Source: Acidobacteriota bacterium (lineage in GTDB: Bacteria; Acidobacteriota; Vicinamibacteria; Vicinamibacterales; UBA2999). Taken from it: 64,000 bases of DNA. The position numbers and the translations under genes were made by a program. The stretch lies in NCBI GenBank assembly GCA_018000455.1, contig JAGNJW010000001.1, positions 124,001 to 188,000 on the forward strand. Direction: 5' to 3'. Shown here piece after piece: positions 1 through 64,000 of this stretch. The stretch's first letter is position 1. Each line of letters opens with the position of its first letter. The notes beneath the pieces were generated by a model. The model was not told the DNA's origin. It ran no database searches and was given only the letters and a program-made list of their open reading frames with translations.

Positions 1-263
1 GCGAAGTAGGTGACGCCGTCGGTCGTGATGCCGTGCGTGTCGCGCAGCAGGATGCCGACGGCGTAGAGCAGCACGAGCGCCAGCGCGTGGAGGTCAGCGG
101 TCTCGTCGATGAAGGCGCGCCAGGGACGCCCTCGCCGGCGTGCGACTCGCCACGAGGCGAGCGCCAGGAGGGGCAGGCCGGAGACGGCGACCAGCCAGAG
201 GGAGGGCCGCGGCGGCAGCGACAGGAGGAGCCCCAGCCAGAGAACGATGCACGCGGCGAGCAC
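1..263 (-). CDS. Polytopic membrane protein, N-terminal part (glycosyltransferase-like), cut by window edge
   Basis: The minus strand from a GTG at 263 stays open for 87 codons to the window edge. The product starts with a hydrophobic segment (residues 1-15), a second one (22-37), a basic loop rich in Arg (40-50) and a third hydrophobic stretch (about 60-72), followed by the motif DTHGITTDGVTYF. An acidic D-G-x-x-Y loop after the first helices is usual in GT-C-fold (GT39/ArnT-like) integral membrane glycosyltransferases, so that role is inferred. It is divergent from the membrane protein at 331, which looks related in kind. The start is uncertain because the frame is open further upstream. 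A TATGAT hexamer lies only 9 bases before the GTG, so the message may be leaderless. Confidence 0.6.
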   Translation of the reverse strand, partial: MLAACIVLWLGLLLSLPPRPSLWLVAVSGLPLLALASWRVARRRGRPWRAFIDETADLHALALVLLYAVGILLRDTHGITTDGVTYF

Positions 264-272
264 TGGTCGACG

Positions 273-278
273 ATCATA
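273..278 (-). promoter_or_regulatory. Possible -10 box (TATGAT) for the minus-strand membrane protein
   Basis: TATGAT reads on the minus strand 9 bases upstream of the GTG at 263. A start about 7 bases downstream of the box would leave almost no 5' leader, and no Shine-Dalgarno sequence is visible. No convincing -35 box is seen. Confidence 0.3.
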
Positions 279-330
279 CCTTCGCCGGCCGCGGCGGCAC
301 CCGCGGGTCCAATGTATTCTTCCCAGGCGG

Positions 331-1911
331 ATGCACCTTGATCCACCGTCTCCCGCGGTGTCGATGACGCGCCCACTCGCGTCCTCGCTGCTCGTTGCCG
401 CGGCACCGGTCGCCCTGCTGGCGGCCTTCGTCCTGGCCTCCGTGGCGCTCGGCGAGGCCACCGGGTTCTTTCCCGTCCTCAGCGACTTCTGGGGCAACGC
501 CTTCGCGGCCACCCACTGGAAGTGGAGCGCTCGCCAGCAGTGGAACGGTTTCTATCCACCGGGCTATCCAACCATCCTCGCGGCCTTGCCGGGGCGACGG
601 CTCGTCGAGAGCGCCTACTACTTCAACCTCGTCGCCGGAGTCGGGCTGCTGCTCTCGGTGTGGGCGTTCACCGCGAGGTGGGCGGGCGCGGCGGCGGCGC
701 TTGTTGCGATGGTGGCGGTGGCCGCGCATCCGCTCGTGCTGACGCAGGTCTTGACGACCGGTCCTGACGCCTTGTTCCTGACGCTCGCGGTCGCCGGCGC
801 GCTGGTGGCGTTTACCGCGATCTCGCGCCGCCTTCCGTCGGCGCGCCTGCTCGTGGCCGCGGGGCTGCTGCTCGGCACCGCCTCCTGGGTGCGCTACCAC
901 GGCCTGAGCTGGGCGTTGGCCGTCCTGGCGGCGGCCCTCGTCGTGGGCGGGGGACGACGCGTGCTGCGGCCGGTGGCCATGGGCGCCGCCGTGTTCGTGT
1001 CGTTCGCTGCCGGCCTGGCTCTTCTCGGCATCGCGGCCGGTGACCTGGGCGCGCTCGCCCGCGACCAGGCCTTCAACGTCTACAAGGGACACGTCGGCGC
1101 GGTGGACTGGTTCCATCTCGATAGGGCCAGCCTTCCTGCCACGATCGGTGAGGCCATCGCCCGCGATCCGTCCGCCTTCTGGCAGAGCTACTTGAGCTTC
1201 GGGCTTCCGCATCTGTGGCTGGGACTTGCGTGCGTGCTGGCGGCCGCCGTGGCCAGCGGCGCCGCCCGCCGGTTCGCACTGTTCGTGCTGGGCATCGGGC
1301 TGGCGTTCGTGCCGCTCGTGAATCTCGGTGCCAGCCCCCGCGGCATCGCGAGCCTGGTCCCGCTCGTGCTGGTCGCCGTCACCTGGGGTGTGGCCGATGC
1401 GCTCACGCGCATCGATCGGCGCTGGATGCGCACCGCGGCGGCCGGCGTGGCATTGCTCTCGGCCGCGGCCTACGTCTGGCACTCCTGGCTCCCGGAGCAC
1501 CGGCGCTACCTCGAGGAGGTGCGCTACCGATCGGCCCGGGCGGTCGAGATCGAGGCCTTGCTCAGGGCCGACCGCGTGCAGCTCGGCACGCAGGTCTTCG
1601 CGGTGGCGGACTTCCATTTCGTCAACGCACCCGGCTGGCATGTCGGTAACTACTTTCCGCGCATCGCGGGAGGCTGGCCGACCCTCGACCTCCCGGAATT
1701 CCTCGACACCTATCCCCCGCCCTCGACCGCCAATCTCGATGCCTTCCTCGACGACTGTCGGCGCTTTGGCATCTCGCACCTGGTGCTGTCGGACGCGTCC
1801 GGCGCCCTGTTTCCAGCGCTCGGCCAGTTGTTCGACGGACGCGTGACGAGCGCGCGGGTGGCGGACATCGGCGGCATTCCCGGAGTGCGGATCTTCAGAA
1901 TCGTCGGCTGA
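331..1911 (+). CDS. Integral membrane glycosyltransferase-like protein (GT-C type)
   Basis: A protein of about 515-526 residues, with ATG starts at 331 or 364. The 364 start begins MTRPLASSLLVAAAPVALLA and runs straight into a membrane segment. About ten hydrophobic helices alternate with short loops up to about residue 390, followed by a roughly 130-residue soluble C-terminal part. The first large loop holds FWGN...HWKW...QWNGFYPPGYP, resembling the acidic/aromatic first loop of GT39/GT83-type sugar transferases, which use polyprenyl-phosphate sugars. A second loop carries WVRYHGL. Family assignment rests on topology and loop style; the sugar and acceptor are unknown. It is divergent from the partial gene at 1-263 and convergent with the methyltransferase remnant that follows. 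Confidence 0.7.
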   Translation: MHLDPPSPAVSMTRPLASSLLVAAAPVALLAAFVLASVALGEATGFFPVLSDFWGNAFAATHWKWSARQQWNGFYPPGYPTILAALPGRRLVESAYYFNLVAGVGLLLSVWAFTARWAGAAAALVAMVAVAAHPLVLTQVLTTGPDALFLTLAVAGALVAFTAISRRLPSARLLVAAGLLLGTASWVRYHGLSWALAVLAAALVVGGGRRVLRPVAMGAAVFVSFAAGLALLGIAAGDLGALARDQAFNVYKGHVGAVDWFHLDRASLPATIGEAIARDPSAFWQSYLSFGLPHLWLGLACVLAAAVASGAARRFALFVLGIGLAFVPLVNLGASPRGIASLVPLVLVAVTWGVADALTRIDRRWMRTAAAGVALLSAAAYVWHSWLPEHRRYLEEVRYRSARAVEIEALLRADRVQLGTQVFAVADFHFVNAPGWHVGNYFPRIAGGWPTLDLPEFLDTYPPPSTANLDAFLDDCRRFGISHLVLSDASGALFPALGQLFDGRVTSARVADIGGIPGVRIFRIVG

Positions 1912-2450
1912 TCGGTCAGGGCGCGACCAGCGGACTGACGCAGCGCGAGGCCGGACGGATGATGCGGGTGGTTGAGGATGGCGCGCATGTCGCCCACCTG
2001 CACCTGCAGCCGGTCGCCGGCGCCCGCAGCTCGTGCGTTGGCCAGCAGCCGGTCGGGGGTGTTGCCACCGATGCCGTACTCGGCACCGAAAATATCGAGC
2101 GCCGTCACGGTGGCGGCCGGCCGCGCCAGCAGCACCATCAAGGCGGATCGTCCCGAGCCTGCACCGGCATCGAGCACGCGTCCCTGACCTGGCGCGAGGA
2201 ACTGCTCGCTGGGGAGTGCGATCGGCAGGCCGAATCCGAGCACGACGTTCAGGATGATGGCGCCGGCCACGGCCCACGCGGCGAGCGCCGCGCACGTGGC
2301 GCCCCACCACTTCCAGGCCAGACGCGCGAAGGTGACGGCCAGCGTCGTGAACACGAGGGTCGCGATCGCATGGCCCCGCGTCCAGGACCATTCGTAGCCG
2401 AAGTCGTAGCGGAGGGGAATTTTTGACACGCCAGGGGTTGGAAATGTCAA
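1912..2450 (-). pseudogene. Truncated class I SAM-dependent methyltransferase with N-terminal membrane segments
   Basis: The frame begins with TTG at 2450 or, more likely, GTG at 2429 (then SKIPLRYDFGYEWSW). Two membrane helices (about residues 28-46 and 52-73) are followed by the SAM-binding motif GRVLDAGAGSG (90-100), the acidic motif II TALDIFG (116-122) and GDRLQVQVGDMR (145-156). Known methyltransferases of this kind continue after GDMR with a D-A-x-x-S-x-x-x-H type post-motif and a C-terminal sheet. Here recognisable sequence stops at about base 1983, and the open frame runs on as the antisense of the neighbouring membrane protein. The core fold is therefore incomplete. I read it as a 3'-deleted gene; a sequencing frameshift near 1980 is the alternative. 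Confidence 0.6.
2423..2450. repeat. TTGACA...TGTCAA inverted repeat in an A+T-rich island
   Basis: Perfect 6-bp arms at 2423-2428 and 2445-2450 are separated by 16 bases, in one of the few A+T-rich spots here. It lies across the start of the methyltransferase remnant and 60-87 bases before the decarboxylase. TTGACA is also a consensus -35 hexamer on either strand, but no matching -10 box stands at 17 +/- 1 bases. Regulatory use is a guess. Confidence 0.25.
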
Positions 2451-2509
2451 GAATATTGGACATCGAGTTCTGATGGCCGGGCTGGGCCGCTCGTGGCGAC
2501 GCCGATAGA

Positions 2510-3892
2510 ATGGCCCCCATGCACACGATCGACATCGAGCTCGTCGAGATGTCCCTCGACGTCATGAAGTACGCGATCGGGCGCATCACCAACAAGGCGC
2601 CCGACCTCGGCTTCCCCAGGACTTACGACGAACTGCAGCGGCTCGCGGGCGAGACGATCACGCCGCATGGCATCGGCGGGGAGGTGGCGTTCGGCCTCTT
2701 CCGCGATGTGCTGATGAAGGCCAGCGTGTCGGTCGACCATCCACGGCACCTGGCGTTCGTCCCGGCCTCGCCGACCCGCGCGGCGGTGATGTTCGACCTC
2801 GTCACCTCCGCCGCCAGCGTGCACGGCGCGTTCTGGCTCGAAGGCGCCGGCTGCATTTTCGCGGAGATGCAGGTCATGCGCTGGCTCGTGTCACTTACCG
2901 GCATGCCCGAGGGCGCCTTCGGCGTCTTCACGAGCGGCGGCACCGCAGCGAACCTGTCGGCGATGGTGGCGGCGCGCGAAGCCTGGCGCGGTGACGAGCC
3001 CGCGAAGCGCACCCAGCGGGGGATCGCGATTGCGGCCGATTCGGCGCATTCCTCGATTCGCGCCATGGCCAAGGTGATCGATGCCGACGTGGTCTTCGTG
3101 CCGACCACCGACCGCTTCGACGCCGCGCTCCTGGTGCAGCACCTCGGGTGGCTGTCGCCCTCCGATCGTGAACGCGTGTTCGCCGTCATCGCCACCGGCG
3201 GTACGACCAACGCCGGCATCATCGACGACCTGGCGGGTATCGCCGCGGTCTGCGCCGGCGAGCGAATCTGGTTCCACGTCGATGCGGCGTATGGCGGCGG
3301 CGCCCTCGCCGCGCCGAGCGCACGCCCGCTCTTTGCCGGCATCGAGCGCGCGGACAGCGTGACCATCGACCCGCACAAGTGGCTCTTCTCGCCCTACGAC
3401 TGCGGCGCCGTGATCTACCGCCAGCCGGAGCTGGCCAAGCGGGCGCACGCTCAGGAAGGGTCGTACCTCGACATCTTCTCCGACCCGCAGCTGCACGGCT
3501 TCAACCCGTCCGACTACCAGATCCAGCTGACACGCCGTGTCCGCGGCCTGCCGCTCTGGTTCTCGCTCGCCATGCACGGCACCGATCGCTACGCGCAGGC
3601 GATCGAACGGGGACTCGCGCTGGCGCAGGTCGCCGGTCGCCTCATCGCGGCCTCGCCGCATGCCGAGCTCGTGCGCGAGCCGAGCCTCTCGTGCGTGCTC
3701 TTCCGCCGTCAGGGCTGGGGGGCCGAGGACTATCGCGACTGGACGCTGCGCAACCACCGCGACGGCTTCGCGCTCGTGACGCCCACCAGGGTCGGCCACG
3801 GTCCCGATGCCGAGACCGTGGCGCGCTTCTGCTTCATCAACCCCGACACGACCGAGCAGGACATCCAGGGCATCCTCGACACGATGGCCTAG
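2510..3892 (+). CDS. PLP-dependent group II decarboxylase (aromatic amino acid / glutamate decarboxylase family)
   Basis: 460 residues from ATG 2510, with a second in-frame ATG at 2519 that may be the true start. The protein is a fold-type I PLP enzyme of Pfam PF00282. The cofactor lysine is Lys290 in the family signature TIDPHKWLF, the phosphate loop is TSGGTAANLSAM (about 144-155), and HVDAAYGG (about 260) holds the Asp that pairs with the pyridine nitrogen. The length fits the family (450-500). Members decarboxylate aromatic amino acids, glutamate, 2,4-diaminobutyrate or related substrates; the sequence alone does not choose among them. It stands as a single gene, convergent with the N-acetyltransferase whose stop codon follows immediately at 3893. 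Confidence 0.9.
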   Translation: MAPMHTIDIELVEMSLDVMKYAIGRITNKAPDLGFPRTYDELQRLAGETITPHGIGGEVAFGLFRDVLMKASVSVDHPRHLAFVPASPTRAAVMFDLVTSAASVHGAFWLEGAGCIFAEMQVMRWLVSLTGMPEGAFGVFTSGGTAANLSAMVAAREAWRGDEPAKRTQRGIAIAADSAHSSIRAMAKVIDADVVFVPTTDRFDAALLVQHLGWLSPSDRERVFAVIATGGTTNAGIIDDLAGIAAVCAGERIWFHVDAAYGGGALAAPSARPLFAGIERADSVTIDPHKWLFSPYDCGAVIYRQPELAKRAHAQEGSYLDIFSDPQLHGFNPSDYQIQLTRRVRGLPLWFSLAMHGTDRYAQAIERGLALAQVAGRLIAASPHAELVREPSLSCVLFRRQGWGAEDYRDWTLRNHRDGFALVTPTRVGHGPDAETVARFCFINPDTTEQDIQGILDTMA

Positions 3893-4771
3893 CTAGGCGT
3901 CGACTGCCGGGAGCCGACCTCCGCCGCCGGGCCCGAGACTCGCCGCCGCCTGTTCGCCCCGCCACTGCAGGTGGCGCTCCCACACGAGCGGCCAGAGCGC
4001 CTCGATTCCCTGGATGGCGAGGTCGAAGCGCTGGCGCAGCACGCGGTCGTAGTCGTCGGCGTCGCCAACGACGGTGGTCGTCACCCCGGCCGCGCTCACC
4101 TCGCGCAGCGTCGCGCCGCGCAGCGTGATGAGGCCGCCCGGCACGTGGCGCTGGCACACGGTGGATTTGACGAACCCCGACTCCGGTGACGTCTGCAGGT
4201 CGAGGCACTGGTTGGCGAAGTCGGCCGGATGGCGCGGCGTGAGCGTGAAGTCGAAGCCGTCGGCGGCGCCGAACTGGTGGTTGTCGACGCGCCAGCGCGG
4301 GCCGTCGCGGGTGATCTGGAACTGCAGGAAGTCCTGCCGGTAGCTGCCCGGCTCGAGCGGCAGCGGCGTCAGGAGGCCGTCGCCGAAGCCGACGTCGGCA
4401 ATCCACGGGCGGTCGAGTGTGACGAGCAGTAGCAGATGGTTGCCCTGCGCGCGCCAGCCACGCGTGCTGCGGCCGACCGCGCCCGAGAGGTAGCGCACGG
4501 TGAACCCCAGGGTCTCGAGCGCCCGGCCGAGCAGGCCGTTCATCTCGAAGCACCAGCCGCCGCGCCGCTCGTCGACCAGCTTGGTGAACATCGCTTCGGG
4601 ATCCAACGTCATCCGCAGACCGAGGTGGATGTCGAGGTTCTCGTAGGGAATCGCCAGCAGGTGGGCGCGGTGGACCGCCCTCAGTGTTTTCAGCGTGGCG
4701 TCATGCGGCCGGTCGACGCCGATGCGGGCGAGGTAGCGGTCGAGTTGAGCGGAAGAGAGCGGGCGCTGCAC
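3893..4771 (-). CDS. nat: Arylamine N-acetyltransferase
   Basis: 292 residues. The Cys-His-Asp triad of the arylamine N-acetyltransferase family (PF00797) is intact: Cys74 in RRGGWCFEMN, His112 in GNHLLLLV and Asp126 in IADVGFGDG. Such enzymes transfer acetyl groups from acetyl-CoA to aromatic amines and hydrazines in the cytoplasm; some bacterial members act on amide-forming steps in secondary metabolism. The length is slightly above the bacterial norm (about 275-280), the extra being a Gly/Pro-rich tail. Start ATG 4771 is 64 bases from the divergent NfeD-type gene, so the two share a control region. No obvious substrate link to the neighbours. Confidence 0.93.
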   Translation of the reverse strand: MQRPLSSAQLDRYLARIGVDRPHDATLKTLRAVHRAHLLAIPYENLDIHLGLRMTLDPEAMFTKLVDERRGGWCFEMNGLLGRALETLGFTVRYLSGAVGRSTRGWRAQGNHLLLLVTLDRPWIADVGFGDGLLTPLPLEPGSYRQDFLQFQITRDGPRWRVDNHQFGAADGFDFTLTPRHPADFANQCLDLQTSPESGFVKSTVCQRHVPGGLITLRGATLREVSAAGVTTTVVGDADDYDRVLRQRFDLAIQGIEALWPLVWERHLQWRGEQAAASLGPGGGGRLPAVDA

Positions 4772-4805
4772 CCGACCAGGGTACGCCGTTCCCGCCCCGC
4801 GCGAC

Positions 4806-4811
4806 TATACT
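4806..4811 (+). promoter_or_regulatory. Candidate -10 box TATACT upstream of the NfeD/slipin pair
   Basis: TATACT ends 24 bases before ATG 4836, in the 64-bp divergent gap. A similar TATACT stands before the H1-like gene on the other strand (7356-7361). No clear -35 box. Confidence 0.4.
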
Positions 4812-4835
4812 CGTAGGGGCTGTGGTGGCCCTCGT

Positions 4836-6161
4836 ATGATGAGTGGCTCTGCGCGGAGAAGCACCAGTTGTGTCGCGCTGGTCCTCGGACTGGCCGTCAC
4901 GAGTCAGGCCTCCCGCGCCTCCACGACGCAACCCGCGTCGCCGGTCGTCTACGCGGCCATCGTCGACAGCATCATCCATCCCGTCTCGGCGGAGTACATC
5001 GCCACCACGCTCGACCGCGCCGACCAGGCGGGCGCGGCGCTGGTCGTCCTCACGTTGCGCACGCCGGGCGGCCTGGTGGACTCGACGCGCGCGATCGTGT
5101 CTCGCATGGTGGCCGGCAAGACACCCGTGGCGGTGTTCGTGGCGCCGTCGGGTGCCCGCGCTGCCTCCGCCGGGTTCATCCTTATCCTGGCGGCCGATGT
5201 CGCGGCGATGGCGCCCGGCACGCACATCGGCGCCGCCCATCCCGTGGATGGCAGCGGCCAGAAAATGGACGACACCGTGTCGGCCAAGGCGGCCGAGGAT
5301 CTCTCCGCCTATGCCCGCACGCTGGCCACCGCACGCCACCGCAACGTCACCCTGGCGGCCGAGGCAGTCAGCAAGAGCCGCGCCTTCACCGAAGGGGAGG
5401 CGCGCGACGCCGAGCCACCGCTCATCGACTTGGTGGCCACCGATCTGACGGACCTGCTGCGGCAGCTCGACGGTCGGACGATCACCCGCTTCGACGGCAC
5501 CAGGACGGTGCTGCACACGGCCAACGCCAGCATCGTGCCGATCGAGATGACACTGCGCCAGCGCGTGCTGAGCGCCGTCGCCCATCCCAACGTCGCCTAC
5601 CTGCTGATGAGCCTGGGGACGCTCGCCCTCACGATTGAGCTCTGGAATCCGGGTGCCGTGCTGCCCGGGGTGGTCGGCGGCCTGTGCCTGCTGCTGGCCT
5701 TCTTCGCCTTCTCGGTCTTGCCGGTGAACGTGGCCGGCGTGCTGCTCGTGGCCTTCGGCCTGGTGCTGCTGGTGCTCGAGCTCGTGGTCACGAGCTTCGG
5801 ACTGCTGACCGTGGGCGGCATCGTGAGCCTGATCTTCGGGTCGATGATCCTGGTCGACTCACCGCTGCCCGAGCTGCAGCTGAGCTCCAGCGTCGTCGTG
5901 CCCGTGGTCCTCGGGTTCACGGCGATCGGGGCGGCGCTGGCGCGCCTGGGGCTGGCCGCCCAGCGGCGCCCCCCGGCGACTGGCGCCTCGGCGATGATCG
6001 GTGCGCCGGGCGAGGCGTTGACCGTCATTGACGAACGCGGCGGACAAGTCGCCACGCTCGGTGAGATCTGGCAGGCGACCGCGGCCGAATCGATTCCACA
6101 GGGCGGCCGGGTGCGCATCACGCGCGTCGAGGGTCTGCGCCTGCACGTTCGCAAAGACTGA
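4836..6161 (+). CDS. NfeD-type membrane serine protease (ClpP-class, STOPP)
   Basis: 441 residues (ATG at 4836, alternative 4839). After a signal peptide (about 1-29) comes a ClpP-class protease domain (about 37-215): TLRTPGGLV (73-81, oxyanion loop), catalytic Ser111 in [10 protein letters not shown], and a probable catalytic lysine at Lys151 in TVSAKAAED, at nearly the Ser-Lys spacing of archaeal 1510-N. Then come four hydrophobic segments (about 235-355) and a C-terminal NfeD beta-barrel domain (about 380-441). In Pyrococcus the equivalent protease cleaves the C-terminal region of the stomatin encoded next door. The same partner gene follows here after 8 bases, which supports a joint role in membrane-protein quality control. 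Confidence 0.9.
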
Positions 6162-6169
6162 GGCATCCC

Positions 6170-6949
6170 ATGTTGATTTCACCGCTGCTCGCGCTGCTGA
6201 TGATGGTCGTGCTCTACCTCGTCAGCTCGATCAAGATTCTCACCGAGTACGAACGGGGCGTGGTGTTCCGGCTCGGCAAGCTGCTGCCGGCACCCAAGGG
6301 TCCCGGCGTCGTGCTCATCTTCCAGCCCATCGATCGCATCGTGCGGGTGGGGCTGCGAACGGTCGTGCTCGACGTGCCGCCGCAGGACGTGATCACCCGC
6401 GACAACGTCTCGGTCAAGGTCAACGCGGTGGTCTACTTCCGCGTCATGGACCCGGTACGGGCGATCGTCGAGGTGGAGAACTACAACTACGCCACCTCCC
6501 AGCTCTCGCAGACCACCCTGCGCAGTGTGCTGGGGCAGGTCGATCTCGACGATCTGCTGTCACGGCGCGATCATCTGAACCAGGAACTGCAGCAGATCCT
6601 CGACCAGCGGACGGATCCGTGGGGCGTGAAGGTCTCGGCGGTCGAAGTGAAGCACGTCGACCTGCCCGAGAACATGCAGCGGGCCATGGCGCGGCAGGCC
6701 GAGGCCGAGCGCGAGAAGCGCGCCAAGATCATCCACGCCGGGGGTGAACTGCAGGCGTCGCAGGAGCTGTCACAGGCGGCGGCGATCATCGCCGCCGAGC
6801 CGGTGGCCATCACGCTCCGCTACCTGCAGACGCTCACCGAGATTGCCGCGGAGAAGAACTCGACCATCATCTTCCCGTTGCCGATCGAGCTGCTGAGCAT
6901 GTTGCGGCCAAGCGGAGGGACGACGCCGCCGCCCGACGCTAAGGCTTGA
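6170..6949 (+). CDS. Slipin (stomatin/prohibitin-type SPFH membrane protein)
   Basis: 259 residues. One N-terminal membrane anchor (about 1-21) precedes an SPFH domain (about 22-190) with the family signatures [38 protein letters not shown] and [20 protein letters not shown], the last opening a coiled coil. The C-terminus ([13 protein letters not shown]) is the hydrophobic kind cut by NfeD proteases in characterised pairs. Slipins oligomerise on the inner membrane and scaffold lipid microdomains or proteases. Co-transcription with the upstream protease is very likely (8-bp gap). The last 11 bases overlap the convergent H1-like gene. Confidence 0.95.
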
Positions 6950-7325
6950 GGCTGGCGGCGCGGCGCGCCACCGTCTTCTTGGCGCGGGTCACGGACTTGG
7001 TCGCCTGCTTGGTGAGCTTCTTCGTGGCCTTGGTCGCTGCTGCGACCGCCTTGGTGCCCTTGCGGCGGGCGCGCTTGGCGGCGCGCGTGGTGTTCGCGAG
7101 TACCGCTTTCGTGCCTGCCACCGCGGCCTTCGACGTGGCGGCCGCCTCCGACGCGAGCGCGCGAACCTTGGCCTGCCCCTTGCCGAGTGCTCTGCCGGCC
7201 TCGCTCAGTGGGTCCGGATATCGGGCTTTCAGGGCGTCGAATCGCCCGGCCACTGCGCCCAACGCCCGGCCCGCGACGCTGGCAGCCTTGATGGCCGCAC
7301 TGGCCGGTGTCTTTCCCTTTGCCAT
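6939..7325 (-). CDS. Histone H1-like Lys/Ala-rich DNA-binding protein
   Basis: 128 residues from ATG 7325. A good ribosome site (AGGGGGTG) is 6 bases before the ATG. The first half is Ala-rich with scattered basic residues ([20 protein letters not shown]); the second half (about 80-128) is a run of K/R-A-x-K repeats such as [19 protein letters not shown], the composition of eukaryotic H1 tails and bacterial H1-like proteins (HctB, BpH1, AlgP types). It should coat nucleoid DNA or RNA; low sequence complexity prevents a family call. Its 3' end overlaps the slipin gene by 11 bases, tail to tail, and its promoter region is shared with the dynamin-like gene. Confidence 0.85.
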
Positions 7326-7355
7326 CCGATCACCCCCTGAAGTAGTTTCCGATCG

Positions 7356-7361
7356 AGTATA
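7356..7361 (-). promoter_or_regulatory. Candidate -10 box TATACT for the H1-like gene
   Basis: Minus-strand TATACT lies 30 bases before ATG 7325, in the 81-bp divergent region. It matches the hexamer before the NfeD gene. Confidence 0.4.
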
Positions 7362-7406
7362 CGTCGCGGCCGCGCGCGGCGATGCCGGTATCTGGTACGT
7401 TGAAGC

Positions 7407-9161
7407 ATGCTTGCTGACGTGCTGACCACCGACGAACGCGCCGTGCTCGCCGACGAACGCGCGTGCCTGGGCCGGCTTCAGGTGACGCTGTCGCGCTTCG
7501 ATGACAGCGCGCCGGATCAAGAGTCCCTGGCCCACTCGATCCGGATGCTCGACGCCCTGTTCCTGCTGGTGGTCGTCGGCGAGTTCAACGCCGGCAAGAG
7601 CACGTTCATCAACGCGCTGGTCGGGCAGCGTGTGCTCGAGGAGGGAGCCACGCCGACCACGCGTCGGGTGCAGGTGCTGACCTACGGTCCGGAGGTGTCG
7701 CACACGGCGTCGGAGGCGGCGCTCGACCTGGTCACGGCGCCGGTCGAGATGCTGCGCGCAATCCACATCGTCGATACGCCGGGCACCAACGCCATCTTCC
7801 GGGAACACGAGGCCATCACGACCGACTTCGTGCCGCGCGCCGATTTCGTCCTGTTCGTCACCTCTGCCGACCGCCCGTTCACCGAGACCGAGCGCGGGTT
7901 CATGGACGTGATCCGGGAGTGGGGCAAGAAGATCGTCGTCGTCATCAACAAGGCCGACATCCTCGAGACTGCGGCCGACCTCGAGACGGTCGAGGGTTTC
8001 GTGCGCAAGAGCGCCTCGGCGCTGCTCGGCGTCGAGCCGCACGTGTTCGCCGTGTCGGCGCGGGCGGCGCTCAGGGCCAAGCTCGCCGGCGACATGTCGC
8101 CCGAGGCGGCCCCGGCGGCACAGTCGTTTCTCGCGCTCGAGACCTTCATCGCCACGACTCTCGACGCTCGCGAGCGCCTGCGTTTGAAGCTGCAGAATCC
8201 CCTCGGCGTGGCCCGTCGGCTGAGCGAACGCTATCTGGGTGTGGTCGCCGCCGAGCTCCAGGTGCTCGCCGACGACGTGCAGGCGATGTCGGACATCGAA
8301 GGCCAACTGACCGTCTACCGGGAAGACATGGGCCGCGAGTTCGGCCATCGCCTGTCCTCGGTCGACAACATCCTGCACGACTTCGAGCGGCGTGGCGTGG
8401 TGTTCTTCGACGACACGCTCAGGATCGGCCGGGTCATCGACCTGCTCAACAAGAGCCGGCTCAAGGCCGAGTTCGAACGCGACGTCATCCAGGACATGCC
8501 ACAGCGCATCGAGCGCCAGGTGCACGATGTCATCGATTGGATGGTGGCCAGCGATCTGCGTCAGTGGCAGGGCGCGATGGAGCGCATCCGTACCCGCCGC
8601 GACACGCACGCCCACCGTCTGTCCGGGACCATCGACAGCCGCTTCGATTACGACCGCACGCAGCTGCTGGCGACGGTCGGCCGCTCGGCCGAGCGAACGA
8701 TCGAGGGCTACGACATCGCGCGTGAGAGCGATACGATGGCCGAGTCGGTGCGGCTGGCCGTGGCGGGGACGGCCCTGGCCGAGGTCGGCGCCATCGGCCT
8801 CGGCGCCGCCGTGACCGCGCTTGCCACGACGACCTTCGCCGACGTCACCGGCATCATGGCGGCTGGTGCCCTGGCGGTCATCGGGCTGTTCGTGATCCCG
8901 GTGCGTCGTTCGCAGGCCAAGGCGGCGATGCGGCTCAAGATCGAGTCGATGCGCCAGCAGCTGGTCGGCACGCTGACCGGGCAGTTCAGCACCGAGGTGG
9001 ACAAGAGCGTGGCCCGTGTGCGCGACGCCATTGCGCCGTACACCCGGTTCGTGACCGCCGAGCAACAGCGTCTGGGCGCGACGCGCGACGCGCTACGCGC
9101 CGCCGACCAGGAACTGGGGGTGCTGCAGCGCCGGGTCGACTCCCTGGCAGGACGTGGATAG
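7407..9161 (+). CDS. Dynamin-like GTPase (bacterial dynamin-like protein)
   Basis: 584 residues. The GTPase domain has G1 GEFNAGKST (58-66), switch I threonines in ATPTTRRV (81-88), G3 DTPG (123-126) and G4 NKAD (181-184). A long helical region follows (about 265-450), then a hydrophobic hairpin (about 455-505) that would act as membrane paddle, then a C-terminal helix (about 510-584). This is the layout of the bacterial dynamin-like proteins, which bind and remodel membranes on GTP hydrolysis. Many bacteria encode them as tandem pairs; only one copy is present here. It is divergent from the H1-like gene, and the membrane protein downstream is on the opposite strand. Start ATG 7407 is the first plausible one. 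Confidence 0.88.
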   Translation: MLADVLTTDERAVLADERACLGRLQVTLSRFDDSAPDQESLAHSIRMLDALFLLVVVGEFNAGKSTFINALVGQRVLEEGATPTTRRVQVLTYGPEVSHTASEAALDLVTAPVEMLRAIHIVDTPGTNAIFREHEAITTDFVPRADFVLFVTSADRPFTETERGFMDVIREWGKKIVVVINKADILETAADLETVEGFVRKSASALLGVEPHVFAVSARAALRAKLAGDMSPEAAPAAQSFLALETFIATTLDARERLRLKLQNPLGVARRLSERYLGVVAAELQVLADDVQAMSDIEGQLTVYREDMGREFGHRLSSVDNILHDFERRGVVFFDDTLRIGRVIDLLNKSRLKAEFERDVIQDMPQRIERQVHDVIDWMVASDLRQWQGAMERIRTRRDTHAHRLSGTIDSRFDYDRTQLLATVGRSAERTIEGYDIARESDTMAESVRLAVAGTALAEVGAIGLGAAVTALATTTFADVTGIMAAGALAVIGLFVIPVRRSQAKAAMRLKIESMRQQLVGTLTGQFSTEVDKSVARVRDAIAPYTRFVTAEQQRLGATRDALRAADQELGVLQRRVDSLAGRG

Positions 9162-9201
9162 CGCGTGGGCGGGGCAGATGTGGCGCGCTGGCCACGAGCC
9201 G

Positions 9202-9738
9202 TCAACCGAGCGCCATTCGCAGCAACCCGAGCAGAAAGATCAGTGCGACGAACGTCAGCGGCCAGAAGCGGATGAGCGCGCGAATCGTGTCGCGCACGCC
9301 CTCACCCAGGCCGCGCCAGATCGCTGACGACAGCATCATGGCCGGGATGAGCAGCAGGCCCAGGGCCGCCACCTGGAACACGCCCGGTATACGTTGCACG
9401 CGCTCGCCGCCGAAGCCGACGACCAGGAACATCAGGGCGAGGTAGCAGAAGATCGTCAGCAGCGTCTGGGCGACCTCGCCCGGCGTGCGGGCGGCCGCCA
9501 CCAGGACGTTCGGTGCCGTGTTGCGCGCCTTGAAGATGCCCGGTTCCCGCCGCAGCTTGTCGGCCAGGTGCTGCTCTTTGACGACGTCGGCCGGACCGTC
9601 TCCTTGTTCGAGCCGATCCCCGGCAGCGCCGGCGTTGCGCTTGAGCTGACGGTAGAGGTCCAACCCGACCCCCAGCCGTTCGGCGGCGTCGATCTCGGCC
9701 TCGGTCGGTGGCGTGGGAAATGACATGGGCTCAGACAT
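9202..9738 (-). CDS. Small membrane protein of unknown function
   Basis: 178 residues. A charged soluble N-terminal half (1-85) begins MSEPMSFPTPPTEAEIDAAE and is followed by three hydrophobic helices (about 93-110, 118-140, 155-176). No catalytic motif is visible and I do not recognise the family. It ends 40 bases from the dynamin-like gene, tail to tail. Upstream is a 141-bp divergent gap containing a strong hairpin. Confidence 0.75.
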   Translation of the reverse strand: MSEPMSFPTPPTEAEIDAAERLGVGLDLYRQLKRNAGAAGDRLEQGDGPADVVKEQHLADKLRREPGIFKARNTAPNVLVAAARTPGEVAQTLLTIFCYLALMFLVVGFGGERVQRIPGVFQVAALGLLLIPAMMLSSAIWRGLGEGVRDTIRALIRFWPLTFVALIFLLGLLRMALG

Positions 9739-9797
9739 GGCGGTTCGGCTGACTCGGTGCCGTGAAGTACGTTTCGGCCGCTCCCCGCCTGCTCGTG

Positions 9798-9824
9798 AGG
9801 GGCGGCCGGCGCTGGGCCGCCCCT
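9798..9824. repeat. Strong G+C hairpin in a divergent intergenic region
   Basis: Perfect 10-bp arms AGGGGCGGCC (9798-9807) and GGCCGCCCCT (9815-9824) with a 7-base loop. The position between two divergent starts (9738 minus, 9880 plus) argues against a terminator. There is no T-run. It may be a REP-like element or a leader structure. Confidence 0.5.
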
Positions 9825-9879
9825 AAGGCGGTCAGTAGACGTCCGTGCCCTGGTCCTGAGATCGCGCTACGCTGGGTGT

Positions 9880-10584
9880 ATGAATCTCACTGGAGCCACA
9901 GCCCTCGTTACCGGCGGCAGCAGCGGCATCGGCTTTGCCATCGCCAAGACGCTCGGCGATGCCGGCGCGCGCGTCGCCATCACGGGACGCGACCAAGACA
10001 AGCTCGCCAGGGCGGCTGCCACGCTCGGCGCCCACGCCATCCAAGCCGACGTTTCGCAGGAAGCCGACGTGACGCGCACGATGGACGACGTGCTGGCGAC
10101 GTTCGGCTTTCTCGACATTCTGGTGAACAACGCCGGCATCGGCAGCTTCAAGGCGCTGGTCGATCAGGACCTGGCAAGCTTCGAGCGGATATTTGCCACC
10201 AACGTCACCGGCCCGATGCTGATGGGCCGCGAGGCCGCCCGGCATTTCATCGCCCGCAAGCGCGGCAACATCGTGAACATCGCCTCGACGGCGGGCACCC
10301 GCGGCGCCCCGAACGGCACGGCCTACTACGCCAGCAAGTTCGCGCTGCGTGGCATGACGGAGTGCTGGCGCGGCGAACTGCGTCCGCACAACATCCGCGT
10401 GTGCCTCATCAACCCGAGCGAGGTGCTCACGCCGTTCTTCGACCAGGCCGCCGGCGCGCCGGCCGACAACCCCACCAAGCTGCACGCCGAAGACATCGCC
10501 CACCTCGTGCGGGCGGTGCTCGAGATGAACGACCGGGGCTTCACGCCCGAGCTGACGATCTTCGCGACCAACCCCCGCGATTAG
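9880..10584 (+). CDS. Short-chain dehydrogenase/reductase (classical SDR)
   Basis: 234 residues, a typical classical SDR length. Cofactor motif TGGSSGIG (11-18), D-V adenine-pocket pair (57-58), structural NNAG (83-86), catalytic Ser136, Tyr149 and Lys153 (Y-x-x-x-K in AYYASKFAL). An Arg-rich segment after strand 2 (TGRDQDK) suggests NADP preference. The substrate cannot be read from sequence; 3-oxoacyl or sorbose/sepiapterin-like reductases have the same signature. It appears to be a single gene, with no overlapping neighbour. Confidence 0.9.
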   Translation: MNLTGATALVTGGSSGIGFAIAKTLGDAGARVAITGRDQDKLARAAATLGAHAIQADVSQEADVTRTMDDVLATFGFLDILVNNAGIGSFKALVDQDLASFERIFATNVTGPMLMGREAARHFIARKRGNIVNIASTAGTRGAPNGTAYYASKFALRGMTECWRGELRPHNIRVCLINPSEVLTPFFDQAAGAPADNPTKLHAEDIAHLVRAVLEMNDRGFTPELTIFATNPRD

Positions 10585-10674
10585 CGAGTACCCATCTCAG
10601 CAAGGGAGGCGCAGCGCCGAGGCGGACGAGGCGCCCGCCAGTCTGCCCCGACCGGCTTGTCCGGTTCCCGCCGT

Positions 10675-10769
10675 GATTCGCGTAGTCAGAAGTGAGCCGC
10701 TGGCCCCGGCGTCGCGATGACGTGGGGTGATTTGGGTCGTCAGCGCGCTACCTCTGAGAGACGCGAATC
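10675..10769. repeat. Separated 9-bp inverted repeat before the outer-membrane protein gene
   Basis: GATTCGCGT (10675-10683) and ACGCGAATC (10761-10769) are exact inverted copies 77 bases apart, the second abutting the GTG start at 10770. It could be a paired operator or a leader stem; chance is possible. Confidence 0.25.
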
Positions 10770-11570
10770 GTGCTGGCCTCACTCTCCTTCACGCGAACGG
10801 TGGCCGTCGTCCTGGCCTTGAGCCCGCTGCCCGGACCGGCGCTGGCCCGGCAGACGGCGCTCGACACCGCCGGCGCCGACGTTGAACCGACCGTCGAGCT
10901 CGGTGTCGATCTCGCCTTCAACTCGCGCTACCTGTTTCGCGGCATGGTCTACAGCGACGGGCCGGTGACGCAGGTCACCGCGTGGGCTTCGACCGACAAG
11001 TTGTATCTGTATACCTGGAGCAATCTGGCCTTGCCAGCGGCTGCCGGCGCACAGCCGCTCGACGAAATCGATGTCGGGGCGGCCTATCGGTTCAAGCGCG
11101 GCGCCGTGACGGTCGTGCCCGCTGTCGATCTCTACCTCTATCGGCTCTCACGCGAAGAACGTGCCGAGGGATCTGCGTCGCACACGGCCGAGGCCTCGGC
11201 CACGGTCGCCTACGCGGCCGGCGGCGCGGCAGTGTTCCTCCGCCATGTCGTCGACACCGACAGCTACGCTGGCGCCTACTTCGGCACGCTTGGTGTGCGC
11301 TACGACCGCGCGCTCACGAGCAAGACCGGGCTGGGCGCGGCCGTCTCCGTGGGCTGGGCATCGGCCAGATATCATCGGGCCTACCTCGAGCGTGCCAAGC
11401 CAGGCGTCAGCCTCGTCGCGGCCCGCGCATCGGCCACGCGGCAGCTCGGCGGTGGGCTCTACCTCACGTCCCACGTCGAACTGACGACGGTGCCGGACGC
11501 GCGCTTACGCGCCTACGTCGCCCGCCCCACCGTGATCGCGTCCGGGCTGACCATCGGATTCGCCCGCTGA
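10770..11570 (+). CDS. Outer-membrane beta-barrel-like secreted protein
   Basis: 266 residues from GTG 10770. It has a signal peptide (1-26, cleavage near PALA-RQ) followed by alternating aromatic/polar strands such as YLFRGMVYSDG, LYLYTWSNLAL and VVPAVDLYLYRLS; the protein ends in a hydrophobic strand (GLTIGFAR). The motif F-N-S-R-Y-L-F-R-G resembles the start of the TorF/DUF-type barrels in which the first strand carries S-R-Y-x-x-R-G. Predicted location is the outer membrane; no substrate is evident. The final residue is Arg rather than the usual aromatic, so outer-membrane insertion is probable but not proven. Confidence 0.7.
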   Translation: MLASLSFTRTVAVVLALSPLPGPALARQTALDTAGADVEPTVELGVDLAFNSRYLFRGMVYSDGPVTQVTAWASTDKLYLYTWSNLALPAAAGAQPLDEIDVGAAYRFKRGAVTVVPAVDLYLYRLSREERAEGSASHTAEASATVAYAAGGAAVFLRHVVDTDSYAGAYFGTLGVRYDRALTSKTGLGAAVSVGWASARYHRAYLERAKPGVSLVAARASATRQLGGGLYLTSHVELTTVPDARLRAYVARPTVIASGLTIGFAR

Positions 11571-11582
11571 GCGGCGTCCCCA

Positions 11583-12542
11583 CTACTTGTCGCTGAGTGT
11601 CTTGCGAGGGTAGACCTCGATCGTGTCGCCGATCACGATGGTCATGAGATCGTAGCCAACCGCCAGCGGCCCTCCGTACGTCTTGCGCGTCGGGCCGATG
11701 AGGTCGTCGGCCGTCGTCGGCGACGGCACGATGTGTGAGTAGACGCCGAGCCGCGGCTTCACCCTGGTGAAGATCGTGCCCACCTGTTCGGGACTGGCGT
11801 GATGGGAGATGACCCGCTCGATCGCGTGGTCGCCCTGCACCTGCGCCCGGCGCAACTCCACCTCGGGGCTGATCACCTCGTGCACCAGCACGTCCACGCC
11901 CCTGGCGTGGTCGACCAGGGGCTCGAAGAAGCGTGTGTCGCCCGAGAAGGCCACCGAACGGCCCTGGTAGTCGACGCGGTAGCCATAGGCAGGATCGATG
12001 ACACCGCCGTGGTTGACGGCAAAAGCCGTGACCTTCAGTCCGTCGCGCTCGAAGACCACGCCAGGCTCGACGTTTCTGGCAGCCAGGCGCACGCCTTCGA
12101 GCGGGAAGCCTTCGTCCTTCGAGCGCATCTCGACGTCCCACTTGAACGCCTGCTCGAGGTGCCCGCTCATCTCGGCCGTGCCCGGCGGGCCCACCACTTC
12201 GAGCGCCTTCGCGCGCCCGAACACCCAGCTCGTGAGCCACACGTCGGGCAGGCCGACGACGTGATCGGAGTGCAGGTGCGTGAGGAAGACGGCGTCGACG
12301 GTCGTGAGGGTGCCGCGGGCGCCGATCTCGAACAGGCGCTGCGTGGCGCCGCGCCCGGCGTCGATCAGGATCTTGCGCGGGCCCGCTTCAACCAGGATCG
12401 ACGGCCCGAAGCGTTCCATGTTCGGCCGCGGATTGCCCGTGCCGAGCAGGGTCACCTGCAACCGGCCGGCTTCCTGGGCGCCCGGTGTGGCACACCATGC
12501 CGCGACGGCCAGCCACAGTGCGAATACGCGGCGCCGTGTCAT
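11583..12542 (-). CDS. Exported metallo-beta-lactamase-fold hydrolase (RNase Z/arylsulfatase-like)
   Basis: 319 residues with a signal peptide (about 1-22). Zinc motif THLHSDHVVG (His89, His91, Asp93, His94), then VNHGG, FSGDT (third ligand Asp) and a downstream His in SHHASPEQVG and SHIVPSP. The layout is that of the RNase Z/ElaC-like MBL group, but export to the periplasm makes tRNA processing unlikely; secreted relatives hydrolyse sulfate esters or lactones. Its start codon overlaps the stop of hpaR, so it is the last gene of the minus arm of the aromatic island. A role on an ester or lactone precursor of the pathway is speculation. Confidence 0.82.
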   Translation of the reverse strand: MTRRRVFALWLAVAAWCATPGAQEAGRLQVTLLGTGNPRPNMERFGPSILVEAGPRKILIDAGRGATQRLFEIGARGTLTTVDAVFLTHLHSDHVVGLPDVWLTSWVFGRAKALEVVGPPGTAEMSGHLEQAFKWDVEMRSKDEGFPLEGVRLAARNVEPGVVFERDGLKVTAFAVNHGGVIDPAYGYRVDYQGRSVAFSGDTRFFEPLVDHARGVDVLVHEVISPEVELRRAQVQGDHAIERVISHHASPEQVGTIFTRVKPRLGVYSHIVPSPTTADDLIGPTRKTYGGPLAVGYDLMTIVIGDTIEVYPRKTLSDK

Positions 12543-13000
12543 CGTGCCCTCCTCTTCTTGCCGGGATTGCCGTCGTTGACCGACGCTACTTGTTCAAGCA
12601 GGACATAGAGCCGCTGCATGTTGGCGTCGCCAACGTCGCTCGTGAGAGAGGCGTAGCGCGCCTCGGATTCCGCTCCCGCCTTGCGCAGCAGGCGGGTGCC
12701 AGCGGCCGAGAGCGACACCATCGTGGTGCGCAGGTCGGTGGCCATCGTGCGGCGATGGATGAGGCCGCGGGCGTCGAGCGTGCGCAGGATGCGTGACAGG
12801 CTCGGCAGGCCGAGGCAGGTGACCGCCGCCAGCGCCGAGGCATTGGTCTTGGGCGTGGTGCTCAGCGCGCGCAGCACGCGCCACTGCTGCTCGGTGACGC
12901 CGTGAAGCCTGAGGAGCGGCCTGAAGCGCGCCATCACGGCCTCGCGGGCTCTGAGCAGCGCCATCGGCAGCGAGCGGTCGAACTCGCGCAGCGGGCTCAT
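12539..13000 (-). CDS. hpaR: MarR-family repressor of homoprotocatechuate degradation (HpaR/HpcR)
   Basis: 153 residues from ATG 13000. The opening SLPMALLRAREAVMARFRPL followed by LHGVTEQQWRVLRAL is characteristic of HpaR, which represses the meta-cleavage hpa genes and is released by 4-hydroxyphenylacetate or homoprotocatechuate in E. coli. The winged helix-turn-helix spans about 45-115. The start overlaps the stop of hpaG (ATGA), so regulator and pathway gene are co-transcribed. Its likely operator is the near-palindrome at 14783-14804. Confidence 0.88.
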   Translation of the reverse strand: MSPLREFDRSLPMALLRAREAVMARFRPLLRLHGVTEQQWRVLRALSTTPKTNASALAAVTCLGLPSLSRILRTLDARGLIHRRTMATDLRTTMVSLSAAGTRLLRKAGAESEARYASLTSDVGDANMQRLYVLLEQVASVNDGNPGKKRRAR

Positions 13001-13863
13001 GGCCGGGGCTCGTCCTCGACGCCATTGCTGAGCGTGCCGACCCCGCTCACGGTGACCTCGACCCGGTCGCCAGGCAGCAAGTAGACCGGCGGCGTCCGGC
13101 GGGCGCCGGCGCCAGGGGGCGTCCCAGTGAGAATGACGTCGCCGGTCTCGAGGGTCGTGAACGAGGAGATGTAGGCCAGGAGCTTCGGGACCTGAAAGAT
13201 CAGATGCGCGGTGGTGTCGTGCTGGCGCTGGTCGCCGTTCACGACGGTGGTCACGGTGAGCCCGTCGAGCGGCCCTGCTTCGTCGAGTGTGCACAGCCAC
13301 GGCCCGAGCGATCCGCTCCGCTCGAAGTTCTTGCCCGGCGTCACGTTGAACTTGCCGTGCCTGACCCAGTCGCGCAGCGTGCCGTCGTTGGCGCAGGTGA
13401 TCCCGGCAATTGCCTCGAGCGCCGTTGACTCAGTCAACCGGCGGCCGCCACGTCCGACCACTAGCGCCACCTCGCCCTCGTAGTCGAACTCTGCTGATTC
13501 GTGCGGCCGAAGCAGCGGCGCCCGATGCCCGACGAACGAACTCGCCGTGCGCATGAAGATGCTGGGATAGGCCGGGGGCGGGGTCTTGTCGCCGTATTCT
13601 TCGTGCCGTTCGGCGTAGTTGACGCCCACGCACAGAATCTTCCCGGGCCGGGGAATGGGCGGCAAGTAGTCGATGGCGTCGAGTCCGTGTTCGGGCAACC
13701 CGTGCCAGACGCGCCGAACCATCTCCGCGAAGTCGTCCAGCGCCAGCAGCTCGTTCAGCGACCGCGCCGGCATCGCGCCGCCCGCGCCGAGCTCGACGAC
13801 GCGGTCTTCGCGCACGACCCCAAACGTCTCGCGGCCGTGCGCTCGGAAGCTGACGAACTTCAT
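12997..13863 (-). CDS. hpaG: Fumarylacetoacetate hydrolase-family decarboxylase/isomerase, HpaG-type
   Basis: 288 residues. FAH-fold metal ligands Glu129, Glu131 and Asp160 lie in EFDYEGEVALVVG and CANDGTLRDW; the ILTGTPPG loop (about 255) closes the active site. HpaG converts 5-oxo-pent-3-ene-1,2,5-tricarboxylate to 2-oxo-hept-3-ene-1,7-dioate by decarboxylation and isomerisation. E. coli HpaG is a tandem two-domain protein; here there is a single domain, as in species with split hpaG1/hpaG2, and no second copy is in the window. It starts one base after the stop of the DapA-like gene and overlaps hpaR by 4 bases. A general FAH hydrolase is the alternative, but context favours HpaG. Confidence 0.82.
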   Translation of the reverse strand: MKFVSFRAHGRETFGVVREDRVVELGAGGAMPARSLNELLALDDFAEMVRRVWHGLPEHGLDAIDYLPPIPRPGKILCVGVNYAERHEEYGDKTPPPAYPSIFMRTASSFVGHRAPLLRPHESAEFDYEGEVALVVGRGGRRLTESTALEAIAGITCANDGTLRDWVRHGKFNVTPGKNFERSGSLGPWLCTLDEAGPLDGLTVTTVVNGDQRQHDTTAHLIFQVPKLLAYISSFTTLETGDVILTGTPPGAGARRTPPVYLLPGDRVEVTVSGVGTLSNGVEDEPRP

Positions 13864-13864
13864 C

Positions 13865-14764
13865 TCACGCGCCCGCGAATCCCGCCCGCTCCAGCACACC
13901 ATCGAGCCTGCGCTCGAGCTCCTTGGTGGCGGGCATGAGTGGCAGGCGATGGTCGTTGGCCGGAATCAGGCCCAGGCGCTTCATCATGTATTTGATGGGG
14001 ATCGGATTGGTGTCGAAGAACACCGCCCGGTTGATTTCGAGCAGCCGGTCGTGCAGCTGCCGCGCGGTCGCCAGGTCGTTCTGCCACACGGCCTCGCACA
14101 TGTCGGCCAGCACCCTCGGGCGCAGGTTGCCGACGGCGTTCATCAACCCACACGCGCCCACGGCCAGGCCCGGAAAGCTCAACTCCTCGAGCCCCACGAA
14201 GATCTTCATCGCGGGCTGAGACTGCAGACACTCCGACACGAAGCCCAAGTCGTTGACCGCGTGCTTCATGCCGACGAAGGTCGGCGAGGCCTTGGCGATC
14301 TCGTCGAGGGTCTCGCGCGTGACCGACACCGCCGCCCGTCCGGGGATGTGGTAGACCATCCACGGCGTGTCGAGGCCGCGGATGGCTTCCAGGAAGTAGG
14401 CCACGAGTCCGCGCTGCGGCGGCTTGATGTAGTAGGGCGTGACGATGAGCAGCGCGTCGGCGCCGGCCTCGGCCGCATGCACCGTCAGCGCGCGCGTTTC
14501 GGCCAGCGACTGCGAGCCGGTGGCGGCCACGACCGGCGCGCGTCCGCCGGCCGTGGTGAGGGCGATGTCGACCAGCCGGTTGCGCTCGGCGACGGTGAGC
14601 GACGAGGGCTCGGCGGTCGTGCCATTGACGAGGATGCCGTGCGACCCCTCGGCGATCTGGCGTTCGACGAGGCCGGCGTAGGCGTCGAAGTCGACCAGAT
14701 CGCCGCGAAACGGCGTCACGAGTGGCGGAATGGAGCCGGCCAGGCGGCGCGTGTTGTTGGTCAT
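13865..14764 (-). CDS. DapA-like (class I) aldolase / dihydrodipicolinate synthase family lyase
   Basis: 299 residues from ATG 14764. TIM-barrel enzyme with Schiff-base Lys167 (FVGMKHAVN), Tyr138 (MVYHIPGR) and the NGTTAEPSSL loop (48-56) that replaces the GTTGES of true DapA. That change fits a 2-oxo-acid aldolase or hydratase acting on something other than aspartate semialdehyde. As first gene of the minus arm it probably carries the missing last step: cleavage of 4-hydroxy-2-oxoheptanedioate to pyruvate and succinate semialdehyde, usually done by the unrelated class II aldolase HpaI. That job is inferred. An in-frame ATG at 14794 lies inside the palindrome and is less likely. Confidence 0.8.
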   Translation of the reverse strand: MTNNTRRLAGSIPPLVTPFRGDLVDFDAYAGLVERQIAEGSHGILVNGTTAEPSSLTVAERNRLVDIALTTAGGRAPVVAATGSQSLAETRALTVHAAEAGADALLIVTPYYIKPPQRGLVAYFLEAIRGLDTPWMVYHIPGRAAVSVTRETLDEIAKASPTFVGMKHAVNDLGFVSECLQSQPAMKIFVGLEELSFPGLAVGACGLMNAVGNLRPRVLADMCEAVWQNDLATARQLHDRLLEINRAVFFDTNPIPIKYMMKRLGLIPANDHRLPLMPATKELERRLDGVLERAGFAGA

Positions 14765-14782
14765 GGTCGCGTCTTGACGGGC

Positions 14783-14804
14783 AATAGTTACCATGATAAC
14801 TATT
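14783..14804. promoter_or_regulatory. Probable HpaR operator, near-perfect 22-bp palindrome
   Basis: AATAGTTA (14783-14790) and TAACTATT (14797-14804) are exact 8-bp inverted arms around CCATGA, whose inner CATG is also symmetric; 20 of 22 positions obey dyad symmetry. It sits in the 78-bp gap between the divergent arms of the hpa island, in an otherwise G+C-rich region. Size and A/T content suit a MarR-family dimer, and the repressor gene is in the minus arm. Confidence 0.72.
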
Positions 14805-14842
14805 CCGCTGCAAGCGGTGCCGTCCCGCTCTGCCTGCACACC

Positions 14843-15244
14843 ATGCCGCATCTCACCATCGAATACTCCGCGAACCTCGAGCCCCGGCTGGCGGTGCAGC
14901 GGCTGGTCGATTGTCTGCACGAGGCCGCCATCGAGACCGGCGTGTTCCCGCTCGGCGGTATTCGCACGCGGGCGGCTGCCCGGTCCCACTTCCGTGTCGC
15001 CGACGGCGATCCGGCCAACGCCTTCGTGCACGTGGAGCTTCGCATCGCGGCCGGACGTGACGAAGCCACGCGTGAGCGTGCCGGCCAGCACGTGTTCGCG
15101 GCGCTGACCGAAGCCCTGGGCCCGATCGCGGCGGTGAGCCCGCTCGCCATCTCGTTCGAGTTGCAGGAGATCACGCCGGCGTGGAGCGCGCGGCTCAACA
15201 ACATCCACGACCTCCTGGCCCGCAAGAAGGGCGGCTCCTCGTAG
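14843..15244 (+). CDS. hpaF: 5-carboxymethyl-2-hydroxymuconate delta-isomerase
   Basis: 133 residues. After removal of Met the protein begins with the catalytic proline (PHLTIEYSANL), the hallmark of the HpaF/CHMI branch of the tautomerase superfamily. Length (about 126-130) and conserved segments VHVELRIAAGRD and NNIHDLL fit. It isomerises 5-carboxymethyl-2-hydroxymuconate to 5-oxo-pent-3-ene-1,2,5-tricarboxylate. It is the first gene of the plus-strand operon, 39 bases after the palindrome. Two bases separate it from hpaE. Confidence 0.93.
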   Translation: MPHLTIEYSANLEPRLAVQRLVDCLHEAAIETGVFPLGGIRTRAAARSHFRVADGDPANAFVHVELRIAAGRDEATRERAGQHVFAALTEALGPIAAVSPLAISFELQEITPAWSARLNNIHDLLARKKGGSS

Positions 15245-15246
15245 CC

Positions 15247-16770
15247 ATGGCCGCCAGCCTTGCCGACAACCTCACCCGGGCAAAGCGAGTGCTGGCGCGC
15301 TTTCGCGCCTCCCCGGTGTCGCACGTCATCGGCGGCGCGCCGTCGGCCGGGAGCGGCGCGACGTTTGCCAACGTCTCGCCTGTGGACGGCTCGGCGCTCG
15401 GTCAGATCGCCGCCGGTGGCACCACCGAAGTCGATGAGGCCGCGCGTGCCGCGGCCGAGGTCGGCCGGGCCTGGAAGCAGGTGCCCGGCGCGACCCGGCG
15501 CCGGCTGCTGCACAAGGTCGCCGATCTCATCGAGTCGAGGGCCGACGAGATCGCGCTGGTCGAATCGATGGACACCGGCCAGCCGATTCGTTTCATGGAG
15601 AAGGCGGCCGTGCGGGGCGCTGAGAACTTCCGCTTCTACGCCGACCTGGCGCCGGGGGCGGCCGACGGCCAGTCGCTGCCGACCGAGCAGCACCTGAACT
15701 ACACCCTGCGCACCCCGATCGGCCCGGTGGCGGTCATCACGCCCTGGAATACGCCGTTCATGCTCGCCACCTGGAAGATCGCGCCAGCGCTGGCGGCCGG
15801 CTGCACCGTGGTCCACAAGCCCGCGGAGTGGAGTCCGCTGAGCGCGACGCTGCTGGCCGAGATCATGGCGGAGGCGGGTCTTCCACCGGGCGTGACCAAT
15901 CTCGTGCACGGGATGGGCGAGGTGGCCGGCAAGGCGCTCACCGAGCACCCCGACATCAAGGCCGTGGCCTTCGTCGGTGAGTCGTCGACCGGGTCGGCGA
16001 TCATGGCGCAGGGCGCCAGCACGCTCAAGCGCGTGCACTTCGAGCTGGGCGGCAAGAACCCGGTGCTGGTGTTCGCCGACGCCGATCTCGACCGGACGCT
16101 CGATGCGGTGATCTTCATGATCTACTCGCTCAACGGCGAACGCTGCACCTCGAGCAGCCGGCTGCTGGTCGAGCGCTCGATCCATGACTCGTTCGTCGAA
16201 CGCCTGACCGCGCGCCTGGGTCAGCTGCGCGTGGGCCATCCGCTCGATCCGGAGACCGAGATCGGGCCGCTCATCCACCCGCGCCACGTCGCCAAGGTCG
16301 ACGGCTACATGGCGATCGCGGCCGAGGAGGGGGCCGACGTGCGTCGCGGCGTTCTACCCGCTGGACTCGGCGGCAACTACGTCGCCCCGGCCCTCTTCGT
16401 GGGCGCGCAGCCGTCGATGCGGATCGCGCAAGAGGAGATCTTCGGCCCGGTGCTGACGGTGATGCCGTTCGACAGCGACGCCGAGGCGCTCGCGATGGCC
16501 AACGGCACGCGCTACGGACTGGCCGCCTACCTCTGGACGTCGGACGTCATCCGCGCGCACCGGCTCGCCATCGATCTCGAGGCGGGCATGGTCTGGGTCA
16601 ACTCCGAGAACGTGCGCCACCTGGGCACGCCGTTTGGGGGTATGAAGGCCAGCGGCATCGGGCGCGACGGTGGCGACTACAGCTTCGACTTCTACATGGA
16701 GACCAGGAACGTGGCCATCGCGCTCGGCCACCACGTTATCCCCACACTGGGAGCCGGTCCCGCCCGGTGA
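15247..16770 (+). CDS. hpaE: 5-carboxymethyl-2-hydroxymuconate semialdehyde dehydrogenase
   Basis: 507 residues. Aldehyde dehydrogenase fold with NAD-binding WNTPFMLATWK (167-177), general base Glu266 (FELGGKNP) and nucleophile Cys300 (NGERCTSSSRL). The sequence NGERCTSSSR, the FMLATWKIAPALAAG segment and the EIFGPVLTVMPF block are typical of HpaE. It oxidises the ring-cleavage semialdehyde to the dicarboxylate. The genomic place directly after hpaF supports the call. It overlaps the next gene by 4 bases (GTGA). Confidence 0.93.
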   Translation: MAASLADNLTRAKRVLARFRASPVSHVIGGAPSAGSGATFANVSPVDGSALGQIAAGGTTEVDEAARAAAEVGRAWKQVPGATRRRLLHKVADLIESRADEIALVESMDTGQPIRFMEKAAVRGAENFRFYADLAPGAADGQSLPTEQHLNYTLRTPIGPVAVITPWNTPFMLATWKIAPALAAGCTVVHKPAEWSPLSATLLAEIMAEAGLPPGVTNLVHGMGEVAGKALTEHPDIKAVAFVGESSTGSAIMAQGASTLKRVHFELGGKNPVLVFADADLDRTLDAVIFMIYSLNGERCTSSSRLLVERSIHDSFVERLTARLGQLRVGHPLDPETEIGPLIHPRHVAKVDGYMAIAAEEGADVRRGVLPAGLGGNYVAPALFVGAQPSMRIAQEEIFGPVLTVMPFDSDAEALAMANGTRYGLAAYLWTSDVIRAHRLAIDLEAGMVWVNSENVRHLGTPFGGMKASGIGRDGGDYSFDFYMETRNVAIALGHHVIPTLGAGPAR

Positions 16771-18269
16771 TACCGATGCTCGATCCCCGCGTTCATCCGC
16801 GCGTGCAGGCCTGGCTGGCCGACCCGGCCAAGTCATTGTGGTCAGGCGGGCATGGGTTCGCGGGTCGATCGCACGACAGAATCGAAGTTCGCGACCCGGC
16901 CACCGCCAACGTCGTCGCCAGCGTGCCGGACGCCACGGCCGAGGACGTCGATGAGATCGTCCGGGCAGCGGCAGCCGCCGTCACCACCGGCGCCTGGACG
17001 GCGCGCTCGCCCTCGGACCGCGAGCGCTGCCTGCTGCGCCTGGCCGATCTCGTCGAGGCGCATGCCGACGAACTCCAGCACCTCATCGTGCTCGAGAACG
17101 GCAAGCTGCTCCAGGCGGCGCGGCGCGAAGTGGACGGCAGCGTGCGCTTCATCCGCTACGCCGCTGGATGGGCCACCAAGATCGTGGGCGAAACCCTGGA
17201 CGTCAGCTTCGAGCAGACGGGCGCCGGGTTTCAGGCCTACACGCGCCGCGAACCGGTGGGCGTCGTGGGCGGCATTCTGCCCTGGAACATGCCGCTGTCG
17301 ATGGCGGTGTGGAAGGCGGCGCCGGCGCTGGCCTGTGGCTGCGCGGTCGTGCTGAAGCCGGCCGAGGAAACGCCGCTCTCGGCCTTGCGGCTGGCCGAAC
17401 TGGCGGCCGAGGCTGGCCTGCCGGCCGGCTGGCTGAGTGTCGCGACCGGCGGCGCGCGGGCCGGTGCGGCCCTGGTCGCGCACCCGCTCGTCGCGAAAGT
17501 GTCGTTCACCGGCTCGACCGAGGTGGGGCGCCAGGTGGCCCAGACGGCGGCCGGGCGGCTGGCCCGGTTTTCGCTCGAGCTCGGCGGCAAGTCGCCGGTC
17601 GTGGTGTTCGACGACGTCGACGTGACCGCGGCGGCCGCGGACGTGGCGCGGGGAATCTTCTACAACCAGGGGCAGATCTGCGCCGCCGGGTCGAGACTCT
17701 ACGTGCACCGCCGCCGCTTCGACGAGATGACCGATCGCGTTGGCGCGTTGGCTGCCGGCATGACCATCGGCTCGGGCTTCGACGGCGCCTCGCAACTGGG
17801 CCCGCTGGTCTCACAGGCACAGCGCGATCGGGTGCTGGGCTATATCGCCGGCGGGCGGGCGGCCGGGGCATGCACGATCGCCGGTGGCGGGGCGCCCGAA
17901 CGCGACGGCTACTTCGTCGAGCCGACGGTGTTCACCGATGTCAGCGCCGAGATGGCGATCGTGCAGGAGGAGATCTTCGGCCCGGTGCTGGTCGTCGTGC
18001 CGTTCGACGAAGAAGACGAAGTGCTGGCCGCGGTCAACGGCACCGCCTACGGCCTCGGCGCCAGCATCTACTCGCAGGATCTGTCGCGTGTGCACCGGCT
18101 GATTCCACAGATCAGAGCCGGCACGGTCTTCGTCAACGCGCCGGTTCGCACCGATCCCAACCTGCCGTTTGGCGGCGTCAAGGCCTCGGGGCTGGGCCGC
18201 GAGCACGGCTCGTCGATGATCGACCTCTACACCGAACTCAAGTCGGTGGTGATCGGCTATCGGGCATGA
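16767..18269 (+). CDS. Second NAD-dependent aldehyde dehydrogenase, probably for (4-hydroxy)phenylacetaldehyde
   Basis: 500 residues from GTG 16767; ATG 16776 is also possible. Catalytic Glu271 (LELGGKSPV) and Cys305 (NQGQICAAGSR) are intact, with cofactor loop PWNMPLSMAVWK (172-183). The sequence style (FAVDxP-like N-terminus, NQGQIC) is that of betaine/phenylacetaldehyde/4-trimethylaminobutyraldehyde dehydrogenases, distinct from HpaE beside it. Flanked by an aminotransferase and a 2-oxoacid decarboxylase-like enzyme, it most plausibly oxidises 4-hydroxyphenylacetaldehyde to 4-hydroxyphenylacetate, the entry compound of the hpa pathway. Succinate semialdehyde, the pathway end product, is an alternative substrate. 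Confidence 0.88.
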   Translation: MIPMLDPRVHPRVQAWLADPAKSLWSGGHGFAGRSHDRIEVRDPATANVVASVPDATAEDVDEIVRAAAAAVTTGAWTARSPSDRERCLLRLADLVEAHADELQHLIVLENGKLLQAARREVDGSVRFIRYAAGWATKIVGETLDVSFEQTGAGFQAYTRREPVGVVGGILPWNMPLSMAVWKAAPALACGCAVVLKPAEETPLSALRLAELAAEAGLPAGWLSVATGGARAGAALVAHPLVAKVSFTGSTEVGRQVAQTAAGRLARFSLELGGKSPVVVFDDVDVTAAAADVARGIFYNQGQICAAGSRLYVHRRRFDEMTDRVGALAAGMTIGSGFDGASQLGPLVSQAQRDRVLGYIAGGRAAGACTIAGGGAPERDGYFVEPTVFTDVSAEMAIVQEEIFGPVLVVVPFDEEDEVLAAVNGTAYGLGASIYSQDLSRVHRLIPQIRAGTVFVNAPVRTDPNLPFGGVKASGLGREHGSSMIDLYTELKSVVIGYRA

Positions 18270-19300
18270 GCGACATTCCGCCAGTGCCTTGGTCGGAGCT
18301 GTCGGCCAACGAGAATCCCTCGCCGCCGTCGCCTCGCGTTGCCGCGGCCGTGGTCGAGGCCCTGGCGCACCTCAACCGCTATCCGGAAGGGGAGGACGCG
18401 GCACTGCGCGAGGCGGTGGCCGGGCACCTCGGACGGGGTCTGACACCAGCGCATGTCGTGACCGGCTCGAGCGGCTCCGACGTGCTCGAGCTCATCGCTC
18501 GTGCTCTGCTTGCACCCGGCGACGAGGTCGTCGTGTCGCAGCCCACGTTCCATGTCTATGCCTCGACCGCGCGTCATCAGCAGGCGCGGGTGGTGACAGT
18601 GCCCCTGGACCCCGTGTCGCTCGCCTGCGACGTGGACGGAGTGCTCGGGGTGGTGACGCCGGCGACGCGTCTCGTCTACCTCTGCAATCCAGGCAATCCC
18701 ACGGGCGTCGTCGTGCCGAACGCCGACGTCGAGGCCCTGCTGGCCGGGCTCCCGCCGCGGGTCGTGCTGGTGGCCGACGAAGTCTACGTGCACTACGTGA
18801 CCAGCCCCGCCTTCCCCGACTCGATCGGCCAGGTGCTGGCCGGGCGGCCGGTAGTGATCGTGCACTCCTTCTCGAAGGTCTACGCGCTGGCGGGTCTGCG
18901 CCTGGGCTACGCGGTGACGCGACCCGATCTGGCGGCGACGATCGGCGGCGTTCGCCGCAAGTTTCACCTGGGACGCCTCGACGTCGCGGCCGGCATCGCC
19001 GCCTTGGCCGATCAGGAGTTCGTGCGCGACAGCGTGGCGCTCGTGCACCAGGAACTGCCGAGGTTCTACGACGCCTTCCGGCGGCTCGGCCTGACCTTCT
19101 GGCCCACTGACGCGAACTTCGTGCTGTTCCGGGCGCCGGTGGACGCAAGCGAGCTGGTGCGCGCGCTGGCCGCGCGCGGCGTGAAGGTGCGGACCACCGA
19201 CGGCAACGGCCTGCCGGGCCATGTGCGCGTCACGGTCGGACGGCCCGAAGAGAATCAGCAGTTCGTGGCAGCCCTTTCGGCGGTACTCACATGCGCATGA
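18266..19300 (+). CDS. Fold-type I aminotransferase (HisC/aromatic type), putative tyrosine aminotransferase
   Basis: 344 residues. PLP enzyme with Lys204 in HSFSKVYALAGLRLGY, ANENPSPPSP near the N-terminus (substrate-binding Asn), CNPGNPTG (140-147) and ADEVYVHYV (170-178). The overall pattern is that of histidinol-phosphate aminotransferase, a group that includes aromatic aminotransferases. It lies in a catabolic operon away from other histidine genes, so transamination of tyrosine or phenylalanine to the arylpyruvate is the likely job. The start overlaps the preceding stop by ATGA, and its end overlaps the next gene by 10 bases. Confidence 0.85.
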   Translation: MSDIPPVPWSELSANENPSPPSPRVAAAVVEALAHLNRYPEGEDAALREAVAGHLGRGLTPAHVVTGSSGSDVLELIARALLAPGDEVVVSQPTFHVYASTARHQQARVVTVPLDPVSLACDVDGVLGVVTPATRLVYLCNPGNPTGVVVPNADVEALLAGLPPRVVLVADEVYVHYVTSPAFPDSIGQVLAGRPVVIVHSFSKVYALAGLRLGYAVTRPDLAATIGGVRRKFHLGRLDVAAGIAALADQEFVRDSVALVHQELPRFYDAFRRLGLTFWPTDANFVLFRAPVDASELVRALAARGVKVRTTDGNGLPGHVRVTVGRPEENQQFVAALSAVLTCA

Positions 19301-20922
19301 CCGGCGGCACGGCCGTCGTCAGCGCGCTGCTGGCCGAGGGTGTCGACACGATCTTTGGCCTGCCCGGCATCCAGAACGACTGGTTCTACAACGCCCTCTA
19401 CGATGCCGGCGATCGCATCCGCGTGATTCACACGCGCCACGAGCAGGGCGCCGCCTACATGGCGCTCGGCTACGCGCTGGCCCGCGGCGGCATAGGCGTC
19501 TACAACGTGGTGCCCGGGCCAGGCGTGCTCAACACCACGGCGGCGCTGGCCACCGCCTATGCGCTGAATGCGCAGGTGTTGTGCCTGACCGGACAGATCC
19601 CGCTTGCCGCCATCGGCCGCGACGGGGGTGTGCTGCACGAGATTCCCGACCAGCTTGGCGTGCTCCGCAGCCTCACCAAGTGGGCCGAGCGCGCCACCAG
19701 CGTGGCCGAGGCCGGGCGCCTGACGACTGAGGCCTTCGTCGCGCTGCGCTCGGGCCGGCCCCGTCCTGTTGCGCTCGAAGTGCCGATGGACGTGCTGGCC
19801 GCCGAGGCTGACGTCGACGTCGTCGGCCCTCCGATGCCCGGCGCCAACGAGCCGCTCGACGACGACCTGCTCAGTGAAGCTGTGGCGCTACTGGCGGGCG
19901 CGCGCCGGCCTCTCATCTGGGTGGGCGGGGGAGCGCACGGCGCCAGTGCCGCCATCCGGCAGCTTGCCGACCATCTGCAGGCGCCGGTCGGCTCGTATCG
20001 CACCGGGCGCGGCGTGGTCGACAGCCGCCATCACCTCGCGCTGGTGCAGCCGCAGGCGCATGCCTTGTGGCGCGACGTCGACGTCGTGCTGGCGATCGGC
20101 ACGAACATGCGCGTGCCGTTGCAGAACTGGGGTGTTGACGATCGCCTGCAGGTCATTCGCGTCGACGTCGACCCCGCCACCCACGACCGGGTGACGAGGC
20201 CCGCGGTCGCCCTGACGGCGCGGGCTGAAGACGCCGTGCCGCGCCTGCTCGAGTGGTTGACACGGGAGGTGTCGCCGCGGCCGTCACGTCGAGACGAGAT
20301 GGCGGTGCTGGCGGCACAGTGGCGGGAACAGTCGGCCTTCCTGCAGCCACAGATCGCCTATCTCGATGTGATCCGCGAGGCCCTCGGCGAGCACGGCGTG
20401 TTCGTCGACGAGCTCACCCAAGTGGGCTTCTCGGCGCGCGTCGTGATGCCGGTTTACCATCCACGCACGTTCATCTCCACCGGCTATCAGGGCACCCTCG
20501 GCTACGGGTTCCAGACCGCGCTCGGCGTGAAGGTGGCACGTCCCGACGTGCCGGTCATCTCGGTGACGGGCGATGGGGGATTCATGTTCGGCGTGCAGGA
20601 ACTGGCTACCGCCGTGCAGCACGGCATCAACCTCGTGACCATCGTCTTCAACAACAATCAGTACGGCAACGTGCAGCACATGCAGCGCACGCTCTACGGG
20701 CAGCGCGTCATCGCCACCGACCTCCGCAATCCGAATTTTCCGCAGCTCGCCGCTTCGTTCGGCGCCGCTGGCTACCGGGCCGAGACGCCGGACGCCCTGG
20801 CCGACGCCCTTCACCACGCCTTGGCCGCCGGCCTGCCGGCGCTCATCGAAGTGCCATGCGGCGACATGCCCGACGTCGATCGGTTCCGCAAACTGCCGCG
20901 GCTGCGCGGCGGAAAGGGCTGA
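19291..20922 (+). CDS. ThDP-dependent enzyme, acetolactate-synthase-like; putative arylpyruvate decarboxylase
   Basis: 543 residues (ATG 19291 or 19297). Three-domain ThDP architecture: N-terminal PYR domain with catalytic Glu51 in RHEQGAAYMA, central Rossmann-like domain (about 190-320) and PP domain with GDGGF (about 427) through FNNNQYGN (about 457), the Mg-ThDP motif. It belongs to the acetolactate synthase/pyruvate oxidase/arylpyruvate decarboxylase superfamily. No small regulatory subunit gene is nearby, which argues against valine/isoleucine synthesis. Between an aminotransferase and ring-degradation genes, decarboxylation of 4-hydroxyphenylpyruvate or phenylpyruvate is the best reading, as an Ehrlich-type step. 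Substrate is inferred. Confidence 0.82.
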   Translation: MRMTGGTAVVSALLAEGVDTIFGLPGIQNDWFYNALYDAGDRIRVIHTRHEQGAAYMALGYALARGGIGVYNVVPGPGVLNTTAALATAYALNAQVLCLTGQIPLAAIGRDGGVLHEIPDQLGVLRSLTKWAERATSVAEAGRLTTEAFVALRSGRPRPVALEVPMDVLAAEADVDVVGPPMPGANEPLDDDLLSEAVALLAGARRPLIWVGGGAHGASAAIRQLADHLQAPVGSYRTGRGVVDSRHHLALVQPQAHALWRDVDVVLAIGTNMRVPLQNWGVDDRLQVIRVDVDPATHDRVTRPAVALTARAEDAVPRLLEWLTREVSPRPSRRDEMAVLAAQWREQSAFLQPQIAYLDVIREALGEHGVFVDELTQVGFSARVVMPVYHPRTFISTGYQGTLGYGFQTALGVKVARPDVPVISVTGDGGFMFGVQELATAVQHGINLVTIVFNNNQYGNVQHMQRTLYGQRVIATDLRNPNFPQLAASFGAAGYRAETPDALADALHHALAAGLPALIEVPCGDMPDVDRFRKLPRLRGGKG

Positions 20923-20923
20923 C

Positions 20924-21508
20924 GTGACCCCCAGCCAGGACGCGATCTGGCAGCGTGCCCAGCCGCTGCTCGGCGTGCGGTCGAACGACGTGCACACGCT
21001 CTATTGCTACCGCTTCGCGCGTGCCCTGTGCGCGCTCCATCCGGACGCCGATGCCGAGGTGGTGATTCCCGCCATCCTGCTGCACGACATCGGCTGGAGC
21101 ACGGTGCCACCCGACAAGATCCTGCAGTCGTTCGGCCCGCGCACCGAGTATCCGGAGCTGCGGCGTCAGCACGAGGTCGAAGGCGCGCGGCTGGCGCGCG
21201 AGATCCTGGCGGCGATTGGCCATCCAGTGGCTCAGACCGCAGCCATCGCAAGAATCATCGATGGCCACGACACGCGCGCCGACGCGCTGTCGCTCGAAGA
21301 CGGACTGGTCAAGGACGCCGACAAGCTGTGGCGCTACACGCCGTTCGGCCTCGAGACGGTGCGCGGCTGGTTCGGCCACGGTGTCGACGAGCAGCTCGCG
21401 CTGCTCGACGAGTGGGGCCGCACGCGCTTCTTCGGGGAGGCCGCCCGCCACATGGCCCTCGGCCTGCTGACCGGGCTGCGCGCCGAACGGGAGCTGCGCG
21501 GTGGATAG
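20924..21508 (+). CDS. HD-domain phosphohydrolase-like protein
   Basis: 194 residues from GTG 20924, one base after the preceding stop. Metal-binding HD pattern: His24, His54-Asp55 (ILLHDIGWS), a histidine-aspartate pair in IIDGHDTRAD (115-116) and Asp131/Asp133 in VKDADKLWRY. The DADKLWRYT and LHDIGWS motifs resemble small HD hydrolases that act on nucleotides or phosphorylated small molecules. No signalling domain is attached. It sits inside the catabolic operon and its 3' end overlaps the P-loop gene, so it is co-expressed with the pathway. Actual substrate unknown. Confidence 0.75.
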   Translation: MTPSQDAIWQRAQPLLGVRSNDVHTLYCYRFARALCALHPDADAEVVIPAILLHDIGWSTVPPDKILQSFGPRTEYPELRRQHEVEGARLAREILAAIGHPVAQTAAIARIIDGHDTRADALSLEDGLVKDADKLWRYTPFGLETVRGWFGHGVDEQLALLDEWGRTRFFGEAARHMALGLLTGLRAERELRGG

Positions 21509-22340
21509 GGCGGCCAGCGTGATTCCACGCGACTGGGACGCCGGCGCGGCGCTCGAGCAGTTGGCCGCGCGCCAGAGCGTCGTCATCCTCGCGGGTCTTC
21601 CCGGGGTGGGCAAGAGCCTGCTCCTGCAGCAACTGGCCCGAATGGCGCGGGCAGCGGGCCGGCAGGTGTCTCTGCTCCAGTGGGATGTCGCGCGCCGCGC
21701 CTTCGAGACCGAGGCCATCCTGGCGCGCTATCCCGAAGTCGACGGCTTCACCCACGCCGCCATCAAGCGGGCGGCGGGCCTGTGGGCCAGGGCCGCCGTG
21801 TGGCAGTGGCGACAGGCGCACGATGCGACCCACCTGCTGCTCGGCGAAGCGCCGCTGGTCGGCGGCCGGCTCGCCGAGCTGGCCACCGTGGCAGCTGACG
21901 AGGCCGAGCCGTTTCTGGCCAGCGACGAGGTGCGCTTCGTGCTGCCGGTGCCATCGCGCGAGGTGCGCCGGCTGATCGAGGCGGCACGCCTCAGGTCGAA
22001 CCAGTCGCCGGCCCACGAGCGCGAACGTGGCGATGCGCCCCCCAACGTGCTGCGGGCGCTGTGGGAAGACGTCTACCGCGAGGGCGCGGCGACCGGCCTC
22101 CTGCCGTCGGTGGCGCCTGCGGGCGACATCCCTTACGATCCCGACGCCTACCGAGCCGTCTACACGTCGTGGCTCGGCGCCCGTCACCTGACCGTCCTCG
22201 AGATCGACCGGCAGCTCGAGCCGGCCGGATCGGTCTACGAGATCGGCGCCGTGACAAGCGAGCTGACACCGTCGCCGGCGGAGGTCGAGCGCGTCATGCG
22301 GATCGTCGATGGCCATGAGACGAAAGGCACGCGCGCATGA
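21501..22340 (+). CDS. P-loop NTPase of unknown function in the aromatic operon
   Basis: 279 residues from GTG 21501, overlapping the HD gene by 8 bases. Walker A is GLPGVGKS (32-39) within VVILAGLPGVGKSLLLQQLA; a Walker B-like acidic strand may be HLLLGEAPL (about 111-119). The N-terminal half looks like a nucleotide kinase or AAA-like core. The C-terminal half (150-279) has no motif I recognise. I cannot name a family. Overlaps on both sides (8 bases upstream, 4 bases with the dioxygenase gene) tie it to the pathway, perhaps as a kinase acting with the HD hydrolase or as an activator. Confidence 0.7.
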   Translation: MDRAASVIPRDWDAGAALEQLAARQSVVILAGLPGVGKSLLLQQLARMARAAGRQVSLLQWDVARRAFETEAILARYPEVDGFTHAAIKRAAGLWARAAVWQWRQAHDATHLLLGEAPLVGGRLAELATVAADEAEPFLASDEVRFVLPVPSREVRRLIEAARLRSNQSPAHERERGDAPPNVLRALWEDVYREGAATGLLPSVAPAGDIPYDPDAYRAVYTSWLGARHLTVLEIDRQLEPAGSVYEIGAVTSELTPSPAEVERVMRIVDGHETKGTRA

Positions 22341-23302
22341 AGGCACCTGAGATCGTCCGTCTGGGCCATGTCATCCTGCAGGTCACCGACCTGGCAGCGT
22401 CACGGGCCTTCTACGTCGGCCTGCTCGGTCTCGATGTCGTCGACGAGTCGGCAAAGCACCTGTGCCTGCGGGGCGTCGAGGATCGCGAGTGGACGCTCAT
22501 GCTCGAGGCGAGCAGCGCTCCCGGCGTTCGTCAGATCGGTTTCAAGGTGTCGGCCGAAGAGGATCTCGACGGCCTCGAACAGCTGGCCGGCCGCCTCGGG
22601 CTCACCTCGGCCCGCCGCCAGGAAGTGGAGCGGCCGTCGCTGCTCACGCTCGACGATCCGTTCGGCTCGCCGCTCGCGTTCTACTTCGCGTCGGTGAAGC
22701 GCCCGTGGCTGCTGCAGCAATACGATCGCCGCCGCTGTCCGTCCATTCAGCGCATCGACCACGTCAACCTGTTTGTCGCCAACCCCGGCCAGGCCCTGAC
22801 GTGGTACCGGGACGCGCTCGGGTTCCGCCTGACCGAGTACACCGAAGACGAGGCCGGCAACGTCTGGGCGGCATGGCTCCACCGCAAGGGCAACGTGCAC
22901 GATGTGGCGTTCACCAATGGGGCCGGGCCGCGGCTGCACCACGTGGCGTTCTGGATGCCCGACGCCGCCCAGGTGCTGCAGTTGTGCGACGTGCTCGGCG
23001 CCTCGCGCACCGGAGCCATCGAGCGCGGCCCTGGACGGCACGGCATCTCGAACGCCCTCTATCTCTATCTGCGCGACCCCGACGGGCACCGCGTCGAGAT
23101 CTACACTTCCGACTACCTCACCGTGGATCCCGATTTCGAGCCGACCAGGTGGCGCCTCGACGATCCATATCGCCAGCAGCTGTGGGGCGGCCTGGCACCC
23201 AAGAGCTGGTTCACGGAGGGCAGCCCGTTCACCCGGGCCGACGGCAGTCACCGGCCGCTGACGCCACCGGTCCTCGAGGGGCTGCCGCGCTACATCAGCT
23301 GA
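22337..23302 (+). CDS. hpaD: 3,4-dihydroxyphenylacetate 2,3-dioxygenase, type I extradiol (VOC)
   Basis: 321 residues. Two glyoxalase/bleomycin-resistance (VOC) modules: residues 5-125 and 137-265. Iron ligands of the second module are His142 (IDHVNLFV), His201 or 202 (GPRLHHVAFW) and Glu254 (HRVEIYTSDY); the second-sphere acid-base His188 (NVHDVAF) is also present. The pattern closely follows the homoprotocatechuate dioxygenases of Brevibacterium and Arthrobacter, not the class III LigB-type HpaD of E. coli. It opens the ring of homoprotocatechuate between carbons 2 and 3. It is the last gene of the operon. Confidence 0.92.
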   Translation: MKAPEIVRLGHVILQVTDLAASRAFYVGLLGLDVVDESAKHLCLRGVEDREWTLMLEASSAPGVRQIGFKVSAEEDLDGLEQLAGRLGLTSARRQEVERPSLLTLDDPFGSPLAFYFASVKRPWLLQQYDRRRCPSIQRIDHVNLFVANPGQALTWYRDALGFRLTEYTEDEAGNVWAAWLHRKGNVHDVAFTNGAGPRLHHVAFWMPDAAQVLQLCDVLGASRTGAIERGPGRHGISNALYLYLRDPDGHRVEIYTSDYLTVDPDFEPTRWRLDDPYRQQLWGGLAPKSWFTEGSPFTRADGSHRPLTPPVLEGLPRYIS

Positions 23303-23308
23303 TCGGGG

Positions 23309-23720
23309 GTGCGGCGTCGCGTGCAGGGCGGCGCTCCGGTTACTTCATATTTTCCGATCGGATCGGGCGCCAGACTCGCGATCGAGGACGCCATCAGGCT
23401 CAACACCGTCCTGTCCAACTCGCCCCGCGACGTCCGAGCGGCCGTCGGGCGTTATCAGGACACGCGCAGCATCGAAGTGCTGAAGCTCCCGGGTGATCGT
23501 GTCGCCGATGGCGCAGTACACCGCCCTGGCAGACGGCACACCCACCGACTGGCATCTGGTGCACCTCGGTGCCCGCGCCTCCGGCGGCGCCGGGATGGTG
23601 ATGACCGAGATGACCTGCGTGGCGCCAGATACCCGCATCACGCCGGCTTGTCCCGGCCGGTGGTCTGACGCCCATCGCGAACCACGGCTACAGGACACTA
23701 GACGCGCATCGTCGACTTCG
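23309..23720 (+). pseudogene. Remnant of a bifunctional salicylyl-CoA 5-hydroxylase/anthraniloyl-CoA monooxygenase-type gene
   Basis: In one frame (from about 23342) TSYFPIGSGARLAIEDAIRL and a following RYQDTR match the C-terminal end of the FAD monooxygenase domain. Directly after, in the +1 frame from 23493, VIVSPMAQYTALADG, DWHLVHLGARASGGAGMV and TEMTCVAPDTRITP match the start of an old-yellow-enzyme domain. In intact proteins of this family both domains lie in one chain of about 770 residues, separated by about 80 residues absent here. A further frame change follows (RIVDF at about 23703), and no start or full domain remains. The 590-bp gap between hpaD and the TPR gene thus holds a decayed aryl-CoA catabolic gene; 23721-23893 shows nothing else. 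Confidence 0.75.
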
Positions 23721-23893
23721 CAACCACTGGGCGCCGCCTATCGCGAGGCGATTGGCCGGCGCTTTGTGGCCCGTCTCGGCGATGATGGAAGCCGGCGGCG
23801 ACGTGGAGAACGAAGCCACTGCGGTCGTGCCATGAGTCGCGTCGCCGTCCGACCCGTCAGCGACAGTACCGTTTGCCCCCGAGGACCGTTACC

Positions 23894-24853
23894 ATGCTCA
23901 CCAGACTCGCCGCCCCGGTCGTCGTCGCGATCCTCGGCCTCAGCGTTGTTGGCGTCACGACCAGCCGTGCGCAGAGCGCCATCCTGCCAGATGTGCCTGC
24001 CGGCGCCGTCGCGATCTCCTTCCTCGGGAAGCCGATCACCGCGCCCCCGCCGAGTGCCACCGCCCTCAAGAACCTGGAGGCCGCGCGCGCGACCCATGCC
24101 GCGGCTCCGGCCGATCCGGACAACGTCATCTGGTACGGGCGCCGGCTCGGCTACGCCGGTCAGGACCGCGAGGCGATCCGGGTGTTCACCGAGGGCATCC
24201 GGCTGTTCCCACAGGATCCGCGGCTCTACCGGCACCGCGGGCACCGCTACATTTCGATTCGCGAACTCGACCGGGCCATCGCCGACCTCACCAAGGCCGG
24301 CGACCTGGTTGAAGGCAAACCGAACGAGGTGGAGCCCGACGGCGCCCCCAACCAGTTCGGCATCCCGGTCAGCACGCTGCACCACAACATCTGGTACCAC
24401 CTGGGCTTGGCCTACTACCTCAAGCACGACTGGGAAAACGCGCTGGCCGCCTACGACAAAGCGTTCGGCGTCGCGCGCAACGGCGACAACCTGGCGTCGA
24501 TTACGCACTGGCGCTATTCGATCCGGCGACGGATGGGTCAGACCCATGACCAGGCGAAGGCCGTGCTCGACGCCATCACGCCCGACACCGCGGTACTGGA
24601 AAATCACAACTACCTGAAGCTCGACCGCTTCTACAAAGGGGACGTGACCGTGGCCGACATGCTCGAGACCGCGATGGGCAGCGCCGACGTCGCGGCCGAC
24701 GCGTCGCTGATTCAGGGCGTGGCCAACTGGTATCTCTACAGCGGCCAGGCCAGCAAGGGGTACGCGCTCATGGAGCATCTGGTCGCCCAGACCAAGTTAT
24801 GGGGCGCGTTCGGCTATCTCGCCTCCGAGGCAGACCTGGCGGCCAGGAAGTAG
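23894..24853 (+). CDS. Secreted TPR-repeat protein
   Basis: 319 residues from ATG 23894 with a signal peptide (1-26, ending TTSRA-QS). TPR-like helical repeats run from about residue 60 to 290 (for example NVIWYGRRLGYAGQDREAIR and LGLAYYLKHDWENALAAYDKA). No enzymatic motif. Such proteins usually act as periplasmic scaffolds. Similar secreted TPR proteins are frequent in Acidobacteriota, but I cannot give a partner. Followed after 105 bases by the metallopeptidase gene. Confidence 0.8.
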   Translation: MLTRLAAPVVVAILGLSVVGVTTSRAQSAILPDVPAGAVAISFLGKPITAPPPSATALKNLEAARATHAAAPADPDNVIWYGRRLGYAGQDREAIRVFTEGIRLFPQDPRLYRHRGHRYISIRELDRAIADLTKAGDLVEGKPNEVEPDGAPNQFGIPVSTLHHNIWYHLGLAYYLKHDWENALAAYDKAFGVARNGDNLASITHWRYSIRRRMGQTHDQAKAVLDAITPDTAVLENHNYLKLDRFYKGDVTVADMLETAMGSADVAADASLIQGVANWYLYSGQASKGYALMEHLVAQTKLWGAFGYLASEADLAARK

Positions 24854-24958
24854 CGGCTGCCCTGAGCGGTGGCGACCCTCAGAGCGGGCTGGCGCAGTAA
24901 AGGCCGCCAGCGGCGACAGCCCGGCTGCTACACTGCTGGAGCGCCGCAAGGCGCGTCC

Positions 24959-26023
24959 ATGGCCGACGTCACCACCAAGGCGAAGAAGCGCCGCACCGAA
25001 TCGCCGCGCCCGCGGCTGTCGTGGACCCGCTACAGCGACGAGCGGCTCCTCGACCTCCGGATCTCCGACCTTGGGGTCCGCGTCGAGGGCACGTGGCTCG
25101 AGGAGTGCCTCCACGAACTCCACGAAGATCTCGAGCAGCGCGGCGTGCGGCTGCGCCCGCACGCCTGGCTCTCGCACGACTGGTTCAGTCCCGACAACGT
25201 GCCGGGCATCGCGATCCCGTTCTACCTCGCACACCCGCGGCTCACCCGGCTCGAGCGCAGCCAGATGCTCGAGGTCGAGGGCGGCTCGCGGGAGGACTGC
25301 ATCCGCATCCTCCGCCACGAGTGCGGCCACGCCGTGCATCATGCCTGGCAGCTCCACCGCCGGCGACGGTGGCAGCAGGTGTTCGGCAATGCCTCTCGCC
25401 GCTACCCGGATGTCTACCGGCCCAACCCCGCCAGCCGCCGCTTCGTCCAGCACTTGCGGCTCTACTACGCGCAGAGCCACCCGGCGGAAGACTTCGCTGA
25501 AACCTTTGCCGTCTGGATGCAGCCACGGGCGATCTGGCGAAAGCGCTATGACGGCTGGCCCGCGCTGCAGAAGCTCGAGTACGTGGACGAGCTGATGGGT
25601 GAGCTCGAGCCGGTGGCTCCGGTCGTGCGCACGCGGGCACGTGTGGAGCCGTCGCACAAGATCCACACGACGCTGCGCGAGTACTACGCGCAGAAGCGGG
25701 AACAGTACTCGGCCGGGCAGCCCGACATCTACGACCGTGAGCTCAAGCGCCTGTTCTCGGACGACCCCACCCACCGGCACCGCGAGCTGGCCTCGACCTT
25801 CCTGCGCCGCAACCGCACCGAGATCCGCCGGCTGGTGTCGCGGTGGACCGGTGAGTATCAGTTCACCTTGGACCAGGTGCTCGAGGACATGATCGGGCGC
25901 TGCCGCGAGCTGCGGCTGCGCGCCGCGGCTCCCGACCGCGTGCTGCGGCTCGATTTCGCGATGCTGCTGGCGGTCAAGACCGTGCACTACCTGTACAGCC
26001 GGCGAAACTGGATAGCCTTGTGA
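24959..26023 (+). CDS. Putative zinc metallopeptidase (zinc-binding peptidase family)
   Basis: 354 residues from ATG 24959; the start is chosen because the MADVTTKAKKRR opening follows a non-coding-looking stretch. HExxH zinc site at 120-124 (RHECGHAVHHAW); the third ligand is probably a glutamate in HPAEDFAETFA (175-183). No signal peptide, so cytoplasmic. The arrangement matches the putative zinc-binding metallopeptidase family (PF15887-like). The stop codon overlaps the GTG of the ATP-grasp gene (GTGA), implying translational coupling. A linked protease and ligase suggests a small peptide-conjugation system, though the substrate is unknown. Confidence 0.78.
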   Translation: MADVTTKAKKRRTESPRPRLSWTRYSDERLLDLRISDLGVRVEGTWLEECLHELHEDLEQRGVRLRPHAWLSHDWFSPDNVPGIAIPFYLAHPRLTRLERSQMLEVEGGSREDCIRILRHECGHAVHHAWQLHRRRRWQQVFGNASRRYPDVYRPNPASRRFVQHLRLYYAQSHPAEDFAETFAVWMQPRAIWRKRYDGWPALQKLEYVDELMGELEPVAPVVRTRARVEPSHKIHTTLREYYAQKREQYSAGQPDIYDRELKRLFSDDPTHRHRELASTFLRRNRTEIRRLVSRWTGEYQFTLDQVLEDMIGRCRELRLRAAAPDRVLRLDFAMLLAVKTVHYLYSRRNWIAL

Positions 26024-27033
26024 AGAAGCTCCGCGTGCTCGTGCTGATGCACCCCAGCCTGGTGCCGCCGGAGAGCCGCGAAGGCTACTCCGAGAAGGAG
26101 AGCTTCGCCTGGAAGACCGAGTACGACGTGGTGACGACGCTCAGGAAGGCCGGCCACGAGGTGCGCCCGCTCGGCGTCCAGGAGGAGCTGGCCCCGATTC
26201 GCCGCGAAGTGGAGAACTGGAAGCCGCACGTCGTCTACAACCTGCTCGAGGAGTTCCACCACCAGCAGGAGTTCGATCAGCACGTGGTCAGCTACCTCGA
26301 GCTGCTGCACGCCAAGTACACCGGCTGCAATCCCCGCGGCCTGGTCTTGTCACGTGACAAAGCCCTGGCCAAGAAGCTCGTGCACTACCACCGCATCCGG
26401 ATGCCCGGGTTCGTGATCTTCCGCAAGGGCCGCAAGCCGCGCCTGCCGGCGACCCTCTCCTACCCGGTGATCGTCAAGTGTCTGACCAAGGAGGGCTCGC
26501 TCGGCATCTCGCAGTCGTCGATCGTCGACAACGACGAGAAGCTGGCGGAGCGCGTGCGCTTCGTGCACGAACGGCTCGAAGACGACGCCCTGGTCGAAGA
26601 ATTCATCGAGGGCCGGGAGCTCTACGTGGGCGTGATCGGCAACCGCCGCGTGCAAGTGCTGCCGATCTGGGAGCTGGTGTTCGAGAACCTCGGACGCGGC
26701 AGCGTGCCGATCGCCACCGAGCAGGCCAAGCACAATCCCGACTATCAGGAGCGCGCCGGTATCAACCAGCAGCCCGCCGAGGGACTGTCTGACGCGCTGG
26801 TCGAACACGTCATCCGCACGACCAAGAAGATTTACCGGATTCTCGAGCTCGACGGCTACGCCCGGATCGACTACCGCCTGCGCTCCGACGGCACGCTCTT
26901 CTTTCTCGAGGCGAATCCGAATCCGGAGATCGCCGAGAGCGCGGAGTTCGCCTCCGCGGCGCAGCACGCCGGCTTGTCGTATCCCGACCTCCTCGGCCGG
27001 ATTCTCTCGCTCGGCATGGCGCGCGGACGGTGA
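26020..27033 (+). CDS. ATP-grasp ligase (D-Ala-D-Ala ligase-like)
   Basis: 337 residues from GTG 26020. ATP-grasp fold: ATP-binding lysines in YPVIVKCLTKEGSLGIS (about 149-165), VEEFIEGRELYVGVIG (about 192-207), and the metal/catalytic block GYARIDYRLR...FFLEANPNPEI near 286-310. N-terminal domain begins LRVLVLMHPSLVPPES. It resembles D-alanine-D-alanine ligase but is not the housekeeping Ddl; such paralogues often make peptide bonds on small molecules or peptides. Coupled to the upstream metallopeptidase by overlap. Ends 12 bases from the convergent transporter. Confidence 0.85.
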   Translation: MKKLRVLVLMHPSLVPPESREGYSEKESFAWKTEYDVVTTLRKAGHEVRPLGVQEELAPIRREVENWKPHVVYNLLEEFHHQQEFDQHVVSYLELLHAKYTGCNPRGLVLSRDKALAKKLVHYHRIRMPGFVIFRKGRKPRLPATLSYPVIVKCLTKEGSLGISQSSIVDNDEKLAERVRFVHERLEDDALVEEFIEGRELYVGVIGNRRVQVLPIWELVFENLGRGSVPIATEQAKHNPDYQERAGINQQPAEGLSDALVEHVIRTTKKIYRILELDGYARIDYRLRSDGTLFFLEANPNPEIAESAEFASAAQHAGLSYPDLLGRILSLGMARGR

Positions 27034-27045
27034 GTTCCCGCTCGA

Positions 27046-28518
27046 TCACGAAGACGTGAAGAGCCGGCCCGCCAGCAGATAGACGACCAGCGGAAGCAGC
27101 GCTATGAAGAACAGATTCAGCCACAGCCCCGCGCGCGCCATCTGGGGGATGGTCAGCGCGCCGGTGCCGTAGACGATCGCGTTCGGCGGCGTCGCCACCG
27201 GCATCATGAAGGCGCAGCTGGCGGCCAGCGCCGTCGGCACCGCCAGGAGCAGCGGGTCGGCGCCGATGCCGACGGCCAGTGAGGCCACGACGGGCAGGAA
27301 GGCCGCGGCCGTGGCCGTGTTGCTCGTCAGTTCGGTCAGGAAGATGACCACGGCCGTCACCACCAGAATCACGGCGAAGGTCGGCCATCCGGCCAGCGCG
27401 CCGAGCGCGCCGCCGATCCAGGCGGCGAGCCCCGTCTCCTGGATCGCCGCGGCGAGCGAGAGCCCGCCGCCGAACAGGATCAGCACCGACCACGGCAGCC
27501 GCTCGGCCTGTGCCCAGGTCAGCGCGACTTGCAGCGGACGCCACGTCAGGGGCACGACGAACAGCAGCACCGCCCCGGTGATGGCGATCCCGGCATCGGT
27601 CAAGGCCGGGAACACGCCCTCGATGAGGGGGCGGCTCACCCACGCCACAGCCGTCATTGCGGTGATGGCGCCCACCGTCCATTCGGCCCGCGACATCGAT
27701 CCGAGCGCCAGGCGTTCGGCGCGCAGCATGGCCGCACCGCCGGCGATCGGGTCGGACCCGACCGGGTAGAGCCACCGCGTCAGCAGGAGCCAGGCGACCG
27801 GCAACGAGAGGGCCACGATCGGAACGCCGAGCAGCATCCACTGCATGAAGCCGATCTGCACGCCGTAGCTCTCCGACATGAAGCCGGCCAGCAGCGCATT
27901 GGGCGGCGTGCCGATGAGCGTGCCCAGTCCACCGATATTCCCGGCGTAGGCGATGCCTAGTAACAGAGCGACCTCGAAGTGACGGGGCGCCGCCCCGGCC
28001 GACGGCTGGGTGCCGCCGCGCGCCAGCGCCATGACCGAGGTGGCCATCGGTAGCATCATCACGACGGTGGCGGAGTTGCTTACCCACATGCTGATGAATG
28101 CCGTGGCGCCCATGAAGCCGAAGATGAGGTTGGCCGGCCGGGTGCCGGCCACTCCGAGCACCGCCAGCGCCATGCGGCGATGCAGTCCGCAGCCCTCGAG
28201 GGCCATCGCGATCAGGAACCCGCCCAGGAAGAGATAGATCGCCGGGTTGGCGTACGGCGCCGTGGCAGCGGCCACCGTCGACACGCCCAGCACCGGGAAG
28301 AGCACGATAGGGAGGAGCGCCGTGGCCGCGATGGGGATGGCTTCCGTGACCCACCAGACAGCCATCAGCGCGCCGACGGCGGCCGCCCGCCACGCCAGGG
28401 GAGGCATGCCGTCCGGCGGGGGCAACAGGAGGACGAGCGCACAGAGGAGCGGCCCGGCCGCCAGTCCGATGTGCGCGCGCGTCAGGGTGGGTCGTGCTGG
28501 AGCGTCTATTTCGGTCAC
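27046..28518 (-). CDS. DASS/SLC13-family sodium:dicarboxylate (anion) symporter
   Basis: 490 residues, about 11-12 membrane segments. Both SNT-type signatures that bind Na+ and the carboxylate are present: WVSNSATVVMMLP (about 145-157) and TSNTATAAAFLP (about 388-400). Family members take up di- and tricarboxylates or sulfate with sodium. TPPNA motifs (two) support the internal repeat of this fold. Its ATG overlaps the stop of the MscS-type gene (ATGA), so the two form an operon. The exact anion is not readable. Confidence 0.9.
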   Translation of the reverse strand: MTEIDAPARPTLTRAHIGLAAGPLLCALVLLLPPPDGMPPLAWRAAAVGALMAVWWVTEAIPIAATALLPIVLFPVLGVSTVAAATAPYANPAIYLFLGGFLIAMALEGCGLHRRMALAVLGVAGTRPANLIFGFMGATAFISMWVSNSATVVMMLPMATSVMALARGGTQPSAGAAPRHFEVALLLGIAYAGNIGGLGTLIGTPPNALLAGFMSESYGVQIGFMQWMLLGVPIVALSLPVAWLLLTRWLYPVGSDPIAGGAAMLRAERLALGSMSRAEWTVGAITAMTAVAWVSRPLIEGVFPALTDAGIAITGAVLLFVVPLTWRPLQVALTWAQAERLPWSVLILFGGGLSLAAAIQETGLAAWIGGALGALAGWPTFAVILVVTAVVIFLTELTSNTATAAAFLPVVASLAVGIGADPLLLAVPTALAASCAFMMPVATPPNAIVYGTGALTIPQMARAGLWLNLFFIALLPLVVYLLAGRLFTSS

Positions 28519-29834
28519 CGGTCTCCCTTGTCTTGTCGATCGCCGAGCATCCGCACTTCGCGCTGGGGAAACGGGATGTCGAAGCCGTGCTCGCGCAGCG
28601 CTTCCAGGATCATCAGCAGCAGATCGCCGCCGACGCGGTTCTTCCCATCGTCGATGCCGTCCATCCAGAACTCGACGAACATGTTGATGCCGGAATCGCC
28701 GAAGCTGTCGATCTCGCAGTCGGGCCGTTCTTCGATCGGCACGTCGTCGCCGCTGATCACCTGGGGATGACTGGCCACCACGCTCCTGATGATCGGAACC
28801 AGCGCCCGGATGTCGGAGTGGTAGGCCACCGGGAAGTCAACACGGTAGCGCTGCTTCTTGTTCTTGTGCGTCCAATTGGTGAAGGTCTCGACGATGAACT
28901 TCTCGTTCGGGACCATCACGTCCTTGCCGTCGAAGGTCTCGAGTGTGGTCGAGCGCATGTTCAACTCGCGCACGATGCCGGTGCGGCCGTCTTCGAGCTG
29001 GATGTAGTCGTCGACCGAGACCGAGCGATCCAGCAGGATGATGATGCCCGAGATGAAGTTCGAAGCGATGGCCTGCAGGCCGAAACCCAGGCCGACGCCC
29101 ACTGCGCCGCCGAACACGGCCAGCGCCGTCAGGTTGACGCCCATCACCTGCAGGAGCAGCAGGAACACCACCGCGACGATCGACACCTGGAGGGCCTTCG
29201 AGGCCACCTCCCGCGTGCGCTGATCGAGCTGCTGCTGGCGGCGGATGATGTCCTGGCCGGTGCTGTTCGAGAGACGGCCCAGCCAGAACAGCAGCAGTCC
29301 GAACAGCACGGCCCGGACGAGGCCGTAGAGCGACAGGTGGATGCTGCCGATCGTCAGTGCGATCGAGTCGAGGATCGCGACCAGGCGCTCGAGCAGGCCG
29401 ACGTAGTGCAGGCCGAGCACGACGAGGCCCAGCCACAGCAGTGACGTCGCGACGGCCCTGCTCCTGACGACATCGCGGATGAAGGCGTGGAACAGCAGCA
29501 CGACCGCCAGGGCCAGGGCCGCCTGCACCAGCCAGCTCCGGTCGAGCAGGCTGAGACTGATGTCGACCGAAATCCTGAGCAGCGTCGCCGCCAGCAGCGG
29601 CACGATGACCCGGTTCGACCGCTGCGCTGCGGTCGCAGGTCGAGGCGCGCCGTCGGCCTTCTGCGCGCCGGTCAGGGCCGGGAGGTAGTGTCTGAGCCAG
29701 CCAGCGATGAGACTGGCGAGGATGATGGCCGCGGCTACGATGCCGAGTTGTACGTAGGTCGCCGGCTCCGCCATCAGGCGCTGCAGTGCCGCAAGACTAT
29801 CGGTGATGAATCCGGTGAGTTCTGCGCGGCTCAT
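28515..29834 (-). CDS. MscS-family mechanosensitive channel
   Basis: 439 residues. Five hydrophobic helices (about 25-225), then the Gly/Ala-rich pore helix FGGAVGVGLGFGLQAIASNF (about 240-262), the SGIIILLDR turn and the beta domain DYIQLEDGRTGIVRELNMRST, all signatures of MscS. The C-terminal alpha/beta domain follows to the end. Such channels release osmolytes on hypo-osmotic shock in the inner membrane; smaller MscS relatives have fewer helices. A GGGAG Shine-Dalgarno-like stretch lies 10 bases before ATG 29834. It leads the operon with the DASS transporter. Confidence 0.92.
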   Translation of the reverse strand: MSRAELTGFITDSLAALQRLMAEPATYVQLGIVAAAIILASLIAGWLRHYLPALTGAQKADGAPRPATAAQRSNRVIVPLLAATLLRISVDISLSLLDRSWLVQAALALAVVLLFHAFIRDVVRSRAVATSLLWLGLVVLGLHYVGLLERLVAILDSIALTIGSIHLSLYGLVRAVLFGLLLFWLGRLSNSTGQDIIRRQQQLDQRTREVASKALQVSIVAVVFLLLLQVMGVNLTALAVFGGAVGVGLGFGLQAIASNFISGIIILLDRSVSVDDYIQLEDGRTGIVRELNMRSTTLETFDGKDVMVPNEKFIVETFTNWTHKNKKQRYRVDFPVAYHSDIRALVPIIRSVVASHPQVISGDDVPIEERPDCEIDSFGDSGINMFVEFWMDGIDDGKNRVGGDLLLMILEALREHGFDIPFPQREVRMLGDRQDKGDR

Positions 29835-29948
29835 GCCCAGGGTCTCCCTTCGGCCTGGCAGGCGCCGGTGGTGCCGCCTGGGGCTACCAGCCTACCGCGC
29901 TTCCGGAGCCACGTGTCCCCGGCGGACACTTGGCACTAGGATGAACCG

Positions 29949-30473
29949 ATGCCATCGGCTACGCCCATGAATCCCGCCAAGCGGCTGTTCCTCGGGCGTG
30001 TGTTCCCGTGGACCGTGGTGGTCATCGGAGCGCTCGGGTCCTACATCGGCGTTGCCAACACGCTCGAGGCGCGCGCCAGTCTCAGCTGGCCGACGGTCGA
30101 GGGCGTGATCCTGCGCGCGAGTGTGGTGCGCGAACTGACCAGTTCGAGCGGGGGCTCCGCGGCCGGTACGCTCTGGCGTCCGGTCGTGGCCTACGAGTAT
30201 GTCGTCGGCGGCACCAGGTCTGAGGGCGAGCGAATTGCCTTCGGCGAATACGCGACTGGCGAATCGGCCGATGCCGAGGCGGTGGTGGCCCGCTATCCCG
30301 CCGGTGCGAGCGTCGAAGTCCACTACGATCCAGAGGTGCCTGGCCGGGCCGTGCTCGAACCTGGCACGGCGGGCATGCCGTGGTTTTTCCTGGCCTTGGG
30401 CGCCGTGTTCCTGGCCATCGGCCTGCTGCTCGTGGTCGTCATGCCGAAAGTCGTGAGGCCCGGCGCCCGCTGA
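29949..30473 (+). CDS. DUF3592-type small membrane protein
   Basis: 174 residues (ATG 29949; 29967 also possible). One N-terminal (about 16-36) and one C-terminal (about 142-165) membrane helix flank a beta-rich periplasmic part with SWPTVEGVILRASVV, YEYVVGG and the block YPAGASVEVHYDPEVPGRAVLEPG, which is the signature of DUF3592. Function unknown. An AGGATGAA ribosome site precedes 29949. Confidence 0.82.
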   Translation: MPSATPMNPAKRLFLGRVFPWTVVVIGALGSYIGVANTLEARASLSWPTVEGVILRASVVRELTSSSGGSAAGTLWRPVVAYEYVVGGTRSEGERIAFGEYATGESADAEAVVARYPAGASVEVHYDPEVPGRAVLEPGTAGMPWFFLALGAVFLAIGLLLVVVMPKVVRPGAR

Positions 30474-30483
30474 ATCCGAACGC

Positions 30484-30523
30484 CGTGGCCACGAGCCAGT
30501 ATGCGTGGCCACGAGCCAGTATG
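30484..30523. repeat. Perfect tandem duplication of 20 bp in a promoter region
   Basis: The unit CGTGGCCACGAGCCAGTATG occurs at 30484-30503 and 30504-30523 without mismatch. The second copy reads into TATGAT (30520-30525), a fair -10 box for the secreted protein at 30558; the first copy reads TATGCG. The duplication lies entirely between the two genes. Confidence 0.85.
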
Positions 30524-30525
30524 AT
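30520..30525 (+). promoter_or_regulatory. Candidate -10 box TATGAT
   Basis: It is 32 bases upstream of ATG 30558, which has a strong AGAAGGAGAT ribosome site at 30544-30553. The -35 region falls within the first copy of the 20-bp tandem repeat. Confidence 0.4.
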
Positions 30526-30557
30526 GGGGAACTGCCCCCATTCAGAAGGAGATACCC

Positions 30558-31181
30558 ATGAGATACCTCGCGTCTACGATTGCAATTGCGGCCCTGGCGG
30601 TCGCGTCGGTTGGTGCCCAGTCCACGGCGGGCTGGAAGGTGCGCGCCGACAAGAGCACCAATGCGGCCGATCCAGATGGCGCCGGCGCCATCAAGTTCAC
30701 GGCCACGGGTGATGGCTTTCACGCCGTGAATCCACAGGCGGCCGTCTACTGGCACCCGAACAACGCTGCCAGCGGCACCTACACCCTCAAGGGCACCTTC
30801 ACGCTCAACGAGCCCAGCAGTCACCCCAACTACTACGGTCTCGTGTTCGGAGGCAGCCATCTCGACGGCGCCGAGCAGGCCTACACCTATTTCGTGGTCG
30901 CGCAGAACGGCATGTTCCTCGTCAAGCGCCGCGTCGGCGACGCCAAGACGGAAGACGTCGTGGCCAAGACCGCCAACGGCGCCGTCAAGCAGCCGGACGC
31001 GTCGGGCAAGTCGACCAATGCGCTCGAGGTGCGAGTCACGGCCGACAAGATCGACTACGTGGTGAACGGCACGGTGGTCCATTCGGGGCCCAAGACCGGC
31101 GTCACCACCGATGGCACCTGGGGGATTCGCGTCAATCACCAGTTGAACGTCGGCATCAGCGGACTGGCCGTCTCGAAGTAG
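30558..31181 (+). CDS. Secreted beta-sandwich (LamG/concanavalin-like) protein
   Basis: 207 residues with a signal peptide (1-20, VASVGA-QS). The rest is beta-rich: DGFHAVNPQAAVYWHPNN, GTYTLKGTFTLNEP, YYGLVFGGSHLDG, NALEVRVTADKIDYVVNG and TWGIRVNHQLNVGISGLAVSK, the strand pattern of the concanavalin-like/3-keto-disaccharide-hydrolase sandwich. No catalytic residues stand out, so a carbohydrate-binding or structural role is possible. Strong ribosome site (AGAAGGAGAT). Thirteen bases separate it from the next secreted protein. Confidence 0.8.
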   Translation: MRYLASTIAIAALAVASVGAQSTAGWKVRADKSTNAADPDGAGAIKFTATGDGFHAVNPQAAVYWHPNNAASGTYTLKGTFTLNEPSSHPNYYGLVFGGSHLDGAEQAYTYFVVAQNGMFLVKRRVGDAKTEDVVAKTANGAVKQPDASGKSTNALEVRVTADKIDYVVNGTVVHSGPKTGVTTDGTWGIRVNHQLNVGISGLAVSK

Positions 31182-31194
31182 CGGCAGGCGCCCC

Positions 31195-32502
31195 ATGCGT
31201 ATCGCAGCGGGTCTGGTGTGCCTGTCGCTGGTCGTGGTGTCGACGCCCGTGGTGTCGACACCGCCCGCCGCGGCGCCGGTCAGGACACACCGGCCGCTGC
31301 CGGCGCAGGCAGGCCCGGGATCGCCTGTCACCGGCACGTTTCCCTTCATTCGGGGCCCCGTCGACGACGAGTCTGCCCGTGACGGCGCGTGGCTCAACTG
31401 GGAAACGAAGCTGACGCCATGGCCATCGAAGCTGCGCGGCAAGGAGGCATGGCGGCCGCTGTTCGAGGCGCTCAGCGACTTCATCCGGCAGAGTCCCGCC
31501 CTCACGACCATGCGGGAGTACTACCCGTGGCTCTCCTACGGCGTGGACGCTGATGTTGCGCCGCTGCCCCGTGCGCAGATTTCGCTGGTGCTGTGGCCGT
31601 CACGCTGGGTCGAGCCGGCTCCGGGCACGCTCGACGGCATCAGGTTGAAGAGCGGCGCCGGCGGTTTCACGCCCGCCGGCCTGGACCTGTGGATCAACTG
31701 GTTTCCGACCTCGGCCAGCGGCTCCAGCGACGATCTCGCTTCGCCCGAATGGTACAGGGATGCCGACGGTGCCTTCTTCCGGTTGTCCAGGCCCGACCGG
31801 CTGATCGACGGCTTCCCGGTGCACGGTGGTTGGCTGTTCGTCACCGCCAAGGACAAGCCGCCGCTGTTCACGCCGGTGTCGCAGGAGCGCTTGCTGAGGG
31901 CCTACATCGCCGCGGCCGAACGTCTGATGACGCAAGTCGACACCGTGAACGCAGACCTCGCGGAGGCCTTGGCCGAGTTCAACAGCGCCGACATGAAGGC
32001 CCTGCGCCGGCAGGCCATTGAACAGGCGGCGGCGGGCGAGACCGATCCGGCCCGGGCGGCGGCACTACGGGCCCGGGCGGCGCGCGACGATGCGGAGCAG
32101 GAGCGTCAGCTGCGCGACGGCGCCGGGGCGACGGCGTCATCGAACCCGGCCTCGGCCGCGGCCCGGGCGGCGCGCGATCGATGGGCTCAGCGCCTGGAGG
32201 CCATGAGCGAGGCGGAGCGGCGAAGGGCGGCGCACGCGCGCGACGATCCGGAGACGTTGTTGCTCGAGGACTTGGCAACGCCGACCGATCCCGCGGCCGT
32301 GGCGGTGATGCAGTACAACCCGGCCTTCGTGAACACCGCGCTCGGCCGGCACGTGCCGCAGCTGCTGGTCCTGCCGATCGGCTCGTCGCACGATGCGCAG
32401 CGGCGGCCGGAGGTGCTGGCGCGGCTGCCGGTTCTCGAGCGGGTGCCGATCGCGGTCGTGGAGCAGTCGCGATGGTCTGAGCTTCAGCGGCTGCTGCGGT
32501 AG
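31195..32502 (+). CDS. Large secreted protein of unknown function
   Basis: 435 residues with a signal peptide (about 1-25). Trp-rich middle part (WLNWETKLTPWPSKLRGKEAW, LWPSRWVEP, WINWFPTSAS) followed by an Ala/Arg-rich helical segment (about 250-345) with repeated ARAAALRARAARD-type turns, likely a coiled coil. The C-terminal 80 residues (PEVLARLPVLERVPIAVVEQ) look globular. No family is recognised. It follows the beta-sandwich gene closely and probably shares its transcript. Confidence 0.7.
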   Translation: MRIAAGLVCLSLVVVSTPVVSTPPAAAPVRTHRPLPAQAGPGSPVTGTFPFIRGPVDDESARDGAWLNWETKLTPWPSKLRGKEAWRPLFEALSDFIRQSPALTTMREYYPWLSYGVDADVAPLPRAQISLVLWPSRWVEPAPGTLDGIRLKSGAGGFTPAGLDLWINWFPTSASGSSDDLASPEWYRDADGAFFRLSRPDRLIDGFPVHGGWLFVTAKDKPPLFTPVSQERLLRAYIAAAERLMTQVDTVNADLAEALAEFNSADMKALRRQAIEQAAAGETDPARAAALRARAARDDAEQERQLRDGAGATASSNPASAAARAARDRWAQRLEAMSEAERRRAAHARDDPETLLLEDLATPTDPAAVAVMQYNPAFVNTALGRHVPQLLVLPIGSSHDAQRRPEVLARLPVLERVPIAVVEQSRWSELQRLLR

Positions 32503-32589
32503 GCGCGCCGGGCGGCTGGAAGTGATCCATGATGATGGTCTCGCTGTCGGTTCCCGCCGCGGGTACCGGACGCGCAGGGAGGCTCCGTC

Positions 32590-33144
32590 ATGACGTTCAG
32601 GCTACTCACGCTCGCACTCGCAACCGCCGTCGTCACCGCGCCGCACGCCTCATACGCTCAGAACAGCACGTCGGCTGAGCGCACGCGGACGCTCGTGCCG
32701 CTGCTCGAGAAAGCCGGTCTCACCGCCTTTGCGGTCAAAGTGGCTCCCGACGGCGACGAGTACGTCTCAGTGATGCACATCAAGGGCGCGCAGCTGCTGG
32801 TCGTCCGCGGGCACCATCCGGTGCCGTCAGCCCTCGACGCTCGCATCGCCGCCAAGGACTACACCGGCGCTTACGGCGATCACAATGGCAGCAGCATGCG
32901 CGAAGGCAAGCTGTTCGTGATGGACCTGCAGGCCGACGGTCTGGCGGCGAAACCGGGCCGGAATCAGCCGTATGACATTGCCTACGAAGACGGCGAGACC
33001 GAGATCCGTTTCGACGGCGACCGGCGCGCCCAGAAGTTGTCGCAGAAAGAGTACGACGCGAAGTTCGCGGCCATCGACGCCCGATACGCGGCCATGCTCG
33101 ACGTTCTGATCGCCGCCTTGCAGGGGGCCGCCGGCGGACGGTAG
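32590..33144 (+). CDS. Small secreted protein of unknown function
   Basis: 184 residues with signal peptide (1-23, ASYA-QN). The core (LVPLLEKAGLTAFAVKVAP, EYVSVMHIKGAQLLVVRG, YDIAYEDGETEIRFDGDRRAQKLSQKEYDAKF) alternates helix and strand and ends in a charged helix. I do not recognise the family. Third of three consecutive secreted proteins on this strand, 87 bases after the previous stop; starts at ATG 32590 with a GGAGG ribosome site 8 bases upstream. Confidence 0.72.
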   Translation: MTFRLLTLALATAVVTAPHASYAQNSTSAERTRTLVPLLEKAGLTAFAVKVAPDGDEYVSVMHIKGAQLLVVRGHHPVPSALDARIAAKDYTGAYGDHNGSSMREGKLFVMDLQADGLAAKPGRNQPYDIAYEDGETEIRFDGDRRAQKLSQKEYDAKFAAIDARYAAMLDVLIAALQGAAGGR

Positions 33145-33203
33145 TACGCCGAAAGGGAACCATGGCGTTGCCGTTGCGACCGCGCTGGTGCGCGCAGCGC
33201 GCG

Positions 33204-34373
33204 TCAGTGGGTTGAGCTCTCCCACGCGCGTTCGCCCGTCCCCGAGTCGTCCTCGACGTCGAAGGTGAGTGTCGCGAGGGCGCGGCCATCCTCGGTCTCG
33301 GCGGTGATGCGCCAGCGGCCGGCCGCGAAGTTCGCCTTCACCGCCGTGCCGCGGAAGCCGTCGGCGCGGCCGCCCGAGACGGCGAGCGGAATCCGGTCGG
33401 TGGTCGTCCACCGGTCCCGCGCACGGTCGAACGTGTCCCAGCGGATGACCACACGGTGGTGGAACCCCGCCGGCGCGAACACGCGGGCGAAGTAGAACAT
33501 GCGGTCTCCCGGCCGCCGGGCGAAGGGCCGTGCGTCGTGACGCCAGAACGGCTGGCGCGGCGGCCTCGCGTAGACGAGCCTGAAGACGCCGCCCTCCCGG
33601 TGCACGTCGTGGTAGATGCCCTGGAACTGCACCGAGAGCGGCACCGGCGGGATGAGGCGCAGCTCGTAGAGCGCACCGACCAGGACGAGGACGCCGACGG
33701 CCGGGGCGAACAGGCGCGCCTGCCCGCCTGACTCGCCAGGTGCCGACGAGGCGAGCAGGCCGGCCACGGGCCACACGAGCACCGCCGAGACGACGAGCGA
33801 CAGCAGGAACACCCGGCCATCGATGCGTCCGACCAGGATCGGAATGAAATAGGTCAGGAACGACAGGACGCAGAGCGTGTAGAGGCCAAGTCGCAGCGGA
33901 TGGCCCAGCCGCCGGACGCGCGGCACCTCGTTGACGGCCATGACGCCCGCCAGCAGCCCCAGGAATACGGCCGAGCGCGCCGTGGTGCTGCTGCGGAAGT
34001 AGAGCACGGCGTAGGCACTGAGCAGGCCGCCGTAGAGGAAATGCAGGGCCTCCACGTTGTAGGACCAGACGCGGGCGGTGCGGCCCCGTGGGGTCCAGAT
34101 GCCCGTCGCCTCGCGATGCTGGTAGACGAGCAGGCCCGTCAGGCCGACGAGATAGAGACCCTGGATCGCCAGGTCGGTCCAGGCGTCGATTCGCTGCATC
34201 GTCGCGAAGTCGAACGAGACGCCGGCGATGAACATCACCACCGGAGAGTGGCGGCGAATCAGCGCGGGGATCGGCAGCCGATCGAGGAACCCGGTCGTCG
34301 CCTCACTCAATCCTGGGCTCTCACCGCAGACGTCCGGTGCGGTGTGCGACCCCTGCTGCTCGGGATCGGGCAC
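33204..34373 (-). CDS. Membrane protein with C-terminal DUF2914 domain
   Basis: 389 residues from GTG 34373, five bases after the stop of the upstream serine hydrolase; TTG 34310 is an alternative. About six hydrophobic helices (about 40-210) contain HYFRSSTT-like turns, then a soluble beta domain with FQGIYHDVHREGGVFRLVY, a Trp near RQPFWRHDARPFAR, and WRITAETEDGRALATLTFDVE at the end, which is the DUF2914 pattern. Function unknown; related proteins are found next to envelope enzymes. Co-transcribed with the serine hydrolase. Confidence 0.72.
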   Translation of the reverse strand: MPDPEQQGSHTAPDVCGESPGLSEATTGFLDRLPIPALIRRHSPVVMFIAGVSFDFATMQRIDAWTDLAIQGLYLVGLTGLLVYQHREATGIWTPRGRTARVWSYNVEALHFLYGGLLSAYAVLYFRSSTTARSAVFLGLLAGVMAVNEVPRVRRLGHPLRLGLYTLCVLSFLTYFIPILVGRIDGRVFLLSLVVSAVLVWPVAGLLASSAPGESGGQARLFAPAVGVLVLVGALYELRLIPPVPLSVQFQGIYHDVHREGGVFRLVYARPPRQPFWRHDARPFARRPGDRMFYFARVFAPAGFHHRVVIRWDTFDRARDRWTTTDRIPLAVSGGRADGFRGTAVKANFAAGRWRITAETEDGRALATLTFDVEDDSGTGERAWESSTH

Positions 34374-34378
34374 GGGGG

Positions 34379-35857
34379 TTACTGAACGCGCTCCACGTAG
34401 CCGTCGCCCGTGTACATCCGCACGACGCGACCGTTTTCCTCGACGAATCGCACGACCTCGCCGACGGGCCCGCCGCCGGTCGGCGCGGTGTAGCGAAACT
34501 GCCCATTGCCGATTGGCACGAGCCGGATCGGACTGTCGAGGTTCGGTGCGGCGGGCGAGATGATGACCAGGCGCTTGTTGAGCTCGACGACCTGGGAGTC
34601 GCCGCCGCGTCCGCGATAGAGGCCGGCGAATCGCGACCACGCCGGATCCCAGGTCGTCGTCGTGGGCTCGGCGTGCTGGGCCGCGGCCTTGGCCACGGCC
34701 TCGCCCACCGTGTTCATCAGTTCGGTCGCGATGGCCCCCGGGCCGGCGTCGTCGGCGTTGGTCAGCACGATGACGGCCACCTTGCCCTCGGGATAGAGCA
34801 TCGTCTGTGTCTGATAGCCGGGATAGCTGCCGCCGTGCGAGACGTAGATCTTGTCCTTCGTGCGCTGCACGGCGAAGCCGATGGCATTGCCCCGCGTCCA
34901 CGTGCTCTCGAGCACGCGGACGCGATGCATCTGCCTGAGCGATCCGGTGCTGAGGATGTTGGCGCCGCCGCGCCGGCCGGTGCGGAACTGCGCCGAGGCG
35001 AACTTCGCCATGTCGTCGACCGTGGAAGTGATGCCGGTGGCGGCAGCCATGCCCCTGGCGTCGATGAACGGCGTAGGCGTGCGCGTCGTCTCGGGCGTGA
35101 GGCGGCTGTAGCCCACCGCCAGTCCCGCCGCCTCCCTGTCCACGCTCGACGAGGTCATGCCGAGCGGCTGGTAGATGTGCTGCTGCACGTAGTCGGCCCA
35201 CCGCTGTCCACTCACTGCCTCGATCACGAGCCCGGCCACCGAGTAGGCGAGATTCGAGTACTTCCAGCGCACCTCGGGTGCGAACGGCGCCTGCCGCTCG
35301 GCCATCAGCGCCTGCAGTTCCTCGCTGGTCGGGAAGTCGAACGTCGTCCAATGCGAACCGGCCTCGCGCGGCAGGCCGGAACTGTGGGTGAGCAATTCCT
35401 CGATCGTGATCTCGGGGTCGTCGTCAAAGGCACGCTTCACCCGGAACCACGGCAGGTGCTTCGAGACCGGATCGTCGAGGCGCAGCTTGCCGTCCTCGCG
35501 CAGCTGCATGATGGCGGTGGCGGTGAAGAGCTTGCTATGCGACGCCATGCGGAACTTCGTCTGCGGCGTCATCGGTATCTTCTGCGCGACATCAGCCAGG
35601 CCGAAGCCTGCCGCCCACACCAGCTCCTGATCCGCGACCACGCCCACCGCGACGCCGGGGAGGTGGCGATTGAGCAACTGGCCCTCGAGCCAGGCGGTGA
35701 AGAGGCGCACCGCGCCCTGCACGTCGGCATCGGCTGCGACCTGGGAAGCAGTTGCCACCGCCTGCTGCGCACTCGGCCGAGTCGAGGCCAGCGCCAGCGT
35801 GGCGAGCAGGACGGCGAAGGCGAAGCGGCGGCGACGAGGATTGGCTGGTGTCATCAT
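34379..35857 (-). CDS. Serine hydrolase of the beta-lactamase/penicillin-binding-protein class C family
   Basis: 492 residues from ATG 35857, with GGGGGATCG before it. Signal peptide 1-30. SxxK motif Ser106-Lys109 (MASHSKLF), YxN motif Tyr200-Ser-Asn202 (KYSNLAYSV), and a third box HGG (SHGGSYPGYQ) in place of KTG/HTG. A C-terminal lipocalin-like extension (about 400-492) follows. The variant third box and extension are typical of esterases or peptidases of this family and not of true AmpC beta-lactamases; it may hydrolyse D-amino peptides or esters in the periplasm. Confidence 0.88.
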   Translation of the reverse strand: MMTPANPRRRRFAFAVLLATLALASTRPSAQQAVATASQVAADADVQGAVRLFTAWLEGQLLNRHLPGVAVGVVADQELVWAAGFGLADVAQKIPMTPQTKFRMASHSKLFTATAIMQLREDGKLRLDDPVSKHLPWFRVKRAFDDDPEITIEELLTHSSGLPREAGSHWTTFDFPTSEELQALMAERQAPFAPEVRWKYSNLAYSVAGLVIEAVSGQRWADYVQQHIYQPLGMTSSSVDREAAGLAVGYSRLTPETTRTPTPFIDARGMAAATGITSTVDDMAKFASAQFRTGRRGGANILSTGSLRQMHRVRVLESTWTRGNAIGFAVQRTKDKIYVSHGGSYPGYQTQTMLYPEGKVAVIVLTNADDAGPGAIATELMNTVGEAVAKAAAQHAEPTTTTWDPAWSRFAGLYRGRGGDSQVVELNKRLVIISPAAPNLDSPIRLVPIGNGQFRYTAPTGGGPVGEVVRFVEENGRVVRMYTGDGYVERVQ

Positions 35858-36029
35858 CGATCCCCCAAACAGAGCAGACTCGCCACACGGAAAAGCAGAG
35901 GCGGCGTTTGGATCGCGACGAGTGCGCGCATCGATGTCGGGTCGCGGGCCGCGGTGCTGCGAAGAGTGCCGGAAACGAGCGCGCGGGGTCAAGCCGCATC
36001 AGTGCCGGTGGTCGTTCGATCACGCTGGG

Positions 36030-37193
36030 TCAGCGGGTCCGGCCGAGCAGCGTCGTCAGCGGCTCCCGCCAGTAGCGAAGCGTCGGATGCCCGTCTGGTA
36101 CGCAGGCGAGGGCGCGCCGCGCCGTCACCCCGGCGTCGCGCTTCCTGCCGAGGGCCAGCTGGCCGAGGGCCAGCGCGTACAGCACCTCGACGTTCTCGGG
36201 ATTGCCGTCGGCGAAGCGTTCGAGTGTTGGCACCGCTTCAGCGGCACGGCCGGCGACGACGAGATAGCGCAGCAGATATAGCGATACCCACGGATCGCTC
36301 CCGGTGCCAGCCGACAGGATGGCGACTTCCCGTGCCGCGTCCTGCGGCTGATCGAGTTCCAGGAAGCCGATGAGTCGCCAGAGATGCGCGCGTACGTGTG
36401 GCCCGGCCTTGAGATTGGCGATCGTCCACCGCCGATCGGCCTCGGCCAGTGGCGCCATCGCCTCCTTGAATCGCCATTGCCGCGCCAAGGCGATGCCGCG
36501 GTTGAGGGGCGCCTGCCAGGCGACAGGATCGGCCTCGGTGGCCCGTCGATAGTAGTCCTCGGCTTTGACGGGGTCCTGGGTGTGCCGGCCCTTCTCGAAC
36601 CACCGGTTCGTGCGCATTGCCAGTGGACCGACGGGGCCCACGATCTCGCCGGTGGGACCGTAGCGCGTCCGCGCGTCGGGCACGTAGGTGCCGCGATCGA
36701 GGTCGATCTCGTCGATCTGCGTCCGGTAGCGCGCCACCCTGTCTGGCGCGGTCTCGGCATCCAGCAGTCGGGTGAAGGCCGCCCGTGCCCGGTCGAGCTG
36801 TTCGCTTCTCACGGCCGACACGGCGAGCTGTTCGAGCGCGTCGCGTCCCCACGGCGTGCGGAGGCCGTTCGAGTGGGTCACGGCCGCCGCAAACGCGTCC
36901 GACGCCTTCTGCGCCGACAGGCTGTCGGCCCGCTCGTCGGCCCAGTAGGCCTTGCCGAGTAGATACCACGCGCGTCCGTCGTTCGGCGCCGCCTCGACGA
37001 CGGCGGTCAGGCGCTTCACGGCCTCGAGGAAGCGGCGCGACTCCAGAGCCGCTTCGGCGCGCGCGGTCTCTGGAGCAGACGTCGGGCCCGCGCGCCCTCC
37101 GCCCTGTGGCTCAGCAGTGGCGACTCCGCCGGCCAGCAGCCACGCCGAGGCGACGGCACAGGCGAGGCGCTCGGCGCGAAGCAGGCATCCCAT
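36030..37193 (-). CDS. Secreted TPR-repeat protein
   Basis: 387 residues with a signal peptide (about 1-28). TPR-like helices include RRFLEAVKRLTAVVEAAPND with GRAWYLLGKAYWADE (55-90), DYYRRATEADPVAWQAPLNR and GIALARQWRFKEAMAPLAEA (about 215-255), and NPENVEVLYALALGQLALGR with KRDAGVTARRAL (about 335-370). No catalytic motif. Periplasmic scaffold or envelope assembly factor is the general expectation. It is separated from both neighbours; 172 bases upstream of 36030 towards the hydrolase hold nothing I can identify. Confidence 0.78.
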   Translation of the reverse strand: MGCLLRAERLACAVASAWLLAGGVATAEPQGGGRAGPTSAPETARAEAALESRRFLEAVKRLTAVVEAAPNDGRAWYLLGKAYWADERADSLSAQKASDAFAAAVTHSNGLRTPWGRDALEQLAVSAVRSEQLDRARAAFTRLLDAETAPDRVARYRTQIDEIDLDRGTYVPDARTRYGPTGEIVGPVGPLAMRTNRWFEKGRHTQDPVKAEDYYRRATEADPVAWQAPLNRGIALARQWRFKEAMAPLAEADRRWTIANLKAGPHVRAHLWRLIGFLELDQPQDAAREVAILSAGTGSDPWVSLYLLRYLVVAGRAAEAVPTLERFADGNPENVEVLYALALGQLALGRKRDAGVTARRALACVPDGHPTLRYWREPLTTLLGRTR

Positions 37194-37419
37194 CGCTTAA
37201 CGATACGCCAGGGTGCTGCCGCGCCCCATGACGGTAGTCATGCCCGGCGAGCCGCCGGCTACGGCACGGAGGCCCACGACGCCGCGAAGTAGCCGGAGGT
37301 GGCCGGGAACACGGGGAAGGCATCGAGGGACAACTGCACCCACCACTGCCAGCCACTTGGTATGAGCAATCGGCTAGAATTCTGGTCCACGCTACCGAAT
37401 GCCGAATTGGAGGTGACCC

Positions 37420-38646
37420 GTGCTGTCGAGACGTCGCGTGCTGTCCGGACTGGCCGCTGCCGGCGCCGGCGTGGTCGGGGGCACCCAACGCGCCACCGCT
37501 GACCAGGCGGCGCAGCCGTCGCCAGTGGTGTCCGTGCCTCCCCGCAGTTCCTCATACGACCCGTGGGTCGAGGTGCACGCCGCCAATCTCGCCCACAACG
37601 TCGCCGAGATCCGGCGGCGCGTAGAGGGCCGGCCGATCATCGCGGTGATCAAGAACAACGGCTACGGCTGTGGCGTCGCTGTCGTCGGCCGATTGCTCGA
37701 CCAGCGGCCCGAGATCCCGGCGCTGGCCGTCGTCAAGCTCGCCGAGGCCATGGCCCTGCGCGATGCCGGCGTGAAGAAGCCGGTGCTGCTCATGGGGCCG
37801 TGTGATGCGTCGGATCTCGAGGCGGCCATCGCGCGCGACATCGAGCCCATGGTCTACACGCCCATCGGCGACGTGCTCGAGCGAATTGCCACCAAGCGGC
37901 AGCGTCCCGTCCAGGTCCACGTCTGCGTCGACACGGGCATCGGCCGCGTTGGCGTGCCATACCGTGAGGCCAACGGGCTCATGCGCGATCTGGCGTCGCG
38001 CCGCGGCGTGCAGATTGCCAGCGCCATGATGACCTTCAGCGAAGACGCGGACTTCGACGCCGAGCAGGTGGTGCGCTTCCGGGCCGTGCGCGACCAGGCG
38101 GCGACAGACGGCGTCGCGGTGGGCTTCATGCACGCGGCATCGAGCTTCGGGCTGTTCCAGCGGCCGGAGGCGTTCTTCGACCGCGTGCGGCCGGGCATGG
38201 CGGTGTTCGGCGTCTACTCCGAACCCGAGTTCCGCACGCAGGGCACCATGGACCTCCGGCCGGCCGTCAGCCTCAAGGCCCGCGTGGCCTACGTGAAGCA
38301 GCTGCAGGCGGGTGAGTCGGCCGGCTACAACCGCGCCTACATGGCCACCCGGCCGGTGTGGGTGGCCACGCTGCCGGTCGGGCACGCCGACGGCTGGCCC
38401 AGGGTCGCCGCCAAGGGGGCGCGGGTGGCCATTGGCGGAGGTTTCTACCCCGTCATCGCGTCGGTGTCGGCCAGTCACACGATCGTGGAGATTGGCGACA
38501 CCAACCCGGTGGCCATCGGCGACGTGGCGACTTTCTTCGGCTGGGAACCGGGCGGGCGTCCTGAAGACGTCGGCGCGGCCTGTGGCGCCTCGGTCTACGA
38601 CCTCACGATGCATCTCGGGGCCTCGCTGCCGCGGAAGGTCGTGTAG
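37420..38646 (+). CDS. Tat-exported alanine racemase-like PLP enzyme (broad-specificity racemase type)
   Basis: 408 residues from GTG 37420 with a near-perfect GGAGGTGA ribosome site. N-terminal twin-arginine signal SRRRVLSGLAAAG (3-15). Fold-type III PLP enzyme: Lys78 in AVIKNNGYGCG forms the aldimine (usual alanine racemase motif VKANAYGHG) and Tyr303 in GESAGYNRAYMAT is the opposite catalytic base; LPVGHADGWPR replaces the usual GYADG. Export and altered motifs match periplasmic broad-spectrum racemases that make non-canonical D-amino acids for cell-wall remodelling. It is not expected to be the biosynthetic racemase. Confidence 0.85.
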   Translation: MLSRRRVLSGLAAAGAGVVGGTQRATADQAAQPSPVVSVPPRSSSYDPWVEVHAANLAHNVAEIRRRVEGRPIIAVIKNNGYGCGVAVVGRLLDQRPEIPALAVVKLAEAMALRDAGVKKPVLLMGPCDASDLEAAIARDIEPMVYTPIGDVLERIATKRQRPVQVHVCVDTGIGRVGVPYREANGLMRDLASRRGVQIASAMMTFSEDADFDAEQVVRFRAVRDQAATDGVAVGFMHAASSFGLFQRPEAFFDRVRPGMAVFGVYSEPEFRTQGTMDLRPAVSLKARVAYVKQLQAGESAGYNRAYMATRPVWVATLPVGHADGWPRVAAKGARVAIGGGFYPVIASVSASHTIVEIGDTNPVAIGDVATFFGWEPGGRPEDVGAACGASVYDLTMHLGASLPRKVV

Positions 38647-38733
38647 CGGCTTCGTCCGGGCATCACCGCCGGTTCTTGCAGCGGACCCGATCGCGTTTGA
38701 TCGGAACCCCCAGGTGCGAGAGGATGCCTGTGC

Positions 38734-39636
38734 ATGGTCACAGCAGCCCATTCCCAGCCCCTGCCCGGGGAGCATGACGGGGCCACGGCCGTGGAGGGCC
38801 CGTCGGCGGCCGGAGCCGTCGATGACGCGCCGGCGGTCGTGTTCGACGACGTGACGTTCGCCTTCGACGATCACGTCGTGCTGCGCGGCGTGAGCTTCAG
38901 CCTGCCCAGGGGCAGCACCAGCATCCTGCTCGGCGCGAGCGGGTCCGGCAAGTCGGTCATCCTCAAGCTGATTCTCGGCCTCCTTCGCCCTGATGCGGGC
39001 ACGATCCACGTCAGCGGTCAGCGCATCGACCACCTGTCCGAGCAGCGCCTGATGCACGTCCGTACCGACATCGGCATGCTGTTCCAGGAGAACGCGCTGT
39101 TCGACTCGTTGACCGTGGCGGAGAACGTCGGCTACCGGCTCTACGAGGAAACCGACATGCCGCTGGACGAGGTGCGGAGCCGGGTGACCGAGGTGCTCGG
39201 GTTCATCGGACTGGCAGACTACCTCGACCGGTCGCCGTCGGAACTCTCTGGCGGCCAGCGGCGACGGGTAGCGCTCGCCCGGGCGATGGCCGCCAGGCCG
39301 AGTCTCCTCCTGCTCGACGATCCGACGACCGGCCTCGATCCGATCACGGCGACGACCGTCAACGACGAGATCGTCAAGCTGCGCGACCTCGAGAAGGTCA
39401 CCTCGCTCCTCGTGACGCACCAGATCCGCGACGCCTTCTACGTGGCCACCCACGGAGCGGTGCGCACCAACGGCGACGTCCAGATCGTCGACCTCGACCC
39501 GGCGCGTGTCGAGCCGACGAGGTTTCTCGTGCTGCACGATGGCCGCATCCACTTCGAAGGCCGTTCCGGCGAACTGCTGGCCTCCAGCGACGAACACGTG
39601 CAGCCGTTCCTGGACAAGACGCTGCCGCCGTGGTGA
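38734..39636 (+). CDS. ABC transporter ATP-binding protein, MlaF-like
   Basis: 300 residues. Walker A GASGSGKS (67-74), Q-loop FQENALFDSLTVAENVGY (about 117-134), signature LSGGQRRR (171-178), Walker B LLLLDDPTTGLDP (191-203) and switch His in VTHQ. The FDSLTVAENV...LFxE layout is typical of the MlaF/Mkl branch that powers retrograde phospholipid transport. The first 33 residues are an acidic, low-complexity extension not usual for MlaF. No MlaE permease or MlaD MCE protein gene lies on either side, so it must work with subunits encoded elsewhere. The stop codon lies in a short tandem repeat. Confidence 0.85.
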   Translation: MVTAAHSQPLPGEHDGATAVEGPSAAGAVDDAPAVVFDDVTFAFDDHVVLRGVSFSLPRGSTSILLGASGSGKSVILKLILGLLRPDAGTIHVSGQRIDHLSEQRLMHVRTDIGMLFQENALFDSLTVAENVGYRLYEETDMPLDEVRSRVTEVLGFIGLADYLDRSPSELSGGQRRRVALARAMAARPSLLLLDDPTTGLDPITATTVNDEIVKLRDLEKVTSLLVTHQIRDAFYVATHGAVRTNGDVQIVDLDPARVEPTRFLVLHDGRIHFEGRSGELLASSDEHVQPFLDKTLPPW

Positions 39637-39658
39637 GCCGCCGTGGTGAGCCGCCGTG
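39624..39658. repeat. 13-bp tandem repeat across the MlaF-like stop codon
   Basis: GCCGCCGTGGTGA occurs at 39624-39636 and 39637-39649, followed by a partial copy (GCCGCCGTG) to 39658. The first copy contains the stop codon TGA, so slippage would not change the protein. Confidence 0.75.
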
Positions 39659-39688
39659 TCGCTGCCGACCGGTGACGCCGGCTCGGCA

Positions 39689-41563
39689 CTACGGCACGGC
39701 GAAGGCCAGTAGCACGTTGCCGCGCCGGCCGCCGCCGAGGTCCGAGTAGCCCGAGGACACGAAGAGCATGCCGCCGGCGACGACCGGCCCCGCGGCGTTG
39801 ATGCCGCCCCCGCGCGCCTCGACGCCGTTCACCGTGTCAAACGTCCGGTCGGTCTCGAATGACCAGATCGCCTGGCCGTTGGCCGTCGAATAGCCATAGA
39901 CGGTGCCGGTGCTCGCGCCCATGAACACCACGCCGGGCATGACCGTGACCGGCGCCCCGCCGCCCGCCGGAGGCATCGCCCGCCACACCACCTCGCCGCT
40001 GCCTATTCCCACGGCGGCCAGGCCGAGCCGGTCGTCGGTGCGCGTCACCGGAAAGTAGGCCAGGCGTTGGTCGGCGGCCGAGCCCCACATCATCGCGCCG
40101 CCGCCGTTCTCCCAGCCGAGGCCGACCTGGCGGCGCCACACGATCTCGCCTTGCTTGTCCGGATCGAGTCCCCAGGCGTCGCCACTCTTCTGGCCGATGA
40201 CGATGTACGACTTCCCATCGGGCATCGTGCGCAGGATCGGCGCGTTGCCGAAGTCGAAGTCGGGACCGAGGTCGTCGGGACAGGTCTCGGACTTGTCGTC
40301 GGTCGGGACGTTGGGCCGGTAGATGCCGGGGCAATCGCGCACGTAGTGATCGAGCGCCATCACCTGCTTGACCCACATGCGCTTGCCGCTGTCGATGTCG
40401 TAGGCGATGACGGCGTCGGAGGCGATATCGGCCGGTTCGGTGTAGCCGTTGCCGGTCGCCACGTAGACCATGCGACGCGCCAGATCGACCGTCGGCGACG
40501 ACCACACGCCGGCCCCGGCCGGCGCCCACAGCTGCGTGCCGAGCGAAGTGACCTTGGTCTTCTTCGGCGCCTCAGCGACGCTATACGACTTCCAGAGCTG
40601 CTTGCCCGTGAGGGCGTCGTAGGCCGCCAGCCCGCCGCGGAACGTGCAGCACGGGTAGCTGGGGTTGCCGGCGCCCGACTCTTCGAGCGACGACAGCGGT
40701 ACGTAGAGGCGGCCCGCCACGAGCTTCGGCGCGCCGGTGACGCGGGCGATGGGATGGGTGTCGAGGCGGGCCTTCCAGACCTCGGCGCCGGTTTCCGCGT
40801 TCACCGCGTAGACGTTGGCGCGGATGTCGCCGAAGTAGACGAGGTAGCGGTTGGTGCCGCTACCCGGCCCCACGCTGGGGGCCGTGCGCACGCCGGCGCT
40901 GGCGCGGAAGGACCAGTGCACGCAGCCAATCTTGGCATCGAGCGCGTAGACGAAGCCGGTGTCTGAACCGACGAAGACGCGGCCGCCGACCACGGACGGC
41001 TGTCCGTAGGACGAGTTGCCGTAGGGGAAGCCGAACGCCCACTTCAACGCGAGCTTCGGAGTGGCCTCGGCGGTGAGGCCCGGCGACGGCTGATACCGCG
41101 AGTTGGACGCATCGGCGCCCCAGCCGTTCCACTCGGAGCCCGTGAACGGTGTGAAGGCCGGTGCGCTCTCGCAGTGGTTCGGCATCTTCGCGGCATCGCC
41201 GGTGTCGGACGATCCCAGTGGCCGGCCGCCGATGTACACGGCCACGACGCGCTTCTCGAACTCTGTGAGGCCCTCGGCGTGTGTGGCGTGCGCCCCCGTG
41301 CGCATCGTGGCGAGCACCGCTTCAGGCGTGTGCTGGTTCAGGGTGTAGCGGTCAGGCGCGCCACCCGTGCCGTTGTCGTGGCAGGCGGCACATCGGCCCG
41401 TGAAGGCGAAGATGCCGGCGTTGGTCCCCTGCGGGTGTTCCAGGCTCTGCCCGGGCGGCGCGGTCTGAGGTGGTGCCGGCGCCTGGGCGTGCAGAACGGC
41501 GGCCGCTAGACCTGCGCCGAAGAACAAGGCAAGCAACGATCGAACGATCCGCTGGTAACGCAT
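39689..41563 (-). CDS. Exported quinoprotein with N-terminal cytochrome c domain (PQQ dehydrogenase, PVA-dehydrogenase-like)
   Basis: 624 residues from ATG 41563 with GGGGG 4 bases before the start. Signal peptide 1-26. Haem-binding CxxCH at Cys58-Ala-Ala-Cys61-His62 (GRCAACHDNG) in a short cytochrome c domain (about 45-125). Then an eight-bladed PQQ propeller with Trp-docking repeats such as VYALDAKIGCVHWSF, VYAVNAETGAEVWKA and AYDALTGKQLWKSYS. Cytochrome-first order is characteristic of polyvinyl alcohol dehydrogenase-like quinoproteins, which pass electrons from periplasmic alcohol oxidation to the respiratory chain. Substrate unknown. Adjacent to a second quinoprotein on the same strand (90-bp gap). 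Confidence 0.87.
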   Translation of the reverse strand: MRYQRIVRSLLALFFGAGLAAAVLHAQAPAPPQTAPPGQSLEHPQGTNAGIFAFTGRCAACHDNGTGGAPDRYTLNQHTPEAVLATMRTGAHATHAEGLTEFEKRVVAVYIGGRPLGSSDTGDAAKMPNHCESAPAFTPFTGSEWNGWGADASNSRYQPSPGLTAEATPKLALKWAFGFPYGNSSYGQPSVVGGRVFVGSDTGFVYALDAKIGCVHWSFRASAGVRTAPSVGPGSGTNRYLVYFGDIRANVYAVNAETGAEVWKARLDTHPIARVTGAPKLVAGRLYVPLSSLEESGAGNPSYPCCTFRGGLAAYDALTGKQLWKSYSVAEAPKKTKVTSLGTQLWAPAGAGVWSSPTVDLARRMVYVATGNGYTEPADIASDAVIAYDIDSGKRMWVKQVMALDHYVRDCPGIYRPNVPTDDKSETCPDDLGPDFDFGNAPILRTMPDGKSYIVIGQKSGDAWGLDPDKQGEIVWRRQVGLGWENGGGAMMWGSAADQRLAYFPVTRTDDRLGLAAVGIGSGEVVWRAMPPAGGGAPVTVMPGVVFMGASTGTVYGYSTANGQAIWSFETDRTFDTVNGVEARGGGINAAGPVVAGGMLFVSSGYSDLGGGRRGNVLLAFAVP

Positions 41564-41652
41564 GAATCCCCCGTGTTGGCCGCAAGATGCCACGACGATC
41601 CGGCAGCGATTCGACGCACGACGACCTGAGACAGTGGCACCGCCCCGAAGCG

Positions 41653-43554
41653 TCAGCGCTCGAGCGCGAACGCCACGAGCGTGGCGTCTTGGTTGCGGCC
41701 CGTGGCCACCACGACGAACTGCCGTCCGCCGGCCTCGTAGGTCATCGGCGTGCCGGTGGTCTCCAGCGTGGGCGCCGACCACAGGTCCCGCCCGGTGGTC
41801 TTGTCCACGGCGTGAAGGGCCCGGTCGCCACCGCCCACGAAGAGCAGGCCGCCGCGAGTGGCCACCAGGCCCGCCGGCCCCTGGGCGCCGAGCCGGTCGG
41901 GCACCGTCACGCCCAGGGTCTCCAGCTGCTCACGCACGTTGGGCAGATCGCCGAAGGGCTCGCGCCAGGCGATCGTGCCCTTGTTCAGATCGATGGCCAC
42001 GAGATGTGCGTAGGGCGGTTTGATGAGCGGCAGCCCGTCCCCGAAGAACGCCGGCGCGCCGCGGTTGACGTACTCGGCGTCCACTTCTCCCGGCCGGTTG
42101 GTCGGCGCGTCCGGGTCGCGCTTCTGGATGCGGAAGACCTGCGCCATGCCGACGGTCTTCAGGTACAGCATGCCGGTTTCGGGATCGAAGGCGCCGCCGC
42201 CCCAGTTGGCGCCACCCCACACGCCGGGGCGGGCCAGCGTGCCCTCCATCGACGGCGGAGTGTAGAGGGGACCGAGACGATACTTCTTCATCTCGGCCTG
42301 CGCCGCGACCTTCAGCTCCGGCGTCAGGTCGAACGCGTCATCGAGCGAGGTGCCCTGTGACGTGAAGGGCGGCGGCGCCGTCGGGAAGGGCTGCGTCGGC
42401 GAGCTCTGCTCACCCGGAATGTCGCTCTGCGGCACGGGCCGCTCTTCGATCGGCCACACCGGCATCCCGGTCACCCGGTCGAACACGAATGCGAAGCCCT
42501 GCTTGGTGAGCTGCACCACGGCATCGATGCGCTTGCCGTTGACGGTGATCGTCACGAGGTTCGGCGGGGCGGGCGGATCGTAGTCCCACAACCCGTGGTG
42601 CGCGATCTGGAAGTGCCACTTGCGCTTGCCGGTCTTCGCATCGAGGCAGACGAGCGACTCGGCGAAGAGCGTCGAGCCCGGCCGTCGACCGCCGTAGTAG
42701 TCGTTGCTCGGCGTGCTCACGGGCAGGTAGACCAGCCCGCGCTCGGCGTCGAGCGTCATCGGCGCCCAGACGTTGGTGTGGCCGGTGTACTTCCAGGCGT
42801 CGCTCTGCCACGTCTCGTGGCCGAACTCGCCCGGCTGTGGAATCGTGTGGAACGTCCACACGCGCTTGCCGGTGCGGGCGTCGAACGCGCGCACGTCGCC
42901 GGGCGGGTCGTTCTTGTACATCAGGCGATCGCCCACACCGTTGCCCAGGATCACCAGGTCGCCATAGACGAGCGGCGGCGACGTGTTCGAGTAGTGCTTA
43001 CGGTTGATCGGCCACAGCAGGTCTTCGGCCAGATCGACCTCGCCGTACTTGCCGAAGCTCGCCACCGGCCGGCCGGTCTTGGCATCGAGCGAAATCAGGC
43101 GATGGCGGGCGTTGAGGAAGATGCGCAGGGCGCCCTTGTCGCGCCACGCCGCCACGCCGCGGTGGATGAAGCCCTGGCCGCTGGCCGGCTGGCCGTCATC
43201 GTAGGCCTTCGGGTCGAAGGCCCAGATCTGGCGTCCGGTAGCCGCCTCGAGGGCAACCACGCGGTTGTAGGGCGTGCTCACGTAGAGCACGCCGTCGATC
43301 ATGAGCGGGGTGTTCTGGAACGCACCGGGAAACGTGCCCAGCTCCTTGTACGGCTGATCGCCGGTCTTCCACTCCCAGGCCACGCGCAGCCGCGAGACGT
43401 TGTCGCGGTTGATCTGCGACAGCGCCGAGTACTTCCGGCCGCCTGGATCGCCGCCGTAGACCGGCCAGTCGCCGGCCGTTTTCTGCGCTCCGATCCCGGC
43501 CGCGCTCGCCGCCACGAGCAGCGCCACGAACGTGGCGGAAGTCCAGGTCCTCAT
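41653..43554 (-). CDS. Exported PQQ-dependent dehydrogenase (quinoprotein glucose/alcohol dehydrogenase-like)
   Basis: 633 residues, signal peptide 1-23. Propeller repeats include VVALEAATGRQIWAFDPKAY, DVRAFDARTGKRVWTFHTIP, LVCLDAKTGKRKWHFQIAHH and LHAVDKTTGRDLWSAPTLE. The combination GDWPVYGGDPGGRKYSALSQ at the start, FGHETWQ and GLWDYDPPAPPNLV is that of the membrane-independent quinoprotein glucose-dehydrogenase-like family widespread in Acidobacteriota. It has no haem motif, so electrons probably pass to a separate cytochrome, perhaps its neighbour. It lies just downstream of the TonB-dependent receptor gene (94-bp gap), suggesting that imported and oxidised compounds are related. Confidence 0.88.
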   Translation of the reverse strand: MRTWTSATFVALLVAASAAGIGAQKTAGDWPVYGGDPGGRKYSALSQINRDNVSRLRVAWEWKTGDQPYKELGTFPGAFQNTPLMIDGVLYVSTPYNRVVALEAATGRQIWAFDPKAYDDGQPASGQGFIHRGVAAWRDKGALRIFLNARHRLISLDAKTGRPVASFGKYGEVDLAEDLLWPINRKHYSNTSPPLVYGDLVILGNGVGDRLMYKNDPPGDVRAFDARTGKRVWTFHTIPQPGEFGHETWQSDAWKYTGHTNVWAPMTLDAERGLVYLPVSTPSNDYYGGRRPGSTLFAESLVCLDAKTGKRKWHFQIAHHGLWDYDPPAPPNLVTITVNGKRIDAVVQLTKQGFAFVFDRVTGMPVWPIEERPVPQSDIPGEQSSPTQPFPTAPPPFTSQGTSLDDAFDLTPELKVAAQAEMKKYRLGPLYTPPSMEGTLARPGVWGGANWGGGAFDPETGMLYLKTVGMAQVFRIQKRDPDAPTNRPGEVDAEYVNRGAPAFFGDGLPLIKPPYAHLVAIDLNKGTIAWREPFGDLPNVREQLETLGVTVPDRLGAQGPAGLVATRGGLLFVGGGDRALHAVDKTTGRDLWSAPTLETTGTPMTYEAGGRQFVVVATGRNQDATLVAFALER

Positions 43555-43648
43555 CGATGTCTGTCTCCCTCAGGTCGCCCGCCCGGGTCGGGCGCAGGCG
43601 GTGTCCGCCGGGGCTCGGGAGCCGCCACCCGGCGGCCCCCGCCCATGC

Positions 43649-46507
43649 CTAGAACGTCACGCGCGCGCCAATCTGTACCTGGCGGGCGTCACGAGCGGCG
43701 TTGCGGATGAGCAGCGCCGACGACGAGAGGCTGCCGTTGCCGCCGCCCGCGTAGTTCACGCGGTTCAGTACGTTGTAGCCCTCCAGGAACAACTGGAGCT
43801 GCGACCCCGAGGTGATGGAGAAATCCTTGGTCAGCCGCAGGTCGAGCGAGATGAACGGATTCAGCTTGAGGAAGTCCTCGCTGATGGGGGCCAGGTTCCG
43901 CGTGGCGCGGAACTCGTTGATGATGCGCAGCGACTCGGCCACGTTCTCGCGGCCCACCGTGATGGGCAGGCCCGCGGGGCGGTCGTTCTGGGTCTGTCCG
44001 TCGCCATCGAGGTCGGTGCCGGCCGAGACGGCGAACGGCGTGCCGCTCAGGGCCCGCAGGATGCCGCTGAACTGCGCCCCGTAGGGCAGGGTGACAGCCG
44101 CCGCCATCGAGACGTTGTGCCGGGTGTCCTGTTCGCTGTAGCCCTTCTCATGGGGCGTCCGCATCGTGCCCGGGTAGGTCTGGTAGTGGTTCACGCCGTC
44201 ACGCTTGGTGCTCGACAGGGTGTACGACACCGTGAAGTTGTCCACGCCCTTGAAGCGGGTCCGGAACTGCGTTTCGAGCGCGTTGTACCAGCTCTTGGTG
44301 AAGTTCTCGAGACTCTTGACCTCGGTGAAGGCCGCCACCGGCCGCGGGTTGGTGGCGCTGATCCGGCCGCTGGTCGGCAGGTTGAGGTCCATGCCACCGA
44401 GCTGCTTGTAGCCGTAGGCGTGCACGTAGTCCATCTCGATGCCGGTGGTGCCGTTGATCTGCCAGCCGAACCCGGCCGTCGTGTTCAGGGATTCGGGCAG
44501 CTCGTAGTCGTCCGGGATGATGTAGACCGAGCGCGCGGCCCCGCTTGCGACGTAGTCGGTGAGCGACTTGCCGCCCAGGACGGCGTTGATGTCCGGGTAG
44601 TTCTGGAGCTGCGCCGGATCCTGGATGCGGATGGCCGTGCCGATCAGGCGATCCTGCGCCGTCAGGCCGAAGTAGTGGCGGTTGCGGGTGATGTAGCGCC
44701 CGAAGCCGGCCCGGGCCACCAACTGGCCGGTGCCGCGCACGTCATAAGTGATGCCGAGGCGCGGCTGGATGTTGTCGGAGTCGGTGCCGCGGTCGGCGCT
44801 GACGAAGTTATCGAGACCCGCGTAGGCGGGGTCGGAGAGCACGTCGCCGTAGACGTCGTTCATGCGCAGGTTGGTGTCGAGGTCGTAGCGCACGCCGATG
44901 TTGACCCGCACCTTGTCCGACACGCGCCAGTCGTCCTGCACGTAGGCCGCGAAGATGTGGGAGTTGTAGTCGTAGGTGCCCGGGGTCTGCTGGACGAAGG
45001 CGATCGGCCAGGTGGCCTGGTTGGCACGGTCGAACGGCGCGTCGGTCGTGAAATCCCACGAGCCGCTCTCGTAGAAGTGCGCTTCGTAGCTGTGCTTGGC
45101 GTAGGTGTAGTCGGCGCCGAACTTCAGGTCGTGCCGGCCCGCCGACTTGTAGAACGTCTCGAACACCTGGATGCGAGTGCGCGGGAAGAACTGCGGTGAG
45201 GTCCAGTTCTGCCCGGTCGTCACCGATGGCCGCACTTCGCGCGGCACGCCCAGCGTGACCGGCACCGTGGCCACTTCGTTCCACATGTAGTGCACGCGCA
45301 GGCTGTTGACCGACGAGTTCGAGAGCACGAAGTTCTGCTCACCGATGACGCTGTGCATCTTGCTCGAGTCGTTGACGTTGGACTCATCGGACGTCACCGT
45401 CCCGGTGCGGGTCGCGAACTGGTCGTCGAAGGCGTAGCGCACGAAGAAGGAGCTGCGGTCGCTGAGCCGGTGGTCGAGCTTCGCGACCATCAGGTGTTCG
45501 CGCGAGGTGGCCGGAAACTCGCCGTTCTGCGCCGCCGCGAACGGGTTCCTGGCCGGCAGCGCGATGATGTTCTGCTGGTCGACGTTGGTGTACTCGTAGG
45601 CACCGAAGAAGTGCGTGCGGTTCTGCGCGATCGGTCCGCCGAGGGAGCCGCCGAAGCGCTTCTGGCCGTAGACCGGCTTGCTGCGCTGGAAGGCGTTGCG
45701 GGCGTTGAGCGAGTCGTCACGGCCGAAGAAGTAACCGGTGCCGTGCAGGTTGTTGGTGCCCGACTTGGTGGCCACCGTCACGACCGCGGCCAGGGCGGCG
45801 CCGTACTGGGCGTCGAACTGGTTGCGGAACACCTTGAATTCCTGCACCGCATCCTGGCTGATGTTGACCGTCGGGTCGCCCCAGATGGCGTCGTCGAGGT
45901 CGCCGCCGTCCACGATCGTGGTGTAGCCGTTGCGCTGGTCGGCGGGACCGCCGAACTTCACGCGCGAGAATTTGCTCGTGTAGTTGGGCGCCGCGCCGGG
46001 CATGAGCTGCGCCAGCGCCAGGAAGTTGCGCTCCAGCACCGGCAGCGCCTGGATCTGCGATTCGACGATGGTCGACGTCGGCGCGGCCCGTGCCACCTCG
46101 ACGATCGGCGTCTGCGCCGACACCGTGATGGTCTCCTCGAGGGCCGCCACGCCCAGCTTCAGGTCCAGCGTCGCGTTGGCGCCGATGGTCAGCACGATGT
46201 CACGTGTGCTGGTGCCGAAACCCGAGAGCTCGGCCTGCACCTGGTAGGGCGCCGGCTGGAGCGCGACCACGCGGTAGCTGCCTTCCTCGTTGGTCACCAC
46301 CGTCTGCTGCGACCCGTTCGCCTTGTTCGTAATCGTCACGGTCACGCCCGGCAGGGCGCCGCCGCCGTCATCAACGATGCGTCCCGACAGGTTCGCACCA
46401 ACTACCTGGGCGGAGGCCGGGGCCGCTCCGAAGAACGTCACCGCGCACACCGCCGCGAAGACGCCAATCCACCAACCGCGCAGTCCCATTGCTCTGCTCA
46501 TATCCAT
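43649..46507 (-). CDS. TonB-dependent receptor with carboxypeptidase-regulatory-like N-terminal domain
   Basis: 952 residues from ATG 46507 (AAGGGG ribosome site 5 bases upstream). Signal peptide about 1-34. An SdrD_B/CarboxypepD_reg-like beta-sandwich (about 38-120) with GRIVDDGGGALPGVTVTITN is followed by a plug domain (about 128-240; LPVLERNFLALAQLMPG, VTVATKSGTNNLHGTGYFFG) and a large barrel ending in ARQVQIGARVTF, with the aromatic C-terminal residue of outer-membrane proteins. This is the Oar-like group abundant in Acidobacteriota. It imports large compounds using TonB energy. It leads a run of same-strand genes that includes the two quinoproteins. Confidence 0.93.
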   Translation of the reverse strand: MDMSRAMGLRGWWIGVFAAVCAVTFFGAAPASAQVVGANLSGRIVDDGGGALPGVTVTITNKANGSQQTVVTNEEGSYRVVALQPAPYQVQAELSGFGTSTRDIVLTIGANATLDLKLGVAALEETITVSAQTPIVEVARAAPTSTIVESQIQALPVLERNFLALAQLMPGAAPNYTSKFSRVKFGGPADQRNGYTTIVDGGDLDDAIWGDPTVNISQDAVQEFKVFRNQFDAQYGAALAAVVTVATKSGTNNLHGTGYFFGRDDSLNARNAFQRSKPVYGQKRFGGSLGGPIAQNRTHFFGAYEYTNVDQQNIIALPARNPFAAAQNGEFPATSREHLMVAKLDHRLSDRSSFFVRYAFDDQFATRTGTVTSDESNVNDSSKMHSVIGEQNFVLSNSSVNSLRVHYMWNEVATVPVTLGVPREVRPSVTTGQNWTSPQFFPRTRIQVFETFYKSAGRHDLKFGADYTYAKHSYEAHFYESGSWDFTTDAPFDRANQATWPIAFVQQTPGTYDYNSHIFAAYVQDDWRVSDKVRVNIGVRYDLDTNLRMNDVYGDVLSDPAYAGLDNFVSADRGTDSDNIQPRLGITYDVRGTGQLVARAGFGRYITRNRHYFGLTAQDRLIGTAIRIQDPAQLQNYPDINAVLGGKSLTDYVASGAARSVYIIPDDYELPESLNTTAGFGWQINGTTGIEMDYVHAYGYKQLGGMDLNLPTSGRISATNPRPVAAFTEVKSLENFTKSWYNALETQFRTRFKGVDNFTVSYTLSSTKRDGVNHYQTYPGTMRTPHEKGYSEQDTRHNVSMAAAVTLPYGAQFSGILRALSGTPFAVSAGTDLDGDGQTQNDRPAGLPITVGRENVAESLRIINEFRATRNLAPISEDFLKLNPFISLDLRLTKDFSITSGSQLQLFLEGYNVLNRVNYAGGGNGSLSSSALLIRNAARDARQVQIGARVTF

Positions 46508-46717
46508 TGTTCCCCTTGACATCGCCGCAAACTCTGGCGGGCCATCACTTGTGAACTTCGAGACGATCCAGGATGTCGTTCTTTGCACGCCGCCCACGGC
46601 CGGGGTGAAATCCGGCCGGGCGCGCCGCGGGTGTTCCATGGCCGGCAGTCGTTCGCGGGCTGCCGCCGGCGCGGGGTGTTCGATCACGATGGTGATCGCC
46701 GCCCCTGCACTAACCGC

Positions 46718-48127
46718 TCACTGGCGGGCGTCGGACCGCCGTGGGGTAGCGGGCGCGGCGCCCTTGTAGACCACGCCGCCCTTGAGCACCGTCTCGACGT
46801 GCGACAGCGCCGTGATGTCGTAGAGCGGATTGCCATTGACGACGATGATGTCGGCGTACTTGCCGGGTTCGATCGTGCCCAGGTCGCGCTGTTTGCCGAG
46901 GATGGAGGCGCCGATGCGCGTGAGGGCCGAAATGACCTTGATCGGAGGCATGCCCATGTCGACGTGCGCCTTGGCCTCGCGCCACAGCGCCTCGGTGTGG
47001 AAGTTCATCGGTGTGCCCGAATCGGTGCCCATGCCGAGCACGGTGTTCGACTCGATGAACTGCTTCATGCCCCGTTCGCGGAAGCCGACTTCGCGATCGG
47101 TCCGCCCGAAGTAACCGAGCGCGCGCCAGTTCTTGAGGGAGTCCTGGATCTCGGCGTAGATCGCCGGCGGGATGGTCTTCTTGAGTTCGGGATCCTGCAG
47201 CCGTTCGGGAAATGCCGCCGTATCAGGATAGACCCACGCCCGGTGCGCGCCGGTAATGACCACTGGACGTCCGGCGTTGACGATATCGGTGATCATCTGC
47301 GGGCTGTAGGGCGGCGCCGTCCCCGCCGAGCCGGCGTGCGTGAGGACATCGATGCCGGCCTCGAGCGCGTTGCGCACGTCCTGCTCGGCATAGACATGGG
47401 CGTGCACGCGGAGGTTGTGGCGGTGGGCGGCGTCGGCGATCGCCTGGTAGTCGTCGCGGGTCAGACCCGAGTGCGCCTTGATGACGTCGACCCCGGCGGC
47501 GGCGAGCTTGTCCACCGCTGCAGTGGCCTGCGCCGGGCTCGTGATGGTGATGCCGCCGAACTGATCGGTCATGCCACCGCCATTCCTGGTGATCCATGGA
47601 CCGCTCATCGACATGCGCGGTCCGGGCGTAGCGCCGCTGTTGATCCGCGTCCGCACGGCGAGGCTTTCCTCGAGGGGCGCGCCGAGGTCGACGGCCGACG
47701 TGATGCCCGCCTCGAGCAGCTGCCTGGCGGCGACATCCATCACCGAGGGCAGCGTGGCCGGGCCCTGTTTCGCCAGCCACGGAAACCACGTGCCGTAGTT
47801 GCCATGGCCGAGCAGGATGAGATGCGCGTGCAGCTCGATCATGCCGGGCATCATCGTGCGCCCGCTCGTGTCGATGACCGTGTAGTCGGGCGGTACTGGC
47901 GTGGAGGCCGCCGGTCCCACTCGTACGATGCGATCGCCCTCGATGAGTACCGCCGCGTGGTGGAGCGGCGGCGCCTCGTAGCCATCGAGCAGCATGCCGC
48001 CGACGAGCGCCACCTTGCGGACGGCCGACGCCTGCCCGGCGCGAACGGCCGGCGCCTGCTCCGCGTGTATGGCGAACGCGACGACGATGAGGGCGACGTG
48101 GTGGAGATGACCGGTTCGAAACGTCAC
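46718..48127 (-). CDS. Exported metal-dependent amidohydrolase (prolidase-like)
   Basis: 469 residues from GTG 48127 with a GGAG ribosome site. Signal peptide about 1-30. Amidohydrolase HxH motif in MMPGMIELHAHLI (about 92-104), metal lysine region VDVIKAHSGLTRDDY (about 213-227), later metal His residues in LRVHAHVY and LTHAGSAG, catalytic Asp in GMGTDSGTP, and the IEPGKYADIIVVNGNPL end of subtype III amidohydrolases. Secreted relatives include Xaa-Pro dipeptidases and aryldialkylphosphatase-like enzymes. It stands 210 bases upstream of the receptor on the same strand and may belong to the same scavenging set. Confidence 0.87.
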   Translation of the reverse strand: MTFRTGHLHHVALIVVAFAIHAEQAPAVRAGQASAVRKVALVGGMLLDGYEAPPLHHAAVLIEGDRIVRVGPAASTPVPPDYTVIDTSGRTMMPGMIELHAHLILLGHGNYGTWFPWLAKQGPATLPSVMDVAARQLLEAGITSAVDLGAPLEESLAVRTRINSGATPGPRMSMSGPWITRNGGGMTDQFGGITITSPAQATAAVDKLAAAGVDVIKAHSGLTRDDYQAIADAAHRHNLRVHAHVYAEQDVRNALEAGIDVLTHAGSAGTAPPYSPQMITDIVNAGRPVVITGAHRAWVYPDTAAFPERLQDPELKKTIPPAIYAEIQDSLKNWRALGYFGRTDREVGFRERGMKQFIESNTVLGMGTDSGTPMNFHTEALWREAKAHVDMGMPPIKVISALTRIGASILGKQRDLGTIEPGKYADIIVVNGNPLYDITALSHVETVLKGGVVYKGAAPATPRRSDARQ

Positions 48128-48548
48128 AGAGGAATCTCCTGACCAATCTGCACGCGTGTGTCCGCCACACCGCGGCGCAAGACGGTGGACTGGCGCAGAC
48201 TACACGACCGATGGGCGACGGGATGTCGCAAGTTGTACTAAAATGCGCGCGCTGACGGTGTGCGTGTCAGGCGCGACGAAGATGCTGGCCGGCCGGGAGG
48301 TCTTCGTTTGTCACGCGGGTGGCCCTCAGGGGCCTGGGCGGCATCGTCCGCACCTCCTTCACACCGTCCACGGCGACGGCTACTGCCTCAACCACGGCTC
48401 CCGCCAGACGAAGGAAGTGATGTCGTAGCTAGACCGGAGGCCGGGCCAGCCCTCCGGTGCCCGTTTCCACGAGTCCCGGGCGTGGGACCATCGATTGGCG
48501 TAGGACAGTCGAGCAGCCATGCGTTCGTCCGCGCGCGCAGAATCTACT
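48128..48548. other. Intergenic region with a short hairpin, no confident gene
   Basis: The 421-bp space between the amidohydrolase and the universal stress protein (transcribed in the same, minus, direction) contains a perfect 8-bp stem, ACCGGAGG (48433-48440) with CCTCCGGT (48451-48458) and a 10-base loop, without a T-run. A TAAAAT hexamer at 48237-48242 could be a plus-strand -10 box. A plus-strand frame from ATG 48243 to 48428 is open but has no ribosome site or recognisable content. Confidence 0.4.
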
Positions 48549-49001
48549 CTAGCCTTCGGCCTTCTGCCGCGGACGCATCACTTCCACCGAGCAGGACGCG
48601 TGCAGGACGACCGAGTGAGCGACCGAGCCCAGGAGGAAGCGGCCCGCCGGGCCGCGGCCATGCGTGCCGAGCACGATGAGATCCGCTCCCCATCGGTCGG
48701 CCTCTTCCACGATCAGGTGCTTCGGCGCACCTTCGAGCACCTGAGTCGTCACGGTCAGCCCCGGACGCCGGATCTTGGCAGCCGCGTTCTCGACCAGTGC
48801 CGGGGCGTGCTTGCGGCCCTTCTCCAATTGATCGATGTGGATGAATGCGACTGCGTACGTCGGGTCGAGCACGAACGGCACTGCGGCGTGGATGACCGTG
48901 AGCACCTCGATCGTGGTTCCCTCTGGCCACGGCCGCGTGGCCACCGACGCTACGGCCGCGTCGCTCGAGGAGGATCCGTCGATTGCCACTATTACCTTCA
49001 T
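48549..49001 (-). CDS. Universal stress protein (UspA family)
   Basis: 150 residues from ATG 49001 with a GAGGAGCT ribosome site. Single Usp domain: MKVIVAIDGSSSSDAAV at the start and the ATP-binding GTHGRGPAGRFLLGSVAHSV (G-2x-G-9x-G-S/T) near 113-132. Cytoplasmic, binds ATP, commonly induced on growth arrest or oxygen limitation. It is 69 bases downstream of the ZIP transporter on the same strand, possibly the same transcript. Confidence 0.92.
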   Translation of the reverse strand: MKVIVAIDGSSSSDAAVASVATRPWPEGTTIEVLTVIHAAVPFVLDPTYAVAFIHIDQLEKGRKHAPALVENAAAKIRRPGLTVTTQVLEGAPKHLIVEEADRWGADLIVLGTHGRGPAGRFLLGSVAHSVVLHASCSVEVMRPRQKAEG

Positions 49002-49070
49002 TGTCAGCTCCTCGCGTCCATCCCTGGTGTGCGCAAACTCAAGTCTAGCGTCAGCCGGTCTGGACCGCCA

Positions 49071-49874
49071 TCAGGCCTGTCCGTGCAGCGCCAGGCGGGT
49101 GCCGAGGATCAGCAGGATGCCGGCGCTGAAGGCACCGACGTGAACCAGGCTCGCCACCAGCGCCCGCTCCTGCTTCACCTCGGGAATCAGATCCGATGCC
49201 GCGATGTAGATGAAGTTCCCAGCGGCGAAGGCCAGCAGCAGCGCTGTGTCGACATCGGCCGAGATGTAGTAGGCGAGGAGGCCACCGGGGAGGATGGTGA
49301 GCGCCGACGCGAAGTTCGCCGCCAGTGCGGGCCCGCGCGCCCATCCGCCACGCCGCAGGATGGCGAAGTCCCCGAGTTCCTGGGGCACTTCGTGGGCCGC
49401 GGCGGCGAGCCAGGTGATGAGGCCGACCTCGACGCTGACGAGAAACGAGGCGGCGATGGCGAGCCCGCCGATGAAGTTGTGCAGGCCATCGGCGAGCAGG
49501 ATCAGATAGGTCACCGGCGCCTTCACCGGAGCCGAGACGGCGTGCGCGTGGTGCCAGGAGAGGAACTGCTCGAGCAGGAAGAACAGCGAGAAACCCGCAA
49601 GTACCGCCACGAAGGTGAGCGTGTCGAGCCCGCGGGCCGCCGCGGCTTCGGGGATCAGGTGCAGGAAGGCGCCGCCCATCAGCGAGCCGGCCGCCAGCGC
49701 CACCAGGGGCAGCATCACCTTCTGGAGCGTGGCCTCCGTTACCAGGAAGCTCACGAGCCCAATCAACGCCACGGCGCTCATGGCGAGACACGCCGCGACG
49801 ATCCAGGCAATCGTGCTCACGGGCCCGATTATGTCCTCGATGGAACTGAACCGCACCGCACCGTGCCGGGCCAT
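49071..49874 (-). CDS. ZIP-family metal transporter
   Basis: 267 residues from ATG 49874; GTG 49820 (VSTIAWIVAA) is an alternative start. Eight hydrophobic helices. Metal-site helices are intact: LLADGLHNFIGGLAIA (HN motif in TM4) and AAAAHEVPQELGDF (HExxxE-type in TM5). The loop SWHHAHAVSAP carries a His cluster usual for cytosolic metal binding. Family members move Zn(II) and Fe(II). It precedes the universal stress protein gene. Confidence 0.9.
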   Translation of the reverse strand: MARHGAVRFSSIEDIIGPVSTIAWIVAACLAMSAVALIGLVSFLVTEATLQKVMLPLVALAAGSLMGGAFLHLIPEAAAARGLDTLTFVAVLAGFSLFFLLEQFLSWHHAHAVSAPVKAPVTYLILLADGLHNFIGGLAIAASFLVSVEVGLITWLAAAAHEVPQELGDFAILRRGGWARGPALAANFASALTILPGGLLAYYISADVDTALLLAFAAGNFIYIAASDLIPEVKQERALVASLVHVGAFSAGILLILGTRLALHGQA

Positions 49875-49991
49875 TTCCCTTGCCACCGGGCGGCGTAGGA
49901 GAATCCCGTGACACATGTCTGTCAGCGCTTCAAGTGACCGTGCCCGGGGCGGAGCTCTCGGCTGGCCTGCGCCGGTCGTACTCGGGGCGCC

Positions 49992-51074
49992 GTGGGCGTC
50001 GAGAATCGTGCGGTCGGCCCGAGGTGGCGGCGGGTGACGAGCCCCTCCACGGTGACGACGCGCCAGCGGGTGCTGCTAGTCGCTGCGTCATCGGTGGTCA
50101 TGCTTGGTCTGCTGGCGGCTGGGGAGATTGCCGTCCGGGTGCTGGGCGACGTCAACTTCCTCGGCAGCAGCCGCGGCGGCTTCACGACGGGTCGATTCGG
50201 CGCGAGCTACGGCAACACGCCGAACTTCGCCGGCCAGTCGTTTGGCGGCCCCTTCGAGACCGACGGCGACGGCTTTCGCGTCGACCCGCGGTTCAGGCCA
50301 ACCGCGCCAGCCGGCGCCCCGGCGGTGCTGATGCTCGGCGATTCCGTGCTGTTTGGTCCGGCCGTGAGCGACGACGAGACCATCAGCGGGCGACTGCGTC
50401 GCGCCTTGCCGAACCTCACGGTCTACAACGCCGCCGCCGTCGGCTATGACACCTTCGACTACCGCAATGTCGCGCAGTCGCTCGTGCCGCGCAAGGCGGA
50501 TGTGAAGACGGTCGTGATCGTCTACTGCCTGAACGATCTGCTCGCCGTCAGTTCACAGCAGATCAAAGACCAGTTGGCGCGACTGCCCGACGCAACGCCC
50601 CCGCCCGACTCATCGCCGCTGCGCCTGGCCAACGACTACTTGCGCACGCGATCGAAGCTGTTTCTGCTGCTGCGGGGGCTCGTGCGTGACGCCCAGATGA
50701 ACTACTTCCAGCACGATCTCCAGCAGTATCGAGATGCCGAGTGCCTCGCGCGTGGCCTCGAGCCCCTTCGTGACCTGAAGGCGTATCTCGACCGGCACGA
50801 TGTCGGCCTCAAGGTGTTCATCGCGCCGTACGAGGCGCAGCTGCGAGCGGGAATCCCGGACGACTTCGGGCTGCCGCAACGACGGCTGGTTGAGTATTTC
50901 GAGCAGCAGCGCATCACCGCCGTCGATCTGCTGCCCGAGTTCGTGGCGGCCAGTCGCGGCCGCTCGCGCACGCTGTATCTCTACGGCGACCCGATGCACC
51001 TGAACGCGGCGGGCCACGATGTGGCGGCGCGCGTCATTCAGCAGAGCCTGCGCGGGGGCCAACCAGCTGAGTGA
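49992..51074 (+). CDS. Membrane-anchored SGNH-fold hydrolase
   Basis: 360 residues from GTG 49992 (GTG 50037 or 50055 also possible). One N-terminal membrane helix (about 27-47). SGNH block I MLGDSVLFGPAVSDDE (about 114-129, nucleophile Ser) and terminal YGDPMHLNAAGH with the Asp-His pair. A block III Asn is probably in YCLNDL. The nearest kinds are AlgX/AcyltransfX-type and GDSL hydrolases acting on acylated polysaccharides in the periplasm. It is divergent from the ZIP gene. Beyond its stop, 51075-51272 holds only the possible promoter for the next gene. Confidence 0.83.
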   Translation: MGVENRAVGPRWRRVTSPSTVTTRQRVLLVAASSVVMLGLLAAGEIAVRVLGDVNFLGSSRGGFTTGRFGASYGNTPNFAGQSFGGPFETDGDGFRVDPRFRPTAPAGAPAVLMLGDSVLFGPAVSDDETISGRLRRALPNLTVYNAAAVGYDTFDYRNVAQSLVPRKADVKTVVIVYCLNDLLAVSSQQIKDQLARLPDATPPPDSSPLRLANDYLRTRSKLFLLLRGLVRDAQMNYFQHDLQQYRDAECLARGLEPLRDLKAYLDRHDVGLKVFIAPYEAQLRAGIPDDFGLPQRRLVEYFEQQRITAVDLLPEFVAASRGRSRTLYLYGDPMHLNAAGHDVAARVIQQSLRGGQPAE

Positions 51075-51191
51075 AGGCACACGTGGTGACGGGTACGCCT
51101 ACTGCGGGAGACGCACCGAGCCCACGAGTGCCAAGCGCTCGAGAGTGGCGTCGCCGCCTCTACCGTGCGCGACGGAGGCCGATTTGTGCGC

Positions 51192-51197
51192 TATAAA
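51192..51197 (+). promoter_or_regulatory. Candidate -10 box TATAAA
   Basis: TATAAA lies in an A-rich island (CTATAAAAAG) 75 bases before ATG 51273, unusual in this G+C-rich stretch. A -35 box is not obvious. Confidence 0.35.
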
Positions 51198-51272
51198 AAG
51201 AGTACCGAGAGCCTCGGCCAGCCCCGCGTGGCGCAGGTCTGACGGCCGGGCTGCTGCGGATTGGAGGAAACC

Positions 51273-51602
51273 ATGGTGATACTCCTGGCCGTCGTCGTTG
51301 TGGCGGTAACGCTCCTGTTGGCCCGGCGGGGCTTTCTGCATCCAGGCGACTACCTGGTCGAGGCGGCACTGGCGCTGCTGCTCGCCCTGTTCGTCGTCAT
51401 CCTGTCGCCGAGCGTCGTGCAGGACGCGGACCTGGCCGCCATCGGCGCACCGGCCGAGGCGATGGCCCGTTCGGCCTACCTGCTCGCCAACGGCGTCTCG
51501 ATCGAGCTGGCGTCGATCGTGGTGGCGCTCGGAGCGATTGGCGCCGCCGCGCTTCGCGGCAAGGCGTGTGGCGGCTGGCACCCGTCCGAGAACCGCGGGT
51601 AG
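51273..51602 (+). CDS. Small hydrophobic membrane protein
   Basis: 109 residues from ATG 51273 with a TTGGAGGAA ribosome site. Three hydrophobic stretches (about 1-16, 28-49, 70-96), and a cysteine near the end (KACGGWHPSENRG). No family recognised. Stands alone, convergent with the secreted protein at 51627. Confidence 0.72.
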   Translation: MVILLAVVVVAVTLLLARRGFLHPGDYLVEAALALLLALFVVILSPSVVQDADLAAIGAPAEAMARSAYLLANGVSIELASIVVALGAIGAAALRGKACGGWHPSENRG

Positions 51603-51626
51603 GCGCGAGTCGACGGCGGCGCGTGG

Positions 51627-52595
51627 CTACGGCATGGTGTATTCCACCTGTACGCCACAGAAATAGAGGGCCGGGCCGCCGGCGTGACTCGGGGTCGAGA
51701 CCCGCACGTAGAAGGTCTGGTCGTTTCGCACCGTGTTGAGGGCGGCCGAGCCGAACAACGGAATGGTGACGAAACCGGTGCCCGGCAGAGCAGCGGTCGA
51801 GATGGATGACGCGGAGGCCTCCGAACGGAGGCTGTTCCAGAAGTTCACCTTGATGAGCCGGAAGGTGAAGTCGGCCGGCGCGTCGTCGGTGTACTTGCCG
51901 TGGACGCCGAGCAGCCGAGCGCCGATCGGCAGCGGCAGTTCCATGATCACACTCGCGGCGCCTGGCGCGGTGCTTTCCAGACAGCCGAATCCGCGGTGCC
52001 CGAATGTCCCCACTTCGTCGTGCGCCGTGAGCGCGCTCAGATTCAAAGGCGCCGTCAGGGCGGCGCGCACCGCCGCTTCACGGCCGTCCACGTAGGCGCG
52101 ATTGGCCGCGTCGTTGGCACTGGTTGGCGCTCCCACATCGGTGACGCGCGCGTTGCCCGCGGAGAGCCCCGCGGGGAAGGCCGTCTGCGCCACCGGGCGG
52201 GGGGAGCCGCCCAGTCCGCCGCCGGTCAGGAAGGTCCAGGCGCCGGTGTGGCCGGTGCTGTCGCGCCAGGTGCCGTTCAACCCCGGCAGGCTGATGGTGG
52301 CATCGACGTGTACGGGCGTGCCGCCGGGTGTGGTCACGAGGGTGACGCCGAAGCCGATCGTCCCGTCGGGGTTCTGCACGGCCAGCCCCACGGCAGCGGC
52401 CCGGGTTGGGGCGCCACACTGATCGTCCCAGCCGTCGAGATGAAACCCTGCGCCGTCCTGCACCACGCTGAGCGTGACGACGTTGCAGTACGGCTGCTGT
52501 TGCCAGCGGAACTGCCCGAGTGGTTGAGCGGCGACCGGGATGACCTGAGTCGTTGATATGGCGGTGAGCAGGACGGGGAATACGAGAGCGCGCAT
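51627..52595 (-). CDS. Secreted protein with phage-tail-fibre-like segment
   Basis: 322 residues with signal peptide (1-23, PVAA-QP). The N-terminal part (QFRWQQQPYCNVVTLSVVQD, GFHLDGWDDQCG) is cysteine-containing. In the middle is DVGAPTSANDAANRAYVDGR, the phrase used in phage tail-fibre and collar proteins to bridge repeats. The C-terminal half is beta-rich (VIMELPLPIGARLLGVHGKY, DFTFRLIKVNFWNS, QTFYVRVSTPSHAGG, YFCGVQVEYT). Such proteins occur in several non-phage acidobacterial loci. No phage genes are near. Function unknown. Confidence 0.7.
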   Translation of the reverse strand: MRALVFPVLLTAISTTQVIPVAAQPLGQFRWQQQPYCNVVTLSVVQDGAGFHLDGWDDQCGAPTRAAAVGLAVQNPDGTIGFGVTLVTTPGGTPVHVDATISLPGLNGTWRDSTGHTGAWTFLTGGGLGGSPRPVAQTAFPAGLSAGNARVTDVGAPTSANDAANRAYVDGREAAVRAALTAPLNLSALTAHDEVGTFGHRGFGCLESTAPGAASVIMELPLPIGARLLGVHGKYTDDAPADFTFRLIKVNFWNSLRSEASASSISTAALPGTGFVTIPLFGSAALNTVRNDQTFYVRVSTPSHAGGPALYFCGVQVEYTMP

Positions 52596-52653
52596 GTCGG
52601 ACCTCCTGCTGCGAATAACGCGAGCCGGAAGCGCCCGGGGACATCGCGCGGCG

Positions 52654-53706
52654 TCAGCCGAAGGGCGCGACGAAGCTCAGCACCGGCCGGAACGTCCACC
52701 CGGCCTCGAGGATCGTTCGCACGACCGGCGATTTCACCTCGACGGCGTCGTAACGGTAGTTGTAGGCGGCGTCGATCTGCCACGCGTCGCCGCGGTAGAG
52801 CACACCGTAGGCCGAGCCGGCTTCGACGTGGAAGAAGCGGATCGGCCGGGACCACGACGCTGCCGCCAGCGCACCCCCCACACCGCCCGACCACGACACG
52901 GCCCGCTCCGACTCGACGACGCGTACGGTTCCGTTGGCGCCAAGACGCAGGTGCAGCGTGAGCGACTTCCGCAGGCCCGCCCGGCTGAAGATGCTGGTCC
53001 AGGCGGCCTCGACCAGACGCCACTCGGCCATCAGGTCGCCGTTCGGGAGTTCCCGCATGGTGAACGGCAAGCCGTGTTCGCTCAGGCTGAGCAGCCGTCG
53101 CCGCAACTCGCGATCGCCAATGCTGGCGGCGGCGCCAGCCGGTGGCTCGATCGTGCCAGCCCACGAAGCGGTGCGGGCCATGAACACCGTCGCCATCACG
53201 AGGTAGAGCGCGAGCCACGCGACAGACGTGCCAGGTGACCCGAGCGCGCGATCGAGAAGGTTCTCTTGCGGATTCTCGGTAACAAACGGTAGCCCGGCCA
53301 GACTGCGCGCCAGTTGCTCGCGCTCGCTTGCTTCGACCTGAATCACGAGCGCATCGACTCTGAGGATGACACCGTAGAGTCCCGTATCGGTACGCCGGTA
53401 CCGGAACGTGCCGGGCAGGGTCGTCGCGCTCGAGGTCGCAATCCCCGCCCTGATCCGTTCTGCCTGCGCCTTCGCGCCGGCGGCGTCGGCGGCCTCTATG
53501 ACCCGCACTTCGGCGCCATCGACCCTGGTGACGGCGCCAAGCCAGTGGGGATCGAGCGCGCCGCGGTCGACAAGATACGGCGCCGGACCGAAGACGATCA
53601 GGGCGAACAGGACGGCCAGCGGGCCCACGATCGCCGCGGCGACGCCAATGAAGAAAATCGTGACGCGCCACGTCCGGCAGCGCAACTCAGGCAGGTCATC
53701 CGGCAC
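52654..53706 (-). CDS. Membrane protein of unknown function
   Basis: 350 residues from GTG 53706, overlapping the FkbM gene by 11 bases. Two membrane helices (about 14-40 and 160-178) enclose a periplasmic part (about 45-155) with a TLPGTFRYRRTDTGLYG strand; a cytoplasmic or periplasmic C-terminal half follows with a basic, Trp-containing pattern (FRVIRFFHVEAGSAYGVLYR-like) and ends VLSFVAPFG. I do not recognise the family. Overlap with FkbM suggests the pair works on envelope or polysaccharide modification, but this is only context. Confidence 0.65.
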   Translation of the reverse strand: MPDDLPELRCRTWRVTIFFIGVAAAIVGPLAVLFALIVFGPAPYLVDRGALDPHWLGAVTRVDGAEVRVIEAADAAGAKAQAERIRAGIATSSATTLPGTFRYRRTDTGLYGVILRVDALVIQVEASEREQLARSLAGLPFVTENPQENLLDRALGSPGTSVAWLALYLVMATVFMARTASWAGTIEPPAGAAASIGDRELRRRLLSLSEHGLPFTMRELPNGDLMAEWRLVEAAWTSIFSRAGLRKSLTLHLRLGANGTVRVVESERAVSWSGGVGGALAAASWSRPIRFFHVEAGSAYGVLYRGDAWQIDAAYNYRYDAVEVKSPVVRTILEAGWTFRPVLSFVAPFG

Positions 53707-54490
53707 CGTTGGTCTCTCGGGAGCCCTGGGCAGGGCCGGTGACGGCGGCGCCGGAGCGGAGCAGGTACTCCAGCTCACCCCCGTGCCAACGAGCGTCGAA
53801 TTGCTGCGCCGCGGCCTCGAATACCTGGGCGCAGCCAGCCTTCTTCCGTTCGTGGAGTTCTACGACCATGGCGTCGACGCACTCGATCCACGCGGCCGGG
53901 TCGGCCAGTACTTCCCGCTCGGATCCTTCTATGTCCATCTTCAACAAGTCGATGCGGTCGAGGCCGTGGGTGCGCATCACCTTGTCGACCGTGACTGCGT
54001 CGGTGAGCTGGCGCCATGTGCCCGGGCACTCGTCCCGGTGACCGACGACGTAACCCCAGGAGCCGAGCCCTGGATCGAAGAGGTCGAGGACGGTGTTCGT
54101 GTGCCAGAGCGCCGCCTTCACGGGCACGACGTTCGGATAGTCGGCGACATTGGCCGCAAGCAGCGCGAAGTTGTGCGCTTCGGGCTCAATCGCGATGATC
54201 CGGGCGTCGGGAAAGCGGTGCGCGAAGTAGACGGCCGCCAATCCCACATTTGCACCCGCGTCAACGATGACGCGGGGCGGACGCGAGACGGGTACCGCGT
54301 ACTCGTGGCGCTCGAAGATCTGGCGGTACAGGAGCACATCGGTCGACGGGATGCGCACGGACAGTGGGTGGGGCGGGAAGGGACGCTTGATCGTGCAAGT
54401 CACCGGATGTCGGCGGACCTTGGCGGTGACGGCGCCGATGAGGCCAAGCATTCCGAACATGCGGGCGTACGAGGTAGCGTAGCCGAACAT
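53696..54490 (-). CDS. FkbM-family SAM-dependent methyltransferase
   Basis: 264 residues. SAM motif VIVDAGANVGLAAVYFA (about 74-90), motif II IIAIEPEAHN (about 98-107), post-motif LLKMDIEGSEREVL (about 184-197) and the terminal ELHERKK. These are the FkbM signatures; members methylate sugars, lipids or polyketides. The N-terminal 25 residues are mildly hydrophobic. It lies upstream of, and overlaps, the gene for an unknown membrane protein. The 447 bases before it hold a broken secreted-protein gene on the plus strand. Confidence 0.9.
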   Translation of the reverse strand: MFGYATSYARMFGMLGLIGAVTAKVRRHPVTCTIKRPFPPHPLSVRIPSTDVLLYRQIFERHEYAVPVSRPPRVIVDAGANVGLAAVYFAHRFPDARIIAIEPEAHNFALLAANVADYPNVVPVKAALWHTNTVLDLFDPGLGSWGYVVGHRDECPGTWRQLTDAVTVDKVMRTHGLDRIDLLKMDIEGSEREVLADPAAWIECVDAMVVELHERKKAGCAQVFEAAAQQFDARWHGGELEYLLRSGAAVTGPAQGSRETNGAG

Positions 54491-54648
54491 CGCAGCGTCT
54501 TCGTTGTGGCTAGGCCGCATCCTACGGGAGCCACGACCTCGGCGCAAGGCGTTAAACGGATCTGCGCGACGACTCCTGGAGCGTCGCTGCCGGCACTGCA
54601 CCACGATCTGGGAGTCGTCGCTTCTTGAAGAAGCCCAGTCCTCGGGCA

Positions 54649-54908
54649 ATGAGACTCCGCATGATGTTCGCTGTCCGTCGTCACCCTGATCGTCGCGCTC
54701 GTAGGCCCGCCTGGCCGTGCGCAACAGGGCGCGTCGGCGCCAGACATCCGCGGAGCGTGGCGGGCCGAGACGTACACGCTCAAGTCGGGCGAACGTGACG
54801 CGCTGAAGGGGCAGATTCGTCGAGGGCGGCACCTACACCCTCGAGGGCACGCACCTCGGCCTTCCGAGCGGTAACCAGATGTCGTTCCTAGGAAGTTCCC
54901 GGTTCTGA
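54649..54908 (+). pseudogene. Frameshifted secreted lipocalin-like protein gene
   Basis: ATG 54649 begins MRLRMMFA; after a one-base shift near 54670 the signal peptide resumes in another frame as LSVVTLIVALVGPPGRAQQG and the mature part APDIRGAWRAETYTLKSGER. A second shift near 54815 leads to FVEGGTYTLEGTHLGLPSGN, ending at TGA 54906-54908. In intact relatives (small exported lipocalin-like/DUF1579-type proteins) DIRGAW...TYTL is followed by a full beta-barrel of 120-140 residues. Most of that is missing here, so the gene is broken. It is close to FkbM but on the other strand. Confidence 0.6.
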
Positions 54909-54937
54909 CGGTGCATCGTCAGCGGTGCAGGGGCGTC

Positions 54938-55204
54938 TCAGGCCTTGTCCTGTTCGAGCCGGACGCACTCGGCTTCGAGATCGGTGCTGAGTTCAGTCAC
55001 CCGGTCCTGGAAGGTGTTCTGGGTGCTGAGCAGGTCGTTCACCCTTTCAGCGAAGCCCTTCTCTTTCAGTTCTTCGTCGAGCAGCAGCCAGGACGCCGAC
55101 AGCTTCTCGATGTTGTTGCGCGAGTAGTGCTCCATTTCCTTCAACTTCGAATTCACTTCCCGCATCTTCTCGACCGGCGTTTTCTCTGGGATTGGATCAG
55201 ACAT
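54938..55204 (-). CDS. Small coiled-coil protein
   Basis: 88 residues from ATG 55204. The charged, heptad-patterned sequence (KMREVNSKLKEMEHYSRNNIEKL, FAERVNDLLSTQNTFQDRVTEL) predicts a helix of about 70 residues that would form a coiled coil. No membrane segment, no motif. It lies between the pseudogene and the gamma-glutamyltranspeptidase gene; a divergent pair with the latter (about 95 bases apart). Function unknown. Confidence 0.65.
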   Translation of the reverse strand: MSDPIPEKTPVEKMREVNSKLKEMEHYSRNNIEKLSASWLLLDEELKEKGFAERVNDLLSTQNTFQDRVTELSTDLEAECVRLEQDKA

Positions 55205-55299
55205 GCCAGTATCTTGCTGCACATGGCGTCCGGCAACAAGCTGAACGATCACGCCCTGGGGGCCTAGTACGCCCGAACCCGGTTCGAGGAGGAAGCGGC

Positions 55300-57069
55300 A
55301 TGACACGTCGATTGCTCTCAACGCTGGCCCTGATGGCGCTCGTTACGCAGGCCCCTCACGCGCAGACTTCAAGCTGGCGGCCGACGGTGATGGGCACGCA
55401 GGGCATGGTGGCGGCCGGGCATCCGCTGGCCGCCGAAGTCGGGATGCGCGTGCTCAAGGCCGGAGGCAACGCCGTGGATGCGGCCATTGCGGCCTGGGCG
55501 ATTCAGGGGCAGGTCGAGCCCGGCATGACCGGCCTCGGGTCTGACCTGTTCGCGCTCATCTACCTGGCCAAGACCAAGGAGGTGAAGTTCATCAACGGCT
55601 CCGGCTTCGCGCCCCAGGCCGCCACCATCGACTACTACGACAGCCATGGCGGGATGCCCGACGACAGCGGCCTCTCGATTGCCGTGCCGGGCTCGGTGAG
55701 CGGCGCGGCCCTGGCGCTGCAGAAGTACGGCACCAGGTCGATGGCCGAGGTGCTGGCGCCGGCCATTGAGATCGCCGAGAACGGCTACCCGATCACCGAG
55801 GGCCTGGCGCGCGGGCTCGAGGGTGCCAAGGCCAAGCTTGGCAAGCACCCGGGCTCGGTGAAGATCTGGCTGCGCGACGGCAAGCCACTGCAGATGGGCG
55901 ATGTCGTGAAGAACCCCGATCTCGCCACGACACTGCGGGCGATCGCAGCACAGGGGGCCGCCGGGTTCTACACCGGCCCGGTGGCCAAGGCGCTCGTGGC
56001 CGGCATGCAGGCGCACGGCGCCATCATCACCGAAGCGGATCTGGCCGCGATGCAGGCGTTCGAAGACGCGCCGATCTCGGTGAACTACCGCGGCTACGAC
56101 GTCTACGAGTGCCCGCCGAACTCGCAGGGCTTCACCATGCTCTACGCGTTGAACCTGCTCGAAGGCTTCAACCTGCGCTACATGGGGCGCAACAGCGCCG
56201 CCTACCTGCATGTCGTCACCGAATCGATCAAGCTGGCCTTCGCCGACCGGGACAAGTACGTGGCCGATCCGAAGTTCACGCCGAACATCCCGATGCGCGA
56301 GATGCTTTCGAAGGAGTACGCCGCCACACGCCGTGCGCTGATCGATCCAACCCGCGCCATCGCCGGTGAGGCGCCGTTCGGCGATCCGCGCGGCGGAACG
56401 GCCTCATCGGGCAGACAGCAGGCGTCGTATGCCGCGCCCTTGGCCGTGCCCGGTCACGTCAATCCCTACGACCCCGACCAGGAGCTGAACCTCACGACCT
56501 ACCTCACGGTGGTCGACAAGGACCACAACATGGTGTCGCTGACGTCGAGCCTGCTCAGCGGCTTCGGCAGTGGTCTGGTGCCCGACGGCACCGGCGTCCT
56601 GATGAACGACCGGATGAAGTACTTCTACCTGGACCCGAATGACGTGAACTCGCTGCAGCCGATGAAGCGCGTGCGCCAGACGATCAATCCGGCGATGGCG
56701 CTCAAAGACGGGATGCCCGTCGTGAGCTTCGGCACGCCGGGCGCCGACACCCAACCCCAGACACAGCTCCAGTTCTTCCTGAACTTCATCGAGTTCGGCA
56801 TGACGGTGCAGCAGGCGCTCGAGCAGCCAACGGTGATCAGCAACAGTTTCCGAAGCTCGTACTATCCCCATGCGGTCGAAGGAATGCTGCTCACGCCGAT
56901 GATGTTGCCGGCCCACGTCAAGGAGGGGCTCGCCGCACTCGGTCACAAGCTCGATCTGCGTGACGTGCGCGGCGTCGGCTCGGTGAAAGCCATCGCCGTT
57001 CATCCGAAGACCGGCGTGCTGATGGGCGGGGTGAGCCCGACCGGCGACAGCTACGTGATGGGATGGTGA
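55300..57069 (+). CDS. ggt: Exported gamma-glutamyltranspeptidase
   Basis: 589 residues from ATG 55300 with a GAGGAGG ribosome site. Signal peptide 1-21. GNAVDAAIAA (56-65) and VEPGMTGLGSDLFALIY (72-88) are typical of the large subunit. The small subunit starts at the nucleophile Thr399 in NLTTYLTVVDKDHN, where the usual motif is TTHxSVVD; the His is replaced by Tyr, as in some acidobacterial copies. The chain then has SSLLSGFGSG and the C-terminal NAMALKDGMP-like block. Periplasmic; hydrolyses gamma-glutamyl bonds of glutathione and poly-gamma-glutamate. Autoproteolysis is expected. After its stop, 57070-57260 shows no gene. Confidence 0.92.
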   Translation: MTRRLLSTLALMALVTQAPHAQTSSWRPTVMGTQGMVAAGHPLAAEVGMRVLKAGGNAVDAAIAAWAIQGQVEPGMTGLGSDLFALIYLAKTKEVKFINGSGFAPQAATIDYYDSHGGMPDDSGLSIAVPGSVSGAALALQKYGTRSMAEVLAPAIEIAENGYPITEGLARGLEGAKAKLGKHPGSVKIWLRDGKPLQMGDVVKNPDLATTLRAIAAQGAAGFYTGPVAKALVAGMQAHGAIITEADLAAMQAFEDAPISVNYRGYDVYECPPNSQGFTMLYALNLLEGFNLRYMGRNSAAYLHVVTESIKLAFADRDKYVADPKFTPNIPMREMLSKEYAATRRALIDPTRAIAGEAPFGDPRGGTASSGRQQASYAAPLAVPGHVNPYDPDQELNLTTYLTVVDKDHNMVSLTSSLLSGFGSGLVPDGTGVLMNDRMKYFYLDPNDVNSLQPMKRVRQTINPAMALKDGMPVVSFGTPGADTQPQTQLQFFLNFIEFGMTVQQALEQPTVISNSFRSSYYPHAVEGMLLTPMMLPAHVKEGLAALGHKLDLRDVRGVGSVKAIAVHPKTGVLMGGVSPTGDSYVMGW

Positions 57070-57260
57070 CCGAACGCTTCGGCGACCTCGGGACGCGGCA
57101 CGTGAGAGATCTGGATCGGCGTCGCCCATGACGTAGCAGGATGCGGAGCACGCCCTCCTGTGGCTCCACGTCCGACGCATCGTAGTCGCCGAGGCCGAGA
57201 ACGCCGAGCGGCAGGTTGCGCGGCCACGTGCAGCGGCGGGCACGGATGCCCCGCGTTGGG

Positions 57261-58655
57261 TTAGGCGGCCTTGGCCATGTATCCCAGCAGCTTCCGCTGC
57301 TTGACCAGCTGCGCCACGGCCGGCGGCACCATCGTTTCCCACGCGTCGTCACCGACGCGCAGGCGTTTCAGCACATCGCGCGAGAAGATCGACAGGCACC
57401 GCTCGTCGTAGTCGCGCACGCTCTCGATCAGGCGGTTCTCCACCAGATACGCGTAGAGATGGCGCAGGTGCGGATCGACCCGCAGGTTGCCGGCGGTGAC
57501 GAGCGCGCCGGTCGCCTGGTCGAGCTGCGGATAGGCGTACAGCTTGAGATCGTTCTTGAAGAGACGTCCGAACGATTCCAGGATGCCGCCCTCGAGATCG
57601 GCGTAGTACTTCTCGTCGAAGATCTCGCGCAAGGTCGGCACACCCATCACGATGCCGATCATTTTCTTGGTGTGGCGGAACAAATATGCCGCCAGCCGGT
57701 GGTACTCGGCGTAGTTCGAGATGAGCACCGTCTTGCCCAGGGCGCCCAGGATGTCGGCCCGGTCGAGAAAGTCCTGCGTGTCGATGGTGTCGGAATCGGT
57801 CAGGTTCTTGAGCGTCATCTCCATGATGGTGATGGTCTCTTCGCCCCGCAGGTGCGGTTCCTGCACGAACTGCGCCTGCGCGCACCGCAGCATGTCGACC
57901 GAGACGTTGGTGGCCGGCCGAAAGCTGCCGCGCTCGATCAGAATGGCCTTCTTGTAGAGCGCATCGGCCGGCTGCACGACCTCGCCGCTGGCCGTGAACA
58001 TGGCGGCGTTCGTCAGGCCGTGCTGCACGAGCTTGAGGCTCATGAGGCGATTGTCGACCTGCGCGAAGTCAGGGCCCGAGAACTCGATCATGTCGACCTC
58101 GACCCGCTCGCTCGTGAGACCGTCGAGCAGTGACGCCACCAGCGCCGTCGGGTCGTGGTGCAGGTAGTTGGCGCCGTGCACCAGATTCACGCCGATGAGG
58201 CCGAGCGCCTCCTGTTCCTGGACGTTCTCCTTGTCCAGCAACCGCACGTGCATGATGATCTGCGACGCCGGCGCGCGCGGCGAGCTCTGGAAGCGCACGC
58301 CGAGCCAGCCGTGCGGGTCGTCCTTGCGGGCATAGCTCTTGGCCGCCACCGTATCGGCGAACACGAAGAACTTCGTGGCGTCGCCGCGCTTGCCGTCGAG
58401 ACGCTCGACCAATAGTCCGAATTCGTGGTCGAGCATGGCGTTGATGCGGTGCTTGCTCACGTAGCGGTCGCTCGTGCCGTAGATGGCGTCGCTGAAGGTC
58501 ATGTCGTAGGCCGACATGGCTTTGGCGACCGTGCCGGCCGCGCCGCCCACCCGAAAGAACCACCGCGCCACTTCCTGGCCGGCGCCAATCTCGGCAAACG
58601 TGCCGTACAGGCAGGGGTCGAGGTTGACTTGCAGTGCTTTCTGATGAGTATCCAC
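57261..58655 (-). CDS. Conserved protein of unknown function, 464 residues
   Basis: 464 residues from GTG 58655 with a GGGAG ribosome site. The N-terminal section LYGTFAEIGAGQEVARWFFR and GGAAGTVAKAMSAYDMTFSD, and the block GWLGVRFQSSPRAPASQIIMH, look strongly conserved and I associate them with a family present in Bacteroidota, Deltaproteobacteria and others; I cannot give a function. No signal peptide, no membrane segment. Region MGVPTLREIFDEKYYADLEG resembles a nucleotide-binding loop only weakly. Divergent from transketolase (115 bp), so joint regulation with the pentose phosphate operon is possible. Confidence 0.85.
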   Translation of the reverse strand: MDTHQKALQVNLDPCLYGTFAEIGAGQEVARWFFRVGGAAGTVAKAMSAYDMTFSDAIYGTSDRYVSKHRINAMLDHEFGLLVERLDGKRGDATKFFVFADTVAAKSYARKDDPHGWLGVRFQSSPRAPASQIIMHVRLLDKENVQEQEALGLIGVNLVHGANYLHHDPTALVASLLDGLTSERVEVDMIEFSGPDFAQVDNRLMSLKLVQHGLTNAAMFTASGEVVQPADALYKKAILIERGSFRPATNVSVDMLRCAQAQFVQEPHLRGEETITIMEMTLKNLTDSDTIDTQDFLDRADILGALGKTVLISNYAEYHRLAAYLFRHTKKMIGIVMGVPTLREIFDEKYYADLEGGILESFGRLFKNDLKLYAYPQLDQATGALVTAGNLRVDPHLRHLYAYLVENRLIESVRDYDERCLSIFSRDVLKRLRVGDDAWETMVPPAVAQLVKQRKLLGYMAKAA

Positions 58656-58769
58656 GGTGTGCTCCCGCCCTGAAATCGACCAGCCGCGGCCGGCCTTGAC
58701 TCGAGGCACGGTGGCCGGCTGGCCGGCCCGTTCTACGGTTCCGTCCCCGGTCGGCCGATTCTGTCTGCG

Positions 58770-60878
58770 ATGGCAACCACAGCCGCGCCCTCCACCGACG
58801 CTCCGGGCCAGGACCAGCGAGCCGCGCCCGGGCCCGATCGCCTGGCGGATCTGAGCGTCGCGACCCTCCGTACGCTGTCCATGGACGCCGTGCAGGCGGC
58901 TGGATCGGGACATCCCGGAACGGCCATGGCCATGGCACCCGCCGTCTACGAGCTGTGGCAGGAGTTCCTGCGCTTCGATCCAGACGATCCCATCTGGCCG
59001 AATCGCGATCGCTTCGTGCTGTCGATTGGGCACGCGTCGGCGTTGTTGTACTCGGTGCTGCACGTGACGGGCGTCACCGCGGTGGACGCGCGATACGAGC
59101 GGCTGGGCGAGCCGTCGATCACGCTCGACGACCTCAAGAAGTTCCGCCAGCTCGATAGCAAGTGCCCCGGCCACCCGGAGTACCGCTGGACGTCCGGCGT
59201 CGAGACCACCACCGGCCCGCTCGGCCAGGGCGTGGCGACCAGCGTGGGCATGGCCATGGCGGCCAAGTGGCAGGCCGCGCACTTCGATCGTCCGGGCTTC
59301 ACGCTCTTCGACTACGACGTCTACGCCATGTGCGGCGACGGCTGCATGATGGAAGGCGTGGCCTCCGAGGCCGCGTCCCTGGCCGGCCACCTGCAGCTCG
59401 ACAACCTCTGCTGGATCTACGACAACAACCACATCACCATCGAAGGCCACACGGCGCTCGCCTTCAGTGACGACGTGGCCACCCGGTTCGTGGCCTACGG
59501 CTGGAACGTCACCCGAGTGGGCGATGCCAACGACCTCGAGATGCTGCGTCGCGCGTTCACGACCTTCAAGCGCACGACCGACCGCCCGACCCTCATCATC
59601 GTCGACAGCCACATCGGCTACGGCGCGCCCCACAAGCAGGATACGAGCGCCGCCCACGGCGAGCCGTTGGGCGAGGTGGAAGTGGCGCTCACCAAGCTCA
59701 ACTACGGCTGGCCTGAAGACGCGACGTTTCTCGTCCCCGACGAAGTCGTGGCGCATTTCAAGCAAGGCATGGCCGCGCGCGGCCGCCAGTCGCGCCTGGC
59801 ATGGGAAGCGGCGATGGTCGGATACGCCGCCGCCTTCCCCGAGATGGCCGATGAGCTGCACCGGATGCAGCACCGGGAGCTGCCCTTCGGCTGGGACCAG
59901 GCGCTCGAAGCATTCCCCGCCAGCGCCACCGGGGTATCAGGGCGGGACGCGTCGAGCGCCGTACTGAACGAGGTCGCCAAGCGCGTGCCCTGGCTGGTCG
60001 GTGGTTCGGCCGATCTGGCTCCTTCCACCAAGACGCGTCTGACCTTCGACGGCGCCGGAGACTTCGCGGCCGGCGAGCGCGCCGGACGCAATCTGCACTT
60101 CGGCGTGCGCGAGCACGCGATGGGCGCCGTGCTGAACGGTCTGTCGCTCTCGAAGATTCGGCCGTTCGGCTCCGGGTTCCTGATCTTCAGCGATTACGCG
60201 CGCCCGGCCATCCGGCTGAGCGCCCTGATGGAGATCCCGGTCGTCCACATCTTCACCCACGACTCGATTGGCGTCGGGGAAGACGGGCCCACACATCAGC
60301 CGGTCGAGCAACTGGCGTCGCTCAGGGCCATTCCCGGGCTCATCACCTTGCGGCCGGCCGACGCCAACGAGGTCGTCGAGGCGTGGCGCTACATCATGCC
60401 GCTGCGCCGCCACCCGGTCGCGTTCATCCTGACCCGACAGGCCCTGCCGACCTTCGATCGAGCCGTCTACGCGCCGGCCAGTGGCCTGGCCCGTGGGGCC
60501 TACGTGATGGCCGACCCCCGCCAGGGAACGCCGGCCGTGATCCTCGTCGCCACGGGCAGCGAGGTGGCGCTGTGCATTGCCGCCTACGAGCAGCTGACCG
60601 CCGAGGGCATCAACGCGCGGGTGGTGAGCATGCCCTCGTGGGAGCTGTTCGAAGAGCAGAGCCAGGAGTACCGCGACAGCGTGCTGCCGCCCGACATCAC
60701 TGCGCGTGTCGCGGTGGAGCAGGCCGCCACCTTCGGGTGGGAACGTTATGTGGGACTGACCGGCGCCGTGGTGGGGATGCGGACCTTCGGTGCCTCGGCG
60801 CCGCTCAAGGCCCTGCAGCAGAAATTCGGCTTCACGCCAGCGCACGTGGTGGCGATGGCGAAAGCGCAACTGAGGTAG
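58770..60878 (+). CDS. tkt: Transketolase
   Basis: 702 residues. ThDP-binding [19 protein letters not shown] (about 191-209) with DNNHITIEG, catalytic His residues in AAGSGHPGT (about 44-52) and [10 protein letters not shown], and the active-site [14 protein letters not shown] loop. The C-terminal half holds GVREHAMG and [11 protein letters not shown]. An 18-residue Ala/Pro-rich N-terminal extension precedes the fold. It moves two-carbon units between sugar phosphates in the non-oxidative pentose phosphate pathway. Two bases separate it from the 6-phosphogluconate dehydrogenase gene. Confidence 0.96.
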
Positions 60879-60880
60879 TG

Positions 60881-61861
60881 ATGCAAATCGGCATGGTCGG
60901 TCTTGGACGAATGGGCGCCAACATGGTGCGCCGCCTGATGCGCGGCCACCATCAGGCCGTGGCGTTCGACCTCAATCCCGAGCGGGCGCGCGAACTGGCG
61001 ACCGAGGGCGCCACGCCGGCCTTCTCGCTCGACGAGCTCATCGCCACCCTGCAGGCGCCGCGAACCGTGTGGCTGATGGTACCGGCCGGCGAGCCGACCG
61101 AGCAGATGGTCATGGCGGTGGCCGACCGCCTCAGCCCGGGCGACGCGGTCATCGACGGCGGCAACTCCAACTTCAAGGACGACGTCCGGCGGGCGGCTGC
61201 GCTCGAGGTGCGCGGCATCGACTACGTGGACGTTGGCACGAGCGGCGGCCTCTGGGGCCTCGATCGCGGCTACAGCTTGATGATCGGCGGCGCGCCCGAC
61301 GTGGTCGGTCGCCTCGATCCGCTCTTCCGCACGCTGGCGCCCGGTCACGACGACACGCCCCCCACGCCCGGACGCGCCGGCGGCGGCCCGGCGGAGCAGG
61401 GCTACCTGCACTGCGGACCGGCGGGTGCGGGACACTTCGTGAAGATGGTGCACAACGGCATCGAGTACGGCCTGATGCAGGCCTACGCCGAGGGCTTCGA
61501 CATCATGCGTCACGCCGGCGACGAGCACCTGCCGGCCGGCCAACGCTACGACCTCAACCTGGCCGACATCGCCGAGGTCTGGCGCCACGGCAGCGTCGTC
61601 GGCTCCTGGCTGCTCGATCTGACGGCGAGCGCCTTAGCCGAGGATCCGGCGCTGGCGGCCTTCACCGGTCACGTGCAGGACTCGGGCGAGGGACGGTGGA
61701 CGATTGAAGCGGCCATCGCCGAAGCGGTGCCGGTCGAAGTGCTGGCCTCGGCGCTCTTCGCACGCTTCCGCAGTCGCCAGGACCACACGTTTGCCGAGAA
61801 GGTGCTGTCGGCCATGCGCTTCAAGTTCGGCGGGCACGTCGAGCGAGCGGCAGGCGGCTAG
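60881..61861 (+). CDS. gnd: 6-phosphogluconate dehydrogenase, short (GndA/YqeC-like) type
   Basis: 326 residues, the short class (about 300) not the 470-residue class. NAD(P) motif GLGRMG (7-12), [26 protein letters not shown] and catalytic Lys in [18 protein letters not shown]. Converts 6-phosphogluconate to ribulose-5-phosphate with CO2 release. Adjacent Rossmann sequence ends in D-L-N (after [11 protein letters not shown]), suggesting NAD preference. It follows tkt by two bases and precedes zwf by 21, so the three form a pentose phosphate operon. Confidence 0.94.
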
Positions 61862-61882
61862 GCGCCAGGGCGAGGGCACATC

Positions 61883-63430
61883 ATGGCCATGACGGCAACG
61901 GCATCCGCGACCGAGGAGATATCGGCCCCTAACGGCGCCCACAAGCCCCGCGTGGCGGATCCATGCGCCGTGGTGCTCTTTGGTGCCAGCGGCGACCTGG
62001 CCATGCGCAAGCTGCTGCCGGCCATCTACAACCTGAAGTCCGACGGACTACTGAGCGACCACTTCACGCTCGTGGGCGTCGGACGCGATCCGATGGCACG
62101 CGAGCAGTATCAGGAGAAGGTGCGCCGCGACCTCGAACGCTTCGGGCCGCAGCCCGTCGACCGCGAGCGGATGACCTGGATCGCCGACCGCGCCACCTAC
62201 ATCACCGGCGCCTACGACAGCGAGACGACCTACCGTCAGCTCAGCGACACACTACTCGGCGGCGACGGCCCCAGGAGCGTGCTGTTCTACCTGGCGACGC
62301 CGCCCAGCCTGTTCGAGCCAATCATCGAACGCCTCGGCTCGGTCGGACTGGCCGACGAAGCGTTCGGCGCGTGGCGGCGGGTCATCATCGAGAAGCCGTT
62401 CGGGCGGGATCTCGAAACGGCACGCGAACTGAACCACAACATTCTGTCGGTGCTGCGCGAGTCCCAGGTCTACCGCATCGACCACTACCTGGGCAAAGAG
62501 ACCGTGCAGAACATCATGGCGCTCAGATTCGGCAACGGCATCTTCGAGCCGCTCTGGAATCGCAGCTACATCAACCACGTGCAGATCACGGTCGCCGAAA
62601 CCGTCGGTGTCGAACAGCGCGGCGGCTACTACGACACGTCTGGCGCGCTGCGCGACATGGTGCAGAACCACCTCTTCCAGTTGCTGGCCGTCACGACGAT
62701 GGAGCCGCCATCGTCGTTCCAGGCCGAGCCCGTGCGTGACGAGCGCCTCAAGGTGCTCGAGGCCGTGCGGCCGTACACCGCGGAATCAGCCGCGCGTGAC
62801 GTCGTGCGAGGCCAATACGGCGCCGGCGAGAACGGCGCCCGCCAGGTGCCCGGCTATCTGGCCGAACCGAAAGTGGCGCCCGACTCCGAGACCGAGAGCT
62901 ACGTGGCGCTCAAGGTGCTCATCGACAACTGGCGCTGGGCCGAGGTGCCGTTCTACTTGCGCACTGGCAAGCGGATGCCCACGCGCGTCACCGAGATTGC
63001 GGTGCAGTTCAAAGGGGCGCCGCACGCGCTCTTCCGCGAGACGCAGATCGACCGCATGCACCCCAACTGGCTGGTGCTGCGCATCCAGCCGAAGGAGGGC
63101 ATCTCGTTGCAGTTCGAAGCCAAGGTGCCCGGGCCGCGCGTGCGGCTGGATACGGTCAAGATGGACTTCTCGTACGCCGACTACTTCGGCCAGTCGCCCA
63201 ACACCGGCTACGAAACCTTGCTCTACGACTGCATGATCGGCGATGCCACGCTCTTCCACCGGGCCGACGTCGTCGAGACCGGGTGGGACATCGTGAAGCC
63301 GCTGCAGGACTCCTGGCAGGAGACCGCCGCGGCGCCGGTCGAGTCGTACGCAGCCGGCTCGTGGGGGCCGGCTGGCGCAGATACCCTGCTCCGCCGCGAT
63401 GGACGGGCCTGGCGCGAGCCGGTCGCGTGA
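61883..63430 (+). CDS. zwf: Glucose-6-phosphate 1-dehydrogenase
   Basis: 515 residues. Cofactor motif [10 protein letters not shown] (34-43), active-site RIDHYLGKE (198-206) with catalytic His201-type residue, and the [14 protein letters not shown] and [11 protein letters not shown] motifs. First step of the oxidative pentose phosphate pathway. It follows gnd by 21 bases and overlaps the glucosidase gene by 4 bases (GTGA). The first 25 residues are a low-complexity extension. Confidence 0.97.
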
Positions 63431-64000
63431 GGCGCACCGCTGTGACGGCCAGCACGATGAGCGCCTCTGCCACGGCCACAGCGACGACCGCCGAGCACGA
63501 ACGCCTCGACCAGCAGCATGCGCGCAGCGCCCACTGGAGCCGCTGGGGCCCGTACCTGAGCGAGCGCGCGTGGGGCACGGTGCGCGAGGACTACAGCAGC
63601 GACGGCACGGCGTGGGAGTACTTCCCGCACGACCACGCCCGCTCGCGTGCCTATCGATGGAATGAGGACGGGCTCGGCGGCATCTGCGATCGGCATCAGC
63701 GCATCTGTTTCGGTCTGGCGCTGTGGAACGAGCGGGATCCGTTTCTCAAGGAGCGTCTCTACGGGTTGACGGGCAACCAGGGCAATCACGGCGAAGACGT
63801 CAAGGAGCAGTACTTCTATCTCGACTGCACGCCGACGCACTCGTACATGAAATGGCTCTACAAGTACCCGCAGGCCGCCTTCCCCTACGACGTGCTGCTC
63901 GATGAGAACCGGCGGCGGGGCCGCGGCGAGCCAGAATTCGAGCTGATGGACACCGGCATCTTCGACCTCGACCGCTACTTCGACGTGTTCGTGGAGTACG
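63427..64000 (+). CDS. GH63-type glucosidase (partial, runs off window)
   Basis: The first 191 residues (GTG 63427; 63442 GTG and 63457 ATG are alternatives) of a longer protein. [59 protein letters not shown] and [17 protein letters not shown] are diagnostic of the large bacterial glucosidases annotated as GH63 (about 880 residues, alpha/alpha toroid with mannosylglycerate- or glucosylglycerate-type substrates in some relatives). The catalytic residues lie beyond the window. The 4-base overlap with zwf couples sugar release to its oxidation. Confidence 0.9.

Follow-up and report, generated by a model that had tools for sequence, protein, structure and literature searches.

In this work, sequence comparison indicated that the repressor HpaR very probably binds at a 22-bp palindrome at positions 14783-14804 of the window (the whole stretch of 64,000 nucleotides analysed here), a few genes away from its own gene. 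The palindrome can be regarded as a well-supported example of the HpaR switch, because the same site occupies the same place beside HpaR genes in many distantly related bacteria. Taking the model as a whole, we are highly confident that an HpaR dimer on the palindrome blocks the hpaF arm, most likely limits the hpaR arm, and would be released by an aromatic intermediate of the pathway. The general understanding of such repressors is unchanged by this; what is gained is a usable predicted HpaR-binding motif that holds across phyla, the same gene layout well beyond the enterobacteria, where the operator had been characterised, and a clear and cheap prediction for a single short intergenic region.

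The palindrome and the two divergent operons

The first-pass annotation had described a 22-bp palindrome with perfect 8-bp arms between divergent catabolic arms that include a MarR-family regulator, and it was exact in both sequence and placement. The letters at 14783-14804 are AATAGTTACCATGATAACTATT, built as AATAGTTA-CCATGA-TAACTATT; the central CATG is symmetric too, so that 10 of the 11 pairs match and the only asymmetric pair is C/A at positions 9 and 14. An inverted repeat of 42 bp, weaker (76%), continues outwards from it as CTTGACG...CTGCAAG, 14773-14814. The palindrome sits in a 78-bp gap between the divergent starts 14764 (-) and 14843 (+), and 18 bp separate it from the first codon of the leftward operon. 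The features of the gap and the two arms are as follows.

12539-13000, minus strand: hpaR, MarR-family regulator (P0004, 153 aa), third gene of its arm; 136.4 bits with the TIGR02337 HpaR model (curated cut-off 121.2)
12997-13863, minus strand: HpaG-like fumarylacetoacetate-hydrolase-family protein (P0005); PF01557 215 bits, TIGR02303 2e-45, below cut-off
13865-14764, minus strand: dapL, DapA-like aldolase (P0002), first leftward gene; TIGR02313 HpaI-NOT-DapA 264 bits (cut-off 396.7), TIGR00674 dapA 239 bits
14783-14804, no strand: candidate HpaR operator, 22-bp palindrome with core TTAC-CATG-ATAA; 30.5 bits with the motif from other HpaR loci
14843-15244, plus strand: hpaF, 5-carboxymethyl-2-hydroxymuconate isomerase (P0003), first rightward gene; PF02962 143 bits
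15247-16770, plus strand: hpaE, 5-carboxymethyl-2-hydroxymuconate semialdehyde dehydrogenase (P0006); TIGR02299 755 bits, over cut-off
16767-23302, plus strand: second aldehyde dehydrogenase, aminotransferase, TPP enzyme, HD-domain protein, ATPase-like protein and hpaD
22337-23302, plus strand: hpaD dioxygenase; TIGR02295 377 bits, over cut-off

The leftward operon runs from the DapA-like aldolase through the HpaG-like protein and HpaR to a metallo-beta-lactamase-fold hydrolase, with ATGA overlaps at the HpaG/HpaR and HpaR/hydrolase junctions. The rightward operon comprises the eight closely spaced or overlapping genes from hpaF to hpaD. The gene hpaR is the only one in the genome to exceed the TIGR02337 cut-off, and it is linked to genes of homoprotocatechuate meta-cleavage, namely HpaE and HpaD over their cut-offs, the CHMI/HpaF Pfam domain and the HpaG-like protein. 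The closest solved structure to P0004 is 7el2, which is named HpaR; in the structures 7el2 and 7el3, from Acinetobacter baumannii, this closest solved relative aligns with P0004 over residues 9-141.

The window has a G+C content of about 68%, and the palindrome is A/T-rich. Allowing up to three mismatches, no second match to it was found in the window, none in 100 dinucleotide shuffles, and none in the 5.19-Mb genome (5,188,020 bases). The degenerate consensus WWTNNTTANCATGNTAANNAWW, searched in the genome with three mismatches, likewise matched the palindrome site only.

A motif shared by HpaR loci

For comparison, 78 HpaR-encoding loci were fetched, and an unseeded palindromic motif search (EM) was run on the gene-free stretches of 45 of them, the window excluded. 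The motif obtained de novo was WWTNNTTAACATGTTAANNAWW, which can also be written ATTAATTAACATGTTAATTAAT. It was recovered in three of three independent runs with a log-likelihood ratio of 218.3, compared with 43.4±3.6 (maximum 49.0) for 20 shuffled sets. Scored with this window-excluded motif against the window's own composition, the palindrome reaches the 30.5 bits listed above, and the next best position in the 64 kb reaches 8.6. None of 19.6 million first-order (Markov-1) random positions attained the score of the palindrome, the highest being 19.4. At 20 bits or more, the motif is present in 30 of 66 hpa-linked loci and in 0 of 28 other MarR loci, a comparison that is somewhat generous in that most HpaR loci are longer than the control loci; the reversed motif, a control free of that weakness, gave no match. 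With two of the 28 MarR controls at 18.8 and 19.8 bits, the noise level of the motif lies just below 20 bits.

Other readings of the palindrome can be weighed against these figures. It is extremely improbable that the palindrome is a product of chance, or an RNA hairpin with no protein partner. An inverted repeat could indeed fold if transcribed, but what is conserved is a DNA motif whose distance from the genes varies, the palindrome is A/T-rich and contains no T run, and the terminator scan found none; moreover, such a palindrome is not expected in the window or the genome by the shuffles, the genome search or the simulation. A somewhat less remote but still very unlikely reading is that it serves another dimeric regulator, such as a TetR, GntR or further MarR protein. 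A/T-rich palindromes of this size are used by many regulator families, and two weaker matches to the HpaR model occur elsewhere in the genome. On the other hand, the motif tracks HpaR genes across phyla and stays below 20 bits at the other MarR loci, and no regulator besides HpaR was recognised among the scanned genes of both arms.

The assignment to HpaR can also be compared with the systems in which its operators are known. The HpaR operators of the E. coli hpa-meta operon were reportedly described by Galan and colleagues in 2003. In the hpaR-hpaG gap of the E. coli record, the motif matches AATCATTAACATATTAATGATT (28.7 bits), which begins 48 bp ahead of hpaG; a second, weaker match of 13.5 bits lies near hpaR. 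In Yersinia pseudotuberculosis, HpaR protects two TTAA-N4-TTAA sites, one of them overlapping the -10 element, and represses the operon; a second, separate site lies about 190 bp from the start (PMC7180172). Thus, the sequence-derived motif agrees with the published footprint, given the match in the E. coli gap and the TTAA-N4-TTAA protection in Yersinia. Both hpa-meta systems resemble the window in the regulator family, a core close to the TTAA-N4-TTAA type, A/T-rich symmetric flanks, the position of the site at an hpa promoter (a predicted one in the window), and an hpaR divergent from the catabolic operon. They differ in that the hpaR of the window is the third gene of its arm and the core is TTAC-CATG-ATAA, and in that the E. 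coli gap of 271 bp holds two matches, one strong and one weak, separated by 200 bp, whereas the 78-bp gap of the window holds one site. The operator reading proposed in the first-pass annotation is therefore supported by the TIGR02337 result, by a de novo motif found at the same place across phyla, and by the E. coli and Yersinia sites.

Compared with TTAACATGTTAA, the core of the palindrome differs at two central positions; it reads TTAC-N4-ATAA instead of an exact TTAA-N4-TTAA, and its C is matched on one side by L002, which has the closest HpaR in the collection. The exact arms of the palindrome were also considered as the shared element and were rejected, with few matches in relatives; it is the inner core with its A/T flanks that is shared. 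The most similar sites are carried by two loci with some of the closest HpaR proteins (each 57% identical): L002, with ACAAGTTACCATGTTAACAATT (18 of 22 bases as in the palindrome), and L113, from the same order, with CATAGTTAACATGTTAACAATC (17 of 22). The first-pass annotation had held that absence of the palindrome upstream of hpa genes in close relatives would count against HpaR. The site is present in L113, which is the only relative from the same order to have the island; in the wider set, the number of hpa-linked loci with a site varies from 30 to 40 of 66 with the score threshold. In 26 of the 66, nothing reached 16 bits; many of these are Burkholderiales loci with a diverged form, for example CTAACATGTTAG or CTAACATGTGAG, and many Burkholderiales loci have a diverged form with CTAACATGT. 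L008, L009 and L020, from gammaproteobacterial MAGs in which HpaR is 53-54% identical and the gene set, the same as here, runs in one direction, have no good site.

The position of the site is conserved together with its sequence. The layout hpaE-hpaF, site, dapL-(hpaG)-hpaR was found in ten loci (L003, L012, L013, L017, L028, L030, L031, L037, L041 and L113), where the site lies between hpaF and the DapA-like gene and hpaR follows downstream, as in the window; L012 showed no match to hpaG between the DapA-like gene and hpaR. The DapA-like protein has a 67-72% identical counterpart at the same place in relatives. In 13 more loci (L010, L016, L019, L023, L024, L025, L027, L029, L033, L034, L036, L038 and L045), the site lies between hpaF/hpaE and a divergent hpaR. 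The Rhizobiales and other, mostly alphaproteobacterial, clusters (L003, L013, L017, L028, L030, L031, L037 and L041) share the gene order of the window and the site between the first genes of the arms, but in several of them the spacing from -35 to operator is longer or shifted, and some have two overlapping sites 14-15 bp apart where the window has one. Two operator-like sites occur in L016, L024, L025, L033 and L038 (about 5866-5946), and in L003, L017, L031 and L037; the pairs are spaced 34-39 bp apart in rhodobacterial loci and overlap at 14-15 bp in others, which suggests cooperative or stacked binding of HpaR there.

Predicted promoter elements and the predicted mode of repression

The gap also contains two hexamers that flank the palindrome symmetrically.

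14774-14779, plus strand: predicted -35 element TTGACG of the hpaF-arm promoter, 3 bp from the operator
14808-14813, minus strand: possible -35 element TTGCAG of a leftward dapL-hpaG-hpaR promoter, 3 bp from the operator

On the hpaF/hpaE arm, 19 of 24 loci have TTGAC no more than 28 bases upstream of the operator, against 0.54 expected from shuffled flanks, although the 24 loci are not 24 independent cases because several are related rhodobacterial loci. On the opposite (hpaR) arm it occurs in 0 of 24. The offset of TTGACG from the operator is the same in L002 and L037, and it is one base closer in the window than in L113. A weak candidate -10 element, TAACTAT (about 14797-14803), can be placed in the right arm of the operator by a spacer of 17-18 bases; with the -10 inside the operator, a bound dimer would exclude RNA polymerase. 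A generic promoter scan found no sigma-70 promoter. TTGCAG recurs in L113 at nearly the same offset, but it is not generally conserved, and the leftward promoter is thus putative.

We hypothesize that, when the substrate is lacking, an HpaR dimer would occupy the palindrome, covering the stretch between the -35 element and the -10 element, and would block transcription of the eight-gene rightward catabolic operon. This repression of the hpaF arm through promoter blocking appears well supported, since the TTGAC -35 precedes the site in most of the loci compared. The same dimer would most likely limit the leftward dapL-hpaG-hpaR operon too, because the site is so close to its first codon, and HpaR would then control its own synthesis by negative autoregulation. 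Simultaneous repression of the hpaR arm, which is argued from geometry, has less support but is plausible. HpaR would be released by an aromatic pathway intermediate; by analogy with known systems, this may be 4-hydroxyphenylacetate or homoprotocatechuate. For Serratia HpaR, ITC saw no binding of 4-HPA or 3,4-dihydroxyphenylacetate (PMC10364317).

The suggestion of the first-pass annotation that one dimer represses both directions accordingly stood in part: the hpaF arm has its conserved -35, and the other arm has no TTGAC in any of the loci and shares its weaker TTGCAG with one relative of the same order. It is conceivable, though we consider it rather unlikely, that the palindrome acts as an HpaR operator for the rightward hpaF arm only and that the leftward hpaR arm is expressed independently. 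The -35 element is conserved on the hpaF/hpaE arm alone, and one site does not always serve both genes, as the second site of Y. pseudotuberculosis and the weaker E. coli match near hpaR indicate. However, in so short a gap there is very likely no room for a leftward promoter clear of a bound dimer, and TTGCAG occupies the symmetric place in the window and almost the symmetric place in L113.

Distribution and pathway of the island

HpaR was found in none of four congeners. Within the order, 2 of 162 genomes encode an HpaR of this similarity, and within the phylum 2 of 396 sampled genomes do; both counts include the genome of the window. Footprinting among close relatives thus relies on one member of the order, L113. 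L115, a phylum relative with HpaR 45% identical, was set aside as a probable non-orthologue, having neither adjoining hpa genes nor a site. The nearest HpaR relatives come from Gemmatimonadetes and Alphaproteobacteria MAGs. The rarity of HpaR in the order and phylum, together with its closest relatives in other phyla, suggests a probable horizontal acquisition of the island along with its regulator and operator.

For an HpaH-like hydratase, the genome has a single match, at 49 bits against a family cut-off of 351 (L116, contig positions 195419-196174); it adjoins an MFS-type transporter about 7 kb beyond the right end of the window, far from the hpa island. Because this sole match is far below the cut-off and distant, the island does not account for the hydratase step. 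A search of the genome for an HpaB-type monooxygenase found none. An aminotransferase, a TPP-dependent (decarboxylase-like) enzyme and the second aldehyde dehydrogenase (16767-20922) lie beside the homoprotocatechuate genes, and the gene set would be consistent with homoprotocatechuate being made from tyrosine- or DOPA-like amino acids. A more far-reaching proposal, which we offer tentatively and regard as doubtful, is that two overlapping promoters lie back to back with the palindrome at their centre, each -35 hexamer being exactly 3 bp beyond the palindrome, so that both arms would be switched by one HpaR dimer, and that the island would be a self-regulated cassette, rare in the phylum, for homoprotocatechuate derived from tyrosine or DOPA and not for 4-hydroxyphenylacetate.

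Two further observations concern gene content. The Gemmatimonadetes locus L002 likewise pairs HpaR with an aminotransferase and a TPP enzyme. In the window, the HD-domain and P-loop ATPase-like proteins (20924-22340), which are without close family, lie between the TPP enzyme and hpaD.

Follow-up and report, generated by a model that had tools for sequence, protein, structure and literature searches.

The window, which is the whole 64,000-nucleotide stretch of DNA analysed here, contains two overlapping plus-strand open reading frames at 24959-27033, with a peptidase gene in first position and a ligase gene in second position. The peptidase gene (24959..26023, plus strand) encodes a 354-residue zinc metallopeptidase, which is assigned as a relative of the Peptidase_Mx family (PF15887) from Pfam, 49 related loci and an AlphaFold model. 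Its reading frame starts with ATG at 24959 and closes with a TGA stop with its end at 26023. An alternative, longer reading would start with GTG at 24869; homology starts only at approximately residue 17-22. The ligase gene (26020..27033, plus strand) starts with GTG at 26020, has a stop codon ending at 27033 and encodes a 337-residue ATP-grasp amide ligase, which is assigned the Ddl fold and separated from Ddl itself on the basis of Pfam, VIA-align and its D-Ala pocket. The TGA stop of the peptidase gene and the GTG start of the ligase gene share 4 bp in the sequence (26020..26023, plus strand), and an identical overlap is present in many relatives. The initial annotation of a zinc metallopeptidase and an ATP-grasp ligase with overlapping start and stop is confirmed by both reading frames, the Pfam matches and the overlap, and the two-gene unit that it proposed is real and conserved. 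Opposing action of the two enzymes on one bond, and a role in conjugation or peptide tailoring, as also suggested there, are hypothetical.

Upstream of the pair, a gene for a TPR-repeat protein (23873-24853) is located 105 nt before the peptidase gene, and a relative that clusters with its product was found in locus L029, labelled Planctomycetota. Further upstream, a run of overlapping or almost abutting plus-strand genes (19291-23302) includes HD-domain and P-loop proteins, as well as a strong match to 3,4-dihydroxyphenylacetate 2,3-dioxygenase (377.5 bits, cut-off 321.4). From its sequence, the first ORF of this run (19291-20922) resembles a thiamine-pyrophosphate enzyme.

PF15887 was the only family above threshold in the Pfam scan of the window peptidase, accompanied by one sub-threshold capsid row. 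The match scores 34.2 bits against a gathering cut-off of 27 and is partial, covering profile positions 90-165 of 236. Alignment of relatives locates the HExxH zinc site at HECGH, residues 120-124 (25316..25330, plus strand). His120, Glu121 and His124 are invariant among 38 aligned relatives, and the HExxH motif is retained in all 98 of the wider relatives. A second motif, HPxEDFAE (residues 174-181; 25478..25501, plus strand), is present in 96 of these 98 proteins, and its His174, Glu177, Asp178 and Glu181 residues are invariant in the 38 aligned relatives. Judging from the alignment, this second motif probably carries the third zinc ligand. An N-terminal zinc ribbon is a common PF15887 architecture that is not demanded by the family model; the Pfam scan detected none in the window peptidase, and a ribbon is present in the proteins of L171 and L145.

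The AlphaFold model of the peptidase has a mean pLDDT of 86.5 and a pTM of 0.77. Anthrax lethal factor and the PPEP peptidases, which are gluzincins, form the top rows of the VIA-align comparison with Z below 8. Foldseek returned nothing at E 0.001 or better, and its top row was a putative zinc-binding metallopeptidase (E 0.048). As far as the predicted model can indicate, these weak matches reflect the shared gluzincin core and no more. The fold comparison is barely informative beyond approximately residue 220, where a C-terminal fold is neither found nor excluded.

The ligase matches the Pfam family Dala_Dala_lig_C at 95.1 bits (cut-off 24). Its model has a mean pLDDT of 90.6, and the best structural matches are Ddl structures, with a Foldseek E of 2.5e-26 and a VIA-align Z of 33.6 to DdlB (rmsd 2.2 over 294 residues). 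In an alignment with the genome's own canonical Ddl as the reference row, the seven Ddl catalytic positions (K144, E187, K215, R255, D257, E270 and N272) are kept in all 34 ligases. The ATP-site lysine, K153 in the window ligase (26476..26478, plus strand), is invariant in this set. The stretch from R282 to N299 (26863..26916, plus strand) is the putative catalytic segment by analogy to Ddl and would provide an oxyanion arginine and magnesium ligands; R282, D284, E297 and N299, which correspond to Ddl R255, D257, E270 and N272, are likewise invariant (n=34).

The positions equivalent to Glu15, Ser150 and Tyr216 of Ddl (E. coli numbering), which we take to be the D-Ala-binding residues, behave differently. 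The Glu15 equivalent is Pro in all 34 ligases and is the least certain of these positions because the surrounding region aligns poorly. The Ser150 equivalent is Ala in 25, Ser in 7 and Gly in 2, and the Tyr216 equivalent is His in 20, Trp in 12, and Met and Arg in one each. In the core ligases, the acceptor-site motif is followed by two acidic residues, the first being Glu in 33 of 34 and the next Glu or Asp in 34 of 34. Since the residues for ATP and the acyl phosphate are kept and the D-Ala positions are changed, the protein is predicted to be active as an ATP-grasp amide ligase but not to make D-Ala-D-Ala. The changed donor-side positions would fit a larger donor.

Profile scores separate the ligase from Ddl. 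Its best curated NCBIfam score is 120.2 bits, below the cut-off of 243. The genome encodes a canonical Ddl elsewhere (C26), which scores 348.7 bits against a cut-off of 245.65, and both genomic copies of the pair's ligase fall far below this cut-off, at 103.7 and 110.2. The window ligase therefore has the fold and the ATP/acyl-phosphate residues of Ddl, and differs from Ddl in its altered D-Ala-binding positions and sub-cut-off scores, with the housekeeping enzyme at another site. The initial annotation had named a standard Ddl paralogue as the finding that would undo its proposal, and this is not what the ligase appears to be. The pair warns against naming this ligase group D-Ala-D-Ala ligase from the fold alone.

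A scan of species genomes identified 49 loci with a peptidase relative at 43-65% identity. In 48 of them, a ligase relative immediately follows the peptidase, a count that includes L017 (internal ligase part missing), L028 (split ligase), L048 (cut by a contig end) and L050 (N-run between the genes). At the remaining locus, L016, the best ligase relative of the genome is on another contig. L050 was considered as a natural two-gene fusion of 731 residues and dropped as a scaffolding artefact, because the join consists of an N-run read as X. The window genome itself contains a second adjacent pair at C17, with 50-51% identity for both proteins. Peptidase and ligase tree distances correlate with r 0.92 across 46 loci, a value that shared ancestry alone could yield; L016, L017, L028, L048 and L050 were left out as incomplete or interrupted.

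Across 247 genomes of the own phylum, the peptidase (E 1e-3 or better) was detected in 59, the ligase (E 1e-40 or better) in 52 and both in 49. Of 66 peptidase matches, 39 have a same-strand ligase just downstream, within 334 nt, one is convergent, three have a ligase 4-18 kb off and 23 are without a strong ligase on their contig. Fourteen of these 23 regions were inspected. Five adjoin a more diverged ATP-grasp gene, which is convergent in L088, L089, L090 and L092 and tandem in L102, and nine have no adjoining ATP-grasp gene. Genome G192, tallied as ligase-only, has the last part of a peptidase-like gene next to its ligase at a contig end. In 200 Gemmatimonadota genomes, the peptidase was found in 75, the ligase in 76 and both in 73. 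A ligase lies within 1.5 kb of 77 of the 81 peptidase matches there, arranged as peptidase then ligase (43), ligase then peptidase (28) or convergently (6), and 11 of 88 ligase matches are without an adjacent peptidase match. Locus L038 is from Peristeroidobacter, which places its class as Gammaproteobacteria. In 229 genomes of this class, all 10 ligases are located just downstream of a peptidase; 11 strong peptidases were detected, and the one without a ligase match ends approximately 275 nt from a contig end.

Fisher tests of co-occurrence gave p 7e-38 for the own phylum and 3e-48 for Gemmatimonadota, values that ignore shared ancestry. The existence of three distinct arrangements argues that selection keeps both genes together. 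The pair is a conserved two-gene unit in several phyla, recurring in records labelled Acidobacteria, Gemmatimonadetes, Planctomycetota, Myxococcota and Gammaproteobacteria, and its carriers include named strains of Peristeroidobacter and Steroidobacter. The neighbourhood survey suggested with the original proposal, which would have counted against it had the genes commonly been found apart, instead finds them rarely apart, both in the 49 loci and in the own phylum, Gemmatimonadota and Gammaproteobacteria. Plasmids gave no peptidase match and 501 records with ligase-like matches, every one below 60% identity. Viral contigs contain five peptidase relatives (L175-L179), of which only L175 has a ligase relative within the stretch examined; L176-L178 (IMG/VR; 28-37% identity) have none in that stretch.

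A third partner common to all loci was sought and none was found; neighbours are common within lineages only. Nine Steroidobacter-type loci have a phosphatase/ADP-ribosylglycohydrolase gene upstream. A same-strand gene precedes the peptidase gene in L038-L043, L045, L046, L054 and L162, and the L045 copy contains dual-specificity phosphatase and ADP-ribosylglycohydrolase domains. A transketolase-like gene, so named from reading its sequence, is near the pair in 17 loci. The Gemmatimonadota loci L142-L147 form an operon with lysine-decarboxylase-like, deoxyhypusine synthase-like and transporter-like genes and, in most, a class V aminotransferase, followed by the ligase and a zinc-ribbon peptidase. 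L115, L116 and L118 carry two overlapping ligase relatives in tandem and, behind them, a gene of the GNAT family; in these genomes the peptidase relative has a separate location. On a Thioflavicoccus plasmid (L181, 1557-5903), a ligase relative (31% identity) belongs to a gene run that also contains diaminobutyrate transaminase, SbnA and ornithine cyclodeaminase genes, a diaminobutyrate/diaminopropionate operon. In L100 (1908-4605) and L099 (11436-14101), the ligase gene lies behind phosphopantetheinyl transferase and metallophosphoesterase genes, away from the peptidase.

Standard members of the peptidase family occur in other settings. The two weak peptidase matches in Gammaproteobacteria belong to the standard Peptidase_Mx type (285.3 and 278.4 bits). 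One of them, in L172 (3921-10818), is located among circularly permuted ATP-grasp, alpha-E, transglutaminase and DUF2126 genes, and the other, a zinc-ribbon protein in L171 (6263-10590), adjoins a transglutaminase-DUF2126 gene. No obvious precursor peptide had been noticed near the pair. In line with this, 263 short ORFs from the flanks, all lying outside called genes, include no family common to at least three loci; the screen is weak, and short, fast-evolving peptides could escape it.

The pairing of an ATP-grasp ligase with a peptidase is already known. In the RimK/RimB and RloC/RloA operons of Pseudomonas, as in the window, a functionally linked ligase and peptidase share one operon (PMC11957791, PMC12239564), and RimB is described as stripping residues added by RimK and stimulating RimK (PMC11957791). 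The components differ. RimB and RloA belong to the retropepsin-like aspartic peptidases, whereas the window peptidase is of the HExxH zinc type and related to PF15887; RimK is a glutamate ligase, whereas the window ligase has the Ddl fold. The Anbu-type operons with circularly permuted ATP-grasp, alpha-E and transglutaminase genes, for which protein tagging has been proposed (PMC6376114), likewise pair a peptidase family with an ATP-grasp protein, and standard PF15887 peptidases adjoin genes of these kinds in L171 and L172. Their ATP-grasp protein is circularly permuted, in contrast to the Ddl-type window ligase, and none of the eight window proteins scanned is a circularly permuted ATP-grasp, an alpha-E or a transglutaminase protein. 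No prior description of the pair was recognised among the open-access papers searched, and an earlier mention elsewhere is possible. This variant, with a Ddl-fold ligase and a zinc peptidase, seems to be new.

Our preferred interpretation, to which we assign a probability of approximately 0.45, is a two-protein ligase-peptidase system that acts on one peptide-like substrate or pathway, similar to RimK/RimB and built from other parts. The zinc peptidase would act at a particular peptide-like end, where it cuts, exposes or removes residues. The ligase would use ATP to activate a carboxylate as an acyl phosphate and then attach an amine, acting on the same substrate or in the same pathway as the peptidase. 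The two proteins would be made together through translation that is probably coupled, and we infer that they share a substrate and an intracellular location. A shared peptide-like substrate appears likely because the genes are side by side across several phyla. Linkage in the own phylum, Gemmatimonadota and Gammaproteobacteria, the second pair in the same genome and the intact catalytic residues all count for such a pair. The breaks in linkage in some lineages, the few ligases that stand alone, the ligase relatives in small-molecule settings and the partial coverage of the PF15887 profile count against it. By analogy, we slightly favour the end of a peptide or protein as the substrate, given that the standard PF15887 peptidases occupy ATP-grasp/alpha-E/transglutaminase clusters, relatives of which are proposed protein taggers. 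Few bacterial ligase-peptidase pairs have a known substrate, and the two-gene pair is compact enough to serve as a testable system in which to look for a protein or peptide modification.

A serious rival to the peptide-end reading, possible with the odds against it, is a small-metabolite cycle: the ligase would join free small molecules into a dipeptide or an amino-acid or polyamine conjugate, which the peptidase would then trim or recycle. The tandem ligase relatives with a GNAT enzyme, the L142-L147 operon with its aminotransferase, deoxyhypusine synthase-like and transporter-like genes, and the diaminobutyrate/diaminopropionate operon are consistent with such a cycle, and the two acidic residues after the acceptor-site motif could suit a basic amine. 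These settings, however, concern relatives at 30-43% identity, and the window and most core loci share no further biosynthetic gene or exporter, leaving a unit of two genes. Comparable systems exist: VanA, a Ddl-fold ligase, is partnered with the zinc peptidase VanX, and tabtoxin is produced as a dipeptide that is then cleaved. In contrast to VanA/VanX, the window pair has a peptidase with a PF15887 match and no VanX-type match, and a ligase that has lost the D-Ala positions.

Modification of a ribosomal peptide appears improbable. In this reading, which follows a proposal for graspetide branches 7 and 8, a peptide with its gene at another site is released or trimmed by the peptidase, then crosslinked or extended by the ligase. 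It has a precedent in these branches, which combine ATP-grasp proteins and peptidases with no precursor found (PMC8939145), but the window ligase is Ddl-like, there is no common exporter and the flanks share no short ORF in the weak screen. The main text of that source makes no mention of COG1181, Acidobacteria or Gemmatimonadetes. Chance adjacency, or a cell-wall Ddl paralogue beside an unrelated peptidase, would agree with the Ddl fold and with Ddl structures being the best PDB matches. This explanation is nevertheless very improbable: it is contradicted by the counts, with linkage conserved through several phyla and arrangements, and by the canonical Ddl elsewhere (348.7 bits) together with the replaced D-Ala-binding positions.

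A more specific proposal, drawn by analogy and rated as unlikely, is a tag-and-trim cycle independent of RimK/RimB, in which the Ddl-fold ligase, freed from D-Ala, would extend the end of a specific protein or peptide exposed by the dedicated peptidase and the peptidase could reverse the tag. If true, such a cycle would resemble that of eukaryotic tubulin, in which the terminal tyrosine is cycled on and off. The extreme C-terminus of the peptidase, which might itself be a substrate or docking end, is Leu, Val or Met in nearly all core members. The tail as a universal ligase substrate was ruled out, because the convergent class has a different ending.
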